NCBI GenBank assembly: GCA_902595725.1
Contig: CACJRJ010000009.1
Span: 1 to 52,330, forward strand
Length of the DNA stretch: 52,330 nt
Direction: 5' to 3'
Origin: an uncultured Pelagibacteraceae bacterium
Lineage (GTDB): Bacteria; Pseudomonadota; Alphaproteobacteria; Pelagibacterales; Pelagibacteraceae
Position 1 is the first letter of the stretch. Each line of letters begins with the position of its first letter. Below are positions 1 through 52,330 of this stretch, piece after piece. The notes under the pieces were generated by a model. That model had not been told where the DNA came from. It did not search any database and saw only the letters and a program-made list of their open reading frames with translations. The translations under genes and the position numbers were made by a program.

Positions 1-265
1 AATACTTTAATAATTCATTCTTTTTTATCATCTCCTTTATTATAGAATTTTTGGCAATTTCTTTGAGTTCATTTTTTGGAACATCTTTTAAGCTAGTATT
101 TAATGCTATTAAATAATCTTTTTCTTTTTCAATATCAATATTTGTTAAAATTTCATTACCAATCTTCAATTCAATAATTATTTTTTTTTCTGAAATTGAA
201 TTATTCGTTAATAATAAAAATACTAATAGTGTATAAAAAATATTCGAAAAAATTATTTTTTTCAT
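1..265 (-). CDS. surA: SurA-like periplasmic chaperone/isomerase, N-terminal fragment
   Basis: An open frame starts with ATG at 265 and runs off the window's left edge, giving 88 residues. It opens with a signal peptide (MKK, then a run of I/L/F residues ending near NNSIS). After that comes a segment resembling the N-terminal chaperone domain of SurA, with an IGNEILTNIDIEKE stretch like the SurA start where the protein asks for a non-redundant export helper. Known family role: periplasmic folding of outer-membrane proteins, including LptD. It lies directly downstream of lptD with no spacer, as in many proteobacteria. The parvulin domains are outside the window, so the assignment rests on the N-terminus and on synteny. 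Confidence 0.7.
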   Translation of the reverse strand, partial: MKKIIFSNIFYTLLVFLLLTNNSISEKKIIIELKIGNEILTNIDIEKEKDYLIALNTSLKDVPKNELKEIAKNSIIKEMIKKNELLKY

Positions 266-2635
266 TTATTTAATATAAGGAGAAATAACTTTTCCAAATG
301 GAATAATTTTAATTGAAAATAATAAATTCTCTTCGGGTTTTAAATCTCCATCTGTATAATAATTTTTATTATATTCTAGAGCAGCAGTTAAACAATCATT
401 TTGATATTCATAGATTAAATTATAATAATTAGTTATATTTTTGTCTAAGTTTTTAGATGTACCAAAACTCAATGATTTATTTTGATCAAAACTCAATTTT
501 GTAGTATTTGATAAATAACTATCTTGACTTAAATAATTATCTTCCTCTAAAAATTCAAAAGATGTTACAAAATTATTTATATTTATATTTGTTTTTATTA
601 AATTATAATTTGAAGCATTCAAATTTTTATCTAAGGAAAATTGATAATTGAAATCAAAATATTTTGAGGGGATAAAATTAAAATTTCCAATTAAATCTGA
701 TCTTTTATTTGAAAAACCATAAATTGTTGGTAAATCTGGATTTTTATTAAGTCTTAATATATTTGCTAGAGATAAACTGTAAACATTTTCATTTTTTTTA
801 TTTTTTGATGTGTATTCAAAACCTGCAGTTAAAGATTCACCACCTTCAACAGCTGTATCGTCAATTCTATCAATAGAATAAATATTTTCGTAAGTAATTT
901 TTTTATTTAAATTTGAATTATTTTTTGTTTCATTTGGGCTATATCTTAAGGACAGTTTAGGAGATAAATAGTTGGTATAAAATTTATTTTCTTTTTTTAG
1001 TGGGAGTTGATAGTTCAATGCTAAAGCAGAAAGTAATTTTTGATCTCCACCATTTCTAAATTTATCTGAATTTTGTGCATCAGAGTTCAAATTTCTAATT
1101 AATAACTCATAATTTGTCTGCAAGCCATCTATATTAGAATTAATTTTTGAGTAAGATAAAAATTTTACATCATTTATTAAAACATTTTCATCAATATTTG
1201 TTTCATACATTTTTTTATATCCTCTAGAACTAAAATCCACTTCTCCGTTTATTTCACTATTAGTGTATAATCTTTTTTCATATTGAAAATTCGGAAACAC
1301 ATATTCAAATCTATCAGATTTATTTTTATTTAGATCTTCATAAACTTCAAAACTGATATTTAAAGAGCTATTATCGTTATCAGATCCATAAGTAAAATAT
1401 GAGTTTAAAGATGAATAATCACTTATAATTGGAGAATTGATATTTTGTGATTTTAAATAGCTATCGTTGGTAACTTTTTCTATATGAAAATCTAACGTTT
1501 TATTTTGATTTTTTGATGACAAATCAGCAAAAAAATGATTTTTTATACTATTTCCATCACCATAAACACTGAAATCAAAAATTAAGTCTGAATTTTTGTT
1601 TGCCTGCCTATATTCTGTTTGAACTAATGCTTCATTATTAAAAAATAATCTAGGAGAAAAAGTCAAATCTTTTCTATCTGATATGACTTTATAATATGGA
1701 ATTTGTAACGATGTTCCAGAATTACTCGAACTTTGAAAACTCGGCATTAAAAAACCAGATTGACGCTTTACTGTTGGGTCAGGATGAAAAAAATAAGGAA
1801 AATATAAAATTGGTTTATCATATATTTTTAGCCAAGCATTTTTGTACTCTATTTTTCTTTCCTTCTTTTTATGAACAATTTCCTCAGCATAAATAGCCCA
1901 TGGTGGGCATTTATCTTTATCTTGTTTGCACGTCGTAAAGCTTCCTTTAAATACTTTTGTTTCATTGTTTTCGGAAATTAAGCTTTTTGCTTTTAATCTT
2001 GGATCATTATCGTTATTTCCAAACAAATCATCCTTAAAATCAATAGATATATCCGAGCCTAAAAATTTATTTTCTTTTAAGTTTACTACAGCAAAACTTA
2101 AATAGTATTGATTATTTAAGCTATCAAATAACGATAAATCTTTTGCTTTAAGTATATTGTTATCTATATCAAACTCAAATTTACTAAAGGAAAAACTGTT
2201 GTTATTTTGATCAATAATATTTGATTTATTTTGCGAATAAATTTTTGATAAATTTCTTTCATAAATTAAATCTAAACTTTTTATAATGTATTCATCTTGT
2301 ATTTTAGAATTTGTTTTTCCTTTTGATATAATTTTTTCAATATTTTTATAATAAACATACTCTTCTCCTTCTGTAAAAATATTATTTTTTTTATCTTTTA
2401 TTTTAACATTTCCAAAAACTCTTAGTATATTTTTTTTTTTATCATAACTTAATTCATCACTGTTTATTTCAATTCCATCATTTGAAATTATTTTTACTCC
2501 TTTTTTAGCCTCAGTAACATTCCCTTTTTCTAGAATTTTGATTTCTGTAGACTCAATTGTAAATTCATTGGCATTTAAGGAATTTCCAAAAATAAAAATA
2601 AATTGTAGAAGAAATATAAAAATTTTATTTTTCAT
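266..2635 (-). CDS. lptD: LPS-assembly outer membrane protein LptD
   Basis: This 789-residue protein has a signal peptide (about residues 1-22). An OstA/LptA-like jellyroll follows to about residue 200, then a long beta-barrel region of alternating polar and aromatic strands. Known role: it forms the outer-membrane translocon that inserts lipopolysaccharide. A conserved stretch around residues 270-300 (YFPYFFHPDP, then GFLMPSF) is typical of the family. Only three cysteines are visible, C236, C243 and C748. This permits the disulfide between N-terminal domain and barrel known from E. coli LptD, but with fewer cysteines. Its start overlaps the end of lptG by 11 bases, which suggests one lptF-lptG-lptD-surA transcript. 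Confidence 0.92.
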   Translation of the reverse strand: MKNKIFIFLLQFIFIFGNSLNANEFTIESTEIKILEKGNVTEAKKGVKIISNDGIEINSDELSYDKKKNILRVFGNVKIKDKKNNIFTEGEEYVYYKNIEKIISKGKTNSKIQDEYIIKSLDLIYERNLSKIYSQNKSNIIDQNNNSFSFSKFEFDIDNNILKAKDLSLFDSLNNQYYLSFAVVNLKENKFLGSDISIDFKDDLFGNNDNDPRLKAKSLISENNETKVFKGSFTTCKQDKDKCPPWAIYAEEIVHKKKERKIEYKNAWLKIYDKPILYFPYFFHPDPTVKRQSGFLMPSFQSSSNSGTSLQIPYYKVISDRKDLTFSPRLFFNNEALVQTEYRQANKNSDLIFDFSVYGDGNSIKNHFFADLSSKNQNKTLDFHIEKVTNDSYLKSQNINSPIISDYSSLNSYFTYGSDNDNSSLNISFEVYEDLNKNKSDRFEYVFPNFQYEKRLYTNSEINGEVDFSSRGYKKMYETNIDENVLINDVKFLSYSKINSNIDGLQTNYELLIRNLNSDAQNSDKFRNGGDQKLLSALALNYQLPLKKENKFYTNYLSPKLSLRYSPNETKNNSNLNKKITYENIYSIDRIDDTAVEGGESLTAGFEYTSKNKKNENVYSLSLANILRLNKNPDLPTIYGFSNKRSDLIGNFNFIPSKYFDFNYQFSLDKNLNASNYNLIKTNININNFVTSFEFLEEDNYLSQDSYLSNTTKLSFDQNKSLSFGTSKNLDKNITNYYNLIYEYQNDCLTAALEYNKNYYTDGDLKPEENLLFSIKIIPFGKVISPYIK

Positions 2636-3707
2636 TAATTTTAACCAATAAGATAAAACACAATAAACTTAAAACTATCATAGGGAAACTCACAGATAAC
2701 CATATTGAAGTCCTTTCAGATAAACCAAGCAAACTAAAGAAATAGTTAATATAATATATTATAACAGAAGATATAATTCCTATGGAAAGATTAAAAAATT
2801 TCGTACTTTTATTATTAAAACTAAACATCAAAATTGATCCTAACGTTGCCATAATTGAAATAAATATAGGGAATATATATAACTTATATAAATGTGATTT
2901 AATTTCAAGATTAGATAATCCAAGTTTTTTGTAATCATCAGTAAGATTGATTAATTGAATTATATTTAGCGAACTCAAATTAGAAAAGATACTATTTAAT
3001 TTTTCTCTATTAAAATTAGTATTTACTTCCAATTTGTCTAGAATTTCTTTTTTTCCATCTTCAAAGAAAATTTTTACTTTACTAAGCTGCCATTTATTGT
3101 TTTCTATATTTGCTTCGTCTGAAATGATAATACTTTTTAAGGAAAAATTTGAATCCAACTGATTAATTGTGACGTTTTTTAAGGTATTATTTTTGAATTC
3201 ATCTGCGTTTATAACATAAGTATTATTTTCGTATTCGTCTTTAATCCATAACCCATTATCATTTATAGCTGCCAAGTATTTATTATCATTTGTGAATTTA
3301 TTTTTTATTGATAGGTAATTATATTTTAGATTTGATGAAAAGGTATAGAAGCAAGTAGAAATAAATATACCAATGCCAATCGTAGCATAAATAAGAAATC
3401 TTATTAAAGAAAAATTATCTATACCTGCAATTTTTAGTAAATTTAATTCTTCCTTTTCATTTAAATTTATAAAAAATAATTGTGAAGCAATTAAAGTTAT
3501 AAAAGGAAATATTTCGAATATTAGAGAAGGAGTATTTAAAAAAGTTAAAAGAATAGGATAGTAAAGATTAACATTATATTCTTTTAAAAAAGTAATTTCT
3601 TGCAGTATATTTAAAATGAAGCTTAATGAAAAAAAAATAAAAGTAGTTAACAGAAAATATTTTAAATAAGATTTTAAAATATAAAATTTATATATTGGTA
3701 ATTTCAT
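2625..3707 (-). CDS. lptG: LPS export ABC transporter permease LptG
   Basis: This 360-residue member of the YjgP/YjgQ family has N-terminal membrane helices (about residues 13-30, 48-75 and 98-120), a periplasmic beta-rich domain (about 125-260) and three more helices at the C-terminus. Known role: with LptF and the LptB ATPase it extracts lipopolysaccharide from the inner membrane. It follows lptF by 6 bases and overlaps lptD. LptF and LptG resemble each other; I call this one LptG from its second position and the NLEIKSHLYKLY stretch before the C-terminal helices. lptB, lptC and lptA are not in the window. Confidence 0.9.
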   Translation of the reverse strand: MKLPIYKFYILKSYLKYFLLTTFIFFSLSFILNILQEITFLKEYNVNLYYPILLTFLNTPSLIFEIFPFITLIASQLFFINLNEKEELNLLKIAGIDNFSLIRFLIYATIGIGIFISTCFYTFSSNLKYNYLSIKNKFTNDNKYLAAINDNGLWIKDEYENNTYVINADEFKNNTLKNVTINQLDSNFSLKSIIISDEANIENNKWQLSKVKIFFEDGKKEILDKLEVNTNFNREKLNSIFSNLSSLNIIQLINLTDDYKKLGLSNLEIKSHLYKLYIFPIFISIMATLGSILMFSFNNKSTKFFNLSIGIISSVIIYYINYFFSLLGLSERTSIWLSVSFPMIVLSLLCFILLVKINEK

Positions 3708-3713
3708 AATATT

Positions 3714-4829
3714 CTAAATTTTTTTTAATTTAATAAATATAAAATAAGAAATTATACTTATTAAAAAAGGTAATAATGTAAAAATTGATTTATTAAAATT
3801 ATAAAATGATAATATATTTGAAGATCCCTCAGAAAATGCAATTAACATAAAGCCAATCAAAAATATTACTATTTTAAATTTAAAAAAATTAAATTGAGTC
3901 TTTGATTTTATAATTAAACAGCTTGCAACAAAAGCTGATAAAATTATATAAAATGGAATAACTAATCTTTTATATATTTCCTGAATAACTGGATTAATAG
4001 ATTCCTTATTACATTTAAATAATCTTTCTGAAAAGCCTTTTTGATTATTTAAAAATGAATTAAAACATTCAATTAATTTAGCTGAATTTGTTTCTTGAAT
4101 TTTTGGAAAAACTGTAGATTTAGTATCATATCTTGATAAATTGAATTCAGATTTTTCAAATTTAATTATGTTTGTATTATTACTGTCCACATTAATTAAT
4201 CTTCCGTTGTATAATATCAAATAAAAAGATTGATTTTTTTTTACTAATATACCTTTTTTTGCAGTTATTATTTTTGATTTTGAACCATCAAGATTTTCTT
4301 TAATAAAAATATTTTTTATAAATCCTTGATTATCTTTCTTTTCAACAAATATTGTTAAGTTATTTGCTGCATCGTTAAAATGCTGAGTTTTTATTAAAGA
4401 TGGAAAATAGTCAATGTTTGAATCTCTAATGTAAGATTTAGCTAGATCTTGGGTTTTTGGAACAACTAAAGCACTAAAAAACAAACTAATTATTAAAAAT
4501 AAAAAAGAAAACTTAATTATTTTATTTATAAATTCGGTCTTTTTTATTCCATAAGACCAAAATATTAATATTTCATTATTTTCCTCATATTTTGATATGG
4601 TAAAAAAAACAGAAATAAAAAATACAAATAAAATTAATCGATTAAAAATCTTTGGCAAAGACAATAGTGAATACATAAAATATACCTTCATACTGTGTCC
4701 ATCCTCAGATACAAAATCCAGGTAATTTACAGACTGTATAACCCAAACAATTAGAGTTAAGGAAAGAGATGTAATTATAAAAAAATATGTAATATCTTTA
4801 AAAATATTTCTAAAAATTAATTTTTTCAT
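3714..4829 (-). CDS. lptF: LPS export ABC transporter permease LptF
   Basis: This 371-residue YjgP/YjgQ permease is the first gene of the minus-strand lpt group. It has an N-terminal helix (about 12-30), helices near 50-75 and 100-122, a periplasmic domain and a C-terminal helix bundle. The IYKRLVIPFYII stretch near residue 285 matches the family's conserved entry into the second membrane half. The start ATG at 4829 is 60 bases from the divergent pepA start, so the promoters of both units must lie in that spacer. The operon order lptF-lptG-lptD-surA next to pepA is a common proteobacterial arrangement. Confidence 0.9.
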   Translation of the reverse strand: MKKLIFRNIFKDITYFFIITSLSLTLIVWVIQSVNYLDFVSEDGHSMKVYFMYSLLSLPKIFNRLILFVFFISVFFTISKYEENNEILIFWSYGIKKTEFINKIIKFSFLFLIISLFFSALVVPKTQDLAKSYIRDSNIDYFPSLIKTQHFNDAANNLTIFVEKKDNQGFIKNIFIKENLDGSKSKIITAKKGILVKKNQSFYLILYNGRLINVDSNNTNIIKFEKSEFNLSRYDTKSTVFPKIQETNSAKLIECFNSFLNNQKGFSERLFKCNKESINPVIQEIYKRLVIPFYIILSAFVASCLIIKSKTQFNFFKFKIVIFLIGFMLIAFSEGSSNILSFYNFNKSIFTLLPFLISIISYFIFIKLKKI

Positions 4830-4889
4830 TGAAATTTATAATTTTGATACATATATACGTTTCAACCTATACTATATTATTTAATACAA

Positions 4890-6353
4890 ATGACTTTAAA
4901 AATAAATTATTTAGATCACCAAAATAGTTTTTTTAAGAATAGAGCACTATTTTTAATGAAAGATACTAAAATTTCAGATTTTAAAGGTATTTTTGACGAT
5001 AAAATAAATCAAAAAATACTAAATTACTTAAAAAAAAGCAAAAATATAAAAAAAAATAAAATTGAAACAATAAGCCCAGATTTTGATCAAAAAATCATTA
5101 TTATATTTTTGGGAGGTAAGAATGAAGATCAAAACTCAGAAAAACTAGGAGCTAAGTTTTATGACTATATTAAAAAAAATGAAATTAAAAATATATCTAT
5201 ACAAGGTTCTAATTTTTCTTCAATAAATAATAAAATTAATTTAAATGATTTTTTACATGGCGCTGAATTAAAAGCTTATGAATTTAATTTATATAAAACA
5301 AAAAAAAATAAAAAAGAAATCAATATAAATATTTTAAAAAGTAAAAATAATATCAATCAAAAAATTAAATCAAAATTAGATGCAATTTTAAGCGGCGTTA
5401 ATTTTACAAAAGATTTAGTTTCTGAACCTGGAAATATTTTGCATCCTGATGAATATGCAAAAAGATTAATTAAATTAAAAAAGCTTGGAATAAAAGTAAC
5501 AGTTTATGATAAAAATAAATTAAAAAAATTGGGATTCAATGCTTTGCTTGGCGTTGGTCAAGGAAGTGTAAGAGGATCATATCTCGTTACGATGGAATGG
5601 AATGGAACAAAATCTAAATCTAAACCCTTAGCTTTTGTTGGAAAAGGAGTTTGTTTTGACACTGGTGGTTATTCACTAAAGCCAGCAAGATTTATGGAAG
5701 ATATGACTTATGATATGGCAGGCTCAGCTGCTGTAGTAGGTTTAATGAAAACTTTAGCTTTAAGAAAAGCAAAAGTTAATGCAGTTGGTGCAGTAGGCCT
5801 TGTTGAAAATATGGTAAGTGGAAATGCTCAAAGACCAGGTGATATTGTAAAATCTTATAGCGGAAAAACTATAGAAGTACTAAATACTGATGCTGAAGGA
5901 AGATTAGTTTTAGCAGACGCTTTAACTTTCACTGAAAAAAAATTTAAACCTAAATTAATAGTTGATTTGGCAACTTTAACTGGTGCTATCATTGTTTCTT
6001 TGGGCTCAGAGTACGCAGGACTTTTTTCTAACGACGATAAACTATCAAAACAACTACTTAAAGCTGGTGAAAATGTTGATGAAAAATTATGGAGAATGCC
6101 TCTTCACAAAAACTTTGATAAACTTATGGATTCTAAAAATGCAGATATGCAAAATATAAATTATGTAGGAGGTGCTGGCTCAACAACAGCAGCACAATTT
6201 TTACAGAGATTTATTATTAATAAAACTCCATGGGCGCATCTTGATATAGCAGGAATGGCTTTTTCAAAATACGCAGGAGCTTTAAATTCAGGTGGAGCAA
6301 CAGGTTATGGAGTAAGATTATTAAATAAATTTGTTGAGGATAATTATGAGTAA
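4890..6353 (+). CDS. pepA: Leucyl aminopeptidase (M17 family)
   Basis: This 487-residue cytosolic M17 metallopeptidase removes N-terminal amino acids from peptides using two metal ions. The catalytic C-terminal domain shows K252 and D257 in KGVCFDTGG and the family signature NTDAEGRLVLADAL with D334 and E336, all metal or active-site positions in known PepA structures. The first about 170 residues are the variable N-terminal domain and are very lysine- and asparagine-rich. It is divergent from lptF and overlaps the start of ndk by 8 bases. PepA can also act as a DNA-binding protein in E. coli; nothing here shows whether that holds. Confidence 0.95.
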   Translation: MTLKINYLDHQNSFFKNRALFLMKDTKISDFKGIFDDKINQKILNYLKKSKNIKKNKIETISPDFDQKIIIIFLGGKNEDQNSEKLGAKFYDYIKKNEIKNISIQGSNFSSINNKINLNDFLHGAELKAYEFNLYKTKKNKKEININILKSKNNINQKIKSKLDAILSGVNFTKDLVSEPGNILHPDEYAKRLIKLKKLGIKVTVYDKNKLKKLGFNALLGVGQGSVRGSYLVTMEWNGTKSKSKPLAFVGKGVCFDTGGYSLKPARFMEDMTYDMAGSAAVVGLMKTLALRKAKVNAVGAVGLVENMVSGNAQRPGDIVKSYSGKTIEVLNTDAEGRLVLADALTFTEKKFKPKLIVDLATLTGAIIVSLGSEYAGLFSNDDKLSKQLLKAGENVDEKLWRMPLHKNFDKLMDSKNADMQNINYVGGAGSTTAAQFLQRFIINKTPWAHLDIAGMAFSKYAGALNSGGATGYGVRLLNKFVEDNYE

Positions 6354-6756
6354 TACAGAGCAAACACTTTCAATAATAAAACCAGATGCAGTAGAAAGAA
6401 ATCTGGCTGAAAAAATTAAAGAAGAGTTTAAAAAAGATGGTTTTAAAATATTTAAACAAAAAAAAATTAAACTTGAAAAACATGAAGCTGAAAAATTTTA
6501 TCAAGTTCACCAGTCTAAGCCTTTTTATAACGATCTATGTTCTTATTTATCATCAGGTCCAATTGTCGTTATGATATTAGAGAGAGAGAATGCTATATTA
6601 AAAAATAGAGAGTTAATGGGGGCAACTGACCCAACTAAGGCAGAGGAAGGTACCATTAGAAAAAAATATGGAATATCTATAGATAAAAACTCTGTTCATG
6701 GTTCAGATAGCGCAGAAAATGCTAAAATTGAAATTGATTTTTTTTTTAAAGACTAG
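6346..6756 (+). CDS. ndk: Nucleoside diphosphate kinase
   Basis: This 136-residue enzyme exchanges the terminal phosphate between nucleoside tri- and diphosphates. The frame could be read from an upstream TTG at 6331, but ATG at 6346 gives MSNTEQTLSIIKPDAVERN, which matches the usual family N-terminus, so I chose it. The active-site histidine lies in SVHGSDS (normally NVHGSDS) near the C-terminus. The gene starts inside the last codons of pepA, so translation is probably coupled. Its 3' end overlaps the convergent purN by 11 bases. In many proteobacteria holC lies between pepA and ndk; it is absent here. Confidence 0.95.
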   Translation: MSNTEQTLSIIKPDAVERNLAEKIKEEFKKDGFKIFKQKKIKLEKHEAEKFYQVHQSKPFYNDLCSYLSSGPIVVMILERENAILKNRELMGATDPTKAEEGTIRKKYGISIDKNSVHGSDSAENAKIEIDFFFKD

Positions 6757-7333
6757 TTTCAATAAATTTCCTAATAGCTATTGGATAAATCAAATTTTCA
6801 ACTTTTAGAACTCTTTTAGCTAAGGAATATTCATTATCTTTTTTTAAAACTTTAATTCTTTTTTGTAAAATTATTTTACCAGAGTCAAGTTTTGAGTTGA
6901 CTAAATGGACTGTGCAGCCAGTAAATTTGTCTTTATTTTTTATTACTCTTTTATGAGTATTTAAACCTTTGTATCTAGGCAGTAAAGATGGGTGGATATT
7001 TAAAATCTTATTTTTATAAATATTTATTATTTTTCTTGATAAAATTTTCATAAATCCTGCTAAACAAATTAAGCTAATTTTATTTTTTTTTAAACTTATC
7101 AAAATTTTATTTTCCGCTTTATTTTTATTTTTATAGTTAACTACTAAAAAATTTATTTTATGTTTTTTTGCATAATTTAAACCTTTTGCATTTTTGTTAT
7201 TACAAATAACTAAAGCTATCTTAATTGGAGAATTTTTTTTTTTTGAAAACTCAATAAGAGAATTTAGATTAGTTCCTCTACCTGAGATAAAAACAGAAAC
7301 AACTAGCTTTTTTTTACCATTCAATTTTTCCAT
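6746..7333 (-). CDS. purN: Phosphoribosylglycinamide formyltransferase
   Basis: This 195-residue enzyme transfers a formyl group from 10-formyl-tetrahydrofolate to GAR, the third step of purine synthesis. It has the N-terminal FISGRGTNLNSL phosphate-binding loop and the catalytic Asn-His pair in NIHPSLLPRYKG. The catalytic Asp lies in KLDSGKI. It follows purM with a 20-base overlap, so the two form one unit, and its 3' end overlaps ndk on the other strand. The protein is extremely rich in lysine and isoleucine, fitting the window's base composition. Confidence 0.95.
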   Translation of the reverse strand: MEKLNGKKKLVVSVFISGRGTNLNSLIEFSKKKNSPIKIALVICNNKNAKGLNYAKKHKINFLVVNYKNKNKAENKILISLKKNKISLICLAGFMKILSRKIINIYKNKILNIHPSLLPRYKGLNTHKRVIKNKDKFTGCTVHLVNSKLDSGKIILQKRIKVLKKDNEYSLAKRVLKVENLIYPIAIRKFIETSL

Positions 7334-8339
7334 TTAAATTAATATTTTTTTTTCCTCTAGCTATTTTTCCTATTACATAAGGTTGAAAATCTTTTGTAAA
7401 ATATTTTTTTATTTTTTTTAAATTTTGTGGTTTTACGATTATACAAAAACCAATACCACAATTAAAAGTTCTTATCATTTCTTTATCACTTATTCCTTGC
7501 GAGTGTAACCATTTAAAAATTTTTTTTGGCCTTACCTTATCTAAATAAATCCGTGCCGATAATTTAGTAGGTAAAATTCTTACAATATTTCCTTCGAAGC
7601 CTCCACCAGTTATATTTACACATCCATTTATTAATTTTTTATCAACTAATTTTAAAATTTCTTTTACATAAATTTTTGTAGGTTTCATTAATTCTTTTTT
7701 TAAAAATTTATTTTTTTTTAATTTTATTTTTTTTTTTTTTAAAATGTATCTAATTAGTGAAAAACCATTTGAATGAACTCCGCTTGATGGAATACCAATT
7801 ATTAAATCATTTACTTTTATTTTTGATTTATCTAAAATTTTTTTTTTATCTACCAATCCAACTGAAAAGCCAGCAATATCAAATTTTCCTTTTGAGTAAG
7901 TTCCAGGCATTTCTGCGGTCTCGCCACCAACTAGTTCACAATTCGAAATTTTGCATCCTTTATTTACGCCTTTAATTATTTGATTTAACTTTTTTAAATT
8001 AATTTTATCTATTGAAATATAATCTAAAAAAATTATCGGTTTAGCGCCTTGGACGATTAGATCATTTACGCACATCGCTACAAGATCAATTCCAATTGTA
8101 TCAAATTTATTTAATTCATTTGCAATTTCGATTTTAGTCCCAACCCCATCAGTACTAGCTACTATTTGTGGATTCTTTATATTTTTTGGAATATTCGTTA
8201 TTGAGCCAAAACCACCAATATTTTGAAAATTCTTATTATTTTGTCTTTTTTTTGATAGTGAAGATATAAACTTTACGAAATTATCTGCAGCTTTAATATT
8301 AACGCCGCTCTTTTCGTATGTTAGGTTATTGTTTTTCAT
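7314..8339 (-). CDS. purM: Phosphoribosylformylglycinamidine cyclo-ligase (AIR synthase)
   Basis: This protein of about 341 residues makes aminoimidazole ribotide from FGAM with ATP. It shows the PurM signatures ATST-like DGVGTKIEIA, GGETAEMPGTY and a Gly-rich NITGGGFEGN. A TTG at 8348 would add three residues; I prefer ATG at 8339, which gives MKNNNLTYEKSGVNI. That ATG overlaps by two bases the ATG of the divergent DUF2066 gene, so no intergenic promoter region exists and each promoter must lie in the other's coding sequence. purM and purN form one unit. Confidence 0.94.
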   Translation of the reverse strand: MKNNNLTYEKSGVNIKAADNFVKFISSLSKKRQNNKNFQNIGGFGSITNIPKNIKNPQIVASTDGVGTKIEIANELNKFDTIGIDLVAMCVNDLIVQGAKPIIFLDYISIDKINLKKLNQIIKGVNKGCKISNCELVGGETAEMPGTYSKGKFDIAGFSVGLVDKKKILDKSKIKVNDLIIGIPSSGVHSNGFSLIRYILKKKKIKLKKNKFLKKELMKPTKIYVKEILKLVDKKLINGCVNITGGGFEGNIVRILPTKLSARIYLDKVRPKKIFKWLHSQGISDKEMIRTFNCGIGFCIIVKPQNLKKIKKYFTKDFQPYVIGKIARGKKNINLNGKIEW

Positions 8340-9417
8340 GTTTGTCAATATTTTTAAAATAAAAAATAAATTTAATATTTCAGTTTATATATTCTTTTTA
8401 TTTTTCTTAATAATTTTTGCTAAGTTTTCCACAATTGAAGCAAGTGCTAACACTTATAAAATAGCAGATTTAGAGATATCCAAACCTTATGATAAAAATT
8501 TTAATAAAGAAGAAATCATTGACATTGCATTTGAGAAAGCTTTTCATCAACTCATTTTAAGAATTACAACAATTGAAAAAAATCAAATCCAAAAATTATC
8601 AAGTCTGAAAAATATTTATAGTTTAGTTGAATCTTTTTCAATTGTAGATGAAAAATTTGTTGATAATAAATATATTTCAATATTTGAAGTAGAGTTTAAC
8701 AAAAAAAAATTATTTAATTATTTGCAAAATAAAAACATTTTTCCATCAATACCTAAAGATAAAGATTTACTTTTAATACCTATTTTAATTAATAATGAAA
8801 AAAATCAGGTATTGTTATTTTCTGAGAATTCATTTTATACAAACTGGAACAAATCAGATGAGAATTATTTCCTATTAAATTATATATTACCCAACGAAGA
8901 TATTGAGGATATTAACTTAATAAAAAAAAATATTAAAAATATTGAAGATTACAATTTTAATGAAATTATATCAAAATATGCAATTGATGATTATATAATA
9001 TTAATCTTATTTCAAAAAGACAAAAATTTTAACGCACTAATGAAAATTAATTTAAATAATAAATTAATTATATCAAATAAAAAATTTACTTGGGACGAAA
9101 ATCAACCTGTTGAAAATGTAATTAAAAATTTAAAATTAGAATTTGAAAATCATTGGAAAAAATTAAATATAATAAATACTTCAATAAAGTTACCAATTAC
9201 TATTTCAGTTAATTCAAAAAATTATAATTTAGTTAAAGAGTTAGAAATAAAACTTCAAGATTTAGACTTAGTTTCATCCTATTATATTGATTACTTTTCG
9301 AATCAAGAAGTAATCTACAAAATAATATACAATAGCACTCCAAATAAGTTTATAAATGAATTCAAAAATAGTAATATTAAATTAAACACTAATAGTTCAA
9401 TTTGGAGTGTTGAGTGA
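8338..9417 (+). CDS. DUF2066 domain-containing exported protein
   Basis: This protein of about 359 residues has an N-terminal hydrophobic segment (about 15-32) that looks like a signal peptide or anchor, cleaved perhaps after IEASA. The region after it (AFEKAFHQLILRITT) resembles DUF2066 proteins, which in proteobacteria sit just upstream of hda. The molecular function is unknown. A TTG at 8329 is in frame, but ATG at 8338 gives a better leader. Its last four bases (GTGA) overlap the GTG start of the next gene, indicating coupled translation. The link to the DnaA regulator downstream is positional only. Confidence 0.7.
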   Translation: MFVNIFKIKNKFNISVYIFFLFFLIIFAKFSTIEASANTYKIADLEISKPYDKNFNKEEIIDIAFEKAFHQLILRITTIEKNQIQKLSSLKNIYSLVESFSIVDEKFVDNKYISIFEVEFNKKKLFNYLQNKNIFPSIPKDKDLLLIPILINNEKNQVLLFSENSFYTNWNKSDENYFLLNYILPNEDIEDINLIKKNIKNIEDYNFNEIISKYAIDDYIILILFQKDKNFNALMKINLNNKLIISNKKFTWDENQPVENVIKNLKLEFENHWKKLNIINTSIKLPITISVNSKNYNLVKELEIKLQDLDLVSSYYIDYFSNQEVIYKIIYNSTPNKFINEFKNSNIKLNTNSSIWSVE

Positions 9418-10070
9418 AAAATTTAAATCAATTATTATTAAATTTTAATCATAAACAAAATTTTAATTATGATGATTTCTATGTAAGTAAAAGTAATTAT
9501 TATGCATTTCAACTAATTGAAAATTGGCCTAAATGGGAAAAAAATATTTTAAATATATACGGAGAAAGATACAGTGGAAAAACTCACCTTGTAAACATTT
9601 TTTTAAATAAAAATAAAGGAATTAAGATAAATGAAAATGAAATTAATGAAGAAGTTTTCAAAAAGTTTAAACTATATGAAAATATAGTAATTGATAATTA
9701 TAATTCTAAATCTGATGAAAACCTAATGTATTCAATATTTAATTTAATTGATCAAGATAATAAATATTTAATTATAAATTCAATAAACCCAATAAATGAA
9801 ATTAATTATAAATTGAATGATTTAAAATCAAGATCAAAAAATTGTTTATTTGCCAAAATAGATAATCCTGATGATGAACTAATGTTTGCAATTATATTAA
9901 AAAGTTTTTCTGATAGGCAGATTCAAGTGGATAAAAAACTAATTGATTTCGTTATTAAAAGAATAGATAGATCATATGGCAAAATTGTTGATTTTATATA
10001 TAAAGTTGATGAGTTGAGTTTAAAAAAAAAAAAAGCAATTGATTTTAAAATAATTAAAGAAATTTTATAG
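9414..10070 (+). CDS. DnaA-related ATPase, probable Hda/HdaA replication regulator
   Basis: This 218-residue AAA+ protein resembles the ATPase part of DnaA without the C-terminal DNA-binding helix-turn-helix domain. It has a P-loop GERYSGKTH near residues 49-57 and a Walker B-like IVIDNYN near residue 95. The start DDFYVSKSNYYAFQLIENWP is like DnaA/Hda proteins. Known Hda role: with the sliding clamp it stimulates ATP hydrolysis by DnaA and prevents re-initiation. The start codon is GTG, overlapping the DUF2066 stop. The neighbourhood purMN / DUF2066 / hda / aspS matches other alphaproteobacteria. A clamp-binding motif at the N-terminus (about QLLLNF) is plausible. Confidence 0.8.
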   Translation: MKNLNQLLLNFNHKQNFNYDDFYVSKSNYYAFQLIENWPKWEKNILNIYGERYSGKTHLVNIFLNKNKGIKINENEINEEVFKKFKLYENIVIDNYNSKSDENLMYSIFNLIDQDNKYLIINSINPINEINYKLNDLKSRSKNCLFAKIDNPDDELMFAIILKSFSDRQIQVDKKLIDFVIKRIDRSYGKIVDFIYKVDELSLKKKKAIDFKIIKEIL

Positions 10071-10078
10071 GTAATTAA

Positions 10079-11863
10079 TTGAATAAATATAGAAGTCATA
10101 CTTGTGGAGAACTAACCATCAAGGATAAAAATAATAATATTTCTTTGAGTGGATGGATAAATAAAAAAAGAGATCATGGAAATTTACTTTTTTTAGACTT
10201 GAGAGACAATTATGGTGTAACCCAATGTGTAATAGAAAATAGCCATAAAAAATTTAAGGAATTAGAAAAATTATCTTTAGAAACAGTTATTAAGATTGAT
10301 GGAAAAGTTTTAGAAAGAAGCAAAGATACAATCAATAAAGATTTAAATACTGGGGAAATAGAAATTTCAATAATTTCATATGAAGTATTAGGCAAAACAA
10401 AGGAATTACCATTACCAGTTTTTTCTGATCAAGAATATTCAGAGGAAATTAGATTAAAATATAGATTTTTAGATTTGAGAAGAAAAAAAATTCATCAAAA
10501 TATAGTTTTGAGATCAAAAGTTATTGCCTTCATTAGGTCCGAAATGCATAAATTTGGATTTTTAGAATTTCAAACACCAATTTTAACATCCTCAAGTCCT
10601 GAAGGAGCTAGAGATTTTTTAGTCCCTAGCAGATTAAATCCGGGAAAATTTTATGCGTTACCTCAGGCTCCACAACAATTTAAACAATTAATAATGGTCT
10701 CTGGTTTTGATAAATATTTTCAAATAGCACCATGTTTTAGAGATGAAGATGCTAGAGCAGACAGAAGTCCAGGAGAATTTTATCAATTAGATTTAGAAAT
10801 GTCTTTTGTAGAACAAGAAGATATTTTTGAAGTAATAGAAAAATTAATGAAAAGTGTTTTTAAAAATTTCTCAGATAAAAAAATACCTCATGAAAAATTT
10901 CCTAAAATAACTTACTCAGATTCGATGCTTAAGTATGGAACGGATAAACCTGATTTAAGAAATCCTTTAATTATTAATGATCTTACAGAGATATTTAAAA
11001 GAGACGATGTTGATTTTGATATATTTAAAAAACTTGTAAAAAAAGGATCTGTAGTAAGAGGAATAGTTACAAAAAAAACTAAAGATAAACCAAGAAGTTT
11101 TTTTGATGGAATAGATAAGTGGGCAAAAGATGAGGGAGCTTCTGGATTGGCATATTTTACAATAGAAAAAGATGCTGAAATAAAAGCAAAAGGACCAGTG
11201 GGAAAGTTTTTTAGTTCAGATTCACTAAAAGAAATAATGAAAATATCAAATATGGAGGTAGGTGACAGTATATTTCTAGCGTGTGGCAAAGTTAAAGAAG
11301 TAGAAAAAATACTCTCAAATGCAAGAGATAGGATAGGCGAAGAACTTAAATTAATTAATCATGATGTTTTTGCATTTTGTTGGATAGTTGATTATCCAAT
11401 GTTTGAAGAAGATGAAAAAACAAAAAAAATTATTTTTAGTCATAATCCTTTTTCAATGCCCCAAGGCGATATAAATAATTTAGACTTGTCAGAACCATTA
11501 AAAATTAAAGCTTACCAATATGATATTGTTTGTAATGGAATTGAGTTATCATCTGGAGCGATTAGGAACCACATTCCTGAATTAATGTACAAATTATTTT
11601 CAATTGCTGGATATGATAAAAAAATAGTTGATGAAAAATTTAGTGGAATGATTAATGCCCTAAGTTACGGAGCTCCTCCTCATGGTGGAATTGCTCCAGG
11701 AATTGATAGAGTAATAATGTTGTTAGCCGGAGAAAAAAATATAAGAGAAGTAACAATGTTTCCAATGAACCAAAATGCACAAGATTTGATGATGAATGCT
11801 CCATCTGAAGTCAGCGAAGAACAAATTAAAGAGCTTAATTTAGCAATAAAAAAAAATAAATAG
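10079..11863 (+). CDS. aspS: Aspartyl-tRNA synthetase
   Basis: This 594-residue class IIb synthetase has the bacterial length. It has an N-terminal OB anticodon-binding domain, motif 2 region FRDEDARADRSPGEFYQLD, a GAD insertion domain (about 280-420) and motif 3 GIAPGIDRVIMLL near the C-terminus. The invariant QAPQQFKQL aspartate-site segment is present. Translation seems to begin at TTG (10079), because MNKYRSHTCGEL is the expected N-terminus and no in-frame ATG lies nearby. The stop codon directly abuts that of the convergent gene. Many alphaproteobacteria use a non-discriminating AspRS plus GatCAB; that cannot be told here. Confidence 0.96.
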   Translation: MNKYRSHTCGELTIKDKNNNISLSGWINKKRDHGNLLFLDLRDNYGVTQCVIENSHKKFKELEKLSLETVIKIDGKVLERSKDTINKDLNTGEIEISIISYEVLGKTKELPLPVFSDQEYSEEIRLKYRFLDLRRKKIHQNIVLRSKVIAFIRSEMHKFGFLEFQTPILTSSSPEGARDFLVPSRLNPGKFYALPQAPQQFKQLIMVSGFDKYFQIAPCFRDEDARADRSPGEFYQLDLEMSFVEQEDIFEVIEKLMKSVFKNFSDKKIPHEKFPKITYSDSMLKYGTDKPDLRNPLIINDLTEIFKRDDVDFDIFKKLVKKGSVVRGIVTKKTKDKPRSFFDGIDKWAKDEGASGLAYFTIEKDAEIKAKGPVGKFFSSDSLKEIMKISNMEVGDSIFLACGKVKEVEKILSNARDRIGEELKLINHDVFAFCWIVDYPMFEEDEKTKKIIFSHNPFSMPQGDINNLDLSEPLKIKAYQYDIVCNGIELSSGAIRNHIPELMYKLFSIAGYDKKIVDEKFSGMINALSYGAPPHGGIAPGIDRVIMLLAGEKNIREVTMFPMNQNAQDLMMNAPSEVSEEQIKELNLAIKKNK

Positions 11864-12694
11864 TTATTTTTTTCCTTTTAAATTAATTCTTATATCAGAT
11901 AGGTCTACTAATTTTTTTTTATAATTACTTCTTAAAAACCCTTTGCTTGATATATCTTTAACAATTTTTAAAATTTGATTTTGGTCGTCATTTATATCTT
12001 CAGTTTTTTGATCAGAATGTTTATCTGTTACGCCAATTGATGGAGTATGAGCTAAATCTTCTCTATTTAAATAAGAAATAGCTAGTTCTCTAAATATATA
12101 GTCAAGAATTGATGTTGCACTTAAAATCCTATCATTTCCATGCACTTTACCAGAAGGCTCAAATTTTGTTTCAACATATGCGCTAACAAATTCATCCAAA
12201 GGAACTCCATATTGCAAACCAAGTGATATGGCAATTGCAAAATTATTCATTAGGGCTTTTACTAACTCTCCTTCTTTACTCGTATCTATGAATATTTCTC
12301 CTATTTTTCCATCCTCATATTCTCCAGTGTGAAGATATACTTTGTGATCACCAATTGTTGCTTTTTGAATGTAGCCCTTTCTTCTATCAGGCATACCATA
12401 TCTTTTGCTGTTATCATTGATATTATTTTTTGATGTTAAATTACTTACAGTTGGATTAGATTTTATTTTTGATATTAAATCTAATTTATTTTCTTCCTTA
12501 CTGGTAATTTCTGAAACTTTACCAATTTTATCTAAATTTTTTGTTTTTCTATTATCTAGTTTTACATCTAGTATTTCAAATTTTCCGTCATCTCTTCTTT
12601 CAAGATTTTTTAGTTCAGAATCACTAATTTCATCTAAATAATGACTAACTTTAAATGAGCAATTATAGTAAGTTTCAACTAAGTATTTGGCCAT
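11864..12694 (-). CDS. Stand-alone class II ribonucleotide reductase C-terminal-like (TSCPD-family) protein
   Basis: In this 276-residue protein, residues about 95-215 (from [18 protein letters not shown] through [14 protein letters not shown]) closely resemble the C-terminal region of alphaproteobacterial B12-dependent ribonucleotide reductase NrdJ. The catalytic barrel is absent and the N-terminal about 90 residues are different ([20 protein letters not shown]). The redox-active C-terminal cysteine pair of NrdJ is not visible; C12 is the only cysteine I find. Stand-alone TSCPD proteins are known in alphaproteobacteria, but their function is unclear. It is divergent from NDUFA12, with a 114-base spacer, and convergent with aspS. 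Confidence 0.75.
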
Positions 12695-12808
12695 ATATCC
12701 CTTAAATAGTTTTTTTTTGAGTCTTAATATAAATATTGTATATACAAATTATAATTTTAGTCTAATTTATTTTTTACAATTTTAAATTGAATAATTATTA
12801 AAAATTTT
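12695..12808. promoter_or_regulatory. Divergent promoter region between the TSCPD gene and NDUFA12
   Basis: This 114-base, almost pure A+T spacer separates two divergent genes and so must carry both promoters. Several TATAAT-like hexamers can be read on both strands, but composition alone predicts that, so I assign none. No hairpin or known riboswitch is evident. Confidence 0.4.
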
Positions 12809-13168
12809 ATGTTGACACTCTTTAAAGAAATTTTCACTTGGTGGAATCAACAGACAGTTGGAACTAGATTTACGATATTTTTTTTTGGAAAATTAGTAGG
12901 AAAAGATGATCTTGGAAATAAATATTATCAAACTAAAAAAGGAAAGAGATTTATAATTTATAAAGGAGAAGTAGATGCATCAAAAATTCCAAATGAATGG
13001 TATTCTTGGATGCATTTTACTCCAAATAAAATCGAAAATAAACATGAGCTAGAAAAATTTGAATGGCAAAAACCTCACAGACCAAATTTAACAGGATCAA
13101 AAGACGCCTATAATCCAAAAACAAATGCAGAAGCAATTAAAAAAAAATACAATACTTGGAAAAATTAA
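12809..13168 (+). CDS. NADH:ubiquinone oxidoreductase subunit NDUFA12 family
   Basis: This 119-residue protein of the NDUFA12 (17.2 kDa / B17.2) family is a peripheral accessory subunit of respiratory complex I found in mitochondria and alphaproteobacteria. Diagnostic stretches are GTRFTIFFFGKLVGKDDLGN, the RFIIYKGEVDASKIPNEWYSWMH region around residues 50-70 and the C-terminal PHRPNLTGSKDAY. It sits away from any nuo operon, as usual in alphaproteobacteria. Its last 44 bases overlap the start of the next gene in another frame. Presence of this subunit is one of the better lineage markers in the window. Confidence 0.92.
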   Translation: MLTLFKEIFTWWNQQTVGTRFTIFFFGKLVGKDDLGNKYYQTKKGKRFIIYKGEVDASKIPNEWYSWMHFTPNKIENKHELEKFEWQKPHRPNLTGSKDAYNPKTNAEAIKKKYNTWKN

Positions 13169-13529
13169 AATAAAAGAAATATCTTTTTTAATTTTTTCAT
13201 TATTTGTATTTAATATAAAATCTTTCGCAAATGAAATCAGTTTAGTAGAAATTAAAATTTTGGATAAAATTAGCTCTAAAACTAGTCAATTATCATTAAA
13301 TATAGGGAAGGAAATAAAATTTGAAAATTTAATTATTAAGGTTTTAAAGTGTAAAAATTCAGAATTTGACGATAATCCTGAAGTTACAGCATATATGCAA
13401 GTTCAAGACATTACATTAAAAAATAATGATAAGGTTTTTGTTTTTAATGGATGGACTTTTTCTTCGAGCCCTTCAATTACACTATTTGATCATCCAGTTT
13501 ATGATATATGGTTAATAAAATGTTATTAG
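13125..13529 (+). CDS. DUF2155 domain-containing exported protein
   Basis: This 134-residue protein has an uncleaved or late signal segment (about residues 19-35, hydrophobic, ending KSFANE). The following domain ends in NGWTFSSSPSITLFDHPVYDIWLIKC, read as two parts: NGWTFSSSPS, then the DHPVYDIWL family signature. DUF2155 proteins are alphaproteobacterial and of unknown function. They commonly follow the NDUFA12 gene. The only in-frame ATG is at 13125, inside the NDUFA12 gene, giving a 44-base overlap. No later standard start precedes the signal segment. Two cysteines (in LKCKNSEFDD and at the C-terminus) could pair in the periplasm. Its stop shares TTAG with the convergent accC stop. Confidence 0.8.
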   Translation: MQKQLKKNTILGKIKIKEISFLIFSLFVFNIKSFANEISLVEIKILDKISSKTSQLSLNIGKEIKFENLIIKVLKCKNSEFDDNPEVTAYMQVQDITLKNNDKVFVFNGWTFSSSPSITLFDHPVYDIWLIKCY

Positions 13530-14863
13530 ATTATTTTTTCTCTGTCTAACCAAGATACGTTAAAACTAGAGTCTAAAAATTTAGGATGGTTTAGTAGTTT
13601 TTTATGTAGGTCGATAGTAGTTGTAATACCTTCAATAACAAATTCATCTAAAGATCTTTTCATTCTCTGTATAGCTTCAGTTCTATTCCTTCCATGACAA
13701 ATCAACTTACAAACCATACTGTCATAATAAGGTGTGATCTTGTATCCTTGATAAATTGAACCATCAACTCTAGTTCTAAAACCAGATGGTTGATGACACA
13801 TAGTAATCTTTCCTGGCGATGGTTGAAAATTTTTGCTAGGATCTTCAGCATTTATTCTACATTCTATTGCATGACCTCTAGGGTTTATATCTGATTGAGT
13901 TAGCGCTGTATCTCCTGTGTAGGCTATATTAATTTGTTCTTTGATAATATCAATACCTGTAACCATTTCAGATACGGGGTGTTCAACTTGTACACGGGTA
14001 TTCATTTCTAAAAAATAAAACTTTCCATCTTCGTATATAAATTCAACTGTTCCAGCTCCTTCATAACCAATTTTACTAACCATATTTACTGTTTTTTCAA
14101 ATAAATCTTTTCTTATATTTTTATTCAAAATAGGGCTAGGTGTTTCTTCAATTAGTTTTTGGTGTCTTCTCTGAACAGAACAATCCCTTTCATGCAAATG
14201 AACTGTTCTATTTTTTCCTGATAAAACTTGAACTTCAATATGTCTTGGATTTTGGAAAAATTTTTCTATATAAACTTCATCATTACCAAAATATTTTTTT
14301 GCTTCAGTTTTTGCTGTAGCAAATAAATTATCAAACTCAGTTTCTTTGTTAACTATTTTCATTCCTTTTCCACCCCCACCAGCAGAAGCTTTGATTAGAA
14401 CTGGAAAACCAATTTTTTTACAAATTTCTTTTGCTTGAATTTTATCTTTTACTCCACCATCCGAACCTTCAATTACAGGAAGACCATATTCTTTAGCTAT
14501 TTTTTTTGCTTGTATTTTATCGCCCATCATTTCAATTAATTTTGATGAAGGCCCTATAAATTTAATTTTATAATCCTCTAATATTTTTGCGAACTCAGGA
14601 TTCTCAGATAGAAAGCCATAACCCGGATGAACTGCTTCAGCATTTGTAAGTTCAATGGCAGACATGATTGCTGGGATATTTAAGTAACTATTTATTGGCT
14701 GATGGGTTCCAACACACACACTTTCGTCCGCCAATCTGACATGCATACTTTCTCTATCTACATCTGAATGAATCGCAACTGTAGAAATTCCCCACTCCTT
14801 ACATGCTCTAATTACTCTAACGGCAATTTCACCTCGGTTTGCAACTAATATTTTTTTAAACAT
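13526..14863 (-). CDS. accC: Acetyl-CoA carboxylase, biotin carboxylase subunit
   Basis: This 445-residue ATP-grasp enzyme carboxylates the biotin on AccB in the first committed step of fatty-acid synthesis. Sequence signs include MFKKILVANRGEIAVRVIRA at the start, the ATP-binding ASAGGGGKGMK loop near residue 165, HLHERDCSVQRRHQKLIEE, and the MNTRVQVEHPVSEMVTG active-site segment. Length is close to the E. coli enzyme. It follows accB with a one-base overlap. The carboxyltransferase genes accA and accD are not in the window. Confidence 0.97.
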   Translation of the reverse strand: MFKKILVANRGEIAVRVIRACKEWGISTVAIHSDVDRESMHVRLADESVCVGTHQPINSYLNIPAIMSAIELTNAEAVHPGYGFLSENPEFAKILEDYKIKFIGPSSKLIEMMGDKIQAKKIAKEYGLPVIEGSDGGVKDKIQAKEICKKIGFPVLIKASAGGGGKGMKIVNKETEFDNLFATAKTEAKKYFGNDEVYIEKFFQNPRHIEVQVLSGKNRTVHLHERDCSVQRRHQKLIEETPSPILNKNIRKDLFEKTVNMVSKIGYEGAGTVEFIYEDGKFYFLEMNTRVQVEHPVSEMVTGIDIIKEQINIAYTGDTALTQSDINPRGHAIECRINAEDPSKNFQPSPGKITMCHQPSGFRTRVDGSIYQGYKITPYYDSMVCKLICHGRNRTEAIQRMKRSLDEFVIEGITTTIDLHKKLLNHPKFLDSSFNVSWLDREKII

Positions 14864-15222
14864 TACTCAAGAATTAGAATTTTTTGATCGAACTCGACTG
14901 GTTGGCCATCTTCAACACAAATTTCTTTCACTGTACCATCTGATGATGAAGGAACATGATTCATTGTTTTCATTGCTTCTATAATCATAACTGTATCACC
15001 TTTTTTTATTTTTTTTCCAACTTCAACAAATTTTTTTCCTCCTGGTTCTGCAGCAACATACGCTGTTCCAACTATTGGACTTTTTATAATTATTTTGTCT
15101 GATAAATCGATTTCTTCTTCAATAATATTGTCTTTAGATCCAATATCTAAGTCTTTTAATGATTTTTTTAAATCTTCTAAGGCTTGGACTAATTTAATTA
15201 TTATTTTTTTATCTATTTCCAT
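14863..15222 (-). CDS. accB: Biotin carboxyl carrier protein of acetyl-CoA carboxylase
   Basis: This 119-residue carrier has a biotinyl domain in its C-terminal half with the attachment lysine K85 in EAMKTMNHV (usually EAMKMMN). It is shorter than most BCCPs because the Pro/Ala-rich linker between N-terminal helix and biotinyl domain is reduced to a few acidic residues. The protruding-thumb residues characteristic of bacterial BCCP appear to remain (YVAAEPGGKKFVEVG). It lies between aroQ (14-base overlap) and accC (1-base overlap), a very common proteobacterial order. Confidence 0.95.
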   Translation of the reverse strand: MEIDKKIIIKLVQALEDLKKSLKDLDIGSKDNIIEEEIDLSDKIIIKSPIVGTAYVAAEPGGKKFVEVGKKIKKGDTVMIIEAMKTMNHVPSSSDGTVKEICVEDGQPVEFDQKILILE

Positions 15223-15655
15223 TTTTTAGCAATTCATGCATTGCATTTATGGCCAAAATATATCCATTTGAACCAAGTCCACAAATAATTCCAGTGACAA
15301 TTCCAGAAATCAATGATTTTTGTCTAAATTCTTCTCTTTTATAAATATTTGATATGTGTAGTTCAATTATTGGTTTTTTAAATACATCAAGAGCATCTCT
15401 AATTGATACTGATGTATGCGTGTAGCCTGCGGCATTTATTATTATTCCATCATGAGATTTTCTTGAATCTTGGATTTTATTTACGATTTCACCTTCAACA
15501 TTTGATTGAAAAAAGACAGCATTTATTCCAATTTTTTTAGAATGCGTAATGCACTGATTTTTTAATTGATCAAAAGTTATACTGCCATATTGAGATTGTT
15601 CTCTTTCGCCTAATAGATTAAGATTTGGACCATTAATAATAATTATATTATTCAC
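15209..15655 (-). CDS. aroQ: 3-dehydroquinate dehydratase, type II
   Basis: This 148-residue shikimate-pathway enzyme dehydrates 3-dehydroquinate. Family marks are NGPNLNLLGEREQSQYGSIT with the catalytic Tyr, the NAAGYTHTSVSIRDAL segment, and ELHISNIYKREEFR with the active-site His. The start is GTG at 15655, giving MNNIIIINGPNLN as expected. Only 16 bases separate it from the divergent thiS, so promoters must overlap coding sequence. It leads the aroQ-accB-accC unit. Confidence 0.95.
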   Translation of the reverse strand: MNNIIIINGPNLNLLGEREQSQYGSITFDQLKNQCITHSKKIGINAVFFQSNVEGEIVNKIQDSRKSHDGIIINAAGYTHTSVSIRDALDVFKKPIIELHISNIYKREEFRQKSLISGIVTGIICGLGSNGYILAINAMHELLKNGNR

Positions 15656-15671
15656 ACTAAACTTATATTAC

Positions 15672-15890
15672 ATGAATATTAAAAATAAAATAAAAATTAA
15701 AGTGAATGGAAAAAAACTTATATTTGATCATAATACATCAGTTGAGAAATTAACAAAAAAACTCAAAATACCTTTAAATAAAGTAGCTTTAGAATTAAAT
15801 AAAAAAATTATAGATAAAAAAAAATTAAAAAAAATAAAATTAAAAAGTAATGATAAAATTGAAATAGTTCATTTTATAGGTGGTGGATGA
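15672..15890 (+). CDS. thiS: Sulfur carrier protein ThiS
   Basis: This 72-residue ubiquitin-like sulfur carrier ends in FIGGG. The terminal Gly is normally adenylated and thiocarboxylated to donate sulfur for the thiamine thiazole ring. The core is built almost entirely from Lys, Ile, Leu and Asn codons. Its stop overlaps the thiG start (ATGATGA), indicating coupling. The partner genes thiF and thiO or thiH are not in the window, nor is thiC. Confidence 0.9.
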
Positions 15891-16666
15891 TGAAAAAAAA
15901 AGATTATTTAAAAATAGGTAAAAAAAATTTTTTATCTAGATTAATCGTAGGTACTGGAAAATATAAAAATATGAGCGAATGTGCAAAAGCTATAAAAATA
16001 TCTGGCGCAGATATAGTTACAGTTGCTGTAAGAAGAGTAAATATCGAAGATAAAAATAAACCTTTACTAATGGATTACATTGACCCAAAAAAAATTACTT
16101 ATTTGCCTAATACAGCGGGCTGTTTTAATTCAGAAGAAGCGCTAAGAACACTTAGACTTGCAAGGGAGATTGGAGGATGGAAATTAGTTAAATTAGAAGT
16201 TTTAGGAGATAAAAAAAATTTACTGCCTGATATGATAGAGACATTAAAATCAACTGAAGTTTTAACAAAAGAAGGTTTTAAAGTTATGGTATATTGCAAT
16301 GACGATCCATTAATGGCTAAAAGATTAGAGAATGCAGGAGCCATAGCTATCATGCCTCTAGCGGCACCAATTGGATCAGGTTTGGGAATTCAAAACAAAT
16401 TAAATATAAAAATTATAAGAAATCAAACAAAGCTTCCCTTAATTATTGATGCTGGCATTGGTACTGCTTCAGATGCATCAATAGCAATGGAAATTGGTTG
16501 TGATGGAGTTTTAATAAATACTGCAATTGCAAAAGCTAAAAATCCTTTTGTTATGGCTGATGCCATGAAGCACGCTGTTATAGCAGGAAGAAAATCTTAT
16601 TTATCTGGTCGAATAAAAAAAAATATAATAGGAAGCGCTTCTTCTCCAAGCAAAGGCTTAATTTAA
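15887..16666 (+). CDS. thiG: Thiazole synthase ThiG
   Basis: This 259-residue TIM-barrel enzyme joins ThiS thiocarboxylate, 1-deoxyxylulose 5-phosphate and dehydroglycine into the thiazole phosphate. Visible marks are the [11 protein letters not shown] start, [16 protein letters not shown] with the Schiff-base Lys region, [15 protein letters not shown] and [17 protein letters not shown] phosphate-binding loops. ATG at 15887 or the next codon at 15890 are both possible starts. Its TAA stop overlaps the convergent RNase E stop within TTAA. Confidence 0.95.
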
Positions 16667-18423
16667 TTTTTTTTTATTTTTTTTTTAAAATATTTTTTCT
16701 TTTTGAATTTTTTCTTGTTAATATTATAATTTTTTGCCTCAGGTTTTGAAATTTTTAGTTTTTGCAAACTTGAAACTTTTTCTATTTTTTCAATTACTTT
16801 GTTCGTTTTTGACAAAAACTCAACTTCATAATCATCTAATCCCAATGAGTTGTTATTAAACAAATTTATTTCAACTTTATTTTTATTTTTAAAGTAATCA
16901 AAATCATCCATATAATTATCTTTAATAAAATTATTGATCTTCTCATTTAAATTTAATTTTATAATTTTTGCGTTGCTTTCTAGGGTTTTTAATTCGATTA
17001 ATTTAATAATTTTTAATACAAAGGTTTCGTTAGATAGTTTTAAATTCCATTTAACGCTACTTTCTCTTAGTCTTTGTCTTGACATTTCAAGTAGTCCAAA
17101 ATTGCTTATTCTTCCTATTTGAATTCTTGCTCTATCAGTTCTACATTTATCTTTTAGTTTTCTTTCAACCAATCTTTTATTTGAGTAATTAAGCATATCA
17201 ATAAAATCTATAATAATTAATCCAGAAAGATCTCTTAATTTTATTTGTCGAGCAATTTCTTCTGCAGCTTCTAAATTTGTATCCAAAGCTGTGCTTTCTA
17301 CATTTTTTTGCTTTATTGAACTACCAGAGTTAACATCTATAGAAACTAAAGCTTCAGTAGGATTAATTACTAAATATCCACCAGATTTTAATTTCACTTC
17401 AGTTTCAAAAATCTGAAATAATTTTGACTCAATTTTTTCCTTAAAAAACAAAGGTAACTTATCTCGATATTTTTTAATTTTTTTTACATTGTTAGGCATT
17501 ACTAATTTCATATAATTTTTTGCTTTTTGATAGCCTTCATTTCCATCAACTATTATATTTTGTGTTTCATCATTATACATATCTCTAATTGATCTTTTTA
17601 TAATATCACTTTCTTGATGAATTAAATTTGGAGCAATAGAATTTATTGCCTTTTCTTTTATTGAATTCCAAATATTAATTAAATTTTTTAAATCATTTTC
17701 AATTTCGTTCTTAGTTTTATTTGAACCAGCAGTTCTTACAATCAATCCCATTTCTTTTGGAATTTGTATTTCATTTAAAATTTTTCTGATTTTCTTCCTA
17801 TCAGCTGGATTAAAAATTTTTCTTGAAATTCCGCCACCTTTTGGTGTGTTTGGCATTAAAACTATATATTTACCAGCTATTGATATAAAGGTACTGAGTG
17901 CGGCACCTTTCAATCCTCTTTCATCTTTAAGAACTTGTATTAAAATTACCTGATTAGGCTTTATTACTTCTTGAATTTTATATCTTTTTCCTGGATATCT
18001 TTTTTCTTTTTTATGTTCTTCGATTTTGTTTTCTAAAGGTGTTTTTTCTATTGGGTCTTGACCGAAAGTATCGCTATTATTGTCATCTAATGTTTTTTCT
18101 TCAGTTCTTTCATCTTCTTTAATTAATTCTTCTCTTACCTTTTCTTCTTCCTCTTTAATTTTTTCTAGATCGCTTAACGGGATTTGATAGTAGTCAGATT
18201 GAATGTCATTGAATGATAAAAAGCCATGTCTTTCTCTTCCAAAATCTACAAAAGCAGCTTGTAAAGAAGGTTCTATTCGGCTTACTTTTCCAAGATAAAT
18301 ATTATTTTTTATTAAACTATTACTTACACTTTCATACTCATAATCTTCGATATTATCATCAGATTTAAGTACAACTCTAGTTTCGTTTGGATGCGATGCA
18401 TCAATATATAAATTTTTTGCCAT
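16663..18423 (-). CDS. rne: Ribonuclease E/G family endoribonuclease
   Basis: This 586-residue RNase E/G family protein has an N-terminal S1 domain split by an acidic insertion (about residues 80-140, many Glu and Asp), as in alphaproteobacterial RNase E. The catalytic aspartates appear as D363 (SIDVNSG) and D406 (IIDFIDM), 43 residues apart as in E. coli (303 and 346). The zinc-link CPxC expected near residue 464 is absent: the sequence there is VKWNLKLSN, without cysteine. The C-terminus is short and very basic ([17 protein letters not shown]), lacking the long degradosome scaffold. Likely roles are mRNA decay and rRNA processing. Confidence 0.9.
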
Positions 18424-18505
18424 AGATTTTTTTTATAGTTTTTCATTTTATTTTATAAATTCGGTGCCTTAACTTTAACAAATTCACAAACTAAATTATA
18501 CAAAA
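18424..18505. promoter_or_regulatory. Divergent promoter spacer between RNase E/G and PBP1A genes
   Basis: This 82-base spacer between two divergent genes must hold both promoters. It includes a short G+C-richer patch (tcggtgcc) but no clear hairpin. It is too short for the long autoregulatory leader of E. coli rne. Confidence 0.4.
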
Positions 18506-20845
18506 ATGAACAAGGTAATAAAAAAAACTCTTATTTTTCTACTGACAGCAAGTATAGCTTCAATGCTGGTAATCATATCGATACTTTGGTTGTATTCAAA
18601 TAAATTGCCAGATTATAAGTTTTTAAAAATGTATAAACCGGCTGTTTCAAGCAAATTGTATTCAGGAAGTGGTGATTTAGTTAGTGATTTTTCATCTGAA
18701 AAAAGAATATTTGTTCCTTATGAAACAATACCAAAAATAGTGATTAACTCCTTTTTGTCAGCTGAAGATAAAAACTTTTTTTCACATCCAGGTGTAGACG
18801 CAAAAGGAATAATTAGAGCAATATTTAATAATATTTCAAATATTATTTCTTCTGAAAGACTCGAGGGAGCTTCAACTATAACTCAGCAAGTAGCTAAAAA
18901 TTTTTTACTAACAAATGAAGTAAGTATTAATAGAAAAATAAAAGAAGCAATACTTGCATTTAGAATTGAAAGAGCTTTAACAAAAGAAAGAATTTTAGAA
19001 CTTTACCTTAATCAGATTTATTTAGGAGAAGGCACTTATGGCATCGCATCAGCCAGTCTGGAATATTTTGACAAACCTATAAATAAATTAAATTACGCCG
19101 AATCAGCTTTATTAGCCGCTCTTCCTAAGGCTCCAAGTAAATACAATCCATACAAAAATATAAAACTGGCAAAATATAGAAGAAATTTAGTTATAAAAAA
19201 TTTATATGATAATTCTTATATAGATGAAAAAAAATATAAAAAATTAATTAATTCAGAAATAAAATTAAGAAAAAGAAAAAAAAAATATTTAGAAGATGCT
19301 AGGTACTATGTTGAAGACGTAAGAAAGTATCTTGTTGAAAAATATGGTTTTGAAAAAATTTATAAACAAGGTTTTGCTATTAAAACTCCAATAAATTTAG
19401 AATTACAGTCTATTGCAACTCAATCTTTAAGAGAAGGTCTAGAAGAATATGACAAGAGAAAAGGCTGGAGGGGGCCAATAGTAAATATAAAAAATCTTAA
19501 TAATTGGAATGAAAATTTAAAAAAATATAAATTAGAAAAATCTATAGCATGGGATTTAGCAATAATAAAAAAAATTAATAAATTTTTTGTTGAAATTGAA
19601 ACTGAAAACAAAATAAAAGGAAAAATAAGATACAAAGATATTTCATGGACAAAAAAAGAATTAGACGAAATTTTTAAAAAAGGAGATGTAGTTTATGTTA
19701 AAAAAATTAAAAATAATTTATTTAGTTTAAAGCAAGTTCCTAAAGCAAATGGAGGTATTGTTGTATTAGATCCTTATACCGGAAGAGTTCTTGCTATGTC
19801 AGGAGGTTTCAGTTTTAAAATGAGCGAGTTTAATAGAGCTACCCAAGCATTAAGACAGCCTGGTTCAGCTTTTAAACCTTTTGTTTATGCTTTAGCCTTA
19901 GAAAATAATTTTACACCTTCATCTTTAATTTTGGATGCACCGATAGTTTTAGACCAAGGAGAAGATTTAAAAATGTGGAAACCAGAAAACTACGGAAAAA
20001 AGTTTTATGGTCCATCAACAATTAGAACTGGAATTGAAAAATCTAGAAATTTAATGACTGTCAGAATTTCTCAAGAAATTGGAATTGATAAAATTACTAG
20101 ACTTTCAGAAAATTTAAATATTTACAAAAATCCTGAGGAGTTATTATCGATATCATTAGGATCTGCAGAAACAACTTTATTGAAATTAACCACAGCATAT
20201 TGTTCATTTGTAAATGGAGGTAAATTAGTTGAACCAATATTTTTAGATAGAATTCAAGATAGTGAAGGAATTACAATTTATAATTCAGAAAGAAGAACTT
20301 GTGAAAAATGTAAAGATATTTCTTACTTAGGAGATGAAATTCCTAAGATTAAAGATAATTTTAAAAGAATTTTTTCTGAAGAAACTGCCTATCAAATTAC
20401 ATCAATTCTTGAAGGAGTAATTAAAAGGGGAACCGGAAGAGGTTTGAAGGATTTAAACTTAGATCTTGCTGGAAAGACTGGAACAACAAATAATAATACT
20501 GACGCATGGTTTGTTGGATACACATCTAATTTAGTTATTGGTGTATATGTTGGACATGATGAACCTAAAAGTTTAGGAAAATATGAAACAGGCTCTAAAA
20601 CTGCAATGCCCATTTTTAAATCATTTGTAAAAAGAGCTATCAAAAAAGGTGACGCAAGACCATTTAAAGTTGCAAAAAATATTAAATTTTTAGTTATAGA
20701 CCAAAAATCTGGTAGAAAAGCTGATTTTGGGTCAAAAACAACTATAATTGAAGCTTATAAAAAAAATGATTTAACAAAAAATTTAACAGGCAATCAAAAT
20801 TTAAATATGAAAATTGATAAAAATAATATATTAAAATTTTATTGA
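18506..20845 (+). CDS. mrcA: Penicillin-binding protein 1A, bifunctional peptidoglycan synthase
   Basis: This 779-residue class A PBP has one N-terminal membrane helix (about 9-31). The GT51 glycosyltransferase domain carries the catalytic Glu in SAEDKNFFSHPGVD and the EGASTITQQVAKNFLL motif. The transpeptidase domain has SxxK in RQPGSAFKPF, SxN in SRN and KTG in AGKTGTTNNNTDAWF. It polymerises and cross-links murein on the periplasmic face. An OB-like region lies between the domains (about 330-420). Its TGA stop overlaps the prfB ATG (ATGA-type overlap at 20843-20847), so the genes are probably co-transcribed, an order seen in many alphaproteobacteria. Confidence 0.95.
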   Translation: MNKVIKKTLIFLLTASIASMLVIISILWLYSNKLPDYKFLKMYKPAVSSKLYSGSGDLVSDFSSEKRIFVPYETIPKIVINSFLSAEDKNFFSHPGVDAKGIIRAIFNNISNIISSERLEGASTITQQVAKNFLLTNEVSINRKIKEAILAFRIERALTKERILELYLNQIYLGEGTYGIASASLEYFDKPINKLNYAESALLAALPKAPSKYNPYKNIKLAKYRRNLVIKNLYDNSYIDEKKYKKLINSEIKLRKRKKKYLEDARYYVEDVRKYLVEKYGFEKIYKQGFAIKTPINLELQSIATQSLREGLEEYDKRKGWRGPIVNIKNLNNWNENLKKYKLEKSIAWDLAIIKKINKFFVEIETENKIKGKIRYKDISWTKKELDEIFKKGDVVYVKKIKNNLFSLKQVPKANGGIVVLDPYTGRVLAMSGGFSFKMSEFNRATQALRQPGSAFKPFVYALALENNFTPSSLILDAPIVLDQGEDLKMWKPENYGKKFYGPSTIRTGIEKSRNLMTVRISQEIGIDKITRLSENLNIYKNPEELLSISLGSAETTLLKLTTAYCSFVNGGKLVEPIFLDRIQDSEGITIYNSERRTCEKCKDISYLGDEIPKIKDNFKRIFSEETAYQITSILEGVIKRGTGRGLKDLNLDLAGKTGTTNNNTDAWFVGYTSNLVIGVYVGHDEPKSLGKYETGSKTAMPIFKSFVKRAIKKGDARPFKVAKNIKFLVIDQKSGRKADFGSKTTIIEAYKKNDLTKNLTGNQNLNMKIDKNNILKFY

Positions 20846-21943
20846 TGAATATTGATTTTACAAATTACCAAAACGAAATAAAAAAAATAAGCTTAAGAAT
20901 TAAGGAGTATCTTTGAAAAACAAGATATTTATTCTAAGCTAGAAAAAACAAATAAGATAATTTTGGAACCCAATTTTTGGGAAAATAAATCAAAAGCAGA
21001 AAAAATTTTAAAAGACAAGAAAATTTATGAAGATTTAATTCATAGTTATGAATTATCATTAAAACAATTTAATGAAATTATAGATTTATACAATCTAGCT
21101 TTAGAAGAGAATAATCAAACAATTCTAAGAGAAACCGAAAATAATATTTTTGAGTTACACAAAAAAATAAAAAAAAATGAAATTAAATGTTTTTTGTCAA
21201 ACGAAGCTGATAGTTTAAATGCATATTTAGAAATACATGCAGGAGCTGGAGGAACAGAAAGTCAAGACTGGGCAGAAATGCTTAGAAGGATGTATATGAA
21301 ATGGGCTTCGAGTAAAAATTTTAAGTGTCAATTAATCAGTGAGCATAAAGGAGAGGAAGCAGGAATTAAATCATCTACTATAAAAATTGATGGAAATTAC
21401 ATTTATGGTTTTTTGAAGTCAGAATCGGGAATTCATCGTTTAGTAAGAATATCACCATTTGACTCTGGGGCTAGAAGGCATACAAGCTTTGCAAGCATAT
21501 GGGTTTATCCTGTAATTGATGAAAGTATTAAAGTTGAAATTTTAGAAAAAGATTTACGTATTGATACTTACAGATCAAGTGGAGCAGGAGGGCAACATGT
21601 AAATACTACAGATAGCGCTGTTAGAGTAACTCATTTGCCAACAAAAATAGTTGTTCAATGTCAAAACGATAGGTCTCAACATAAAAATAAAGAAACTTGC
21701 ATGAACATGTTAAAAGCAAGACTTTATGAGCATGAATTAAAAAAAAAAGAACAAAAGTTAAAAAGTTCAGAAGAATCAAAATCAGATATAGGATGGGGTC
21801 ATCAAATTAGATCATATGTTTTACACCCTTACAGAATGGTAAAAGATAATAGAACAAACTTTGAAAGTTCCAGCCCAGATAAAGTTTTAAATGGTGAGAT
21901 TGATGAATTTCTGGAAAGTTCTTTATATAAATTAAATGATTAA
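20845..21943 (+). CDS. prfB: Peptide chain release factor 2, with programmed +1 frameshift
   Basis: RF2 terminates translation at UGA and UAA. Reading starts at ATG 20845 and meets TGA at 20914 after 23 codons. Shifting +1 at CTT continues in the long frame to 21943, giving 365 residues, the same length as E. coli RF2. The domain marks are AGAGGTESQDWAEML, the codon-recognition tripeptide SPF in VRISPFDSGARRHTSF, and the catalytic GGQ in SGAGGQHVNTTDSAVR. A caller that ignores the shift would start at the internal TTG 20963 and lose about 39 residues. The start overlaps the PBP1A stop. Confidence 0.96.
20902..20916 (+). promoter_or_regulatory. prfB programmed +1 frameshift site
   Basis: A Shine-Dalgarno-like AAGGAG (20902-20907) is followed after TAT by the slippery CTT (20911-20913) and in-frame TGA (20914-20916). 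This is the classic RF2 autoregulation layout with the same 3-base spacing as E. coli. Low RF2 lets the ribosome pause at UGA and slip +1 to GAA. The base after the stop is A rather than the C of E. coli. Confidence 0.95.
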
Positions 21944-24140
21944 AATTTTTTCTAAAATATTGATTTTTGTATTAGCTTTTTTTTTAGTTTTCATTGGATA
22001 TTTTTCATATTTTGGGTTTACGACAACAAAGTTTAATACAGTAATAAAAAATCAAGTCAAAAAACAAAATAATGAACTTGATATAAATTTAAAGAAAGTA
22101 AAATTACATTTAGATTTAAAAAATTTTTCGATAAGAATTAAAACGTCAAACCCACAAATAATAATAAATAATTCTGACAGTATAGATTTAGTAGAAATTT
22201 CATCAAGCATTGCAATATCTTCATACTTTCAAAATAAATTTGCCTTAAAAAACCTATTAATAAAAACTAACGAGAATAAAATCAGTAGCTATATTAACTT
22301 TTATAGACTTTCAAATAACACATTAAAATATATTTTGCTAAATCAATTAGTGAAAAGAGGAACAGCAAAAATAAATATTGATTTAAATTTTGATGATTTA
22401 GGACAAATAAAAAATAATTATAATTTAAAAGGCAAAATTATAAATGCCGAATTGCAGATACCTGATAACGACATTATAAAAGCTCTAAATTTTAATTTTT
22501 CCATTAAAGAAAATGATTATAAATTAGATAAAATTTTATTTAAATTTAAAAAAATAAACTTTAATTCAGAATTTTTAAATATTAAACAAGAAGACAATAA
22601 ATTTTCTGTAAAAGGAAAGTTAAGTAATAAAAAAAATAAAATAAACAATGATTTAATTTTATTAATTTTTAAAAATAATTTTCAAAATATTGATTTTACA
22701 AATTCTAATTTTATTACGAATTCAGAATTTACTTTTGATTTAAGCAAAAAATTTAAAATAAAAAATCTTAAAATATCATCCAAATTAAATTTAGATGATT
22801 TAATTTTAAAATATGAATCATACAAAATTAAAGATTTTATAAAAAATTATAACAATTTAATAAACTTTAAAAAAAGTGAAATTAATTTTAAATACGCAGA
22901 TGAAAAATTTTTCATTGATGGATCTAGTGAATATTATATTGATAAAAATTTTAAAGATTTAATTCAATTTAAAATTGAAAAAAGTAAAAATAAAACAAAA
23001 TTTGAAACTTTTTTGAATTTAAAAAATTTAGAACTAATAGTTAGTGATATTGCATATAAAAAAATAAAAAATGATGAAGCAACCTTACAAATAAATGGAT
23101 TTAAAAATAATAAAAAAATATTTTTTAATCAAATAAATTATCAAGAAAGTGATAATAAAATTGAGCTAAATGATCTAGAAATTAATAATAATAAAATATC
23201 AAATATAGATAAAATTAATTTAGATTTTTTGAATATATATAATTTTAAAAATCAAATAGGTCTAATAAAGAATAATAATAACTATTCATTATACGGAAAA
23301 AGTTTTGACAGTACCCATTTAATAAATAATATTTCAAATTCTGAATCTGATAATAATTTTTTTGAAATATTTGAAAACTTAAATTCTACAATAAAAGTTA
23401 ATATTGATGAAGTCAAATTAGATCAAAATAATATTGTTAATAATTTGAATGGTATATTAGAGGTTAGAAATAATAAAATTTTTGATTTAAATTTAAATTC
23501 AAACTTTAGTAGCAAAGAAAAACTATTTATTTCAATTATAACTCAAAAAGATAATAGTGTTGTAACAACATTTCATTCAGATAGAGCAAGTCCTTTTGTC
23601 AAAAAATACAAATTCATTAAAGGTTTTGAGGAAGGTAATTTAGATTTTAGTTCTCTAAAAATTAATAATGTTACAAAATCTAAGTTAATTATTGATAATT
23701 TTAAAATCCAAGAAGTTCCAGTGCTAGCTAAAATATTAACTTTAGCATCACTCCAAGGAATTGCAGATCTTCTCACTGGTGAAGGCGTAAGATTTACCGA
23801 CTTTGAAATGGTTTATTCCAAAAAAGGTAGTTTAATTACAATTGATGAAATTTATGCAATTGGTCCAGCAATATCAATAATGATGGAAGGATATGTGGAA
23901 GGAAAAAAATTGATAAGTTTAAGAGGAACCTTGGTTCCTGCCTCTACCATTAATAGAACAATTTCTTCTTTACCGCTAATTGGAGATATACTTATTGGAA
24001 AAAAAGTAGGAGAAGGTGTCTTTGGAGTTAGCTTTAAAATAAAAGGACCACCTAAAGATTTAAAAACAACAGTAAACCCTATAAAAACTTTAACACCAAG
24101 ATTTATTACTAGAACTTTAGAAAAAATTAAAAAAAATTAA
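21936..24140 (+). CDS. AsmA-like / DUF3971 envelope protein (YhdP-type)
   Basis: This 734-residue protein has one N-terminal membrane helix (about 5-27) and then a long repetitive beta-rich periplasmic region. The C-terminal about 130 residues (from ILTLASLQGIADLLTGEG on, including LRGTLVPASTINR, SLPLIGDILIG and VSFKIKGPPKDLK) match the AsmA-like C-terminal domain of YhdP/TamB-type proteins. Those are thought to bridge the envelope and move phospholipid to the outer membrane. It overlaps prfB by 8 bases. The middle region is extremely rich in Asn, Lys and Ile and probably evolves fast. The exact paralogue within the AsmA clan is uncertain. Confidence 0.8.
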   Translation: MIKIFSKILIFVLAFFLVFIGYFSYFGFTTTKFNTVIKNQVKKQNNELDINLKKVKLHLDLKNFSIRIKTSNPQIIINNSDSIDLVEISSSIAISSYFQNKFALKNLLIKTNENKISSYINFYRLSNNTLKYILLNQLVKRGTAKINIDLNFDDLGQIKNNYNLKGKIINAELQIPDNDIIKALNFNFSIKENDYKLDKILFKFKKINFNSEFLNIKQEDNKFSVKGKLSNKKNKINNDLILLIFKNNFQNIDFTNSNFITNSEFTFDLSKKFKIKNLKISSKLNLDDLILKYESYKIKDFIKNYNNLINFKKSEINFKYADEKFFIDGSSEYYIDKNFKDLIQFKIEKSKNKTKFETFLNLKNLELIVSDIAYKKIKNDEATLQINGFKNNKKIFFNQINYQESDNKIELNDLEINNNKISNIDKINLDFLNIYNFKNQIGLIKNNNNYSLYGKSFDSTHLINNISNSESDNNFFEIFENLNSTIKVNIDEVKLDQNNIVNNLNGILEVRNNKIFDLNLNSNFSSKEKLFISIITQKDNSVVTTFHSDRASPFVKKYKFIKGFEEGNLDFSSLKINNVTKSKLIIDNFKIQEVPVLAKILTLASLQGIADLLTGEGVRFTDFEMVYSKKGSLITIDEIYAIGPAISIMMEGYVEGKKLISLRGTLVPASTINRTISSLPLIGDILIGKKVGEGVFGVSFKIKGPPKDLKTTVNPIKTLTPRFITRTLEKIKKN

Positions 24141-25369
24141 GCTAATTTAATTTTTAAATGTTTCTTTTTACCAATTGATAATTTTAAATAACTACCCTTA
24201 TTAAATGAATTTTTTTGTATCAGAAAATTTTCATCAGCAATTATTTCATTATTTATTTTGATTCCTTTGCCTTTAATAAGTCTTCTAATTTCACTTTTTG
24301 ATTTTTCAATTTTTGATAAAATAATTAAATCAACTATATTTATACTACTATTTTCATTGATTAGTTGTATTTCAACTAAAGGTAAATTTTCTCCTAATGA
24401 ATTTTGTTCAAAAGTTTTCTTTGCAGTTTTTTCTGCAGATAAAGCTTCATCTTTTCCATGGAGCATAGAAGTAGCTTCGTTGGCTAATTTTATTTTTAAC
24501 TGATTGATATCTTCATCTTTAATTTTGTTTATTTGATCTATATTTAAATCTGTAAACATTTTTAAAAATTTAATCACATCTCTATCATCTGTATTTCTCC
24601 AAAATTGCCAATAATCATAAGATGACAATAATTTTTTATCTAACCAAATAGCACCAGTTTCTGTTTTCCCCATTTTAGCTCCTGATGCTAAGGTAATAAG
24701 TGGAGTTGTTAAACCATAAGCGTGTTTGTTTGAATATCTTTTAATTAATTCAGTTCCATTAACAATATTTCCCCATTGATCTGAGCCACCAATTTGCAAA
24801 GTACAATTTTCATTTTTATTTAGCTCTAAAAAATCATATGCTTGCAAGATCATATAATTAAATTCCATATAACTTAAAGACTGCTCTCTATCCAGTCTAG
24901 TTTTTACACTTTCAAAAGTAAGCATTTTGTTTATTGTAAAATGTTTACCAATATCTCTTAGGAAAGAAATATAATTTAATCCTTTAAGCCAAGAATAATT
25001 GTTTACAAATATAGGCTTAGTTTTTGGATCATCATTATCTAAATAATTTATTAAAATTTTTTCAATATTTTTAATATTTTTTTCTATTTCTTCTTCAGTT
25101 AGAATTTTTCTTGTTTTATCTTTTCCGGAAGGATCGCCAATTCTAGTTGTTCCACCTCCAATAAGTACAATTGGTCTATGACCGTGCTTTTGCATCAATC
25201 TTAAACACATTATTTGAAGCAAACTTCCAACATGAAGACTTTCAGCCGTGCAATCAAACCCAATATAAGCTTTGATTTTTTCTTTATCTAGCAATTTTGA
25301 TAATTCATCTTCACTAGTGCATTGGTAGAAATACCCTCTATCTTTAAATTCTTTTAAAAATTTATTCAT
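24137..25369 (-). CDS. tyrS: Tyrosyl-tRNA synthetase
   Basis: This class I synthetase has about 410 residues. The start MNKFLKEFKDRGYFYQCT (ATG at 25369) fits the family; a TTG six codons upstream is in frame but less likely. The HIGH-type motif is HVGSLLQ, the tyrosine-site segment includes YIGFDCTAESLHVGS, and the KMSKS-type loop is KMGKTETGAIW. The C-terminal S4 RNA-binding domain begins near residue 340. Its stop is shared within TTAA with the AsmA-like gene. Divergent from anmK by 47 bases, as in many proteobacteria. Confidence 0.96.
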   Translation of the reverse strand: MNKFLKEFKDRGYFYQCTSEDELSKLLDKEKIKAYIGFDCTAESLHVGSLLQIMCLRLMQKHGHRPIVLIGGGTTRIGDPSGKDKTRKILTEEEIEKNIKNIEKILINYLDNDDPKTKPIFVNNYSWLKGLNYISFLRDIGKHFTINKMLTFESVKTRLDREQSLSYMEFNYMILQAYDFLELNKNENCTLQIGGSDQWGNIVNGTELIKRYSNKHAYGLTTPLITLASGAKMGKTETGAIWLDKKLLSSYDYWQFWRNTDDRDVIKFLKMFTDLNIDQINKIKDEDINQLKIKLANEATSMLHGKDEALSAEKTAKKTFEQNSLGENLPLVEIQLINENSSINIVDLIILSKIEKSKSEIRRLIKGKGIKINNEIIADENFLIQKNSFNKGSYLKLSIGKKKHLKIKLA

Positions 25370-25416
25370 AGGTCTATAGTTCCACAATATACATTATTTA
25401 ATAAAAAAAAATAAGA

Positions 25417-26517
25417 ATGGGAAAGAATTATATAGCTTTAGGCTTAATGAGCGGAACTTCAATGGATGGAGTAGATGCTTCAATAATTAAATCAGACGGT
25501 AATAGAGTATATTCAATAATATTCGATGAATATTTTGAATATAAACAAGAGTTTTATAGTAAATTAATAAATATAAGGGATAAAATCTTAAGAAAAGATG
25601 ATTTAAAAACATATTTAGATGAAATACAGCTACTAGAAAGAGAAATTGCAATATTTCATGCGAATATTGTTAACGAAATCATAAAAAAATCAAAAACTGA
25701 AATTGATTTGGTAGGTTTTCATGGTCAAACAATATTTCATGACCCTAAAAATAAAATTACTAAACAATTGGGAGATGGAAATCTATTATCACAATTGACT
25801 AAAAAAATAGTTATTTATAACTTCAGACAAAATGATTTAAAAAATGGAGGTCAAGGTGCTCCACTAGCTTCAATTTACCATAAATTGTTAGCTCAAACTT
25901 TTAAAGAAGAAGGAAAAATTAAATTACCAATTATAATATTAAATATTGGTGGTATTGCAAATATTACATCTATAAACAAAAATTATGACATGATAAGTAT
26001 GGATATAGGTCCAGGCAATTGTTTAATAGATAAATGGATAAGAGTTAATTCTAATAAAAATTTTGATAATAATGGAGATATCGCAAAATCAGGGAAGATA
26101 GACAAATTTATTTTAGAACAAACAATAGATAATTTTTATTATAATGAAACTAGAAAAAATAAATCTCTTGATGTTAATGATTTTAATATTTCTTTTGCAA
26201 AAGGTCTTTCTTTAGAAGATGGAGCTGCAACAATAACAGAATTAACAGCAGATATTTTATCTAAAAAATTATCAGATAGTAATGTTTACGTCAGTGGAGG
26301 AGGGAGAAAAAATAAATTTTTAATTGATTCAATTCAAAAAAAAATAAAAAATAAAATTATTCAAATTGACGAACTTGATATAGATGGTAGTTTTATAGAG
26401 TCTCAAGCGTTCGGTTATCTTGCTATACGATCATATCTTGGATTACCTATTTCTTTTCCTGAAACTACTGGATGCAAAAAACCATGTACTGGTGGTGTAA
26501 TGATTAAAAATTTTTAA
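25417..26517 (+). CDS. anmK: Anhydro-N-acetylmuramic acid kinase
   Basis: This 366-residue enzyme of the sugar kinase/actin fold phosphorylates and opens 1,6-anhydro-MurNAc released during murein turnover, yielding MurNAc 6-phosphate. Marks are the N-terminal GLMSGTSMDGVDASII phosphate loop, VGFHGQTIFHDP, LNIGGIANIT and DIGPGNCLIDKW, and the late VYVSGGGRKN. It indicates some cell-wall recycling. The gene is divergent from tyrS and shares a TTAA stop overlap with the convergent hydrolase. Confidence 0.95.
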   Translation: MGKNYIALGLMSGTSMDGVDASIIKSDGNRVYSIIFDEYFEYKQEFYSKLINIRDKILRKDDLKTYLDEIQLLEREIAIFHANIVNEIIKKSKTEIDLVGFHGQTIFHDPKNKITKQLGDGNLLSQLTKKIVIYNFRQNDLKNGGQGAPLASIYHKLLAQTFKEEGKIKLPIIILNIGGIANITSINKNYDMISMDIGPGNCLIDKWIRVNSNKNFDNNGDIAKSGKIDKFILEQTIDNFYYNETRKNKSLDVNDFNISFAKGLSLEDGAATITELTADILSKKLSDSNVYVSGGGRKNKFLIDSIQKKIKNKIIQIDELDIDGSFIESQAFGYLAIRSYLGLPISFPETTGCKKPCTGGVMIKNF

Positions 26518-27170
26518 TATAGAGCAGACTCTTTTTTAATATATTTATTTAAGGACTTAATAAGCACTTGATCACTTTTTGAAAAAAAATGATTAGCTTC
26601 TGGTACTGCTTCAAATTCAACTTTAATTCCTTTCTGGGCACTTAGTCTTTTATTTAATTCATTAATATTACTAGCAGGCACTAGCTCATCTTTTTTTCCA
26701 TAGATCATCAAGCCTGAGGATGGACATGGAGATAAAAATGAAAAATCATAAACATTTGGTTGTGGAGAAATTGCTATGAATCTATTTATTTCAGGTCTTC
26801 TCATCAATAACTGCATCGATATTAAAGAACCAAAAGAAAATCCTGAAATCCAACATTGTGAATTATCAAAATTTTCTCTTTCTAGCCAATCAAGTGCAGC
26901 AGCAGCATCAGCAAGTTCACCTTGACCATTATCAAATTCTCCATCACTTTTTCCCACACCTCTGAAATTTACTCTGCAAACTGAAAAATCATTATCCATA
27001 AATACATGAAATGTATCAACAACTACTTTATTATTCATTGTTCCTCCATATTGAGGATGAGGATGAAGAACTAAAGCAATTGGAGAAGTATTTTTTTTAC
27101 TTTTATAATATTTTGCTTCAAGTCTTCCAGCTGGCCCAGGTATAAATATTTCTACTATTTTGCTATCCAT
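26514..27170 (-). CDS. Alpha/beta hydrolase fold protein
   Basis: This 218-residue protein is a compact alpha/beta hydrolase with oxyanion-hole segment LHPHPQYGGTM (about 35-45). The nucleophile elbow GFSFGS has S112, and the likely acid D161 (KKDELVP) and base H194 (EANHFF) complete a triad. A similar family (HPHPxxGGxM) is widespread in alphaproteobacteria beside other housekeeping genes, but its substrate is not known. There is no signal peptide, so it should be cytosolic. It is divergent from iscR across a 138-base spacer. Confidence 0.8.
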   Translation of the reverse strand: MDSKIVEIFIPGPAGRLEAKYYKSKKNTSPIALVLHPHPQYGGTMNNKVVVDTFHVFMDNDFSVCRVNFRGVGKSDGEFDNGQGELADAAAALDWLERENFDNSQCWISGFSFGSLISMQLLMRRPEINRFIAISPQPNVYDFSFLSPCPSSGLMIYGKKDELVPASNINELNKRLSAQKGIKVEFEAVPEANHFFSKSDQVLIKSLNKYIKKESALY

Positions 27171-27256
27171 AAAAGATATTGATAATTATTCTCAAAAAAA
27201 AATTACATTTTTCTATCAAAATTGAGCGACAAAAAGCAAGTCTTTAAATATGTTAT

Positions 27257-27281
27257 AATCTTGACTAAATTAGTCAGGTAT
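27257..27281 (+). promoter_or_regulatory. Putative IscR type 1 operator
   Basis: The 25 bases contain GACT, an A+T centre and AGTCAGGTAT. By eye they fit the E. coli IscR type 1 consensus (GACT-RWWWY-AGTC-RRS-TAT core) at every position from GACT onward; only two of the outer left positions differ. The site overlaps the -35 region of the iscR promoter, the layout of cluster-dependent autorepression in E. coli. Confidence 0.75.
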
Positions 27282-27288
27282 ATATAAA
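27261..27288 (+). promoter_or_regulatory. Predicted iscR-suf promoter
   Basis: A -35 element TTGACT (27261-27266) and a -10 element TATAAA (27283-27288) are separated by 16 bases. The ATG of iscR lies 20 bases after the -10 element, so the 5' leader would be very short. The operator overlies the -35 box and spacer. Confidence 0.7.
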
Positions 27289-27308
27289 GCGCGTGGATTG
27301 CGGAAAAT

Positions 27309-27731
27309 ATGAAATTATCAAGCAAAGGTAGATATGCAGTAATGGCACTTGCGGATCTTGCAAAGTTTGATCCTAGTGAGCCAGTTTCTCTTAGAGATAT
27401 ATCTTTAAGACAAGGCATATCATTAGTTTATTTAGAACAATTATTTTTAAAATTAAAAAAAAATAAAATTGTTACTAGCGTAAGAGGAAAAAAAGGAGGC
27501 TACACGCTAAATAAAAATGCATCTGAAATTAATATTTCAGAAGTACTTTCTGCAGTTGAAGAAAAAATAAAAACAGTAGGTTGTGAAAAGCATTCTAAAA
27601 AAGGATGTAATGGCAAAAGTGCAAAATGCATTACCCACAATTTATGGGATGAACTCGAAGATTATATTAATGTTTTTTTTGAAAAAAAAAAATTAAGTGA
27701 TCTTATAAACAAAAGAGATAACAGAATTTAA
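27309..27731 (+). CDS. iscR: Rrf2-family iron-sulfur regulator IscR
   Basis: This 140-residue winged-helix regulator begins MKLSSKGRYAVMALADLA, the standard Rrf2 start. Cluster ligands are C92, C100, C107 and H110, comparable to C92, C98, C104 and H107 of E. coli IscR, with slightly longer spacing. The recognition helix region includes SLVYLEQLFLKLKKN. It leads the suf genes and abuts sufB (stop TAA directly followed by ATG). Together with the operator this indicates feedback control by Fe-S status. A RirA-type iron regulator is an alternative name, but the operon position and operator favour IscR. Confidence 0.9.
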   Translation: MKLSSKGRYAVMALADLAKFDPSEPVSLRDISLRQGISLVYLEQLFLKLKKNKIVTSVRGKKGGYTLNKNASEINISEVLSAVEEKIKTVGCEKHSKKGCNGKSAKCITHNLWDELEDYINVFFEKKKLSDLINKRDNRI

Positions 27732-29168
27732 ATGAGAGAAAAACAAATTGATAAATTAAAAGATTACAAATATGGATTTACAACTGATATTGAAAATATC
27801 AGAGCACCCAAAGGCCTGAATAAAGAAGTTATTGAATTCATATCTAAAGCTAAGAAAGAACCAAAATGGATGCTTGATTGGAGAATGAAAGCTTTTGAAA
27901 GATTGAAAAATTTAAAGGAGCCAAATTGGCAAAAACCAAAATATCCAAAAATTGATTACCAGGATATTTATTATTATTCAGCTCCTAAAAGTGCGAGTGA
28001 AAAACCTAAAAGCATTGATGAACTTGATCCTAAACTTTTAGAAACTTATAAAAAACTAGGTATACCATTACAAGAACAGCAAAGATTAAATGGTATTGCT
28101 GTAGATGCAGTTTTTGACTCTGTTTCTGTAGCAACAACATTTAAAGACAAATTAAATGAAGTGGGAGTAATTTTTTGTTCAATTTCTGAGGCAATACAAA
28201 AGCATCCTGGACTTGTAAAAAAATATTTAGGATCTGTAATTCCTCTTACTGATCACTATTTTGCAACTTTAAACTCGGCTGTTTTTACAGACGGCTCTTT
28301 CGTTTATATTCCTTCAGGTGTTAAATGTCCGATGGAGCTATCTACATACTTTAGAATTAATGCTTCTCAAACAGGACAATTTGAAAGAACATTAATTATT
28401 GCAGATAAGGGAAGCTATGTAAGTTATCTAGAGGGCTGCACTGCTCCCATGAGAGATGAAAATCAACTTCATGCAGCAAACGTAGAACTAGTTGCTCTAG
28501 ACAATGCTGAAATTAAATATTCAACAGTACAAAATTGGTATCCTGGAGATGAAAATGGAAAAGGAGGAATTTATAATTTTGTAACTAAAAGAGGTTTATG
28601 CAAAGGAACAAATTCTAAGATTTCATGGACACAAGTAGAAACAGGATCGGCAATTACTTGGAAATATCCTAGCTGCATTCTCCAAGGGGATAATTCTATT
28701 GGAGAGTTTTATTCGATTGCAATTACAAACAATCATCAAAAAGCTGACACAGGAACAAAGATGATTCATTTAGGTAAAAACACAAAGAGTAAAATTATTT
28801 CAAAAGGAATTAGCGCAGGTTTTTCTGATATGACTTATAGAGGGTTAGTGGACATATCTTCTAAAGCTAAAAACTCGAGGAATTATACGCAATGTGACTC
28901 TTTACTTATGGGTAATAAATGTGGGGCTCATACTGTTCCTTATATTAAAAATAAAAATCCAGAATCTAATATAGCTCATGAAGCTACTACTTCTAAAATA
29001 AGTGAAGAACAACTTCATTATTGTCAACAGAGAGGTTTAAATCCTGAAGAAGCTGTAGGATTAATTGTTAATGGGTTTTGCAAAGAAGTCCTACAACAAT
29101 TGCCTATGGAGTTTGCCGTTGAAGCGCAGAAACTTGTAGGAATAAGCTTAGAAGGAAGTGTTGGTTAA
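27732..29168 (+). CDS. sufB: Fe-S cluster assembly scaffold SufB
   Basis: This 478-residue SufB subunit of the SufBC2D scaffold has the right-handed beta-helix core. SufB-typical stretches include [57 protein letters not shown] (split here as YLEGCTAP and QLHAANVE) and [17 protein letters not shown] with the cysteine thought to take part in cluster assembly. It follows iscR with no spacer and sits directly before sufC. No Shine-Dalgarno is visible at the junction, so coupling by re-initiation is likely. Confidence 0.97.
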
Positions 29169-29903
29169 ATGTTAAAAATAAAAAATTTGAAGGCTGATAT
29201 AGAAAATAAATCAATTTTAAATAACTTTAATCTTGAAATAAAACCAGGTGAGGTGCATGCGATAATGGGACCGAACGGATCAGGAAAAAGTACTTTATCT
29301 AATATTTTATCAGGAAAAAAAGGGTACGATGTTTCAGGAGAAATTTTATTTGAAAATAAAAATATTTTTGAACTTGAAACTGAAGAAAGAGCGCACAAAG
29401 GAATATTTTTAGCTTTTCAATATCCTTTAGAAATACCAGGAGTGAATACGAATATTTTTTTAAAAACATCACTTAATGCTATTAGAAAAGCCAGAGGAGA
29501 AAAAGAACTTGATGCAATAGAATTTTTAAAATTAGTAAAATTAAAAGCGAAAGAATTAAAATTTGATGAAGAAAAATTAAATAGACAATTAAATGTAGGA
29601 TTTTCTGGCGGTGAAAAAAAAAAAAATGAAATATTACAAATGTCTATTTTAAATCCAAAACTTTCAATTTTGGACGAGACTGATTCTGGTTTAGATATTG
29701 ATGCACTTAAAATTGTTGCTGATGGGGTAAACTCACTAAGAAAAAAAGATAATTCATTTTTAATAATTACACACTACCAAAGATTATTAGATTATATAAA
29801 ACCTGATTATGTTCATGTATTGATGAGTGGTAAAATAATTAAATCTGGAGGTCCAGAACTTGCATTAGAATTGGAAAAGAAAGGATATGAAAATTTTAAT
29901 TAA
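29169..29903 (+). CDS. sufC: Fe-S assembly ATPase SufC
   Basis: This 244-residue ABC-type ATPase energises the SufBCD scaffold. It has Walker A GPNGSGKST (about residues 34-42), a Q-loop in FLAFQYPLEIPG, the signature FSGGEKKKNEILQM and a Walker B/D-loop LSILDETDSGLDID that is diagnostic of SufC. H-loop: ITHYQRLLDYI. It abuts sufB and sufD without a spacer. Confidence 0.97.
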   Translation: MLKIKNLKADIENKSILNNFNLEIKPGEVHAIMGPNGSGKSTLSNILSGKKGYDVSGEILFENKNIFELETEERAHKGIFLAFQYPLEIPGVNTNIFLKTSLNAIRKARGEKELDAIEFLKLVKLKAKELKFDEEKLNRQLNVGFSGGEKKKNEILQMSILNPKLSILDETDSGLDIDALKIVADGVNSLRKKDNSFLIITHYQRLLDYIKPDYVHVLMSGKIIKSGGPELALELEKKGYENFN

Positions 29904-31151
29904 ATGGAAGAACAATTAAAAATAGATTTTGAAAAGTTATTAGAAACATCAAATTTTTCTAAAAAGAATGTTGAAATTAAAAGAAAAAATTTTGAAAATT
30001 TTATTGAAAAAGGGTTTCCCAACAGAAGAGAGGAAAACTGGAAATTTTCAGATCTTAATCAAATAATTTCTAAAAATATTAAAAATTTAAGTTTTTATAA
30101 CGATTTATCAAAGCCAAATAAAATAGATCAGTCCATTTTCATTGATGGTTTAGAACATAATAAACTTGTTTTTGTAAATGGTAGAATAGAAAAAATAGAG
30201 TTTGATTATGAAGAAAAAAATAAAATTGAAATATTAGATGATTTAGTTTTAGAAAAATCTAACAATGCCAATAATTCTTTACTTTTTTTGAATAATGCAT
30301 TTGTAAATAAATATTTTAAACTAATTGTCAAAAAAAACTATTCGCTTAAAAAACCTTTAGTTATTTACAATATTACCAATAAAGATTTGATTTCAAAAAG
30401 TATTAATTTAAAGGTTAATATATCTCTTGAAGAAAATAGTTCTTTAAAACTTATTGAATTTTTTAACGATAGATCAATTACTAATTTTATAAATATTAAT
30501 TATAACTTTGATATTCAAAAAAATTCTATCTTAAAAAATTATAAAATTGATAATAATTCAAATAGTAATATAAAATATTCTTTTAGTAATATTAATCAAG
30601 ATTCTAATAGTGTATCAGAAATATTTCTCCTATCGTCCGGATCAGAATTTATAAAAAATGAAATAAATTGTAATCTTAATGGAAAATATGCTTCAGCATT
30701 TGTGAATGGAGTTTTTATCTTAGATGAAACAAAGCATCATGAAATTAAAACTAATATAAATCATTTAGCTGAAAATACTAAAAGTTATCAATTAATCAAA
30801 GGTGTTTTAGAAGATACATCAAAAGCAGTTTATCAAGGAAAAATTTTTGTTGATTCAAAAGCTCAAAAAACAGACGGTTATCAATTAAGTAAAGCTATCT
30901 TATTAAATGACAATACAGAATTTAATGCCAAGCCAGAATTAGAAATTTATGCTGATGACGTTAAATGTTCTCACGGTTCTGCATCTGGAAGTTTGAATGA
31001 AGATTCAATATTTTATTTAATGTCTAGAGGATTAAATTATCAAGAAGCAAAAAAGCTTTTAATTAATGGTTTCCTATTAGATGTTGTTGAAAAAATTACA
31101 GATTCTGAAATAAAAAATTTAATAAAAAATATTATGAGCTTAAAACAATGA
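29904..31151 (+). CDS. sufD: Fe-S assembly protein SufD
   Basis: This 415-residue protein is homologous to SufB and forms the SufBCD complex. The N-terminus has GFPNRREENWKFSDLNQI, and the C-terminal beta-helix ends with the conserved CSHGSASGSLNEDSIFYLMSRG region (KCSHGSASG, LMSRGLNYQEA). The N-terminal half is divergent and Asn/Lys-rich. Its ATGA overlap with sufS implies translational coupling. Its role with SufB is iron entry and scaffold stability. Confidence 0.94.
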   Translation: MEEQLKIDFEKLLETSNFSKKNVEIKRKNFENFIEKGFPNRREENWKFSDLNQIISKNIKNLSFYNDLSKPNKIDQSIFIDGLEHNKLVFVNGRIEKIEFDYEEKNKIEILDDLVLEKSNNANNSLLFLNNAFVNKYFKLIVKKNYSLKKPLVIYNITNKDLISKSINLKVNISLEENSSLKLIEFFNDRSITNFININYNFDIQKNSILKNYKIDNNSNSNIKYSFSNINQDSNSVSEIFLLSSGSEFIKNEINCNLNGKYASAFVNGVFILDETKHHEIKTNINHLAENTKSYQLIKGVLEDTSKAVYQGKIFVDSKAQKTDGYQLSKAILLNDNTEFNAKPELEIYADDVKCSHGSASGSLNEDSIFYLMSRGLNYQEAKKLLINGFLLDVVEKITDSEIKNLIKNIMSLKQ

Positions 31152-32368
31152 ACATTAGTAATATAAAAAAAGAGTTTCCTATTTTTGATAATAAAGTTCA
31201 TAATAATGATCTTGTTTATTTAGACAGTGCTAATTCTTCTCAAAAACCAAGAGTAGTTGTTGATAGAATTTATGATTTTTATACTAAAGAATTTTCTAAC
31301 GTTGGAAGAAGTGTTCATTACCTTGCAGTCGCAGCAACAAATTTATATGAAAATACTAGAACTTCAGTTCAAAAATTTATTAATGCAAAAGATGCAAATG
31401 AAATTGTTTTTACCAAAGGAGCTACAGAAGCAATAAATTTAGTAGCAAGTACTTTTGGCCAAAATCATTTGGAAGAAGGTGATGAAGTTTTATTAACTGA
31501 GCTTGAACATCACTCAAACTATGTTCCTTGGCATTATTTAAGAAAATCCAAGGGTATTAAAATAGAGTTTGCAGAGATAAATGAAGATGGAGAAGTTACT
31601 TTAGAGAGTATAGAAAAAAAAATTACGCCAAAAACTAAAATTATAGGAGTAACTCATTTATCAAATGTTACTGGAGCTATTTTACCAATTAAAGAAATAG
31701 TTCAACTAGCTCACTCAAAAAATATACCAGTATTGGTAGATGGTTGTCAGGGAGCTCCACATTTAAAATTAGATATGCAAGACTTAGATTGTGATTTTTA
31801 TGCCATCTCATGTCATAAAATGTATGGACCAACAGGCTTAGGTATTCTTTATGCAAAAAAAAAATGGTTAGAGGAATTACCCCCGTACCAAGGTGGTGGA
31901 GGAATGATAGGTGAAGTCAAAAAAGAAGGCATAACCTACGGTGACTTGCCAAATAAATATGAAGCTGGAACAATGGCAACGGCACAAGTAATAGCATTTG
32001 ATGAGTCTATTAAATTTCTAAACAAAATAGGGATGGAGAACATCATTAAACATGAAAAAGAACTTATTGAATATGGTCAAGAGATATTAAGAAAAAATAA
32101 TTCTGTTAAATTAATTGGAAATCCAAAAAGAAAAGGATCAGTTCTATCCTTTACTATTGATGGAATACATCCCCATGATATAGCAACTATTTTAGATGAA
32201 GATGGCGTTGCCATAAGAGCCGGTCATCACTGTTGTCAAATATTACATGACAAACTTGATATAGCTGCTTCTGCAAGGGCATCATTAGGAGTTTATAATA
32301 CTAAGGATGATCTAGATAAACTGAATTCGTCAATTAATAAATGTAAAAAAATATTTGAACTAAAATGA
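31148..32368 (+). CDS. sufS: Cysteine desulfurase SufS
   Basis: This 406-residue PLP-dependent group II cysteine desulfurase supplies persulfide sulfur. The PLP lysine is K224 in SCHKMYGPTG and the catalytic cysteine is C362 in RAGHHCCQ; an extra cysteine C363 follows. The start YLDSANSSQKPRVVVD and LTELEHHSNYVPW are typical. It overlaps sufD and sufU by ATGA. No sufE is visible; SufU next door is the probable sulfur acceptor. Confidence 0.96.
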   Translation: MNISNIKKEFPIFDNKVHNNDLVYLDSANSSQKPRVVVDRIYDFYTKEFSNVGRSVHYLAVAATNLYENTRTSVQKFINAKDANEIVFTKGATEAINLVASTFGQNHLEEGDEVLLTELEHHSNYVPWHYLRKSKGIKIEFAEINEDGEVTLESIEKKITPKTKIIGVTHLSNVTGAILPIKEIVQLAHSKNIPVLVDGCQGAPHLKLDMQDLDCDFYAISCHKMYGPTGLGILYAKKKWLEELPPYQGGGGMIGEVKKEGITYGDLPNKYEAGTMATAQVIAFDESIKFLNKIGMENIIKHEKELIEYGQEILRKNNSVKLIGNPKRKGSVLSFTIDGIHPHDIATILDEDGVAIRAGHHCCQILHDKLDIAASARASLGVYNTKDDLDKLNSSINKCKKIFELK

Positions 32369-32838
32369 ACTTAAAAGAACTTTACCAAGAAATAATTTTA
32401 GATCACGGAAAAAATCCTAGAAATTTAAGAAAAACAGAAAATTTTAATAAAGATGCAAAAGGACACAACCCTTTATGTGGTGATAAGGTTCATATTTTTT
32501 TAAAGCTAAATGATAATAAAAGATTAGAAGATATTTCATTTGAAGGTCAAGGCTGTGCAATTTCAATGGCTTCGGCATCAATAATGACTGATTTGCTAAA
32601 AGGAAAAGAAGAAAAAGAAGTAAAAGAAATTGTAAATGATTTTTTAGAAATGATTAAAGAAAAAGATGAAATTAAAACAAACCTTTTGAAAGAAGATGAA
32701 AAAACTAAATTAATGTGTTTATCAGGAGTAAAACAATATCCAATGAGAGTTAAATGTGCAACACTATCTTGGCACACATTGACATCAGCTATAGATAAGT
32801 CTCAAAATGAAATTAATAGTGAAAGCTTGGAGGTATAA
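32365..32838 (+). CDS. sufU: SufU-type sulfur acceptor / IscU-like protein
   Basis: This 157-residue IscU-fold protein has ligands C38, D40, C64 and C131 (NPLCGD, GQGCAIS, RVKCATLSW). There is an additional segment of about 20 residues between C64 and C131 that marks SufU rather than IscU. In Gram-positive bacteria SufU binds zinc and accepts persulfide from SufS. An extra cysteine C118 (MCLSG) lies in the insertion end. It lies directly after sufS, replacing SufE in this operon. Start overlaps sufS (ATGA), end overlaps sufT (TAATG). Confidence 0.92.
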   Translation: MNLKELYQEIILDHGKNPRNLRKTENFNKDAKGHNPLCGDKVHIFLKLNDNKRLEDISFEGQGCAISMASASIMTDLLKGKEEKEVKEIVNDFLEMIKEKDEIKTNLLKEDEKTKLMCLSGVKQYPMRVKCATLSWHTLTSAIDKSQNEINSESLEV

Positions 32839-33137
32839 TGGAATTAAAAGATAAAGTTATTGCTGAAATAAAAAAGATCTATGATCCAGAAATACCAGTT
32901 AATATTTATGAGTTAGGCTTAATATATGATATAATTATTGATGATAAGAATAATGTTAAAATTGATATGACTTTAACTTCACCTAACTGTCCGGTAGCTG
33001 AAAGTTTGCCTAATGAAGTAAAAAACAGTGTTAAAGAAATTAAAGAAGTAAAGAATGTTGATTTAAATTTAGTATGGGACCCTCCGTGGGATAAATCAAT
33101 GATGACAGAGTCTGCAAAATTAGAATTAAATTTATGA
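32838..33137 (+). CDS. sufT: SufT / MIP18-family (DUF59) Fe-S maturation protein
   Basis: This 99-residue DUF59 protein has the hallmark KIYDPEIPVNIYELGLIYDI start, the LTSPNCPVAESLP loop with its conserved cysteine, and a closing LVWDPPWDKSMMTESAK. SufT proteins assist maturation of Fe-S proteins under high demand in other bacteria. Position between sufU and sufA supports that role. Overlaps sufA by 4 bases. Confidence 0.93.
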   Translation: MELKDKVIAEIKKIYDPEIPVNIYELGLIYDIIIDDKNNVKIDMTLTSPNCPVAESLPNEVKNSVKEIKEVKNVDLNLVWDPPWDKSMMTESAKLELNL

Positions 33138-33469
33138 TGAAACAAATAATTACATTAAGTGATAATGCTGCTCAAAGAATAAAAGAAATTATGTCAAAAG
33201 CAGAAAGTAACGCTGTTGGTGTAAGAGTAGGTGTTAAGTCTGGTGGTTGTGCAGGCATGTCTTATATAATGGAATATACACAGGAAATTAATCCAAATGA
33301 TGAAATAATTGAGGAAAAAGGGGTAAAACTTTTTGTAGATCCAGGCGCTATAATGTACCTTTTAGGAACCGAAATGGACTATAAAAAAGAAGAATTTTCC
33401 TCATCTTTTGTCTTTAAAAATCCAAACGAAACTGAAAGATGTGGATGTGGAGAATCATTTAAGATATAA
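33134..33469 (+). CDS. sufA: A-type Fe-S carrier SufA
   Basis: This 111-residue A-type carrier delivers clusters from the scaffold to target proteins. Its three conserved cysteines are C39 (SGGCAGMSY), C103 and C105 (ERCGCGESF). There are two possible adjacent ATG starts, at 33134 and 33137. As the last recognised suf gene it completes iscR-sufBCDSUTA. IscA or ErpA are alternative names for similar proteins; operon position favours SufA. Confidence 0.93.
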   Translation: MMKQIITLSDNAAQRIKEIMSKAESNAVGVRVGVKSGGCAGMSYIMEYTQEINPNDEIIEEKGVKLFVDPGAIMYLLGTEMDYKKEEFSSSFVFKNPNETERCGCGESFKI

Positions 33470-33478
33470 AAGTGGTTG

Positions 33479-33667
33479 ATGAGAGACACTAAACATTTAG
33501 AAAAACATGCTAATAAATTAGCAGAAAGCAAAAGAGAAAAGGAACTATTCAGAACTCAGCGAAAAGCAGTTGAAGCTGGGGCACATGGTACTTTGGAATA
33601 CACTATTAAAAAAGGTGTAAATAAAAATAAAATTGCTGACGATAAAATATTAAAAAGTAAAAAATAA
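33479..33667 (+). CDS. Small basic protein at the end of the suf operon, unknown
   Basis: This 62-residue, highly charged, probably helical protein (MRDTKHLEKHANKLAESK start) has no cysteine, signal peptide or membrane segment. I do not recognise the family. A TTG at 33476 is in frame directly before the ATG. It follows sufA by 9 bases and so is likely on the suf transcript, which suggests but does not prove a link to Fe-S metabolism. The central AHGTLEYTIKKG motif is the most protein-like part. One base separates it from the convergent glnA stop. Confidence 0.65.
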   Translation: MRDTKHLEKHANKLAESKREKELFRTQRKAVEAGAHGTLEYTIKKGVNKNKIADDKILKSKK

Positions 33668-33668
33668 T

Positions 33669-35075
33669 TTAAGAGCTATAATACATTTCAAACTCCATAG
33701 GGTGTGGAGTATGTTCAAGATTATAAATTTCCTCAAATTTTAATGCTATAAATGCATCAATTTGGTCATCAGTGAATACACCGCCTTGTTTTAAAAAACT
33801 TCTATCTCTATCTAAACTTTCCATTGCTTCTCTTAGCGATCCACATACAGTTGGAATATTTTTTACTTTATCTTCTGGCAAAGCATATAAATCTTCGTCA
33901 AGTGGTTTACCAGGATTAATTTTATTCTTAATACCATCTAATCCAGCCATTAACATTGCTGAAAAAGTTAAATATGGGTTTCCTGCGGCGTCAGGAAATC
34001 TTATTTCACATCTTGCACCTTTTTTACTTAAAGTAATTGGAATTCTACATGAAGCAGATCTATTTCTTGCTGAGTAAGCTAACAAAACTGGAGCTTCAAA
34101 ACCTGGAATTAATCTTTTATAACTATTTGTTGTTGCATTTGAAAAAGCATTAATAGCTTTAGCATGTTTTAATATACCTCCAATATAATGAAGTGCAGTG
34201 TCTGATAAACCTGCATATTTGTTTCCAGAAAATATTGGATTTTTCCCTTTCCAAATTGATTGGTGTGTATGCATTCCTGAACCATTATCACCTTTTACAG
34301 GCTTAGGCATAAAGGTTGCAGTTTTTCCAAAAGAATGAGAGACCATTTGTACTACATATTTATAAAGTTGAACGTTATCAGCTTGTGTTACTAAAGTATT
34401 ATATAACATTCCAAGCTCATGTTGACTTGGAGCAACTTCGTGATGGTGTTTTTCAACTGTAATACCAACTTCTCTTAATCCTTTTAAATATTCGCCTCTC
34501 ATGTCTTGAGCACTATCAACTGGAGGTACTGGGAAATATCCACCTTTTACTCCTGGTCTATGTCCCATATTTCCGTTTTCGTAATTTTTTCCTGAGTTGT
34601 AAGGGCCTTCTGAACTATCAATCTTAAATCCTATTTCATTCATTTCATTTTTAATTTTTACATCATCAAAAACAAAAAATTCTGGCTCAGGCCCAAAATA
34701 TGCTTTATCACCAACGCCAGATTTTTTCAAATAAGCTTCAGCTTTTTTAGCAATTCCTCTCGGATCTCTTTCATAAGGAGTCTTTTTGACTGCGTCTAAG
34801 ATGTCACAAAATATAATGAGAGTATTATGAGAAGTATAAGGATCAATTACCTGTCTACTTAAATCAGGTTTTAAAATCATGTCTGACTCATTGATAGCTT
34901 TCCAACCAGCTATGGAAGATCCATCAAAAAATACTCCATCGTTAAGCATGTCATCATCAACAATTGTTGAGTCCATCGTTAAATGTTGCAATTTACCTCT
35001 TGGATCTGTAAATCTTAAGTCAACAAATTCGATCTCTTTGTCTTTCATCAATTTTAATACTTTGTTTGAACTCAT
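33669..35075 (-). CDS. glnA: Glutamine synthetase, type I
   Basis: This 468-residue GSI makes glutamine from glutamate, ammonia and ATP. Marks are FDGSSIAGWKAINESDM near residue 50, the EPEFFVFDD metal-site region, the ATP-binding KPVKGDNGSGMHTHQS and RNRSASCRIP. The adenylylation tyrosine aligns exactly at Y397 in DLYALPED, the same number as in E. coli, so control by GlnE is plausible. It is a single-gene unit here: glnB, its usual partner, is not adjacent. A 147-base spacer separates it from the divergent ybaK-like gene. Confidence 0.97.
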   Translation of the reverse strand: MSSNKVLKLMKDKEIEFVDLRFTDPRGKLQHLTMDSTIVDDDMLNDGVFFDGSSIAGWKAINESDMILKPDLSRQVIDPYTSHNTLIIFCDILDAVKKTPYERDPRGIAKKAEAYLKKSGVGDKAYFGPEPEFFVFDDVKIKNEMNEIGFKIDSSEGPYNSGKNYENGNMGHRPGVKGGYFPVPPVDSAQDMRGEYLKGLREVGITVEKHHHEVAPSQHELGMLYNTLVTQADNVQLYKYVVQMVSHSFGKTATFMPKPVKGDNGSGMHTHQSIWKGKNPIFSGNKYAGLSDTALHYIGGILKHAKAINAFSNATTNSYKRLIPGFEAPVLLAYSARNRSASCRIPITLSKKGARCEIRFPDAAGNPYLTFSAMLMAGLDGIKNKINPGKPLDEDLYALPEDKVKNIPTVCGSLREAMESLDRDRSFLKQGGVFTDDQIDAFIALKFEEIYNLEHTPHPMEFEMYYSS

Positions 35076-35222
35076 AATTTTTAAATTTAGTATGATCTTA
35101 ATATCAAAAAATGCGGTAATAAGAAGATAATATAATAAGATATCACCTATGCATTTCTTACATGGATAAATGGTTATTAATATGAAATTATCAATTCACA
35201 AATTGTTACAATTATTAGTTGA
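35076..35222. promoter_or_regulatory. Divergent promoter region of glnA and the ybaK-like gene
   Basis: This is the longest gene-free spacer in the window, 147 bases. It must carry the glnA promoter (minus) and the deacylase promoter (plus). A perfect 6-base inverted repeat AATTGT-T-ACAATT lies at 35201-35213, just before the plus-strand gene. In such A+T-rich sequence it may be chance. I see no NtrC-type site pair and no known riboswitch. Confidence 0.4.
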
Positions 35223-35705
35223 ATGGAAGATTTATTAAATAAAGAATCAGTAAAGAGAGTATTGAAGGTTTTGAATGATTTTGATCAATCGATAAAAGTC
35301 CAAAACTTAGATACAACAGCTAGAACAGCAAAAGATGCTGCAGAAAGTTTAAAAACTGAAATTGGTTCTATTGTAAAAAGCTTATTACTTAGAAGACAAA
35401 GCTCATTCTTGTTATGTTTAGTTGCGGGTGATAAGAGGTGTTCCTTAAATAAAATAAAAAAATTGCTAAATGAAAAAGATGTAAGTATGGCTAACGCTGA
35501 TCAAGTAAAAGAAATAACAGGCTTTACAATTGGAGGAGTTTCTCCAGTGGGCCATTTAAATAAAGTTGATATTTTTATAGACGATTCATTAGCAAGATTT
35601 ACAAATTTATTTGCGGCCGCAGGCCATCCTCATAGTATTTTCAAAATTAATTTTGATAATCTTTGTAAAATTACAAAAGGATCAGTCAAAGATATATCTG
35701 AATGA
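35223..35705 (+). CDS. YbaK/ProX-type aminoacyl-tRNA deacylase
   Basis: This 160-residue single-domain YbaK family protein removes mischarged amino acids from tRNA. It shows KTEIGSIVKSLLLR with the conserved Lys, LVAGDKRCSLNK, ITGFTIGGVSPVGH and the AAAGHPHSIFKI end. The family includes ProX, YbaK and others; GGVSPVGH is closest to general editing deacylases. Its stop overlaps the start of the EamA gene (ATGA). Confidence 0.88.
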   Translation: MEDLLNKESVKRVLKVLNDFDQSIKVQNLDTTARTAKDAAESLKTEIGSIVKSLLLRRQSSFLLCLVAGDKRCSLNKIKKLLNEKDVSMANADQVKEITGFTIGGVSPVGHLNKVDIFIDDSLARFTNLFAAAGHPHSIFKINFDNLCKITKGSVKDISE

Positions 35706-36595
35706 GAAATCCAAAACCCCTAGATTATTTACTACTAGGAACCTTATCTTTGATCTGGGCATCTGCATTTTTTAATATTAAAATTGCAACATATTCTTTT
35801 GGACCTATAACAATTGCATTTTTTAGAATTTTTCTTGGAGCTATACCAGTTGTACTTTTATGTTTAGCAAAAAGAATAAAGATCGAGGCATTTTCAAAAG
35901 ACTGGTTATGGTTTGCATCAATTGGATTCATAAATCTAGTAATACCATTTTTTTTAATCGCTTATGGCGTTCAAAAAGTACAAAGTAATCTTGCTGCAAT
36001 TCTTATGGCAACTACACCTCTAAGCGCAACTATTCTTGCTCATTTTTTTACTGAAAATGAAAAATTTAGTTGGTTTAAGAGTGTTGGAATATTAATTGGA
36101 TTTTCAGGAATAGTTTTTTTATTTTCAGACAAAGTATTAATTAATACAGAAAATATACTTTATGCTCTCGCAATTTTATTAGGCTCCACATGTTATGTTA
36201 TTGGAGGAATTTTAACTTTAAAAATAAGTAAAAAGAAAAATGAAAATGTCACAGCTTCAATATTAATTTGGGGATCAATAATTGTATTTCCAATCTCAAT
36301 GTTCTTTGAACAGCCATGGAATCTATCTCCAAGTTTAGATTCTATGATTGCATTATTATATCTTGGAGTTTTTCCAACTGGCGTTGCGTGGTTATTGAGA
36401 TTTCATATTTTGAAAAATAATGGTGTAATTTTCCAATCTCAGGTTGCGTTTCTAATTCCAATATTTGGAGTTATTCTTGGATATATATTTTTAAATGAAC
36501 TTATAACTTCAAAAGTTATTGTTTCATTATTGTTAGTTATTTTAGGAATTTATTTAGTTAAAACATCAAATAAAATTAAAGTTACTTCAGTTTAG
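35702..36595 (+). CDS. EamA/DMT-family transporter (first of two)
   Basis: This 297-residue membrane protein has ten predicted hydrophobic helices in two EamA repeats. The start LLLGTLSLIWASAFFNIKIA has the DMT W-A/S-S-A-F motif. These carriers export amino acids, nucleobases or other metabolites; the substrate cannot be read. It overlaps the deacylase gene by 4 bases and the convergent homocysteine methyltransferase by 14 bases. Confidence 0.88.
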   Translation: MRNPKPLDYLLLGTLSLIWASAFFNIKIATYSFGPITIAFFRIFLGAIPVVLLCLAKRIKIEAFSKDWLWFASIGFINLVIPFFLIAYGVQKVQSNLAAILMATTPLSATILAHFFTENEKFSWFKSVGILIGFSGIVFLFSDKVLINTENILYALAILLGSTCYVIGGILTLKISKKKNENVTASILIWGSIIVFPISMFFEQPWNLSPSLDSMIALLYLGVFPTGVAWLLRFHILKNNGVIFQSQVAFLIPIFGVILGYIFLNELITSKVIVSLLLVILGIYLVKTSNKIKVTSV

Positions 36596-37499
36596 ATAAT
36601 TCTTTAATGTGAGATGAATCTGTTTCACAACAACCACCTAAAATTGTTGCACCTTTTTTACTAATTTTTTTAGCAAATTCACAGAATACTTTGCCTGTAA
36701 TTTCTTCTCTTTTTCCTAAAGTAATATTTGGATTTTTTCCAACCTCATTGTGTCCAGCTGTATTAAATCTATGTACAGGCAAGGGTTCTTCTACTGCCCA
36801 TAAATTTGCTTTAAAACCAAATGGGATATCTAAGTTTTTTAATTCATCTGCCGTTTGTTCTATTATTTCTAGTGATACACATGCTGCAACCACACCTAAC
36901 CAGTTAGCGTTCTTATATTTTTTTACTATTTCTGTAATTGTTTCACCAGATGGCAGTTTGCCATTTTTCTTTAAATGCAGACCGACTAGCACTGGTTTAT
37001 TTAATTTATGAATTATATTTAATGCTATTTCTACTTCTCGACCACTAGATAGAACATCTAAATAAAAAAAATCAATATAAGGATAAATTATATTAGCTTG
37101 ATCAAAAAAATTTTTTTCAATTATTTTTTTATCTCTTTTATCAATTTCATATGTATTGTTTTGAGCAGGAAGGCTACCTGCAATTAAAATATTTCTTTTT
37201 GATAATTCTTTTGCCTTTGTAGCAAGCTCACAAGCTTTTTTGTTTGCAAATTGAAAAAGATCTCCAACTTGATTTTGCTCCATTCTCACCCTTCTGGTAG
37301 TAAAAGTATTTGTTAATATTACTTCTGCTCCTGCTTCGATAGCAGATAAATGAGTGTCAACTACTAAACTATTAAATTTTTCATCTATTAATGAAGTAGC
37401 TGACCAAAGAGTTCCTTTGGTTACAAGCCCTCTCGCAAGCAACTCTTGACCCATACCAGCATCTAAAACTCTTATTTCTTTAAAGTAGTTTAAATCCAT
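36582..37499 (-). CDS. Homocysteine S-methyltransferase family protein
   Basis: This 305-residue TIM-barrel enzyme has the family's N-terminal VLDAGMGQELLARG. Zinc ligands are a cysteine in GVVAACVSLE and the C-terminal pair in ILGGCCETDSSHI. Members methylate homocysteine to methionine with S-methylmethionine, betaine or another donor; the donor is not clear from sequence. It is the second gene after the TSUP transporter with a one-base gap, so transport of a sulfur compound and methionine metabolism may be linked (inference). No SAM riboswitch is visible before the unit. Confidence 0.9.
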   Translation of the reverse strand: MDLNYFKEIRVLDAGMGQELLARGLVTKGTLWSATSLIDEKFNSLVVDTHLSAIEAGAEVILTNTFTTRRVRMEQNQVGDLFQFANKKACELATKAKELSKRNILIAGSLPAQNNTYEIDKRDKKIIEKNFFDQANIIYPYIDFFYLDVLSSGREVEIALNIIHKLNKPVLVGLHLKKNGKLPSGETITEIVKKYKNANWLGVVAACVSLEIIEQTADELKNLDIPFGFKANLWAVEEPLPVHRFNTAGHNEVGKNPNITLGKREEITGKVFCEFAKKISKKGATILGGCCETDSSHIKELSKLK

Positions 37500-37500
37500 A

Positions 37501-38247
37501 TTATAAAAACAATTTAATACCTATCCTAATTGCAACAAATAATACCAGGACGGATGTTATTAACGCAAGAAGTCTTGTTGGAAATATTTTTAAATTTAAA
37601 TAATTTCCAATATGACCGCCAATAATCACAACTAAAAATAAATACCAATAATTTGATATATCGCTTAAAACTATATTTTTGGTTAATTGACCAATAACAC
37701 CAGATATAGAATTAATAAAAATAAACAAAGATGCTGCAGTAACAATGTGTTTTGGTTTAGCTGCTTTAATCAAAAAAAGAATAGGACTTAAAAATATTCC
37801 ACCTCCAATTCCAACTACTCCAGAAACAAAACCTAATATTCCTCCGATTAAAATTGATATTAAAATTGGAATATCTTTATAGCTCGATTCATTATCATCA
37901 TATGATTTGAAATTTATTAAAAGTAGTGTTCCAGCAATTGCCAAAACTATAAATAAAAAAATTTCAAATAGGTTTTTATCTATTTGTAAGGAGCCACCAA
38001 TAAAAGCCAAAGGTATTGATCCTATTAGATATGGTAACAATAATTTTAAATTAAGATTTCCTGCCTTTATATAATTAAAGCTATTTCCCGAAACTACAAA
38101 TATATTACATATTAAAGCTATTACTGGAAAAATATAATAAGGAATATCCCAAATTAACATTAGCGCTAGGTAAGTTGAGCCACCTCCAAAACCAACACTG
38201 GCATATAATATAGCAGTTACAAAAAATAAAATTGATAATATAATCAT
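37501..38247 (-). CDS. TSUP-family (TauE/SafE) membrane transporter
   Basis: This 248-residue protein has about eight membrane helices and the two TSUP repeats: VGFGGGSTYLALML near residue 18 and GVVGIGGGIFLSPILF near residue 140. Members export sulfite, sulfoacetate or related anions. Its ATG lies nine bases from the divergent moaB ATG, so the promoter overlaps coding sequence. It is co-directional with the methyltransferase gene downstream. Confidence 0.88.
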   Translation of the reverse strand: MIILSILFFVTAILYASVGFGGGSTYLALMLIWDIPYYIFPVIALICNIFVVSGNSFNYIKAGNLNLKLLLPYLIGSIPLAFIGGSLQIDKNLFEIFLFIVLAIAGTLLLINFKSYDDNESSYKDIPILISILIGGILGFVSGVVGIGGGIFLSPILFLIKAAKPKHIVTAASLFIFINSISGVIGQLTKNIVLSDISNYWYLFLVVIIGGHIGNYLNLKIFPTRLLALITSVLVLFVAIRIGIKLFL

Positions 38248-38256
38248 TTAAATTTT

Positions 38257-38757
38257 ATGAATGTAAATATAGCATTATTAACAGTTACCGATACAAGAAC
38301 TTTAAAAACCGATAAGTCAGGAAATATTTTGGTAGATAAAATAAGCAAGGCTAATCATAATTTAGTAGATAGAAAAATTTGCAAAGATAGCAAAAAAGCA
38401 ATTAAAAAAATATTAAAAGACTGGACCAAGAAAAAAAAAATTGATGTAATAATAACAACAGGTGGCACTGGATTGACCGGAAGAGACATTACACCTGAGG
38501 CATTAGATGAAATAGCAGATAAACACATACCAGGATTTGGTGAGATATTTAGAACAATTAGTTTAAAAACTGTCGGCACTTCGTCTATTCAATCAAGAGC
38601 TTGTGCAATACTAGCTAATGGTAAATATATATTTGCGTTACCAGGATCTTCTGGAGGAGTAACTGATGCTTGGGATGAAATTTTAGTACATCAGTTAGAC
38701 ATTAATCATAAACCTTGTAATTTTGTAGAATTATTTCCTAGACTTAAAGAAAAATAA
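38257..38757 (+). CDS. moaB: Molybdenum cofactor biosynthesis protein MoaB
   Basis: This 166-residue MoaB/Mog-fold protein probably adenylylates molybdopterin before metal insertion. It has LLTVTDTRTLKTDKSG, the ITTGGTGLTGRDITPEAL phosphate-binding motif, and the ANGKYIFALPGSSGGVTDAW end typical of MoaB. It is about 1.1 kb before the cox genes and supports local supply of cofactor. moeA is not in the window. Confidence 0.93.
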   Translation: MNVNIALLTVTDTRTLKTDKSGNILVDKISKANHNLVDRKICKDSKKAIKKILKDWTKKKKIDVIITTGGTGLTGRDITPEALDEIADKHIPGFGEIFRTISLKTVGTSSIQSRACAILANGKYIFALPGSSGGVTDAWDEILVHQLDINHKPCNFVELFPRLKEK

Positions 38758-38761
38758 AATT

Positions 38762-39619
38762 TTAATTTTTTTCTCTTGTTGCAATATAAACTCCCAAGGT
38801 TGCAATTAAAAATCCAAAAATATCGATAAAATCTAAATTTTCTCCCAAAAAAACAAAAGCCATAATTGCTGATGTAGGTGGTATTAAAAAAAATACAGAA
38901 ACAGTCTTGCTTGCTGAGTTTTTTTTTATTAAATACATTAAAATAGTAAATGCTCCAAAGGAAACCAAAAATATTTGATGACTCATTGAGATAACAAAAG
39001 TTTTTGAAAAATTTATAAATGGTTTTTGGATAAAAAAAATAATTACAAATAAATGAAATAAAAAGCCTCCCAAGGCTTGATACATATTACTAACTGATAA
39101 AGGCAAATTATTACTGATCTTTTTTTGCCACAGTGTTGCAGAAGTGACTGCAATTAAAGAAATAATTACAGCAACAACTCCAAAAGTTGGTAATGATTTA
39201 CCTATATCAAAACCAATAACTAAAACTGCTCCAATAAATCCTAATAAAACTCCCAGCCATTTATTCAATGTCACTTTTTCATTTAAAACAGGACCAGCCA
39301 AAGCATTTGTTAGCACAGGCTGAAGCGTGACTATTAAAGCTGCAATTCCAGTTGGAAGACCAATAGAAATTGAATAAAAAACACCACCAAGATAAACACC
39401 ATGAAACAATACTCCTGTGGAAATTGATGGTAAAATATTTTTTGAATGAACTAAAATTTTATGCTTTGAAAATAATGAAAAAAAATAAAATCCTATTGCA
39501 ACTATTAAAAATCTAAAACTTAAAGCTGCAAAGGGATCGCTGTAATCAACTATAGGTTTTGTTGTTATAAAAGCAGAAGACCAAAGTAAAATAAATATTA
39601 AAGGAAGAAATTTTATCAC
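38762..39619 (-). CDS. EamA/DMT-family transporter (second)
   Basis: This 285-residue ten-helix DMT transporter starts at GTG (39619) as MIKFLPLIFILLWSSAFITT. Repeats are visible as LLWSSAFITTKP and the second-half WLGVLLGFIGAVLVIGFD. The substrate is unknown. It follows DUF1244 by 11 bases and ends 4 bases from the convergent moaB. It is only distantly similar to the EamA protein at 35702-36595. Confidence 0.88.
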   Translation of the reverse strand: MIKFLPLIFILLWSSAFITTKPIVDYSDPFAALSFRFLIVAIGFYFFSLFSKHKILVHSKNILPSISTGVLFHGVYLGGVFYSISIGLPTGIAALIVTLQPVLTNALAGPVLNEKVTLNKWLGVLLGFIGAVLVIGFDIGKSLPTFGVVAVIISLIAVTSATLWQKKISNNLPLSVSNMYQALGGFLFHLFVIIFFIQKPFINFSKTFVISMSHQIFLVSFGAFTILMYLIKKNSASKTVSVFFLIPPTSAIMAFVFLGENLDFIDIFGFLIATLGVYIATREKN

Positions 39620-39630
39620 TAATTAAAAAA

Positions 39631-39876
39631 TTACTTTTGATATTTTTCTTTCCATTCAGAATATGGCATTCCATATACATGCGCTCTTGCATCAGTATCC
39701 GATATTGAAATACCTTTTTTTTCTGCTTCTTCCTTATACCATTTCGATAAGCAATTCCTGCAAAATCCAGCCAAATTCATTAAATCCAAATTTTGTACAT
39801 CTTTTCTTTCTCTGAGGTGTTTAATTAATCTTTCGAATGCCGCTGATTGTAATTCCTTTTTTGTATTATCATCCAT
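39631..39876 (-). CDS. DUF1244 domain-containing protein
   Basis: This 81-residue protein is recognised by FERLIKHLRERKDVQNLDLM and LAGFCRNCLSKWYKEEA with the paired CxxC-like cysteines, then YGMPYSEWKEKYQ. DUF1244 proteins are small, conserved in alpha- and gammaproteobacteria and of unknown function. Upstream partner of the EamA gene on the minus strand; 30 bases from the divergent coxG. Confidence 0.9.
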   Translation of the reverse strand: MDDNTKKELQSAAFERLIKHLRERKDVQNLDLMNLAGFCRNCLSKWYKEEAEKKGISISDTDARAHVYGMPYSEWKEKYQK

Positions 39877-39906
39877 AATTATTTGTGTTAAAGTTTTATT
39901 GTATTA

Positions 39907-40479
39907 ATGAAACTTTCTGGATCATATCAAATAAACTTAGAAAAACAAAAAGTTTGGGAAGCATTAAACGATCCTGAAATTTTACAAAAAACAATACCAG
40001 GATGTGAAGAATTTATAAAAAAATCCGAAACAGAGTTTACTGCAACGGCAACGAACAAAATTGGACCATTTAATGCTAGTTTTACTGGAGATATTGAGCT
40101 TACGGATTTAAATCCTCCCCATAGTTACAAAATTACTGGTTCAGGAAACTCACCAGTAGGCTTTGCAAATGGAGAAGCCACAGTTAGTTTAGAGGATGAA
40201 GATAATGGCACTAAACTTACTTATACAGTTGAAGCAAATGTTGGAGGAAAAATTGCTCAGGTTGGCTCACGTTTAATTGATATGACTGCAAAAAAAATGG
40301 CTGATATTTTTTTTGGAAAATTTTCTGAATTAGTTTCAAATGACCAAGGTGATAAAAAAACTATAAAGGAAAATATTGAAAAAATTGAAGTACCTACTGA
40401 AAAAAAACCACAAAACAAAGCGCTAATTTATATATCCATTGTAATATTCGCAGCTGTTGTGATTTATTTAATTAGTTGA
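39907..40479 (+). CDS. coxG: CoxG-like SRPBCC protein with C-terminal membrane anchor
   Basis: In this 190-residue protein, residues 1-145 form a CoxG domain of the START/SRPBCC fold (MKLSGSYQINLEKQKVWEAL, NDPEILQKTIPGCEE, SGNSPVGFANGEATV). A Lys/Glu-rich linker and a C-terminal helix (about 170-189) follow. In Oligotropha CoxG anchors CO dehydrogenase to the membrane, and here the helix would do so directly. It lies 92 bases before coxS in the same direction. Confidence 0.88.
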   Translation: MKLSGSYQINLEKQKVWEALNDPEILQKTIPGCEEFIKKSETEFTATATNKIGPFNASFTGDIELTDLNPPHSYKITGSGNSPVGFANGEATVSLEDEDNGTKLTYTVEANVGGKIAQVGSRLIDMTAKKMADIFFGKFSELVSNDQGDKKTIKENIEKIEVPTEKKPQNKALIYISIVIFAAVVIYLIS

Positions 40480-40571
40480 ATCGCGTAATACTAGAATCTT
40501 TATATTTTTTAAAGTTGAGTGTGACATTATTGTATGTTTAACTTAAGACAATTAATAAGGAGCGGAGCCTT
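40480..40571 (+). promoter_or_regulatory. coxS upstream region with strong Shine-Dalgarno
   Basis: This 92-base spacer probably holds the coxSLM promoter. A TTGAGT (40515-40520) could be a -35 box, but I cannot assign a convincing -10. The strong Shine-Dalgarno AAGGAG at 40557-40562 lies nine bases before ATG 40572, in contrast to most genes in the window, which have weak or none. Confidence 0.5.
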
Positions 40572-41033
40572 ATGAAAAAAATTGCAATAGAAGTTAACGG
40601 TAAGAAAGTTTCAAAAGAAATACAAGATCACACAACATTATCAAGTTTACTAAGAGATATTTTGAATTTAACAGGAACTCATATTGGATGTGATACAAGC
40701 CAATGCGGTGCATGTGTTGTTCATGTTGATGGAAAATCAATAAAAAGCTGTACAGCATTAGCAGTAGATCTTAATGGCTCAAAAGTTACAACAATTGAAG
40801 GTTTAGCCTCAAATGGAAAATTACATCCAATGCAAGAAGCATTTAAAAAAATGCACGGATTGCAGTGTGGATTTTGCACACCTGGCATGGTCATGAGTGC
40901 AGTTGATCTTTTAAAAAATAAAAAAAATCCAAGTGATCAAGAAATAAGAGATTGGTTGGAAGGTAATATCTGTAGATGTACAGGATACCATAATATTGTT
41001 GCAGCTGTTAAAGAAGCTGCTTCAAAAATGTAG
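40572..41033 (+). CDS. coxS: CO/xanthine dehydrogenase-type small subunit (2Fe-2S)
   Basis: This 153-residue electron-transfer subunit carries two [2Fe-2S] clusters. The plant-type ferredoxin site is [22 protein letters not shown] (C-x4-C-x2-C-x11-C). The helical-domain site is QCGFCTPG followed by [11 protein letters not shown]. It belongs to the molybdenum hydroxylase family. The order S-L-M is that of form II CO dehydrogenases. The coxL Shine-Dalgarno overlaps its stop codon. Confidence 0.95.
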
Positions 41034-41041
41034 GAGTTAAA

Positions 41042-43420
41042 ATGGCAAGTTTAGTGGGATCGAGAGTTGAAAGAAAAGAAGACAAAAGATTTTTGACAGG
41101 TAAGGGTAGATATACTTCTGATATTAATATTGCTAACCAAACATATGCCATATTTATTAGATCTCCACACGCAAGAGCAAAAATAAAAAAAATTGATACA
41201 TCTAAAGCTCTTAAATCTTCAGGAGTAGTAGATATTTTAACAGGAGAACATATAGCGCAAGACAAAATTGGAGGTTTAATCGCTGGATGGGCTATTAGAA
41301 GTGAAGATGGTTCAGAAATGAAATGTCCTGCAAACCCACCATTAGCAAAAGATAGTGTAAATTTTGTTGGGGATCCTGTAGCTGTAGTTTTTGCTGAAAC
41401 TTTAGATGAGGCTAGAGCAGCAGCTGATTTAGTAAAGATTGATTACAAAGTTTTAAAGGCAGTTTCTAATTTAGGTGAAGCAATGAATAGTGAAGCAATA
41501 CACGATGGTATAGATAAAAATCTTTGTTACGATTGGTTGCTTGGTGATAGACAAAAAGTTAAAGAGGCATTTGAGAAAGCAGATAAAATTATAAAGCTAG
41601 ATATTAATAATAATAGACTTATTCCTAATGCTATGGAACCAAGAGCTTGTGTAATAGATTACAACACAGCTTCAGAAGAAATAACTTGTTACACTACAAG
41701 TCAAAATCCACATTTATCAAGATTGATTATGTCTGCTTTTGGAGGCGTTGCTCCTGAAAATAAATTAAGAGTTGTTGCACCAGATGTAGGTGGGGGTTTT
41801 GGATCAAAAATCAATCTATATAACGAAGAAATAGTTTGTAGCTGGGCATCTAAAAAAATAGAGAGACCTATTAAATGGGTAGCTGAAAGAACAGAGTCTT
41901 TTTTAACAGACACTCATGGAAGAGATCATATTACTCATGCGGAACTAGCTGTTACTAACGATGGCAAGTTTTTAGGATTTAAAAATGAAACAATTGCAAA
42001 CCTAGGTGCTTATGCAAGAGTATTTGGAACTGTAACACCAACGTATTTATTTGGACCATGTGCAACGGGTGTTTATATAATGCCAGCAGCATATTCTAAT
42101 GTAAAAGCAGTTTATACAAATACTGCACCAGTAGATGCTTATAGGGGAGCAGGAAGACCTGAAGCTACTTATACTATTGAAAGAATTGTAGATAAGGCTG
42201 CAATGGAATTAGGTATGGATCCAATTGAAATAAGAATGAAAAATTTTCCTACGGAATTTCCATTTAAACAAACTTTAGTTCACCAAATAGACTCAGGTGA
42301 TTATGTTGCTGGATTAAATAAAGCAAAAGAAATGGCAGATTATGATGGTTTCGCTGCTAGAAGAAAAGAATCAGAATCAAAAGGTAAGCTTAGAGGTATA
42401 GGTGTTACTTCTTATTTTGAAGCATGTGGAATTGCACCTTCTCCAGTAGTGATGATGTTAGGTTGTGGAGTAGGTTTATGGGAGTCTGCCGAAGTAAGAT
42501 TTAATCCAACAGGACAAGTTACTGTTTATACTGGTTCTCATAGTCATGGACAAAGTCATCAAACTACATTTGCACAAATTGCTGCCGATGAATTAGGTGT
42601 TCCAATTGAAAATATTGATGTTGTTCATGGTGATACTGATAAAGGTACATTTGGTATGGGAACATATGGTTCAAGATCTTTAACTGTTGGAGGAATAGCA
42701 ATAGTTAATGCATGCAAAAAAATAGTTAATAAAGGAAAAAGAATTGCTGCCAAAATGCTTGAAGCAAGTCCTGATGAAGTTGATTTTAAAAATGGAGAAT
42801 TTGTTGTTGCAAAATCAAATAAAAAGAAAACAATTGGAGAAGTTGCTTTTGCAAGTTATCTACCCGGAGTAAGAGACGAAGTTAAATCGCCTTTACCAGA
42901 GGGAGATGAACCAGGATTGATAGAATCATCTTTTTTTGATCCAGCTAATTTTTCTTTTCCAGCAGGATCACATATTTGTGAAGTTGAGATAGATCCTGAA
43001 ACAGGTCATGTAAAACTTGATAAATACACAGCAGTTGATGATTTTGGAACTATAGTGAACCCACTAATTGTTGAAGGCCAAGTTCATGGTGGATTAGCTC
43101 AAGGAATTGGGCAAGCTTTATATGAGAATGCTCAATATGACGATTCTGGTCAGTTGATTACAGCTTCTTACATGGATTATACAATGCCAAGAGCTGATGA
43201 TCTTCCAGACTTTAATTTAGGATTTACTTGTACAAAGGCTACTACTAATCCATTAGGTGTCAAAGGATGTGGAGAAGCAGGAACTATAGCTGCAACACCA
43301 ACAGTAATGAACGCAGTTATTAATGCTTTGGATGGAAAAGAAATTTCTTTACCTGCAACAGCGGAAAAAGTTTGGAAAGCATGTAAAGAAATGAAAAAAT
43401 CTAATGCTAAGGCGGCTTAA
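41042..43420 (+). CDS. coxL: Molybdenum hydroxylase large subunit, form II CO dehydrogenase-like
   Basis: This 792-residue Mo-cytosine-dinucleotide subunit has the form II signature AYRGAGR at 366-372 (form I would be AYxCSFR). It has the DVGGGFGSK cofactor loop near 258 and the catalytic Glu E745 in KGCGEAGT. The Moco-contact loop reads HGQSHQTTFAQ (Q504-S505-H506-Q507), whereas relatives usually have GQGHETTFAQ. Form II enzymes are not proven CO oxidisers; some may hydroxylate other substrates. The genes here look richer in G+C and in Ala/Gly than the lpt or asmA region, consistent with high expression. Confidence 0.93.
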   Translation: MASLVGSRVERKEDKRFLTGKGRYTSDINIANQTYAIFIRSPHARAKIKKIDTSKALKSSGVVDILTGEHIAQDKIGGLIAGWAIRSEDGSEMKCPANPPLAKDSVNFVGDPVAVVFAETLDEARAAADLVKIDYKVLKAVSNLGEAMNSEAIHDGIDKNLCYDWLLGDRQKVKEAFEKADKIIKLDINNNRLIPNAMEPRACVIDYNTASEEITCYTTSQNPHLSRLIMSAFGGVAPENKLRVVAPDVGGGFGSKINLYNEEIVCSWASKKIERPIKWVAERTESFLTDTHGRDHITHAELAVTNDGKFLGFKNETIANLGAYARVFGTVTPTYLFGPCATGVYIMPAAYSNVKAVYTNTAPVDAYRGAGRPEATYTIERIVDKAAMELGMDPIEIRMKNFPTEFPFKQTLVHQIDSGDYVAGLNKAKEMADYDGFAARRKESESKGKLRGIGVTSYFEACGIAPSPVVMMLGCGVGLWESAEVRFNPTGQVTVYTGSHSHGQSHQTTFAQIAADELGVPIENIDVVHGDTDKGTFGMGTYGSRSLTVGGIAIVNACKKIVNKGKRIAAKMLEASPDEVDFKNGEFVVAKSNKKKTIGEVAFASYLPGVRDEVKSPLPEGDEPGLIESSFFDPANFSFPAGSHICEVEIDPETGHVKLDKYTAVDDFGTIVNPLIVEGQVHGGLAQGIGQALYENAQYDDSGQLITASYMDYTMPRADDLPDFNLGFTCTKATTNPLGVKGCGEAGTIAATPTVMNAVINALDGKEISLPATAEKVWKACKEMKKSNAKAA

Positions 43421-43428
43421 AGGAAATT

Positions 43429-44214
43429 ATGAAAACATTTAATTATCATTCTGCAAAAGATGTCAAAGAAGCATCAAAACTATCATCCTCTAATTCAGCT
43501 TTTTTAGCTGGAGGAATGACAACTATACCTTCAATGAAATTAGGCTTAGCTTCTTATAAAGATATTATAGATATTAAAAGAATAAAAAAACTATCAGGAA
43601 TTAAAGTATCTGGAAAAACAGTTACAATAGGAGCAACAACAAAGCATTCTGAGGTAGCAAATTCAAAAGATGTTAAAAAAGCAATTCCTTCATTAGCAGC
43701 TCTTGCAGAAGGTATTGGTGATCCACAGGTAAGAAACAGAGGTACGATTGGTGGTTCAATAGCAAATAATGATCCTGCTGCAGATTATCCTTCAGCATGT
43801 ATTGCTTTAGATGCAACTATACATACTAATAACCGTTCAATTGATGCAGAAAAGTTTTTTAGAGGAATGTTTGAAACCTGTCTTAAGAGTACCGAAGTTA
43901 TAGAGTCAATTGAATTTTCAATACCTCAAAAATCAAGTTATCAAAAATTACCAAATCCAGCTTCACGATATGCTATAGTAGGCGTTTATGTTGCAAAACA
44001 TAAAACAGGAATAAATGTTGGAGTAACTGGAGCTAAGTCATGTGTGTATAACGATAAAGATTTAGCAGGAGTATTAACTAAGAATTTTTCTTCATCAGCC
44101 ATAGATAGCGTTAAAATATCTTCATCAGGAATGAATTCAGATATACATGCCTCTTCAGATTACAGAGCCAATATGGTGAAAGCTTTTGCTAAAAAAGCTG
44201 TTGATGCTTGCTAA
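43429..44214 (+). CDS. coxM: CO/xanthine dehydrogenase-type FAD subunit
   Basis: This 261-residue FAD-binding subunit passes electrons from the Fe-S clusters to an acceptor. FAD contacts appear in LAGGMTTIPSMKLG and in RNRGTIGGSIANNDPAADYPS (TIGGSIANNDPAADY). The C-terminal domain is a little shorter than in many homologues (about 285 residues). A GGA-type Shine-Dalgarno lies before ATG 43429. It completes the coxSLM trio. Confidence 0.95.
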   Translation: MKTFNYHSAKDVKEASKLSSSNSAFLAGGMTTIPSMKLGLASYKDIIDIKRIKKLSGIKVSGKTVTIGATTKHSEVANSKDVKKAIPSLAALAEGIGDPQVRNRGTIGGSIANNDPAADYPSACIALDATIHTNNRSIDAEKFFRGMFETCLKSTEVIESIEFSIPQKSSYQKLPNPASRYAIVGVYVAKHKTGINVGVTGAKSCVYNDKDLAGVLTKNFSSSAIDSVKISSSGMNSDIHASSDYRANMVKAFAKKAVDAC

Positions 44215-44244
44215 ATATTTCTTTCAGTAATACCTTTACATCTA

Positions 44245-44574
44245 ATGAAAAATTCATTTGATGAAAAAATCTTAGAAGAAGCAAATGATTGGTTAAATGC
44301 GAACCAAAAAGTTGTTCTTGCTACAGTAATTCAAACCTGGGGTTCATCACCTAGGCAAGTCGGAAGCAGAATGATTGTAAATGAAACAGGAGATTTTTCA
44401 GGCTCTGTTTCTGGTGGATGTGTAGAATCTGCGGTAGTAAGAGAATGTATAGGTTTAATTAAAGATAATAAACCATGTAAAAAAATTGAGTTTAAAGTTT
44501 CTAATGAAAGTGCTTGGGAAGTTGGACTTGCTTGTGGTGGTGAAATAGCAGTCTATTTAGAACAGATAATTTAA
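44245..44574 (+). CDS. XdhC/CoxI family protein, N-terminal domain only
   Basis: This 109-residue protein corresponds to the N-terminal XdhC_CoxI domain (GSSPRQVGSRMIVN, then GSVSGGCVESAVV and GLACGGEIAVYLE with conserved cysteines). XdhC proteins bind Mo-cofactor and deliver the sulfurated form to xanthine dehydrogenase-type enzymes. Here the Rossmann half is a separate gene directly downstream. The stop is clean and the domain complete, so this is a split, not a frameshift. Confidence 0.9.
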   Translation: MKNSFDEKILEEANDWLNANQKVVLATVIQTWGSSPRQVGSRMIVNETGDFSGSVSGGCVESAVVRECIGLIKDNKPCKKIEFKVSNESAWEVGLACGGEIAVYLEQII

Positions 44575-44579
44575 ATTAA

Positions 44580-45260
44580 ATGAAACACTCTCAACTTAAA
44601 GAAATAATTAAAAAAAAAACTTCAAAGACTGAGTTTGCAATTGTGACCAATCTTGAAAATGGATTAAGTGAAATTTATGAGCCTGGAAAATTATTAAATA
44701 AAGAATTTGAAATTCATAAAGAGAAAATTGACAACTTTTTTAAATTAAAAAAGAATGGGATAATTGAAAATACAGAGATATTTGTTGAGACATATATTAG
44801 GCCTATAAAAGTTATAATAGTAGGAGCAGTTCATATAGCTCAATATCTAGTAGACTTTGCAAAAAGTTTAAATTTTGAAATTTCTATTATAGATCCTCGT
44901 GGCTATTTTGCATCGAAACAAAGATTTCCTGATATGAAAATTATAAATAAATGGCCAGATGAAGCTTTCAAAGAAATAGAAACAAATGAAAACTCTGCAC
45001 TAGTTGCATTAACTCATGATCCCAAAATAGACGATCCAGCATTACAACATGCTCTTAATAAAAAATTTTATTATATAGGAGCATTAGGTAGCAAAAAAAC
45101 TCATGAAAATAGATGCCAAAGATTAAAAGAAGCAGGATTTAATAATGAACAAATTAATTCAATACATGGCCCAATTGGTATTAAACTAGGTGGAAGGTCA
45201 GCCCCAGAGATAGCACTGTCTATTATTGCCCAGTTAGTATCTGAGACTTATAAAAAATAA
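44580..45260 (+). CDS. XdhC/CoxI family protein, Rossmann-domain part
   Basis: In this 226-residue protein, residues about 75-215 form the XdhC Rossmann domain (KVIIVGAVHIAQYLVDFAKS, IIDPRGYFASKQRFPD, ALTHDPKIDDPALQHAL, YYIGALGSKKTHENR, IHGPIGIKLGGRSAPEIALSI). The first 70 residues resemble a degenerate XdhC N-terminal segment. It is needed for Mo-cofactor insertion and likely pairs with the 109-residue partner. It abuts yjbQ with no spacer. Confidence 0.9.
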   Translation: MKHSQLKEIIKKKTSKTEFAIVTNLENGLSEIYEPGKLLNKEFEIHKEKIDNFFKLKKNGIIENTEIFVETYIRPIKVIIVGAVHIAQYLVDFAKSLNFEISIIDPRGYFASKQRFPDMKIINKWPDEAFKEIETNENSALVALTHDPKIDDPALQHALNKKFYYIGALGSKKTHENRCQRLKEAGFNNEQINSIHGPIGIKLGGRSAPEIALSIIAQLVSETYKK

Positions 45261-45680
45261 ATGCAACAAATATTTGAAGAAATAAAAATTAATACAGAAG
45301 GACAGGGTTTTTACAACTTTACTGAAAATACCTTAGACTGGATCAATAAACAAAAAATTCAAAACGGTATTTTAAATATTAATATATTGCATACTAGCGC
45401 TTCATTGGTTATTCAAGAAAATGCAGATCCAGATGTATTACATGATCTTAAAAATTTTTTTCATAAATTAGTACCAATGGATCAAAAATTATACAAACAT
45501 ACCACAGAAGGAAAAGATGATATGCCAGCCCATATAAAATCTGCAATTACCAATAATCAATTAACTTTAAGTTTAAAAAATAAAAAATTAATCCTTGGGA
45601 CTTGGCAAGGTCTTTATTTGTTTGAACATAGACTTGAAAACCAAATAAGAATTTTATCTCATCATTTAATTGGAGATTAA
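45261..45680 (+). CDS. YjbQ / UPF0047 family protein
   Basis: This 139-residue protein of the UPF0047 family has ILHTSASLVIQENADPDVLHD and GTWQGLYLFEHR, with several conserved histidines. E. coli YjbQ has a weak thiamine phosphate synthase activity; its physiological role is uncertain. Its presence between xdhC and the MocA-like gene is probably co-transcription rather than a proven Mo role. ATG immediately follows the preceding stop. Confidence 0.88.
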   Translation: MQQIFEEIKINTEGQGFYNFTENTLDWINKQKIQNGILNINILHTSASLVIQENADPDVLHDLKNFFHKLVPMDQKLYKHTTEGKDDMPAHIKSAITNNQLTLSLKNKKLILGTWQGLYLFEHRLENQIRILSHHLIGD

Positions 45681-45682
45681 AG

Positions 45683-46255
45683 ATGATCAAAGCTATTTTG
45701 TTAGCTGCAGGAAAATCTAAAAGGCTTAAAAGTGAAAATAAATTAATTAAAAAGTTTAAAAAAAAAGCTTTAATTAATCATTCACTGCTAGCATTACTTA
45801 AGAGCAAAGTTGATAAAATTATCATTGTATTCGGCTATCAGAATAAAGAAGTAAGAAAAGTGATTAAGAAGAATAAAAAAATTATTTTTGTAATAAACAA
45901 AAAATTTAGATTTGGAATGTCCTCTTCAATTAATGCTGGGTTAAAAAAAATATCAAAAAAAGACAAAGGATTTATAATTGTTCAATCTGATATGCCATTT
46001 ATTAAGACTTCAGATATCAATAAAATATATAATTCAATATCTAAAAAAAGACATCTAGTTCACGCATTAAAATTTAAGAATAAAATTGGCAATCCAATAG
46101 GTTTTGACAGCTCAGTATTAACTAAATTTAAAAGAATGAAAGGTGATATTGGGGCCAAATTTATGGTCAAAAGATTAAAAAATAATACCAATTTTATAAA
46201 AGTTTTAAATAAAAGAGTTTTTAAAGATTTTGATTTAAGAAAAGATTTTAATTAG
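45683..46255 (+). CDS. MocA-like molybdenum cofactor cytidylyltransferase
   Basis: This 190-residue nucleotidyltransferase of the MobA/MocA type has an N-terminal LLAAGKSKRL loop and the FGMSSSINAGL segment typical of MocA. A metal-binding QSDMPF follows. MocA adds CMP to Mo-molybdopterin to form MCD, the cofactor of CO dehydrogenase-type enzymes, and this fits the cox genes upstream. The C-terminal half is very Lys-rich. Its stop overlaps the convergent moaE stop by 8 bases. Confidence 0.85.
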   Translation: MIKAILLAAGKSKRLKSENKLIKKFKKKALINHSLLALLKSKVDKIIIVFGYQNKEVRKVIKKNKKIIFVINKKFRFGMSSSINAGLKKISKKDKGFIIVQSDMPFIKTSDINKIYNSISKKRHLVHALKFKNKIGNPIGFDSSVLTKFKRMKGDIGAKFMVKRLKNNTNFIKVLNKRVFKDFDLRKDFN

Positions 46256-46694
46256 CTTGGATAGGATTTCCTTTTAACCATTCACTTTCCTCATTTTGGT
46301 AATGTTCTTTTTTCCAAATAGGAGATCTTTTTTTAATTTCTTCAATTATGTATCTAGAAAGAATATATGTTTCTGCTCTATGAGGACAAGCAACTGCAAT
46401 AATGATGCTTATTTCACCTAATCCCAAATATCCTTTTACATGCTCTATATAAACCGCTTTGTCTTTAATTTTTAATTTTTTATCAACTTCATTATAGATT
46501 TCTTCAAAACTTTTGATTACCATTGCATCATGACTATCATAAGTAATTCCTGTTACTTTTTTATTTTCATTATTATCTCTAACAGTTCCCTTAAAAATTA
46601 ATGAAGCGCCAAATTTAGATGAAGATATAAATTCTTCAGCTTTATTAACTTCTATTTTTTCTTTTTTAAGATCTATTATTTTTGCATGAAGCAT
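46248..46694 (-). CDS. moaE: Molybdopterin synthase large subunit MoaE
   Basis: This 148-residue catalytic subunit converts cyclic pyranopterin monophosphate to molybdopterin using sulfur from MoaD. Marks are FKGTVRDNNENKKV, the conserved HRAETYILSRYIIEEIKKR (arginine and lysine contacts) and SPIWKKEHY with the active-site lysine. Its start overlaps the moaD stop by one base. Last gene of the moaA-C-D-E unit. Confidence 0.94.
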   Translation of the reverse strand: MLHAKIIDLKKEKIEVNKAEEFISSSKFGASLIFKGTVRDNNENKKVTGITYDSHDAMVIKSFEEIYNEVDKKLKIKDKAVYIEHVKGYLGLGEISIIIAVACPHRAETYILSRYIIEEIKKRSPIWKKEHYQNEESEWLKGNPIQAN

Positions 46695-46963
46695 TAACCA
46701 CCTCCGATAGGGGGGATAATCCCAATTTTTTGATCCTTTGTAATTTTATAATTTTCAGAAATAATATTGTTATCTTCTGAGCAGAAGGCTGAGGTTTCAA
46801 TTATTTTTTTATAATTTTCGTTTCCTTTAAACTTTTCATCTACATAATTAATTATTTTTTTCTTTAAATCTTTAATTGAAATCTTTTTTTCAATATTAAA
46901 TTCTAAAAAATCTTTATCACTTAAATCTCTACTTGCTCCAAAAAGCTCAAGTTTAACTTTCAT
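46694..46963 (-). CDS. moaD: Molybdopterin synthase sulfur carrier MoaD
   Basis: This 89-residue ubiquitin-like protein ends in IPPIGGG, whose terminal Gly carries thiocarboxylate sulfur to MoaE. The start MKVKLELFGASRDL is typical. Two bases separate it from moaC. It parallels ThiS at 15672 in design but belongs to the Mo-cofactor pathway. Confidence 0.93.
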   Translation of the reverse strand: MKVKLELFGASRDLSDKDFLEFNIEKKISIKDLKKKIINYVDEKFKGNENYKKIIETSAFCSEDNNIISENYKITKDQKIGIIPPIGGG

Positions 46964-46965
46964 AA

Positions 46966-47511
46966 TTAAAAAATATTTTCTAAGAATTTAGGAAGTCCAT
47001 CTGGATTTGTCCATAGTCCACTCTTGCCACCTTCTTTAATTAGTAATTTAATATTATCAATTTTTAGATGTGGATTTACAATTTTACTTAAATCATAAAT
47101 TGTTATTAGCGCTGCATTAACTCCCATAATTGCTTCCATCTCGACACCTGTTTTTGCAACTGCTGAAACAACACAAAATACTTCTAAAGAAGAATCTTCT
47201 TCATGCATAATAATTTTTGTTGCAGTGTGATCTATTGGAAGAGGATGACACAAGGGAATTAATTCACTTGTTTTTTTCACACCCAAAACAGCCGAAACTT
47301 CTGCTAAAGTTATAGGATCTCCCTTGGGCATTTCTTTATTTTTAATCATATTAAAAACTTCTTTCCCAACATAAATTTTTCCTGATGCAAGAGCTCTTCT
47401 AAATGTTTCTTTTTTTGAGGAAACATCAACCATATTAAATGAATTTTTTTTAAAAATTTCTTTTGCCCAATCTTTTAATTCATCTTGATTTACTATTTTT
47501 AATTTAGTCAA
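46966..47511 (-). CDS. moaC: Cyclic pyranopterin monophosphate synthase MoaC
   Basis: This protein of up to 181 residues performs the second half of the first Mo-cofactor step together with MoaA. Marks are MVDVSSKKETFRRA, LIPLCHPLPID and the KTGVEMEAIMGVNAALITIYDL active-site region (TGVEMEA). The start is uncertain: TTG at 47511 follows the moaA stop directly, whereas ATG at 47433 would begin at MVDVSS, shorter than E. coli by 14 residues. The N-terminal extension of 26 residues (TTG start) is plausible. Confidence 0.93.
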   Translation of the reverse strand: MTKLKIVNQDELKDWAKEIFKKNSFNMVDVSSKKETFRRALASGKIYVGKEVFNMIKNKEMPKGDPITLAEVSAVLGVKKTSELIPLCHPLPIDHTATKIIMHEEDSSLEVFCVVSAVAKTGVEMEAIMGVNAALITIYDLSKIVNPHLKIDNIKLLIKEGGKSGLWTNPDGLPKFLENIF

Positions 47512-48498
47512 TTATCCTCCTGTTTTAGATAAATTTTTAGTTGAACCTGTGTCCCCAAGTTCTAAATAATGTGACTCTTTTTTAAACTGCATTTGTTTTA
47601 ATATAAGGTCTTTTAACTCGTTAAGTTGATCATCTTTTTGTAATAAATGTCTTACACTTATTCCAGTATTTCCAAATAAACAAAGTCTCAAATCTCCTCT
47701 AGAAGTAATCCTTAATCGATTACAAGTTTTACAAAAATCTTTTGAATAAGGGGCAATTATTCCAAATTTACCTTTATATTCAGGGTTTATATAATTTAGC
47801 GATGGACCGGCATCTTTCCCTAAGGTTTGATAAATCCAATTATTTTCACTTAAATAATTCTTAAATATCTTAGATGAAGTATGATATTTTTTAAAATATT
47901 CTAAATTATCACCTGTTTGCATTAGCTCTATATATCTAAAATCTATTTTGTTATTTTGAATAAATTTTGACCATGCATTAAAGTCTTTTTCTGATGAATT
48001 AACTCCATTCAGTAGAACAGCATTAATTTTAATATTTTCAAAACCTAATTCTTGCAAATTTTTTATTCCTTCTAAAATTTCTGGTAACCTGTCATGGCCA
48101 GTAACATTTTTAAAAGTTTCACGGCTAAGACTATCTATACTTATGTTTATTCCATTTAAACCAGTTTCAACTAATAGCTTTGCTTTTTTATTTAAATGAT
48201 AGCCATTTGTTGTAATTACAACTTTTTTTATTCCAGCATCTACTTTTAAAATTTTAATAATTTCAAAAAAATCTTTTCTTACAGTTGGCTCACCACCTGT
48301 AATTCTAATTTTATTAACACCTAATTCAGAGAAGCATTTTGCAAGACGTTTTATTTCATCAAGATGAAGAAATTTTCTATTATCACTTTTATCGACTTGG
48401 TAACCATTTGGCAAACAATAACCACATTTAAAATTGCAAACATCTGTAATTGACATTCTAATATACGGAAATGTTCTACCAAAACTATCTTTAAGCAT
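47512..48498 (-). CDS. moaA: GTP 3',8-cyclase MoaA (radical SAM)
   Basis: This 328-residue radical SAM enzyme cyclises GTP. The N-terminal cluster motif is C-x3-C-x2-C in CNFKCGYC. The C-terminal cluster is C-x2-C-x13-C in CKTCNRLR and RLCLFG, and the protein ends in the conserved Gly-Gly needed for activity. RITGGEPTVRKD and SIDSLSRETF are further MoaA marks. It leads moaA-C-D-E, divergent from the PhyH gene by 50 bases. Confidence 0.96.
   Translation of the reverse strand: MLKDSFGRTFPYIRMSITDVCNFKCGYCLPNGYQVDKSDNRKFLHLDEIKRLAKCFSELGVNKIRITGGEPTVRKDFFEIIKILKVDAGIKKVVITTNGYHLNKKAKLLVETGLNGINISIDSLSRETFKNVTGHDRLPEILEGIKNLQELGFENIKINAVLLNGVNSSEKDFNAWSKFIQNNKIDFRYIELMQTGDNLEYFKKYHTSSKIFKNYLSENNWIYQTLGKDAGPSLNYINPEYKGKFGIIAPYSKDFCKTCNRLRITSRGDLRLCLFGNTGISVRHLLQKDDQLNELKDLILKQMQFKKESHYLELGDTGSTKNLSKTGG
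47515..47520 (-). promoter_or_regulatory. GGAGGA at the moaA end as possible moaC ribosome-binding site
   Basis: The two Gly codons ending moaA read GGAGGA on the minus strand, a perfect Shine-Dalgarno core. They are followed by the TAA stop and at once by the moaC TTG. The 3-4 base spacing to TTG is shorter than optimal, so coupling rather than independent initiation is likely. Confidence 0.5.
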
Positions 48499-48548
48499 TT
48501 TTATTTATTTTTTTTTAAATTAAGTTATCATAATTATTAAATTATATC

Positions 48549-49385
48549 ATGACCAAAATCCTTACCAATGATGAGATAAATCAGTTTAAAAAAGATGGTG
48601 CTATATTTTTGAAAGGAAAATTTGATGGTAGTTGGATAAAAAAACTTCAGACTGGAATAGAAAAAGATATAAAAAATCCAAGCCCCAGATTTAAATCTCA
48701 TACTTTAGAAAAAGGTGTTCCTTCATATCTAGAAGATTATTGGACTTGGCATTTAGTGCCTGAATTTAAAGATTTTGTATTCAATTCACCTTATGCAAAA
48801 ATAGCATCAGAATTAATGTCAGCAAGAAAAATAAATCTTGTTATGGATAATTGGTTTTTAAGAGAAGGTGGTTCTAAATCAAAAACTCCTTTCCATCACG
48901 ATGTTAGCTATTTTGATATGGAAGGCACAATGTGTGTACTTTGGCTACCACTTCAACCAAGTAAAAAAGATGAAGGTGTTGCCTGGGTAAAAGGATCACA
49001 TCTATGGAATAAATTGTTTTTAAGGGTTCTTTTTAAAGATGGTCACAAGATTGAAGGTGATGAATGTATAATTAATGGAAAAAAATATGAAACACCTCCA
49101 GATATTTTAGGAAATAAAGAGAAATATGAATTTTTAAATTGGGATTGTGATTTAGGAGACTGTGTAATTTTTGACATGAGAACACTTCATGGTGCTCTTA
49201 GTTCATCTATACCAAAAAAAACATTAAGTCGTTATACATTAAGAGTAGCAAAAGAAGATGCAAAAATAAGTTATATTGGAGATTGGACTAGTTATAACTA
49301 TAGAAAAGCCATGCAAGATGCTGGATATAAAAATGGCGATCCTCTAGGTGGTGAAATGTTTCCAACTTTATATGAAGCTAATTAA
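48549..49385 (+). CDS. Phytanoyl-CoA dioxygenase (PhyH) family protein
   Basis: This 278-residue Fe(II)/2-oxoglutarate-dependent oxygenase fold has the metal triad H116-x-D118 (PFHHDVS) and the distal H214 (TLHGALSS); a later Arg in SRYTLRVA probably holds 2-oxoglutarate. The family hydroxylates fatty acyl-CoA, ectoine, phosphonates and other small molecules; the substrate here is unknown. The protein opens with NDEINQFKKDGAIFLKG, typical for PhyH proteins in SAR11. Its stop codon lies in the stem of the terminator that follows. Confidence 0.88.
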   Translation: MTKILTNDEINQFKKDGAIFLKGKFDGSWIKKLQTGIEKDIKNPSPRFKSHTLEKGVPSYLEDYWTWHLVPEFKDFVFNSPYAKIASELMSARKINLVMDNWFLREGGSKSKTPFHHDVSYFDMEGTMCVLWLPLQPSKKDEGVAWVKGSHLWNKLFLRVLFKDGHKIEGDECIINGKKYETPPDILGNKEKYEFLNWDCDLGDCVIFDMRTLHGALSSSIPKKTLSRYTLRVAKEDAKISYIGDWTSYNYRKAMQDAGYKNGDPLGGEMFPTLYEAN

Positions 49386-49412
49386 CTTCTAGTCCTTAAG
49401 ACTAGAAGTTAA
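49382..49412. terminator. Bidirectional hairpin terminator between PhyH and GYD genes
   Basis: A perfect 13-base stem (49382-49394 with 49400-49412) and a 5-base loop CTTAA lie between two convergent genes. The A-rich and T-rich flanks could serve both directions. The stem includes the PhyH stop codon. It is the only clear terminator-like hairpin I found in the window. Confidence 0.8.
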
Positions 49413-49424
49413 ATTTCTAAAAAT

Positions 49425-49748
49425 TTATCCTGCAGGCTTATATAGACCCATTGCTTTTCCAGCCATCTCAGCTGTTTTACTCATATCCATTTCTTCTAAT
49501 ATAGTAAAATTGCTAATAGCCCCAGAAGCCTCCACTGCTAATTTAACTGCAGCCATTGATTCAAAGTCTTTTCCACTAACACATCCAACAAAATCATACG
49601 ATCCTCTTGTTATCGCAAATGATTCCATTTTAGCATCTAATGCTGTTGCCAATGCATTTGCAGCAGCAGCTCTATCTTGCTTGGGATCTTTTATAAATCC
49701 TTTAAATGCTTGGGCAGTATAGTTTCCAATTATATAAAATTTAGCCAT
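49425..49748 (-). CDS. GYD domain-containing protein
   Basis: This 107-residue protein has a ferredoxin-like fold GYD domain (MAKFYIIGNYTAQAFKGFIK, ITRGSYDFVGCVSG with the eponymous G-S-Y-D variant, then AVKLAVEASG). Function is unknown; similar proteins bind small ligands. It has a strong Shine-Dalgarno (AAGGAG at 49755-49760, six bases before ATG) and Ala-rich, higher-G+C codons, suggesting high expression. It stands alone, closed by the shared hairpin. Confidence 0.85.
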   Translation of the reverse strand: MAKFYIIGNYTAQAFKGFIKDPKQDRAAAANALATALDAKMESFAITRGSYDFVGCVSGKDFESMAAVKLAVEASGAISNFTILEEMDMSKTAEMAGKAMGLYKPAG

Positions 49749-49852
49749 AATATTCTCCTTTCTTTTATATTTAGAATATCATTTTTACAAAAATGTTATA
49801 ATGAGTAAATTGCATAGTAGACACAATCTAAAGTAATGCTAAATTGAAGCTT

Positions 49853-51295
49853 ATGTACGAAAAATTTGGACAATTTATTGATGGTAAGTGGCAACAGTCG
49901 TCTGACAAATCAACATATGAAGTTATAAATCCGGCTAATGAAGAAATTATAGGTCATGCATCAAAAGCAACACCTGCTGATGTTGATAAAGCATTAAAGT
50001 CAGCTGCGAAAGGTTTGGAAGTTTGGAAGCAAACACCGCCTTGGCAAAGATCTTATATTATTAGAAAAATAGCAGACAAGATGAGAGAAAAACAAGATGT
50101 CCTAGCTAAATGGATGACACTTGAGGTTGGTAAGCCATTTGCGGAAGCTAAAGGCGAAGTTGGTGGAGCAGCAGATATTTTTGAATGGAATGCTGAAGAA
50201 ACAAAAAGAATTTATGGACAAACAGTTGAAAGTAGATTTGCAGATACTAGAGTACATGTTTATTACCAGCCAATAGGAGTTGTTGCAGCTCTTACACCTT
50301 GGAATTTTCCATTAGTTTTATCTTCAAGAAAAATTTCAACAGCTTTAGCAGCAGGATGTTCGGTAATAGTTAAGCCAGATGTTATAACACCAGGAACAGT
50401 AATGGAACTTATCGATATATGCAGAGAATGTGGAGTTCCTCCTGGAGTAGTAAATTTATTATCTGGAGATCCTCCAAGTATTGCACAACAATTAATTTCA
50501 TCAGATATAATTAAAAAAATTTCAGTAACTGGATCAACAAGGGTTGGAAAATTAATTCTTAAACAAGCAGCTGATAAAGTACAAAGAGTTACAATGGAAC
50601 TTAGTGGTCATTCTCCATTTATTGTTTTTGACGATGCAAATATAGAAAAAGCTACTGATATGGCAATTTCTGCAAAATATAGAAATAATGGACAAGTTTG
50701 TATTTCACCAAATAGATTTTATATCCAAGAAAACAAAAAAGATGAATTTGTTAATTTGTTTATTGAAAAAACAAAAAAACTAAAAATAGGCGATGGCATG
50801 GACCCAAATGTTCAACTTGGTCCTTTAACAACAAAAAAAAGATTAAATGAAGTAGAAGAATTAGTTGAAACAACGAAAAAAGAAGGTGCAAAAGTATTAT
50901 TAGGTGGAAAAAGACCCGCTGGATTTAATAAAGGTTTTTATTATGAACCAACAATTTTTGATAATGTGAAAGATGACTTTACAATTATGAAAGTTGAGCC
51001 ATTTGGTCCACTAGTACCAATGTTATCCTTTAAATCATTTGACGAAGTAATTGAAAGAGCAAATAATAATGATCTAGGTCTTAGTAGTTACATATGTACA
51101 AACTCAATGGAACAAGCGCATAGAGCTTCAGAACTAATGGAAACGGGTACTGTTGCGGTTAATACTCCTCTAGTAGCCATAGCAGAAGCGCCTTTTGGAG
51201 GAATCAAACAAACAGGTTATGGAAGAGAAGGTGGTTCCATGGCAATTAAAGACTACTTAAATGTTAAATATACTCATCTAGGAATTAAAGGTTAG
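49853..51295 (+). CDS. NAD(P)-dependent aldehyde dehydrogenase
   Basis: This enzyme of about 480 residues oxidises an aldehyde to the acid. Catalytic residues are C283 (GQVCISPNRF) and general base E249 (MELSGHSP; usually ELGGKSP). The cofactor region reads PWNFPLVLSSRKISTALAAG and VIVKPDVITPG, with Asp where most relatives have Glu or Ala. It is closest to succinate-semialdehyde dehydrogenase-like enzymes, but the substrate is not proven. TTG at 49844 is in frame; I chose ATG 49853 (MYEKFGQFIDGKW). It abuts the FAH gene and probably forms an operon with it. Confidence 0.92.
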   Translation: MYEKFGQFIDGKWQQSSDKSTYEVINPANEEIIGHASKATPADVDKALKSAAKGLEVWKQTPPWQRSYIIRKIADKMREKQDVLAKWMTLEVGKPFAEAKGEVGGAADIFEWNAEETKRIYGQTVESRFADTRVHVYYQPIGVVAALTPWNFPLVLSSRKISTALAAGCSVIVKPDVITPGTVMELIDICRECGVPPGVVNLLSGDPPSIAQQLISSDIIKKISVTGSTRVGKLILKQAADKVQRVTMELSGHSPFIVFDDANIEKATDMAISAKYRNNGQVCISPNRFYIQENKKDEFVNLFIEKTKKLKIGDGMDPNVQLGPLTTKKRLNEVEELVETTKKEGAKVLLGGKRPAGFNKGFYYEPTIFDNVKDDFTIMKVEPFGPLVPMLSFKSFDEVIERANNNDLGLSSYICTNSMEQAHRASELMETGTVAVNTPLVAIAEAPFGGIKQTGYGREGGSMAIKDYLNVKYTHLGIKG

Positions 51296-52138
51296 ATGAA
51301 GTTATTAAGAGTTGGCGAAAAAGGAAAAGAAAAACCAGCTATTTTAGACAAAAATAATAAAATTAGAGATTTAAGTTCGCTAATCAAAGATTTTAATCCC
51401 GATAATTTAAAATTTGAAACAGTTTCAAAGTTAGAAAATATAAATCTGGATACATTGCCTGAAATAAAAGACAGTAAGAGAATAGGTGCTTGTATTAATA
51501 AGCCAGGAAAATTTATTGCAATAGGACTAAATTATTCTGATCATGCAAAAGAAACAGGAGCAAAACCGCCAGCAGAACCTATAGTCTTCATGAAAGCGAC
51601 TAGCAGTATTTCAGGGCCCAATGATAATATAGAAATCCCAAAACACTCTTCCAAGTTAGATTGGGAAGTTGAGCTAGCAATAGTTATTGGAAAAGAAGCA
51701 AAAAATATTTCTGAGAAAGAAGCGTCAGATCATATATTAGGCTACTGTATTGTTAATGATGTTAGCGAAAGAGAATGGCAACTCGAGAAATCGGGTCAAT
51801 GGGTCAAAGGAAAGTCAGGTGATACATTTGGACCAACGGGACCTTATTTAGTAACTCAAGATGAAATTCCTGATATTAATAATTTAAATTTAATATTAGA
51901 AGTTAATGGAAAAAAAATGCAATCTGGCAATACAAAGAATATGATTTTTAATACAAATTTTTTAATTTCTTATTTAAGTAAGTTTATGTCTTTACAACCA
52001 GGTGATTTAATTACTACAGGAACCCCTGCAGGAGTTGGAATGGGAATGAAGCCACAAGTATTTTTAAAATCAGGCGATAATATTAAATTGAGTATAGATT
52101 TTTTGGGCGAACAAAATTCAAAAGTTGTAATCAAATAA
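51296..52138 (+). CDS. Fumarylacetoacetate hydrolase (FAH) family protein
   Basis: This 280-residue FAH-fold enzyme has the metal-binding E-x-E in DWEVELAIVIG with the later Asp of VNDVSEREW. The start of the domain, FIAIGLNYSDHAKETGA, and the end, ITTGTPAGVGMG, are diagnostic. Relatives hydrolyse, decarboxylate or isomerise 2-keto acids, so the exact reaction is unknown. ATG directly follows the aldehyde dehydrogenase stop, suggesting a joint catabolic step. Confidence 0.92.
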   Translation: MKLLRVGEKGKEKPAILDKNNKIRDLSSLIKDFNPDNLKFETVSKLENINLDTLPEIKDSKRIGACINKPGKFIAIGLNYSDHAKETGAKPPAEPIVFMKATSSISGPNDNIEIPKHSSKLDWEVELAIVIGKEAKNISEKEASDHILGYCIVNDVSEREWQLEKSGQWVKGKSGDTFGPTGPYLVTQDEIPDINNLNLILEVNGKKMQSGNTKNMIFNTNFLISYLSKFMSLQPGDLITTGTPAGVGMGMKPQVFLKSGDNIKLSIDFLGEQNSKVVIK

Positions 52139-52146
52139 AATAAACC

Positions 52147-52330
52147 ATGTTTGAATTATTTATTGCTTTGGGTGCAGGATTAATTAGTTTTTTGTCACCC
52201 TGTGTTTTACCTCTTATTCCAGGTTATATTTCTTATATTTCTGGAAGTTCACTTAATGAATTAATTGAGAAAAAAAATATTAATTTAATACCAATCATTT
52301 TATTTACCGTTGGTTTTTCTATTGTCTTTA
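52147..52330 (+). CDS. CcdA-like cytochrome c biogenesis membrane protein, N-terminal fragment
   Basis: The open frame starts with ATG at 52147, runs 61 codons and is cut by the window end. The N-terminus FELFIALGAGLISFLSPCVLPLIPGY (read as LGAGLISFLSPCVLP then LIPGY) is the CcdA/DsbD transmembrane motif with the redox cysteine in SPCVLP. Known role: carries electrons across the membrane for cytochrome c and disulfide reduction. The second cysteine and remaining helices are outside the window. Confidence 0.85.
   Translation, partial: MFELFIALGAGLISFLSPCVLPLIPGYISYISGSSLNELIEKKNINLIPIILFTVGFSIVF

Follow-up and report, generated by a model that had tools for sequence, protein, structure and literature searches.

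A predicted IscR type 1-like operator overlapping the iscR-suf promoter of SAR11 bacteria

The iscR-suf locus

The window analysed here is a whole stretch of 52,330 nucleotides from an uncultured member of the Pelagibacteraceae, and the genome assembly that it belongs to holds 1,081,352 bases in 43 contigs and is 84% complete. SAR11 bacteria are very abundant in the iron-scarce surface ocean and have small genomes with few regulators. In the window, a gene of the Rrf2 family heads an operon with the order iscR-sufB-sufC-sufD-sufS-sufU-SUF_assoc-sufA, and a hydrolase gene is read away from it on the other strand (Table 1). The SufE models gave no match among the nine downstream frames that were scanned. 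The gene equivalent to sufU bears the label sufE in Ca. P. ubique (excerpt of PMC2864753). No iscS lies between iscR and sufB (27731-27732).

Table 1. Features of the iscR-suf locus, with positions counted along the window
Feature	Position	Strand	Remarks
Alpha/beta hydrolase gene	26514..27170	-	divergent, conserved neighbour
Fur-like box TTGATAATTATTCTCAA	27179..27195		between divergent hydrolase gene and iscR promoter
IscR type 1-like operator, 25-mer AATCTTGACTAAATTAGTCAGGTAT	27257..27281	+	23/25 to type 1 consensus
-35 hexamer TTGACT	27261..27266	+	part of operator left arm; TTGAC in 101/101 loci of the window's family
Right arm AGTCAGGTAT	27272..27281	+	inside 16-nt promoter spacer
-10 hexamer TATAAA	27283..27288	+	16 nt from -35
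iscR	27309..27731	+	Rrf2 family; ligands C92, C100, C107, H110; E43
iscR codon 40	27426-27428		S replaced in all loci of the window's family
sufB	27732..29168	+	NF008773 887 bits, cut-off 717
sufC	29169..29903	+	TIGR01978 357.3 bits, cut-off 212.8
sufD	29904..31151	+	TIGR01981 234.8 bits, cut-off 222
sufS, cysteine desulfurase	31148..32368	+	TIGR01979 543.8 bits, cut-off 475.1
sufU	32365..32838	+	TIGR01994 160.9 bits, cut-off 92.5
SUF-associated protein, PaaD-like	32838..33137	+	TIGR02945 148.8 bits, cut-off 143.4
sufA/IscA-like carrier	33134..33469	+	TIGR00049 above cut-off; TIGR01997 132.1, just below 136.2

The models for HscB (TIGR00714) and IscU (TIGR01999) reached their cut-offs in none of ten SAR11 genomes; both cut-offs are strict, each being reached in only one of 14 control genomes. 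Weaker matches were found for HscB in six of the ten genomes (best E-value 3.6e-5) and for IscU in all ten, the window's own weak match being its sufU. With these two models and ten genomes, SUF was the only assembly system detected in SAR11. An earlier note on this DNA had proposed that one regulator leads a suf operon from a type 1-like site and that suf takes the housekeeping place of isc. The operon is indeed led by iscR, and the second proposal fits because neither IscU nor HscB reached its cut-off.

The equivalent operon of Ca. P. ubique, SAR11_0738-0745, has the same gene order as that of the window. Its genes are labelled sufA (the regulator), sufB, sufC, sufD, csdB, NifU-like 'sufE', paaD and hesB, and their mRNA was up 1.76 to 2.44-fold 24 h after iron chelation (excerpt of PMC2864753). 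In the same excerpt no rise of the sufA-E proteins is reported despite the rise in suf mRNA. The mRNA response under iron limitation fits derepression; it does not name the regulator.

The predicted operator and its promoter

Positions 27257-27288 read AATCTTGACTAAATTAGTCAGGTATATATAAA, as in the earlier note, which had described a palindrome there matching the IscR type 1 consensus from GACT onward. The consensus used for comparison, ATASYYGACTRWWWYAGTCRRSTAT, was defined in E. coli and reportedly goes back to Giel and colleagues in 2006. When tried on the iscR promoter of E. coli K-12, it found two best sites with 24 and 22 of 25 positions. The 25-mer of the window misses this consensus at two positions only, both in the outer left arm, and the phrase "from GACT onward" is therefore exact.

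With up to three mismatches to the 25-nt consensus the window contains one match, against a mean of 0.01 in 100 dinucleotide shuffles, of which one gave a single match. The 21-base core is likewise matched once in the window and in none of the shuffles. In the whole genome (84% complete) the operator is the only match to the 21-nt core at up to three mismatches. A chance match was ruled out by this uniqueness within the window and by the 0.01 expected in shuffles. The bare inverted repeat is unremarkable: its 15-nt arms are 80% complementary, and a stretch of 301 AT-rich bases contains 32 inverted pairs, this one included. What is improbable about the operator is its specific letters and not the dyad.

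The operator overlies the -35 hexamer and the spacer of the predicted promoter ahead of iscR-suf. The left arm contains the -35 and the right arm sits in the spacer, in agreement with the overlap with TTGACT/TATAAA that had been noted before. A strict promoter scan made no call at 27257-27288, because the scan demands a T at position 6 of the -10 hexamer. If transcription begins 7 nt past the -10, the start would be expected near 27295, with a leader of about 13 nt.

The iscR-iscSUA promoter of E. coli K-12 has the same class of dyad, and its proximal site, ATAGTTGACCAATTTACTCGGGAAT, carries TTGACC at the same offset as TTGACT in SAR11. In E. coli, isc is preceded by two sites at a distance of 25 nt from each other, and suf forms an operon of its own (excerpt of PMC11475020); SAR11 has a single site, and it precedes suf. 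A further conserved block, GCGACAAAAAGCAAGTC, is present at 27226-27242. It was considered as a degenerate second type 1 site, some 25 nt ahead of the first as in E. coli, but its GCGACAA has, by eye, the wrong half-site spacing, and it was not called a site. The reverse strand of the block has TTGTCG, by eye a possible -35 for the divergent hydrolase gene.

Conservation within SAR11

In total 110 iscR loci were collected. Thirty came from the window's own genome and 60 relatives (iscR was present in 43 of these 61 genomes), and the others were the best 80 of 527 in a named collection, titled Pelagibacteraceae, Pelagibacterales or Ca. Pelagibacter and all counted as members of the window's family (f1). 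The f1 loci numbered 104, and after three exact duplicates were dropped 101 distinct loci remained. Conservation of the palindrome in related SAR11 genomes, which had been named in advance as a test, was found throughout: the operator precedes iscR in all 101 loci, beginning 45-56 nt ahead of the iscR start. The scores out of 25 were 25 in three loci, 24 in 22, 23 in 64, 22 in nine and 21 in three.

Invariant in these operators are CTTGAC, T18, the GT at 22-23 and T25, while positions 12-14 alternate between A and T. The -10 hexamer at the same spacing is TATAAA in 52 loci, TATATA in 29, TATAAG in 16 and another in four. The dyad pair that varies most is T-A in 73 loci, C-A in 22, C-G in four and T-G in two. 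There is little covariation between the arms, so covariation is weak evidence here. In some f1 sites the right arm is damaged, with ACTATGG (L017, L075, L081) or AGTATGG (L018, L082) among the instances.

Of the parts compared, the left arm had the lowest mean column entropy (0.24 bits), followed by the right arm (0.30) and the -10 hexamer (0.34); the DNA between the boxes (0.78) and the leader (1.29) had higher values. The spacer is almost as conserved as the -35, which is not what a mere promoter would give. These values bear on the alternative that the locus has only a strong conserved promoter and that the dyad is a by-product of TTGACT in AT-rich DNA. TTGACT and TATAAA are indeed promoter elements, the left arm coincides with the -35, and windows over the Fur-like box and over the hydrolase gene (27142-27143) show a conservation similar to that of the right arm. 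However, the right arm is held nearly as tightly as the left although it lies in the spacer, the dyad agrees with the E. coli consensus where chance would give 0.01 matches, and a related genus that keeps suf has neither the dyad nor iscR (see below). Plain promoter conservation without an operator was set aside on the right-arm entropy and these absences, and we consider it highly improbable.

Changed gene order and apparent loss of the regulator

In the sister family (f2) the gene order is cysE-iscR-sufB, as read in L111 and L112. The cysE product scores 213.0 bits with TIGR01172 (cut-off 210.65), the same divergent hydrolase gene flanks the locus, and by eye the next gene is also the same. 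In the six f2 loci, the 200 nt that precede iscR contain nothing that scores above 16 of 25. All six have the operator before cysE, 761-770 nt upstream of iscR, with 22-24 of 25 positions. The operator stays at the front of the operon when the gene order changes.

In the f2 loci (L025-L030, L111, L112) cysE, which encodes serine acetyltransferase, lies behind the operator and ahead of iscR. A single IscR-type promoter may therefore serve both cysteine supply and cluster assembly in this family.

In one genus of the window's own family (g5) an IscR match was absent in all eight genomes at an E-value of 0.001; two of the eight are single contigs of 99-100% completeness. A sufB match was present in five of the eight, always beside the same hydrolase gene and without iscR, and the other three genomes had no sufB match. 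Within the 1500 nt examined at each of the five sufB loci, the best type 1 site scored 16-17 of 25, a level also seen on the wrong strands. The operator therefore occurs with iscR (101 of 101 f1 loci) and not without it (0 of 5 g5 sufB loci). The loci lacking both are L176 and L178-L182, in G143 and its relatives. The genus appears to have lost both operator and regulator while retaining suf. The absences in g5 probably represent a single evolutionary event, and the genus offers a natural loss case for the IscR circuit.

The IscR protein and the proposed circuit

The IscR of the window scores 127.1 bits with the Pfam Rrf2 model (cut-off 30), and its best matches among solved structures are E. 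coli IscR. With TIGR02010, its best-scoring family, it reaches 163.6 bits and falls short of the curated cut-off of 207.55, which is a naming threshold and not a biological feature. The same cut-off is missed by an f2 IscR (158.9) and by another alphaproteobacterial IscR (175.1). Equivalents of C92, C98, C104, H107, E43 and Q44 are present in all 101 f1 and all six f2 proteins; that of R59 is present in all 101 f1 proteins and in two of the six from f2. E43 bars apo-IscR from type 1 DNA.

S40 is listed among the IscR residues for type 2 DNA binding (excerpt of PMC11475020). It is a residue of the recognition helix and does not define the family. The 101 f1 proteins have V (45), D (36), L (19) or N (1) at position 40, and S in none. 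S40 is found in five of the six f2 proteins and in 24 of 28 loci from the wider class sample described below, the remainder of which have A, T, T and P. The literature titles searched included no structural paper on S40.

These observations argue that the palindrome is an IscR type 1 operator over the iscR-suf promoter, through which holo-IscR represses its own operon; we put the probability of this reading at about 0.85. When Fe-S clusters are sufficient, [2Fe-2S] IscR would bind the operator, cover the -35 and the spacer and repress iscR-sufBCDSU. When clusters or iron run short, apo-IscR would leave and the operon would be derepressed. The homeostatic loop that governs isc in E. coli would thus govern suf in SAR11, since SUF is the only assembly system detected there. 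The reading starts from a site that is conserved, occupies the front of the operon in both gene orders, is absent where the regulator is absent and is accompanied by conserved cluster ligands; from these we infer binding, repression and cluster dependence. The earlier note was right on the sequence, and its interpretation is supported as far as sequence goes. An operator over the only Fe-S assembly operon detected suggests a concrete, testable circuit that would match cluster supply to iron, and such a circuit could explain why suf mRNA has been reported to rise when iron is limiting.

A variant of this explanation is that SAR11 IscR binds in both cluster states, or as apo-IscR, so that the site would look like type 1 without functioning as such. 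Cluster dependence is unreadable from sequence, and Rhodobacter IscR represses its promoter P3 in both iron states (excerpt of PMC6956336). The letters of the SAR11 site are nevertheless of the type 1 class, E43 is present in all 101 f1 proteins, and S40, listed among the type 2 contacts (excerpt of PMC11475020), is replaced in all of them. Binding in both states therefore seems to us quite unlikely, and type 1 repression by holo-IscR is retained.

The Fur-like box

The locus also contains a Fur-like box that the earlier note overlooked and that could also account for iron control. The element resembles the Fur box dyad TGATAATNATTATCA. The box lies 65 bp upstream of the -35 hexamer. A pattern built from these same loci, TTGATWATNATTMTCAA, was matched at 14 or more of 17 positions in 99 of the 101 f1 loci, against 4.7 of 101 in shuffles. 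Of 21 genomes, 16 yielded a locus with an iron-binding-protein gene, and in all 16 a Fur-like box with at least 15 of 17 positions lies no more than 200 nt ahead of that gene; these 16 upstream regions are independent of the pattern building. That protein matches periplasmic iron-binding proteins of known structure. Two f2 genomes have a Fur-like box before rubrerythrin. Outside the iscR region, four of 16 Fur-like places in nine genomes were at such iron genes and most of the others were inside reading frames. The element at 27179-27195 is probably a SAR11 Fur box.

Fur could accordingly be imagined as the main iron switch, with Fe-Fur at this box controlling iscR-suf and the palindrome serving as a minor autoregulatory site. 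Besides the occurrence of the box before iron genes, it speaks for such a role that Ca. P. ubique, which has genes for Fur and Irr, induces genes of the kinds sfuC, rbr and suf when iron is limiting (excerpt of PMC2864753). However, the box suits the hydrolase gene better than suf, because its centre lies 17 bp upstream of the hydrolase start codon but about 108 bp ahead of the point where iscR transcription is expected to begin; it may still contribute to the control of suf. It is also missing in L015 and L020, where the palindrome stays, and no hit with at most one mismatch was found at the f2 operon front in G037-G039. Control by Fur and control by IscR can also act side by side, which is the case for the suf operon of E. 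coli (PMC8593673). We hold control mainly by Fur to be unlikely, and IscR acting at the palindrome remains the preferred reading.

Size of the IscR regulon

Ten SAR11 genomes were searched for the 21-nt site with up to three mismatches, and nine had a match. The genome without one (G038) has a diverged site at the operon front (L025). Beyond the operon fronts and their other-strand readings only three places were found, one in G004 and two in G037; a control in which the site was read backward gave one hit in G004 and four in G037.

With up to two mismatches the 21-nt site was present in 129 of 149 genomes of the genus that are at least 80% complete. Among the 20 without such a match, G009 and G033 also lacked a sufB match and G025 has a diverged site (L017). 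The search of the 149 genomes brought 27 new loci, of which 25 have an adjoining iscR, one (L206) is at a contig end beside the hydrolase gene and one (L207) is unrelated. From among the matches listed, 17 two-mismatch places were examined: five were iscR promoters and 12 were in reading frames or over their ends. Two of the 17 repeat loci already counted (L242 is L183 and L230 is L207), and two-mismatch places in G305 and G267 are outside the 17. Among the listed type 1 matches that were examined, none marked a second promoter with a good site.

A tentative scenario, to which we give somewhat less than even odds, is that streamlining in Pelagibacter turned IscR, once a global regulator with two motifs, into a dedicated autorepressor that acts on one promoter and through type 1 DNA only, and that g5 then lost regulator and operator, leaving suf without IscR control. 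The first part of this scenario is suggested because S40 is replaced in every f1 protein and kept in five of six from f2, and because no second promoter was found.

The operator in the wider Alphaproteobacteria

A class sample of 192 alphaproteobacterial genomes was drawn evenly, and 104 of them had an IscR match at an E-value of 1e-15. The loci examined were the 29 best-matching ones besides the window, one of which is from SAR11. A looser core, CTTGACYNNNNYASTCRG, was present at 17 or more of 18 positions within 1500 nt upstream in 21 of the 29 (20 of 28 without SAR11), as against 0.05 of 29 expected from block shuffles; this count, like that for the Fur-like box, leans to its pattern, because both patterns were written after some of the counted sequences had been seen. 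Eight of the 28 loci scored 14-16 of 18, mostly the chance level, as shuffles commonly reach 14-15. Given 20 of 28 loci against 0.05 expected of 29, the operator looks class-wide. A cysE match is ahead of iscR in nine of the 29 loci, so the order cysE-iscR is widespread.

For R. sphaeroides, a previous bioinformatic study had placed IscR sites ahead of iscR, as in SAR11, together with Irr sites (excerpt of PMC6956336); we take it to be the work of Rodionov et al. 2006, with its site predictions for alpha-proteobacteria. According to the same excerpt, R. sphaeroides IscR binds a P3 promoter fragment that holds GACTATTTCTGTCGG. In C. crescentus and other Alphaproteobacteria a single iscR-led isc-suf operon is mainly under IscR (excerpt of PMC11475020). 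The operons of C. crescentus and R. sphaeroides are thus, like that of SAR11, single, iscR-led and IscR-controlled (excerpts of PMC11475020 and PMC6956336), the control in SAR11 being predicted. The operator is therefore ordinary for the class, in which IscR-controlled iscR-led suf operons are already published.

There are also differences. The order in Caulobacter and Rhodobacter is iscRS-suf (excerpt of PMC11475020), whereas the window operon has no iscS after iscR. Rhodobacter IscR lacks the Cys3 ligands (excerpt of PMC4618611), but SAR11 IscR keeps them. The type I motif from ChIP-seq in C. crescentus, as given in the excerpt of PMC11475020, does not resemble the SAR11 operator. The SAR11 operon further differs from those of Caulobacter and Rhodobacter by its predicted leader, of 12-17 nt in 99 of the 101 f1 loci. 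The literature titles searched included no work on SAR11 IscR; the 'iscr' matches in PMC13271415 are the name of a reagent, and PMC5069961 contains nothing on suf.

The SAR11 site joins the known type 1-like operators on alphaproteobacterial iscR-suf operons, and the comparative support for it is unusually strong. Two points were less to be expected: in Pelagibacter, S40 is replaced and the regulon apparently consists of a single promoter, and in g5 regulator and operator are missing together. For other members of the class, the looser core may be of use in searches for iscR-suf promoters.
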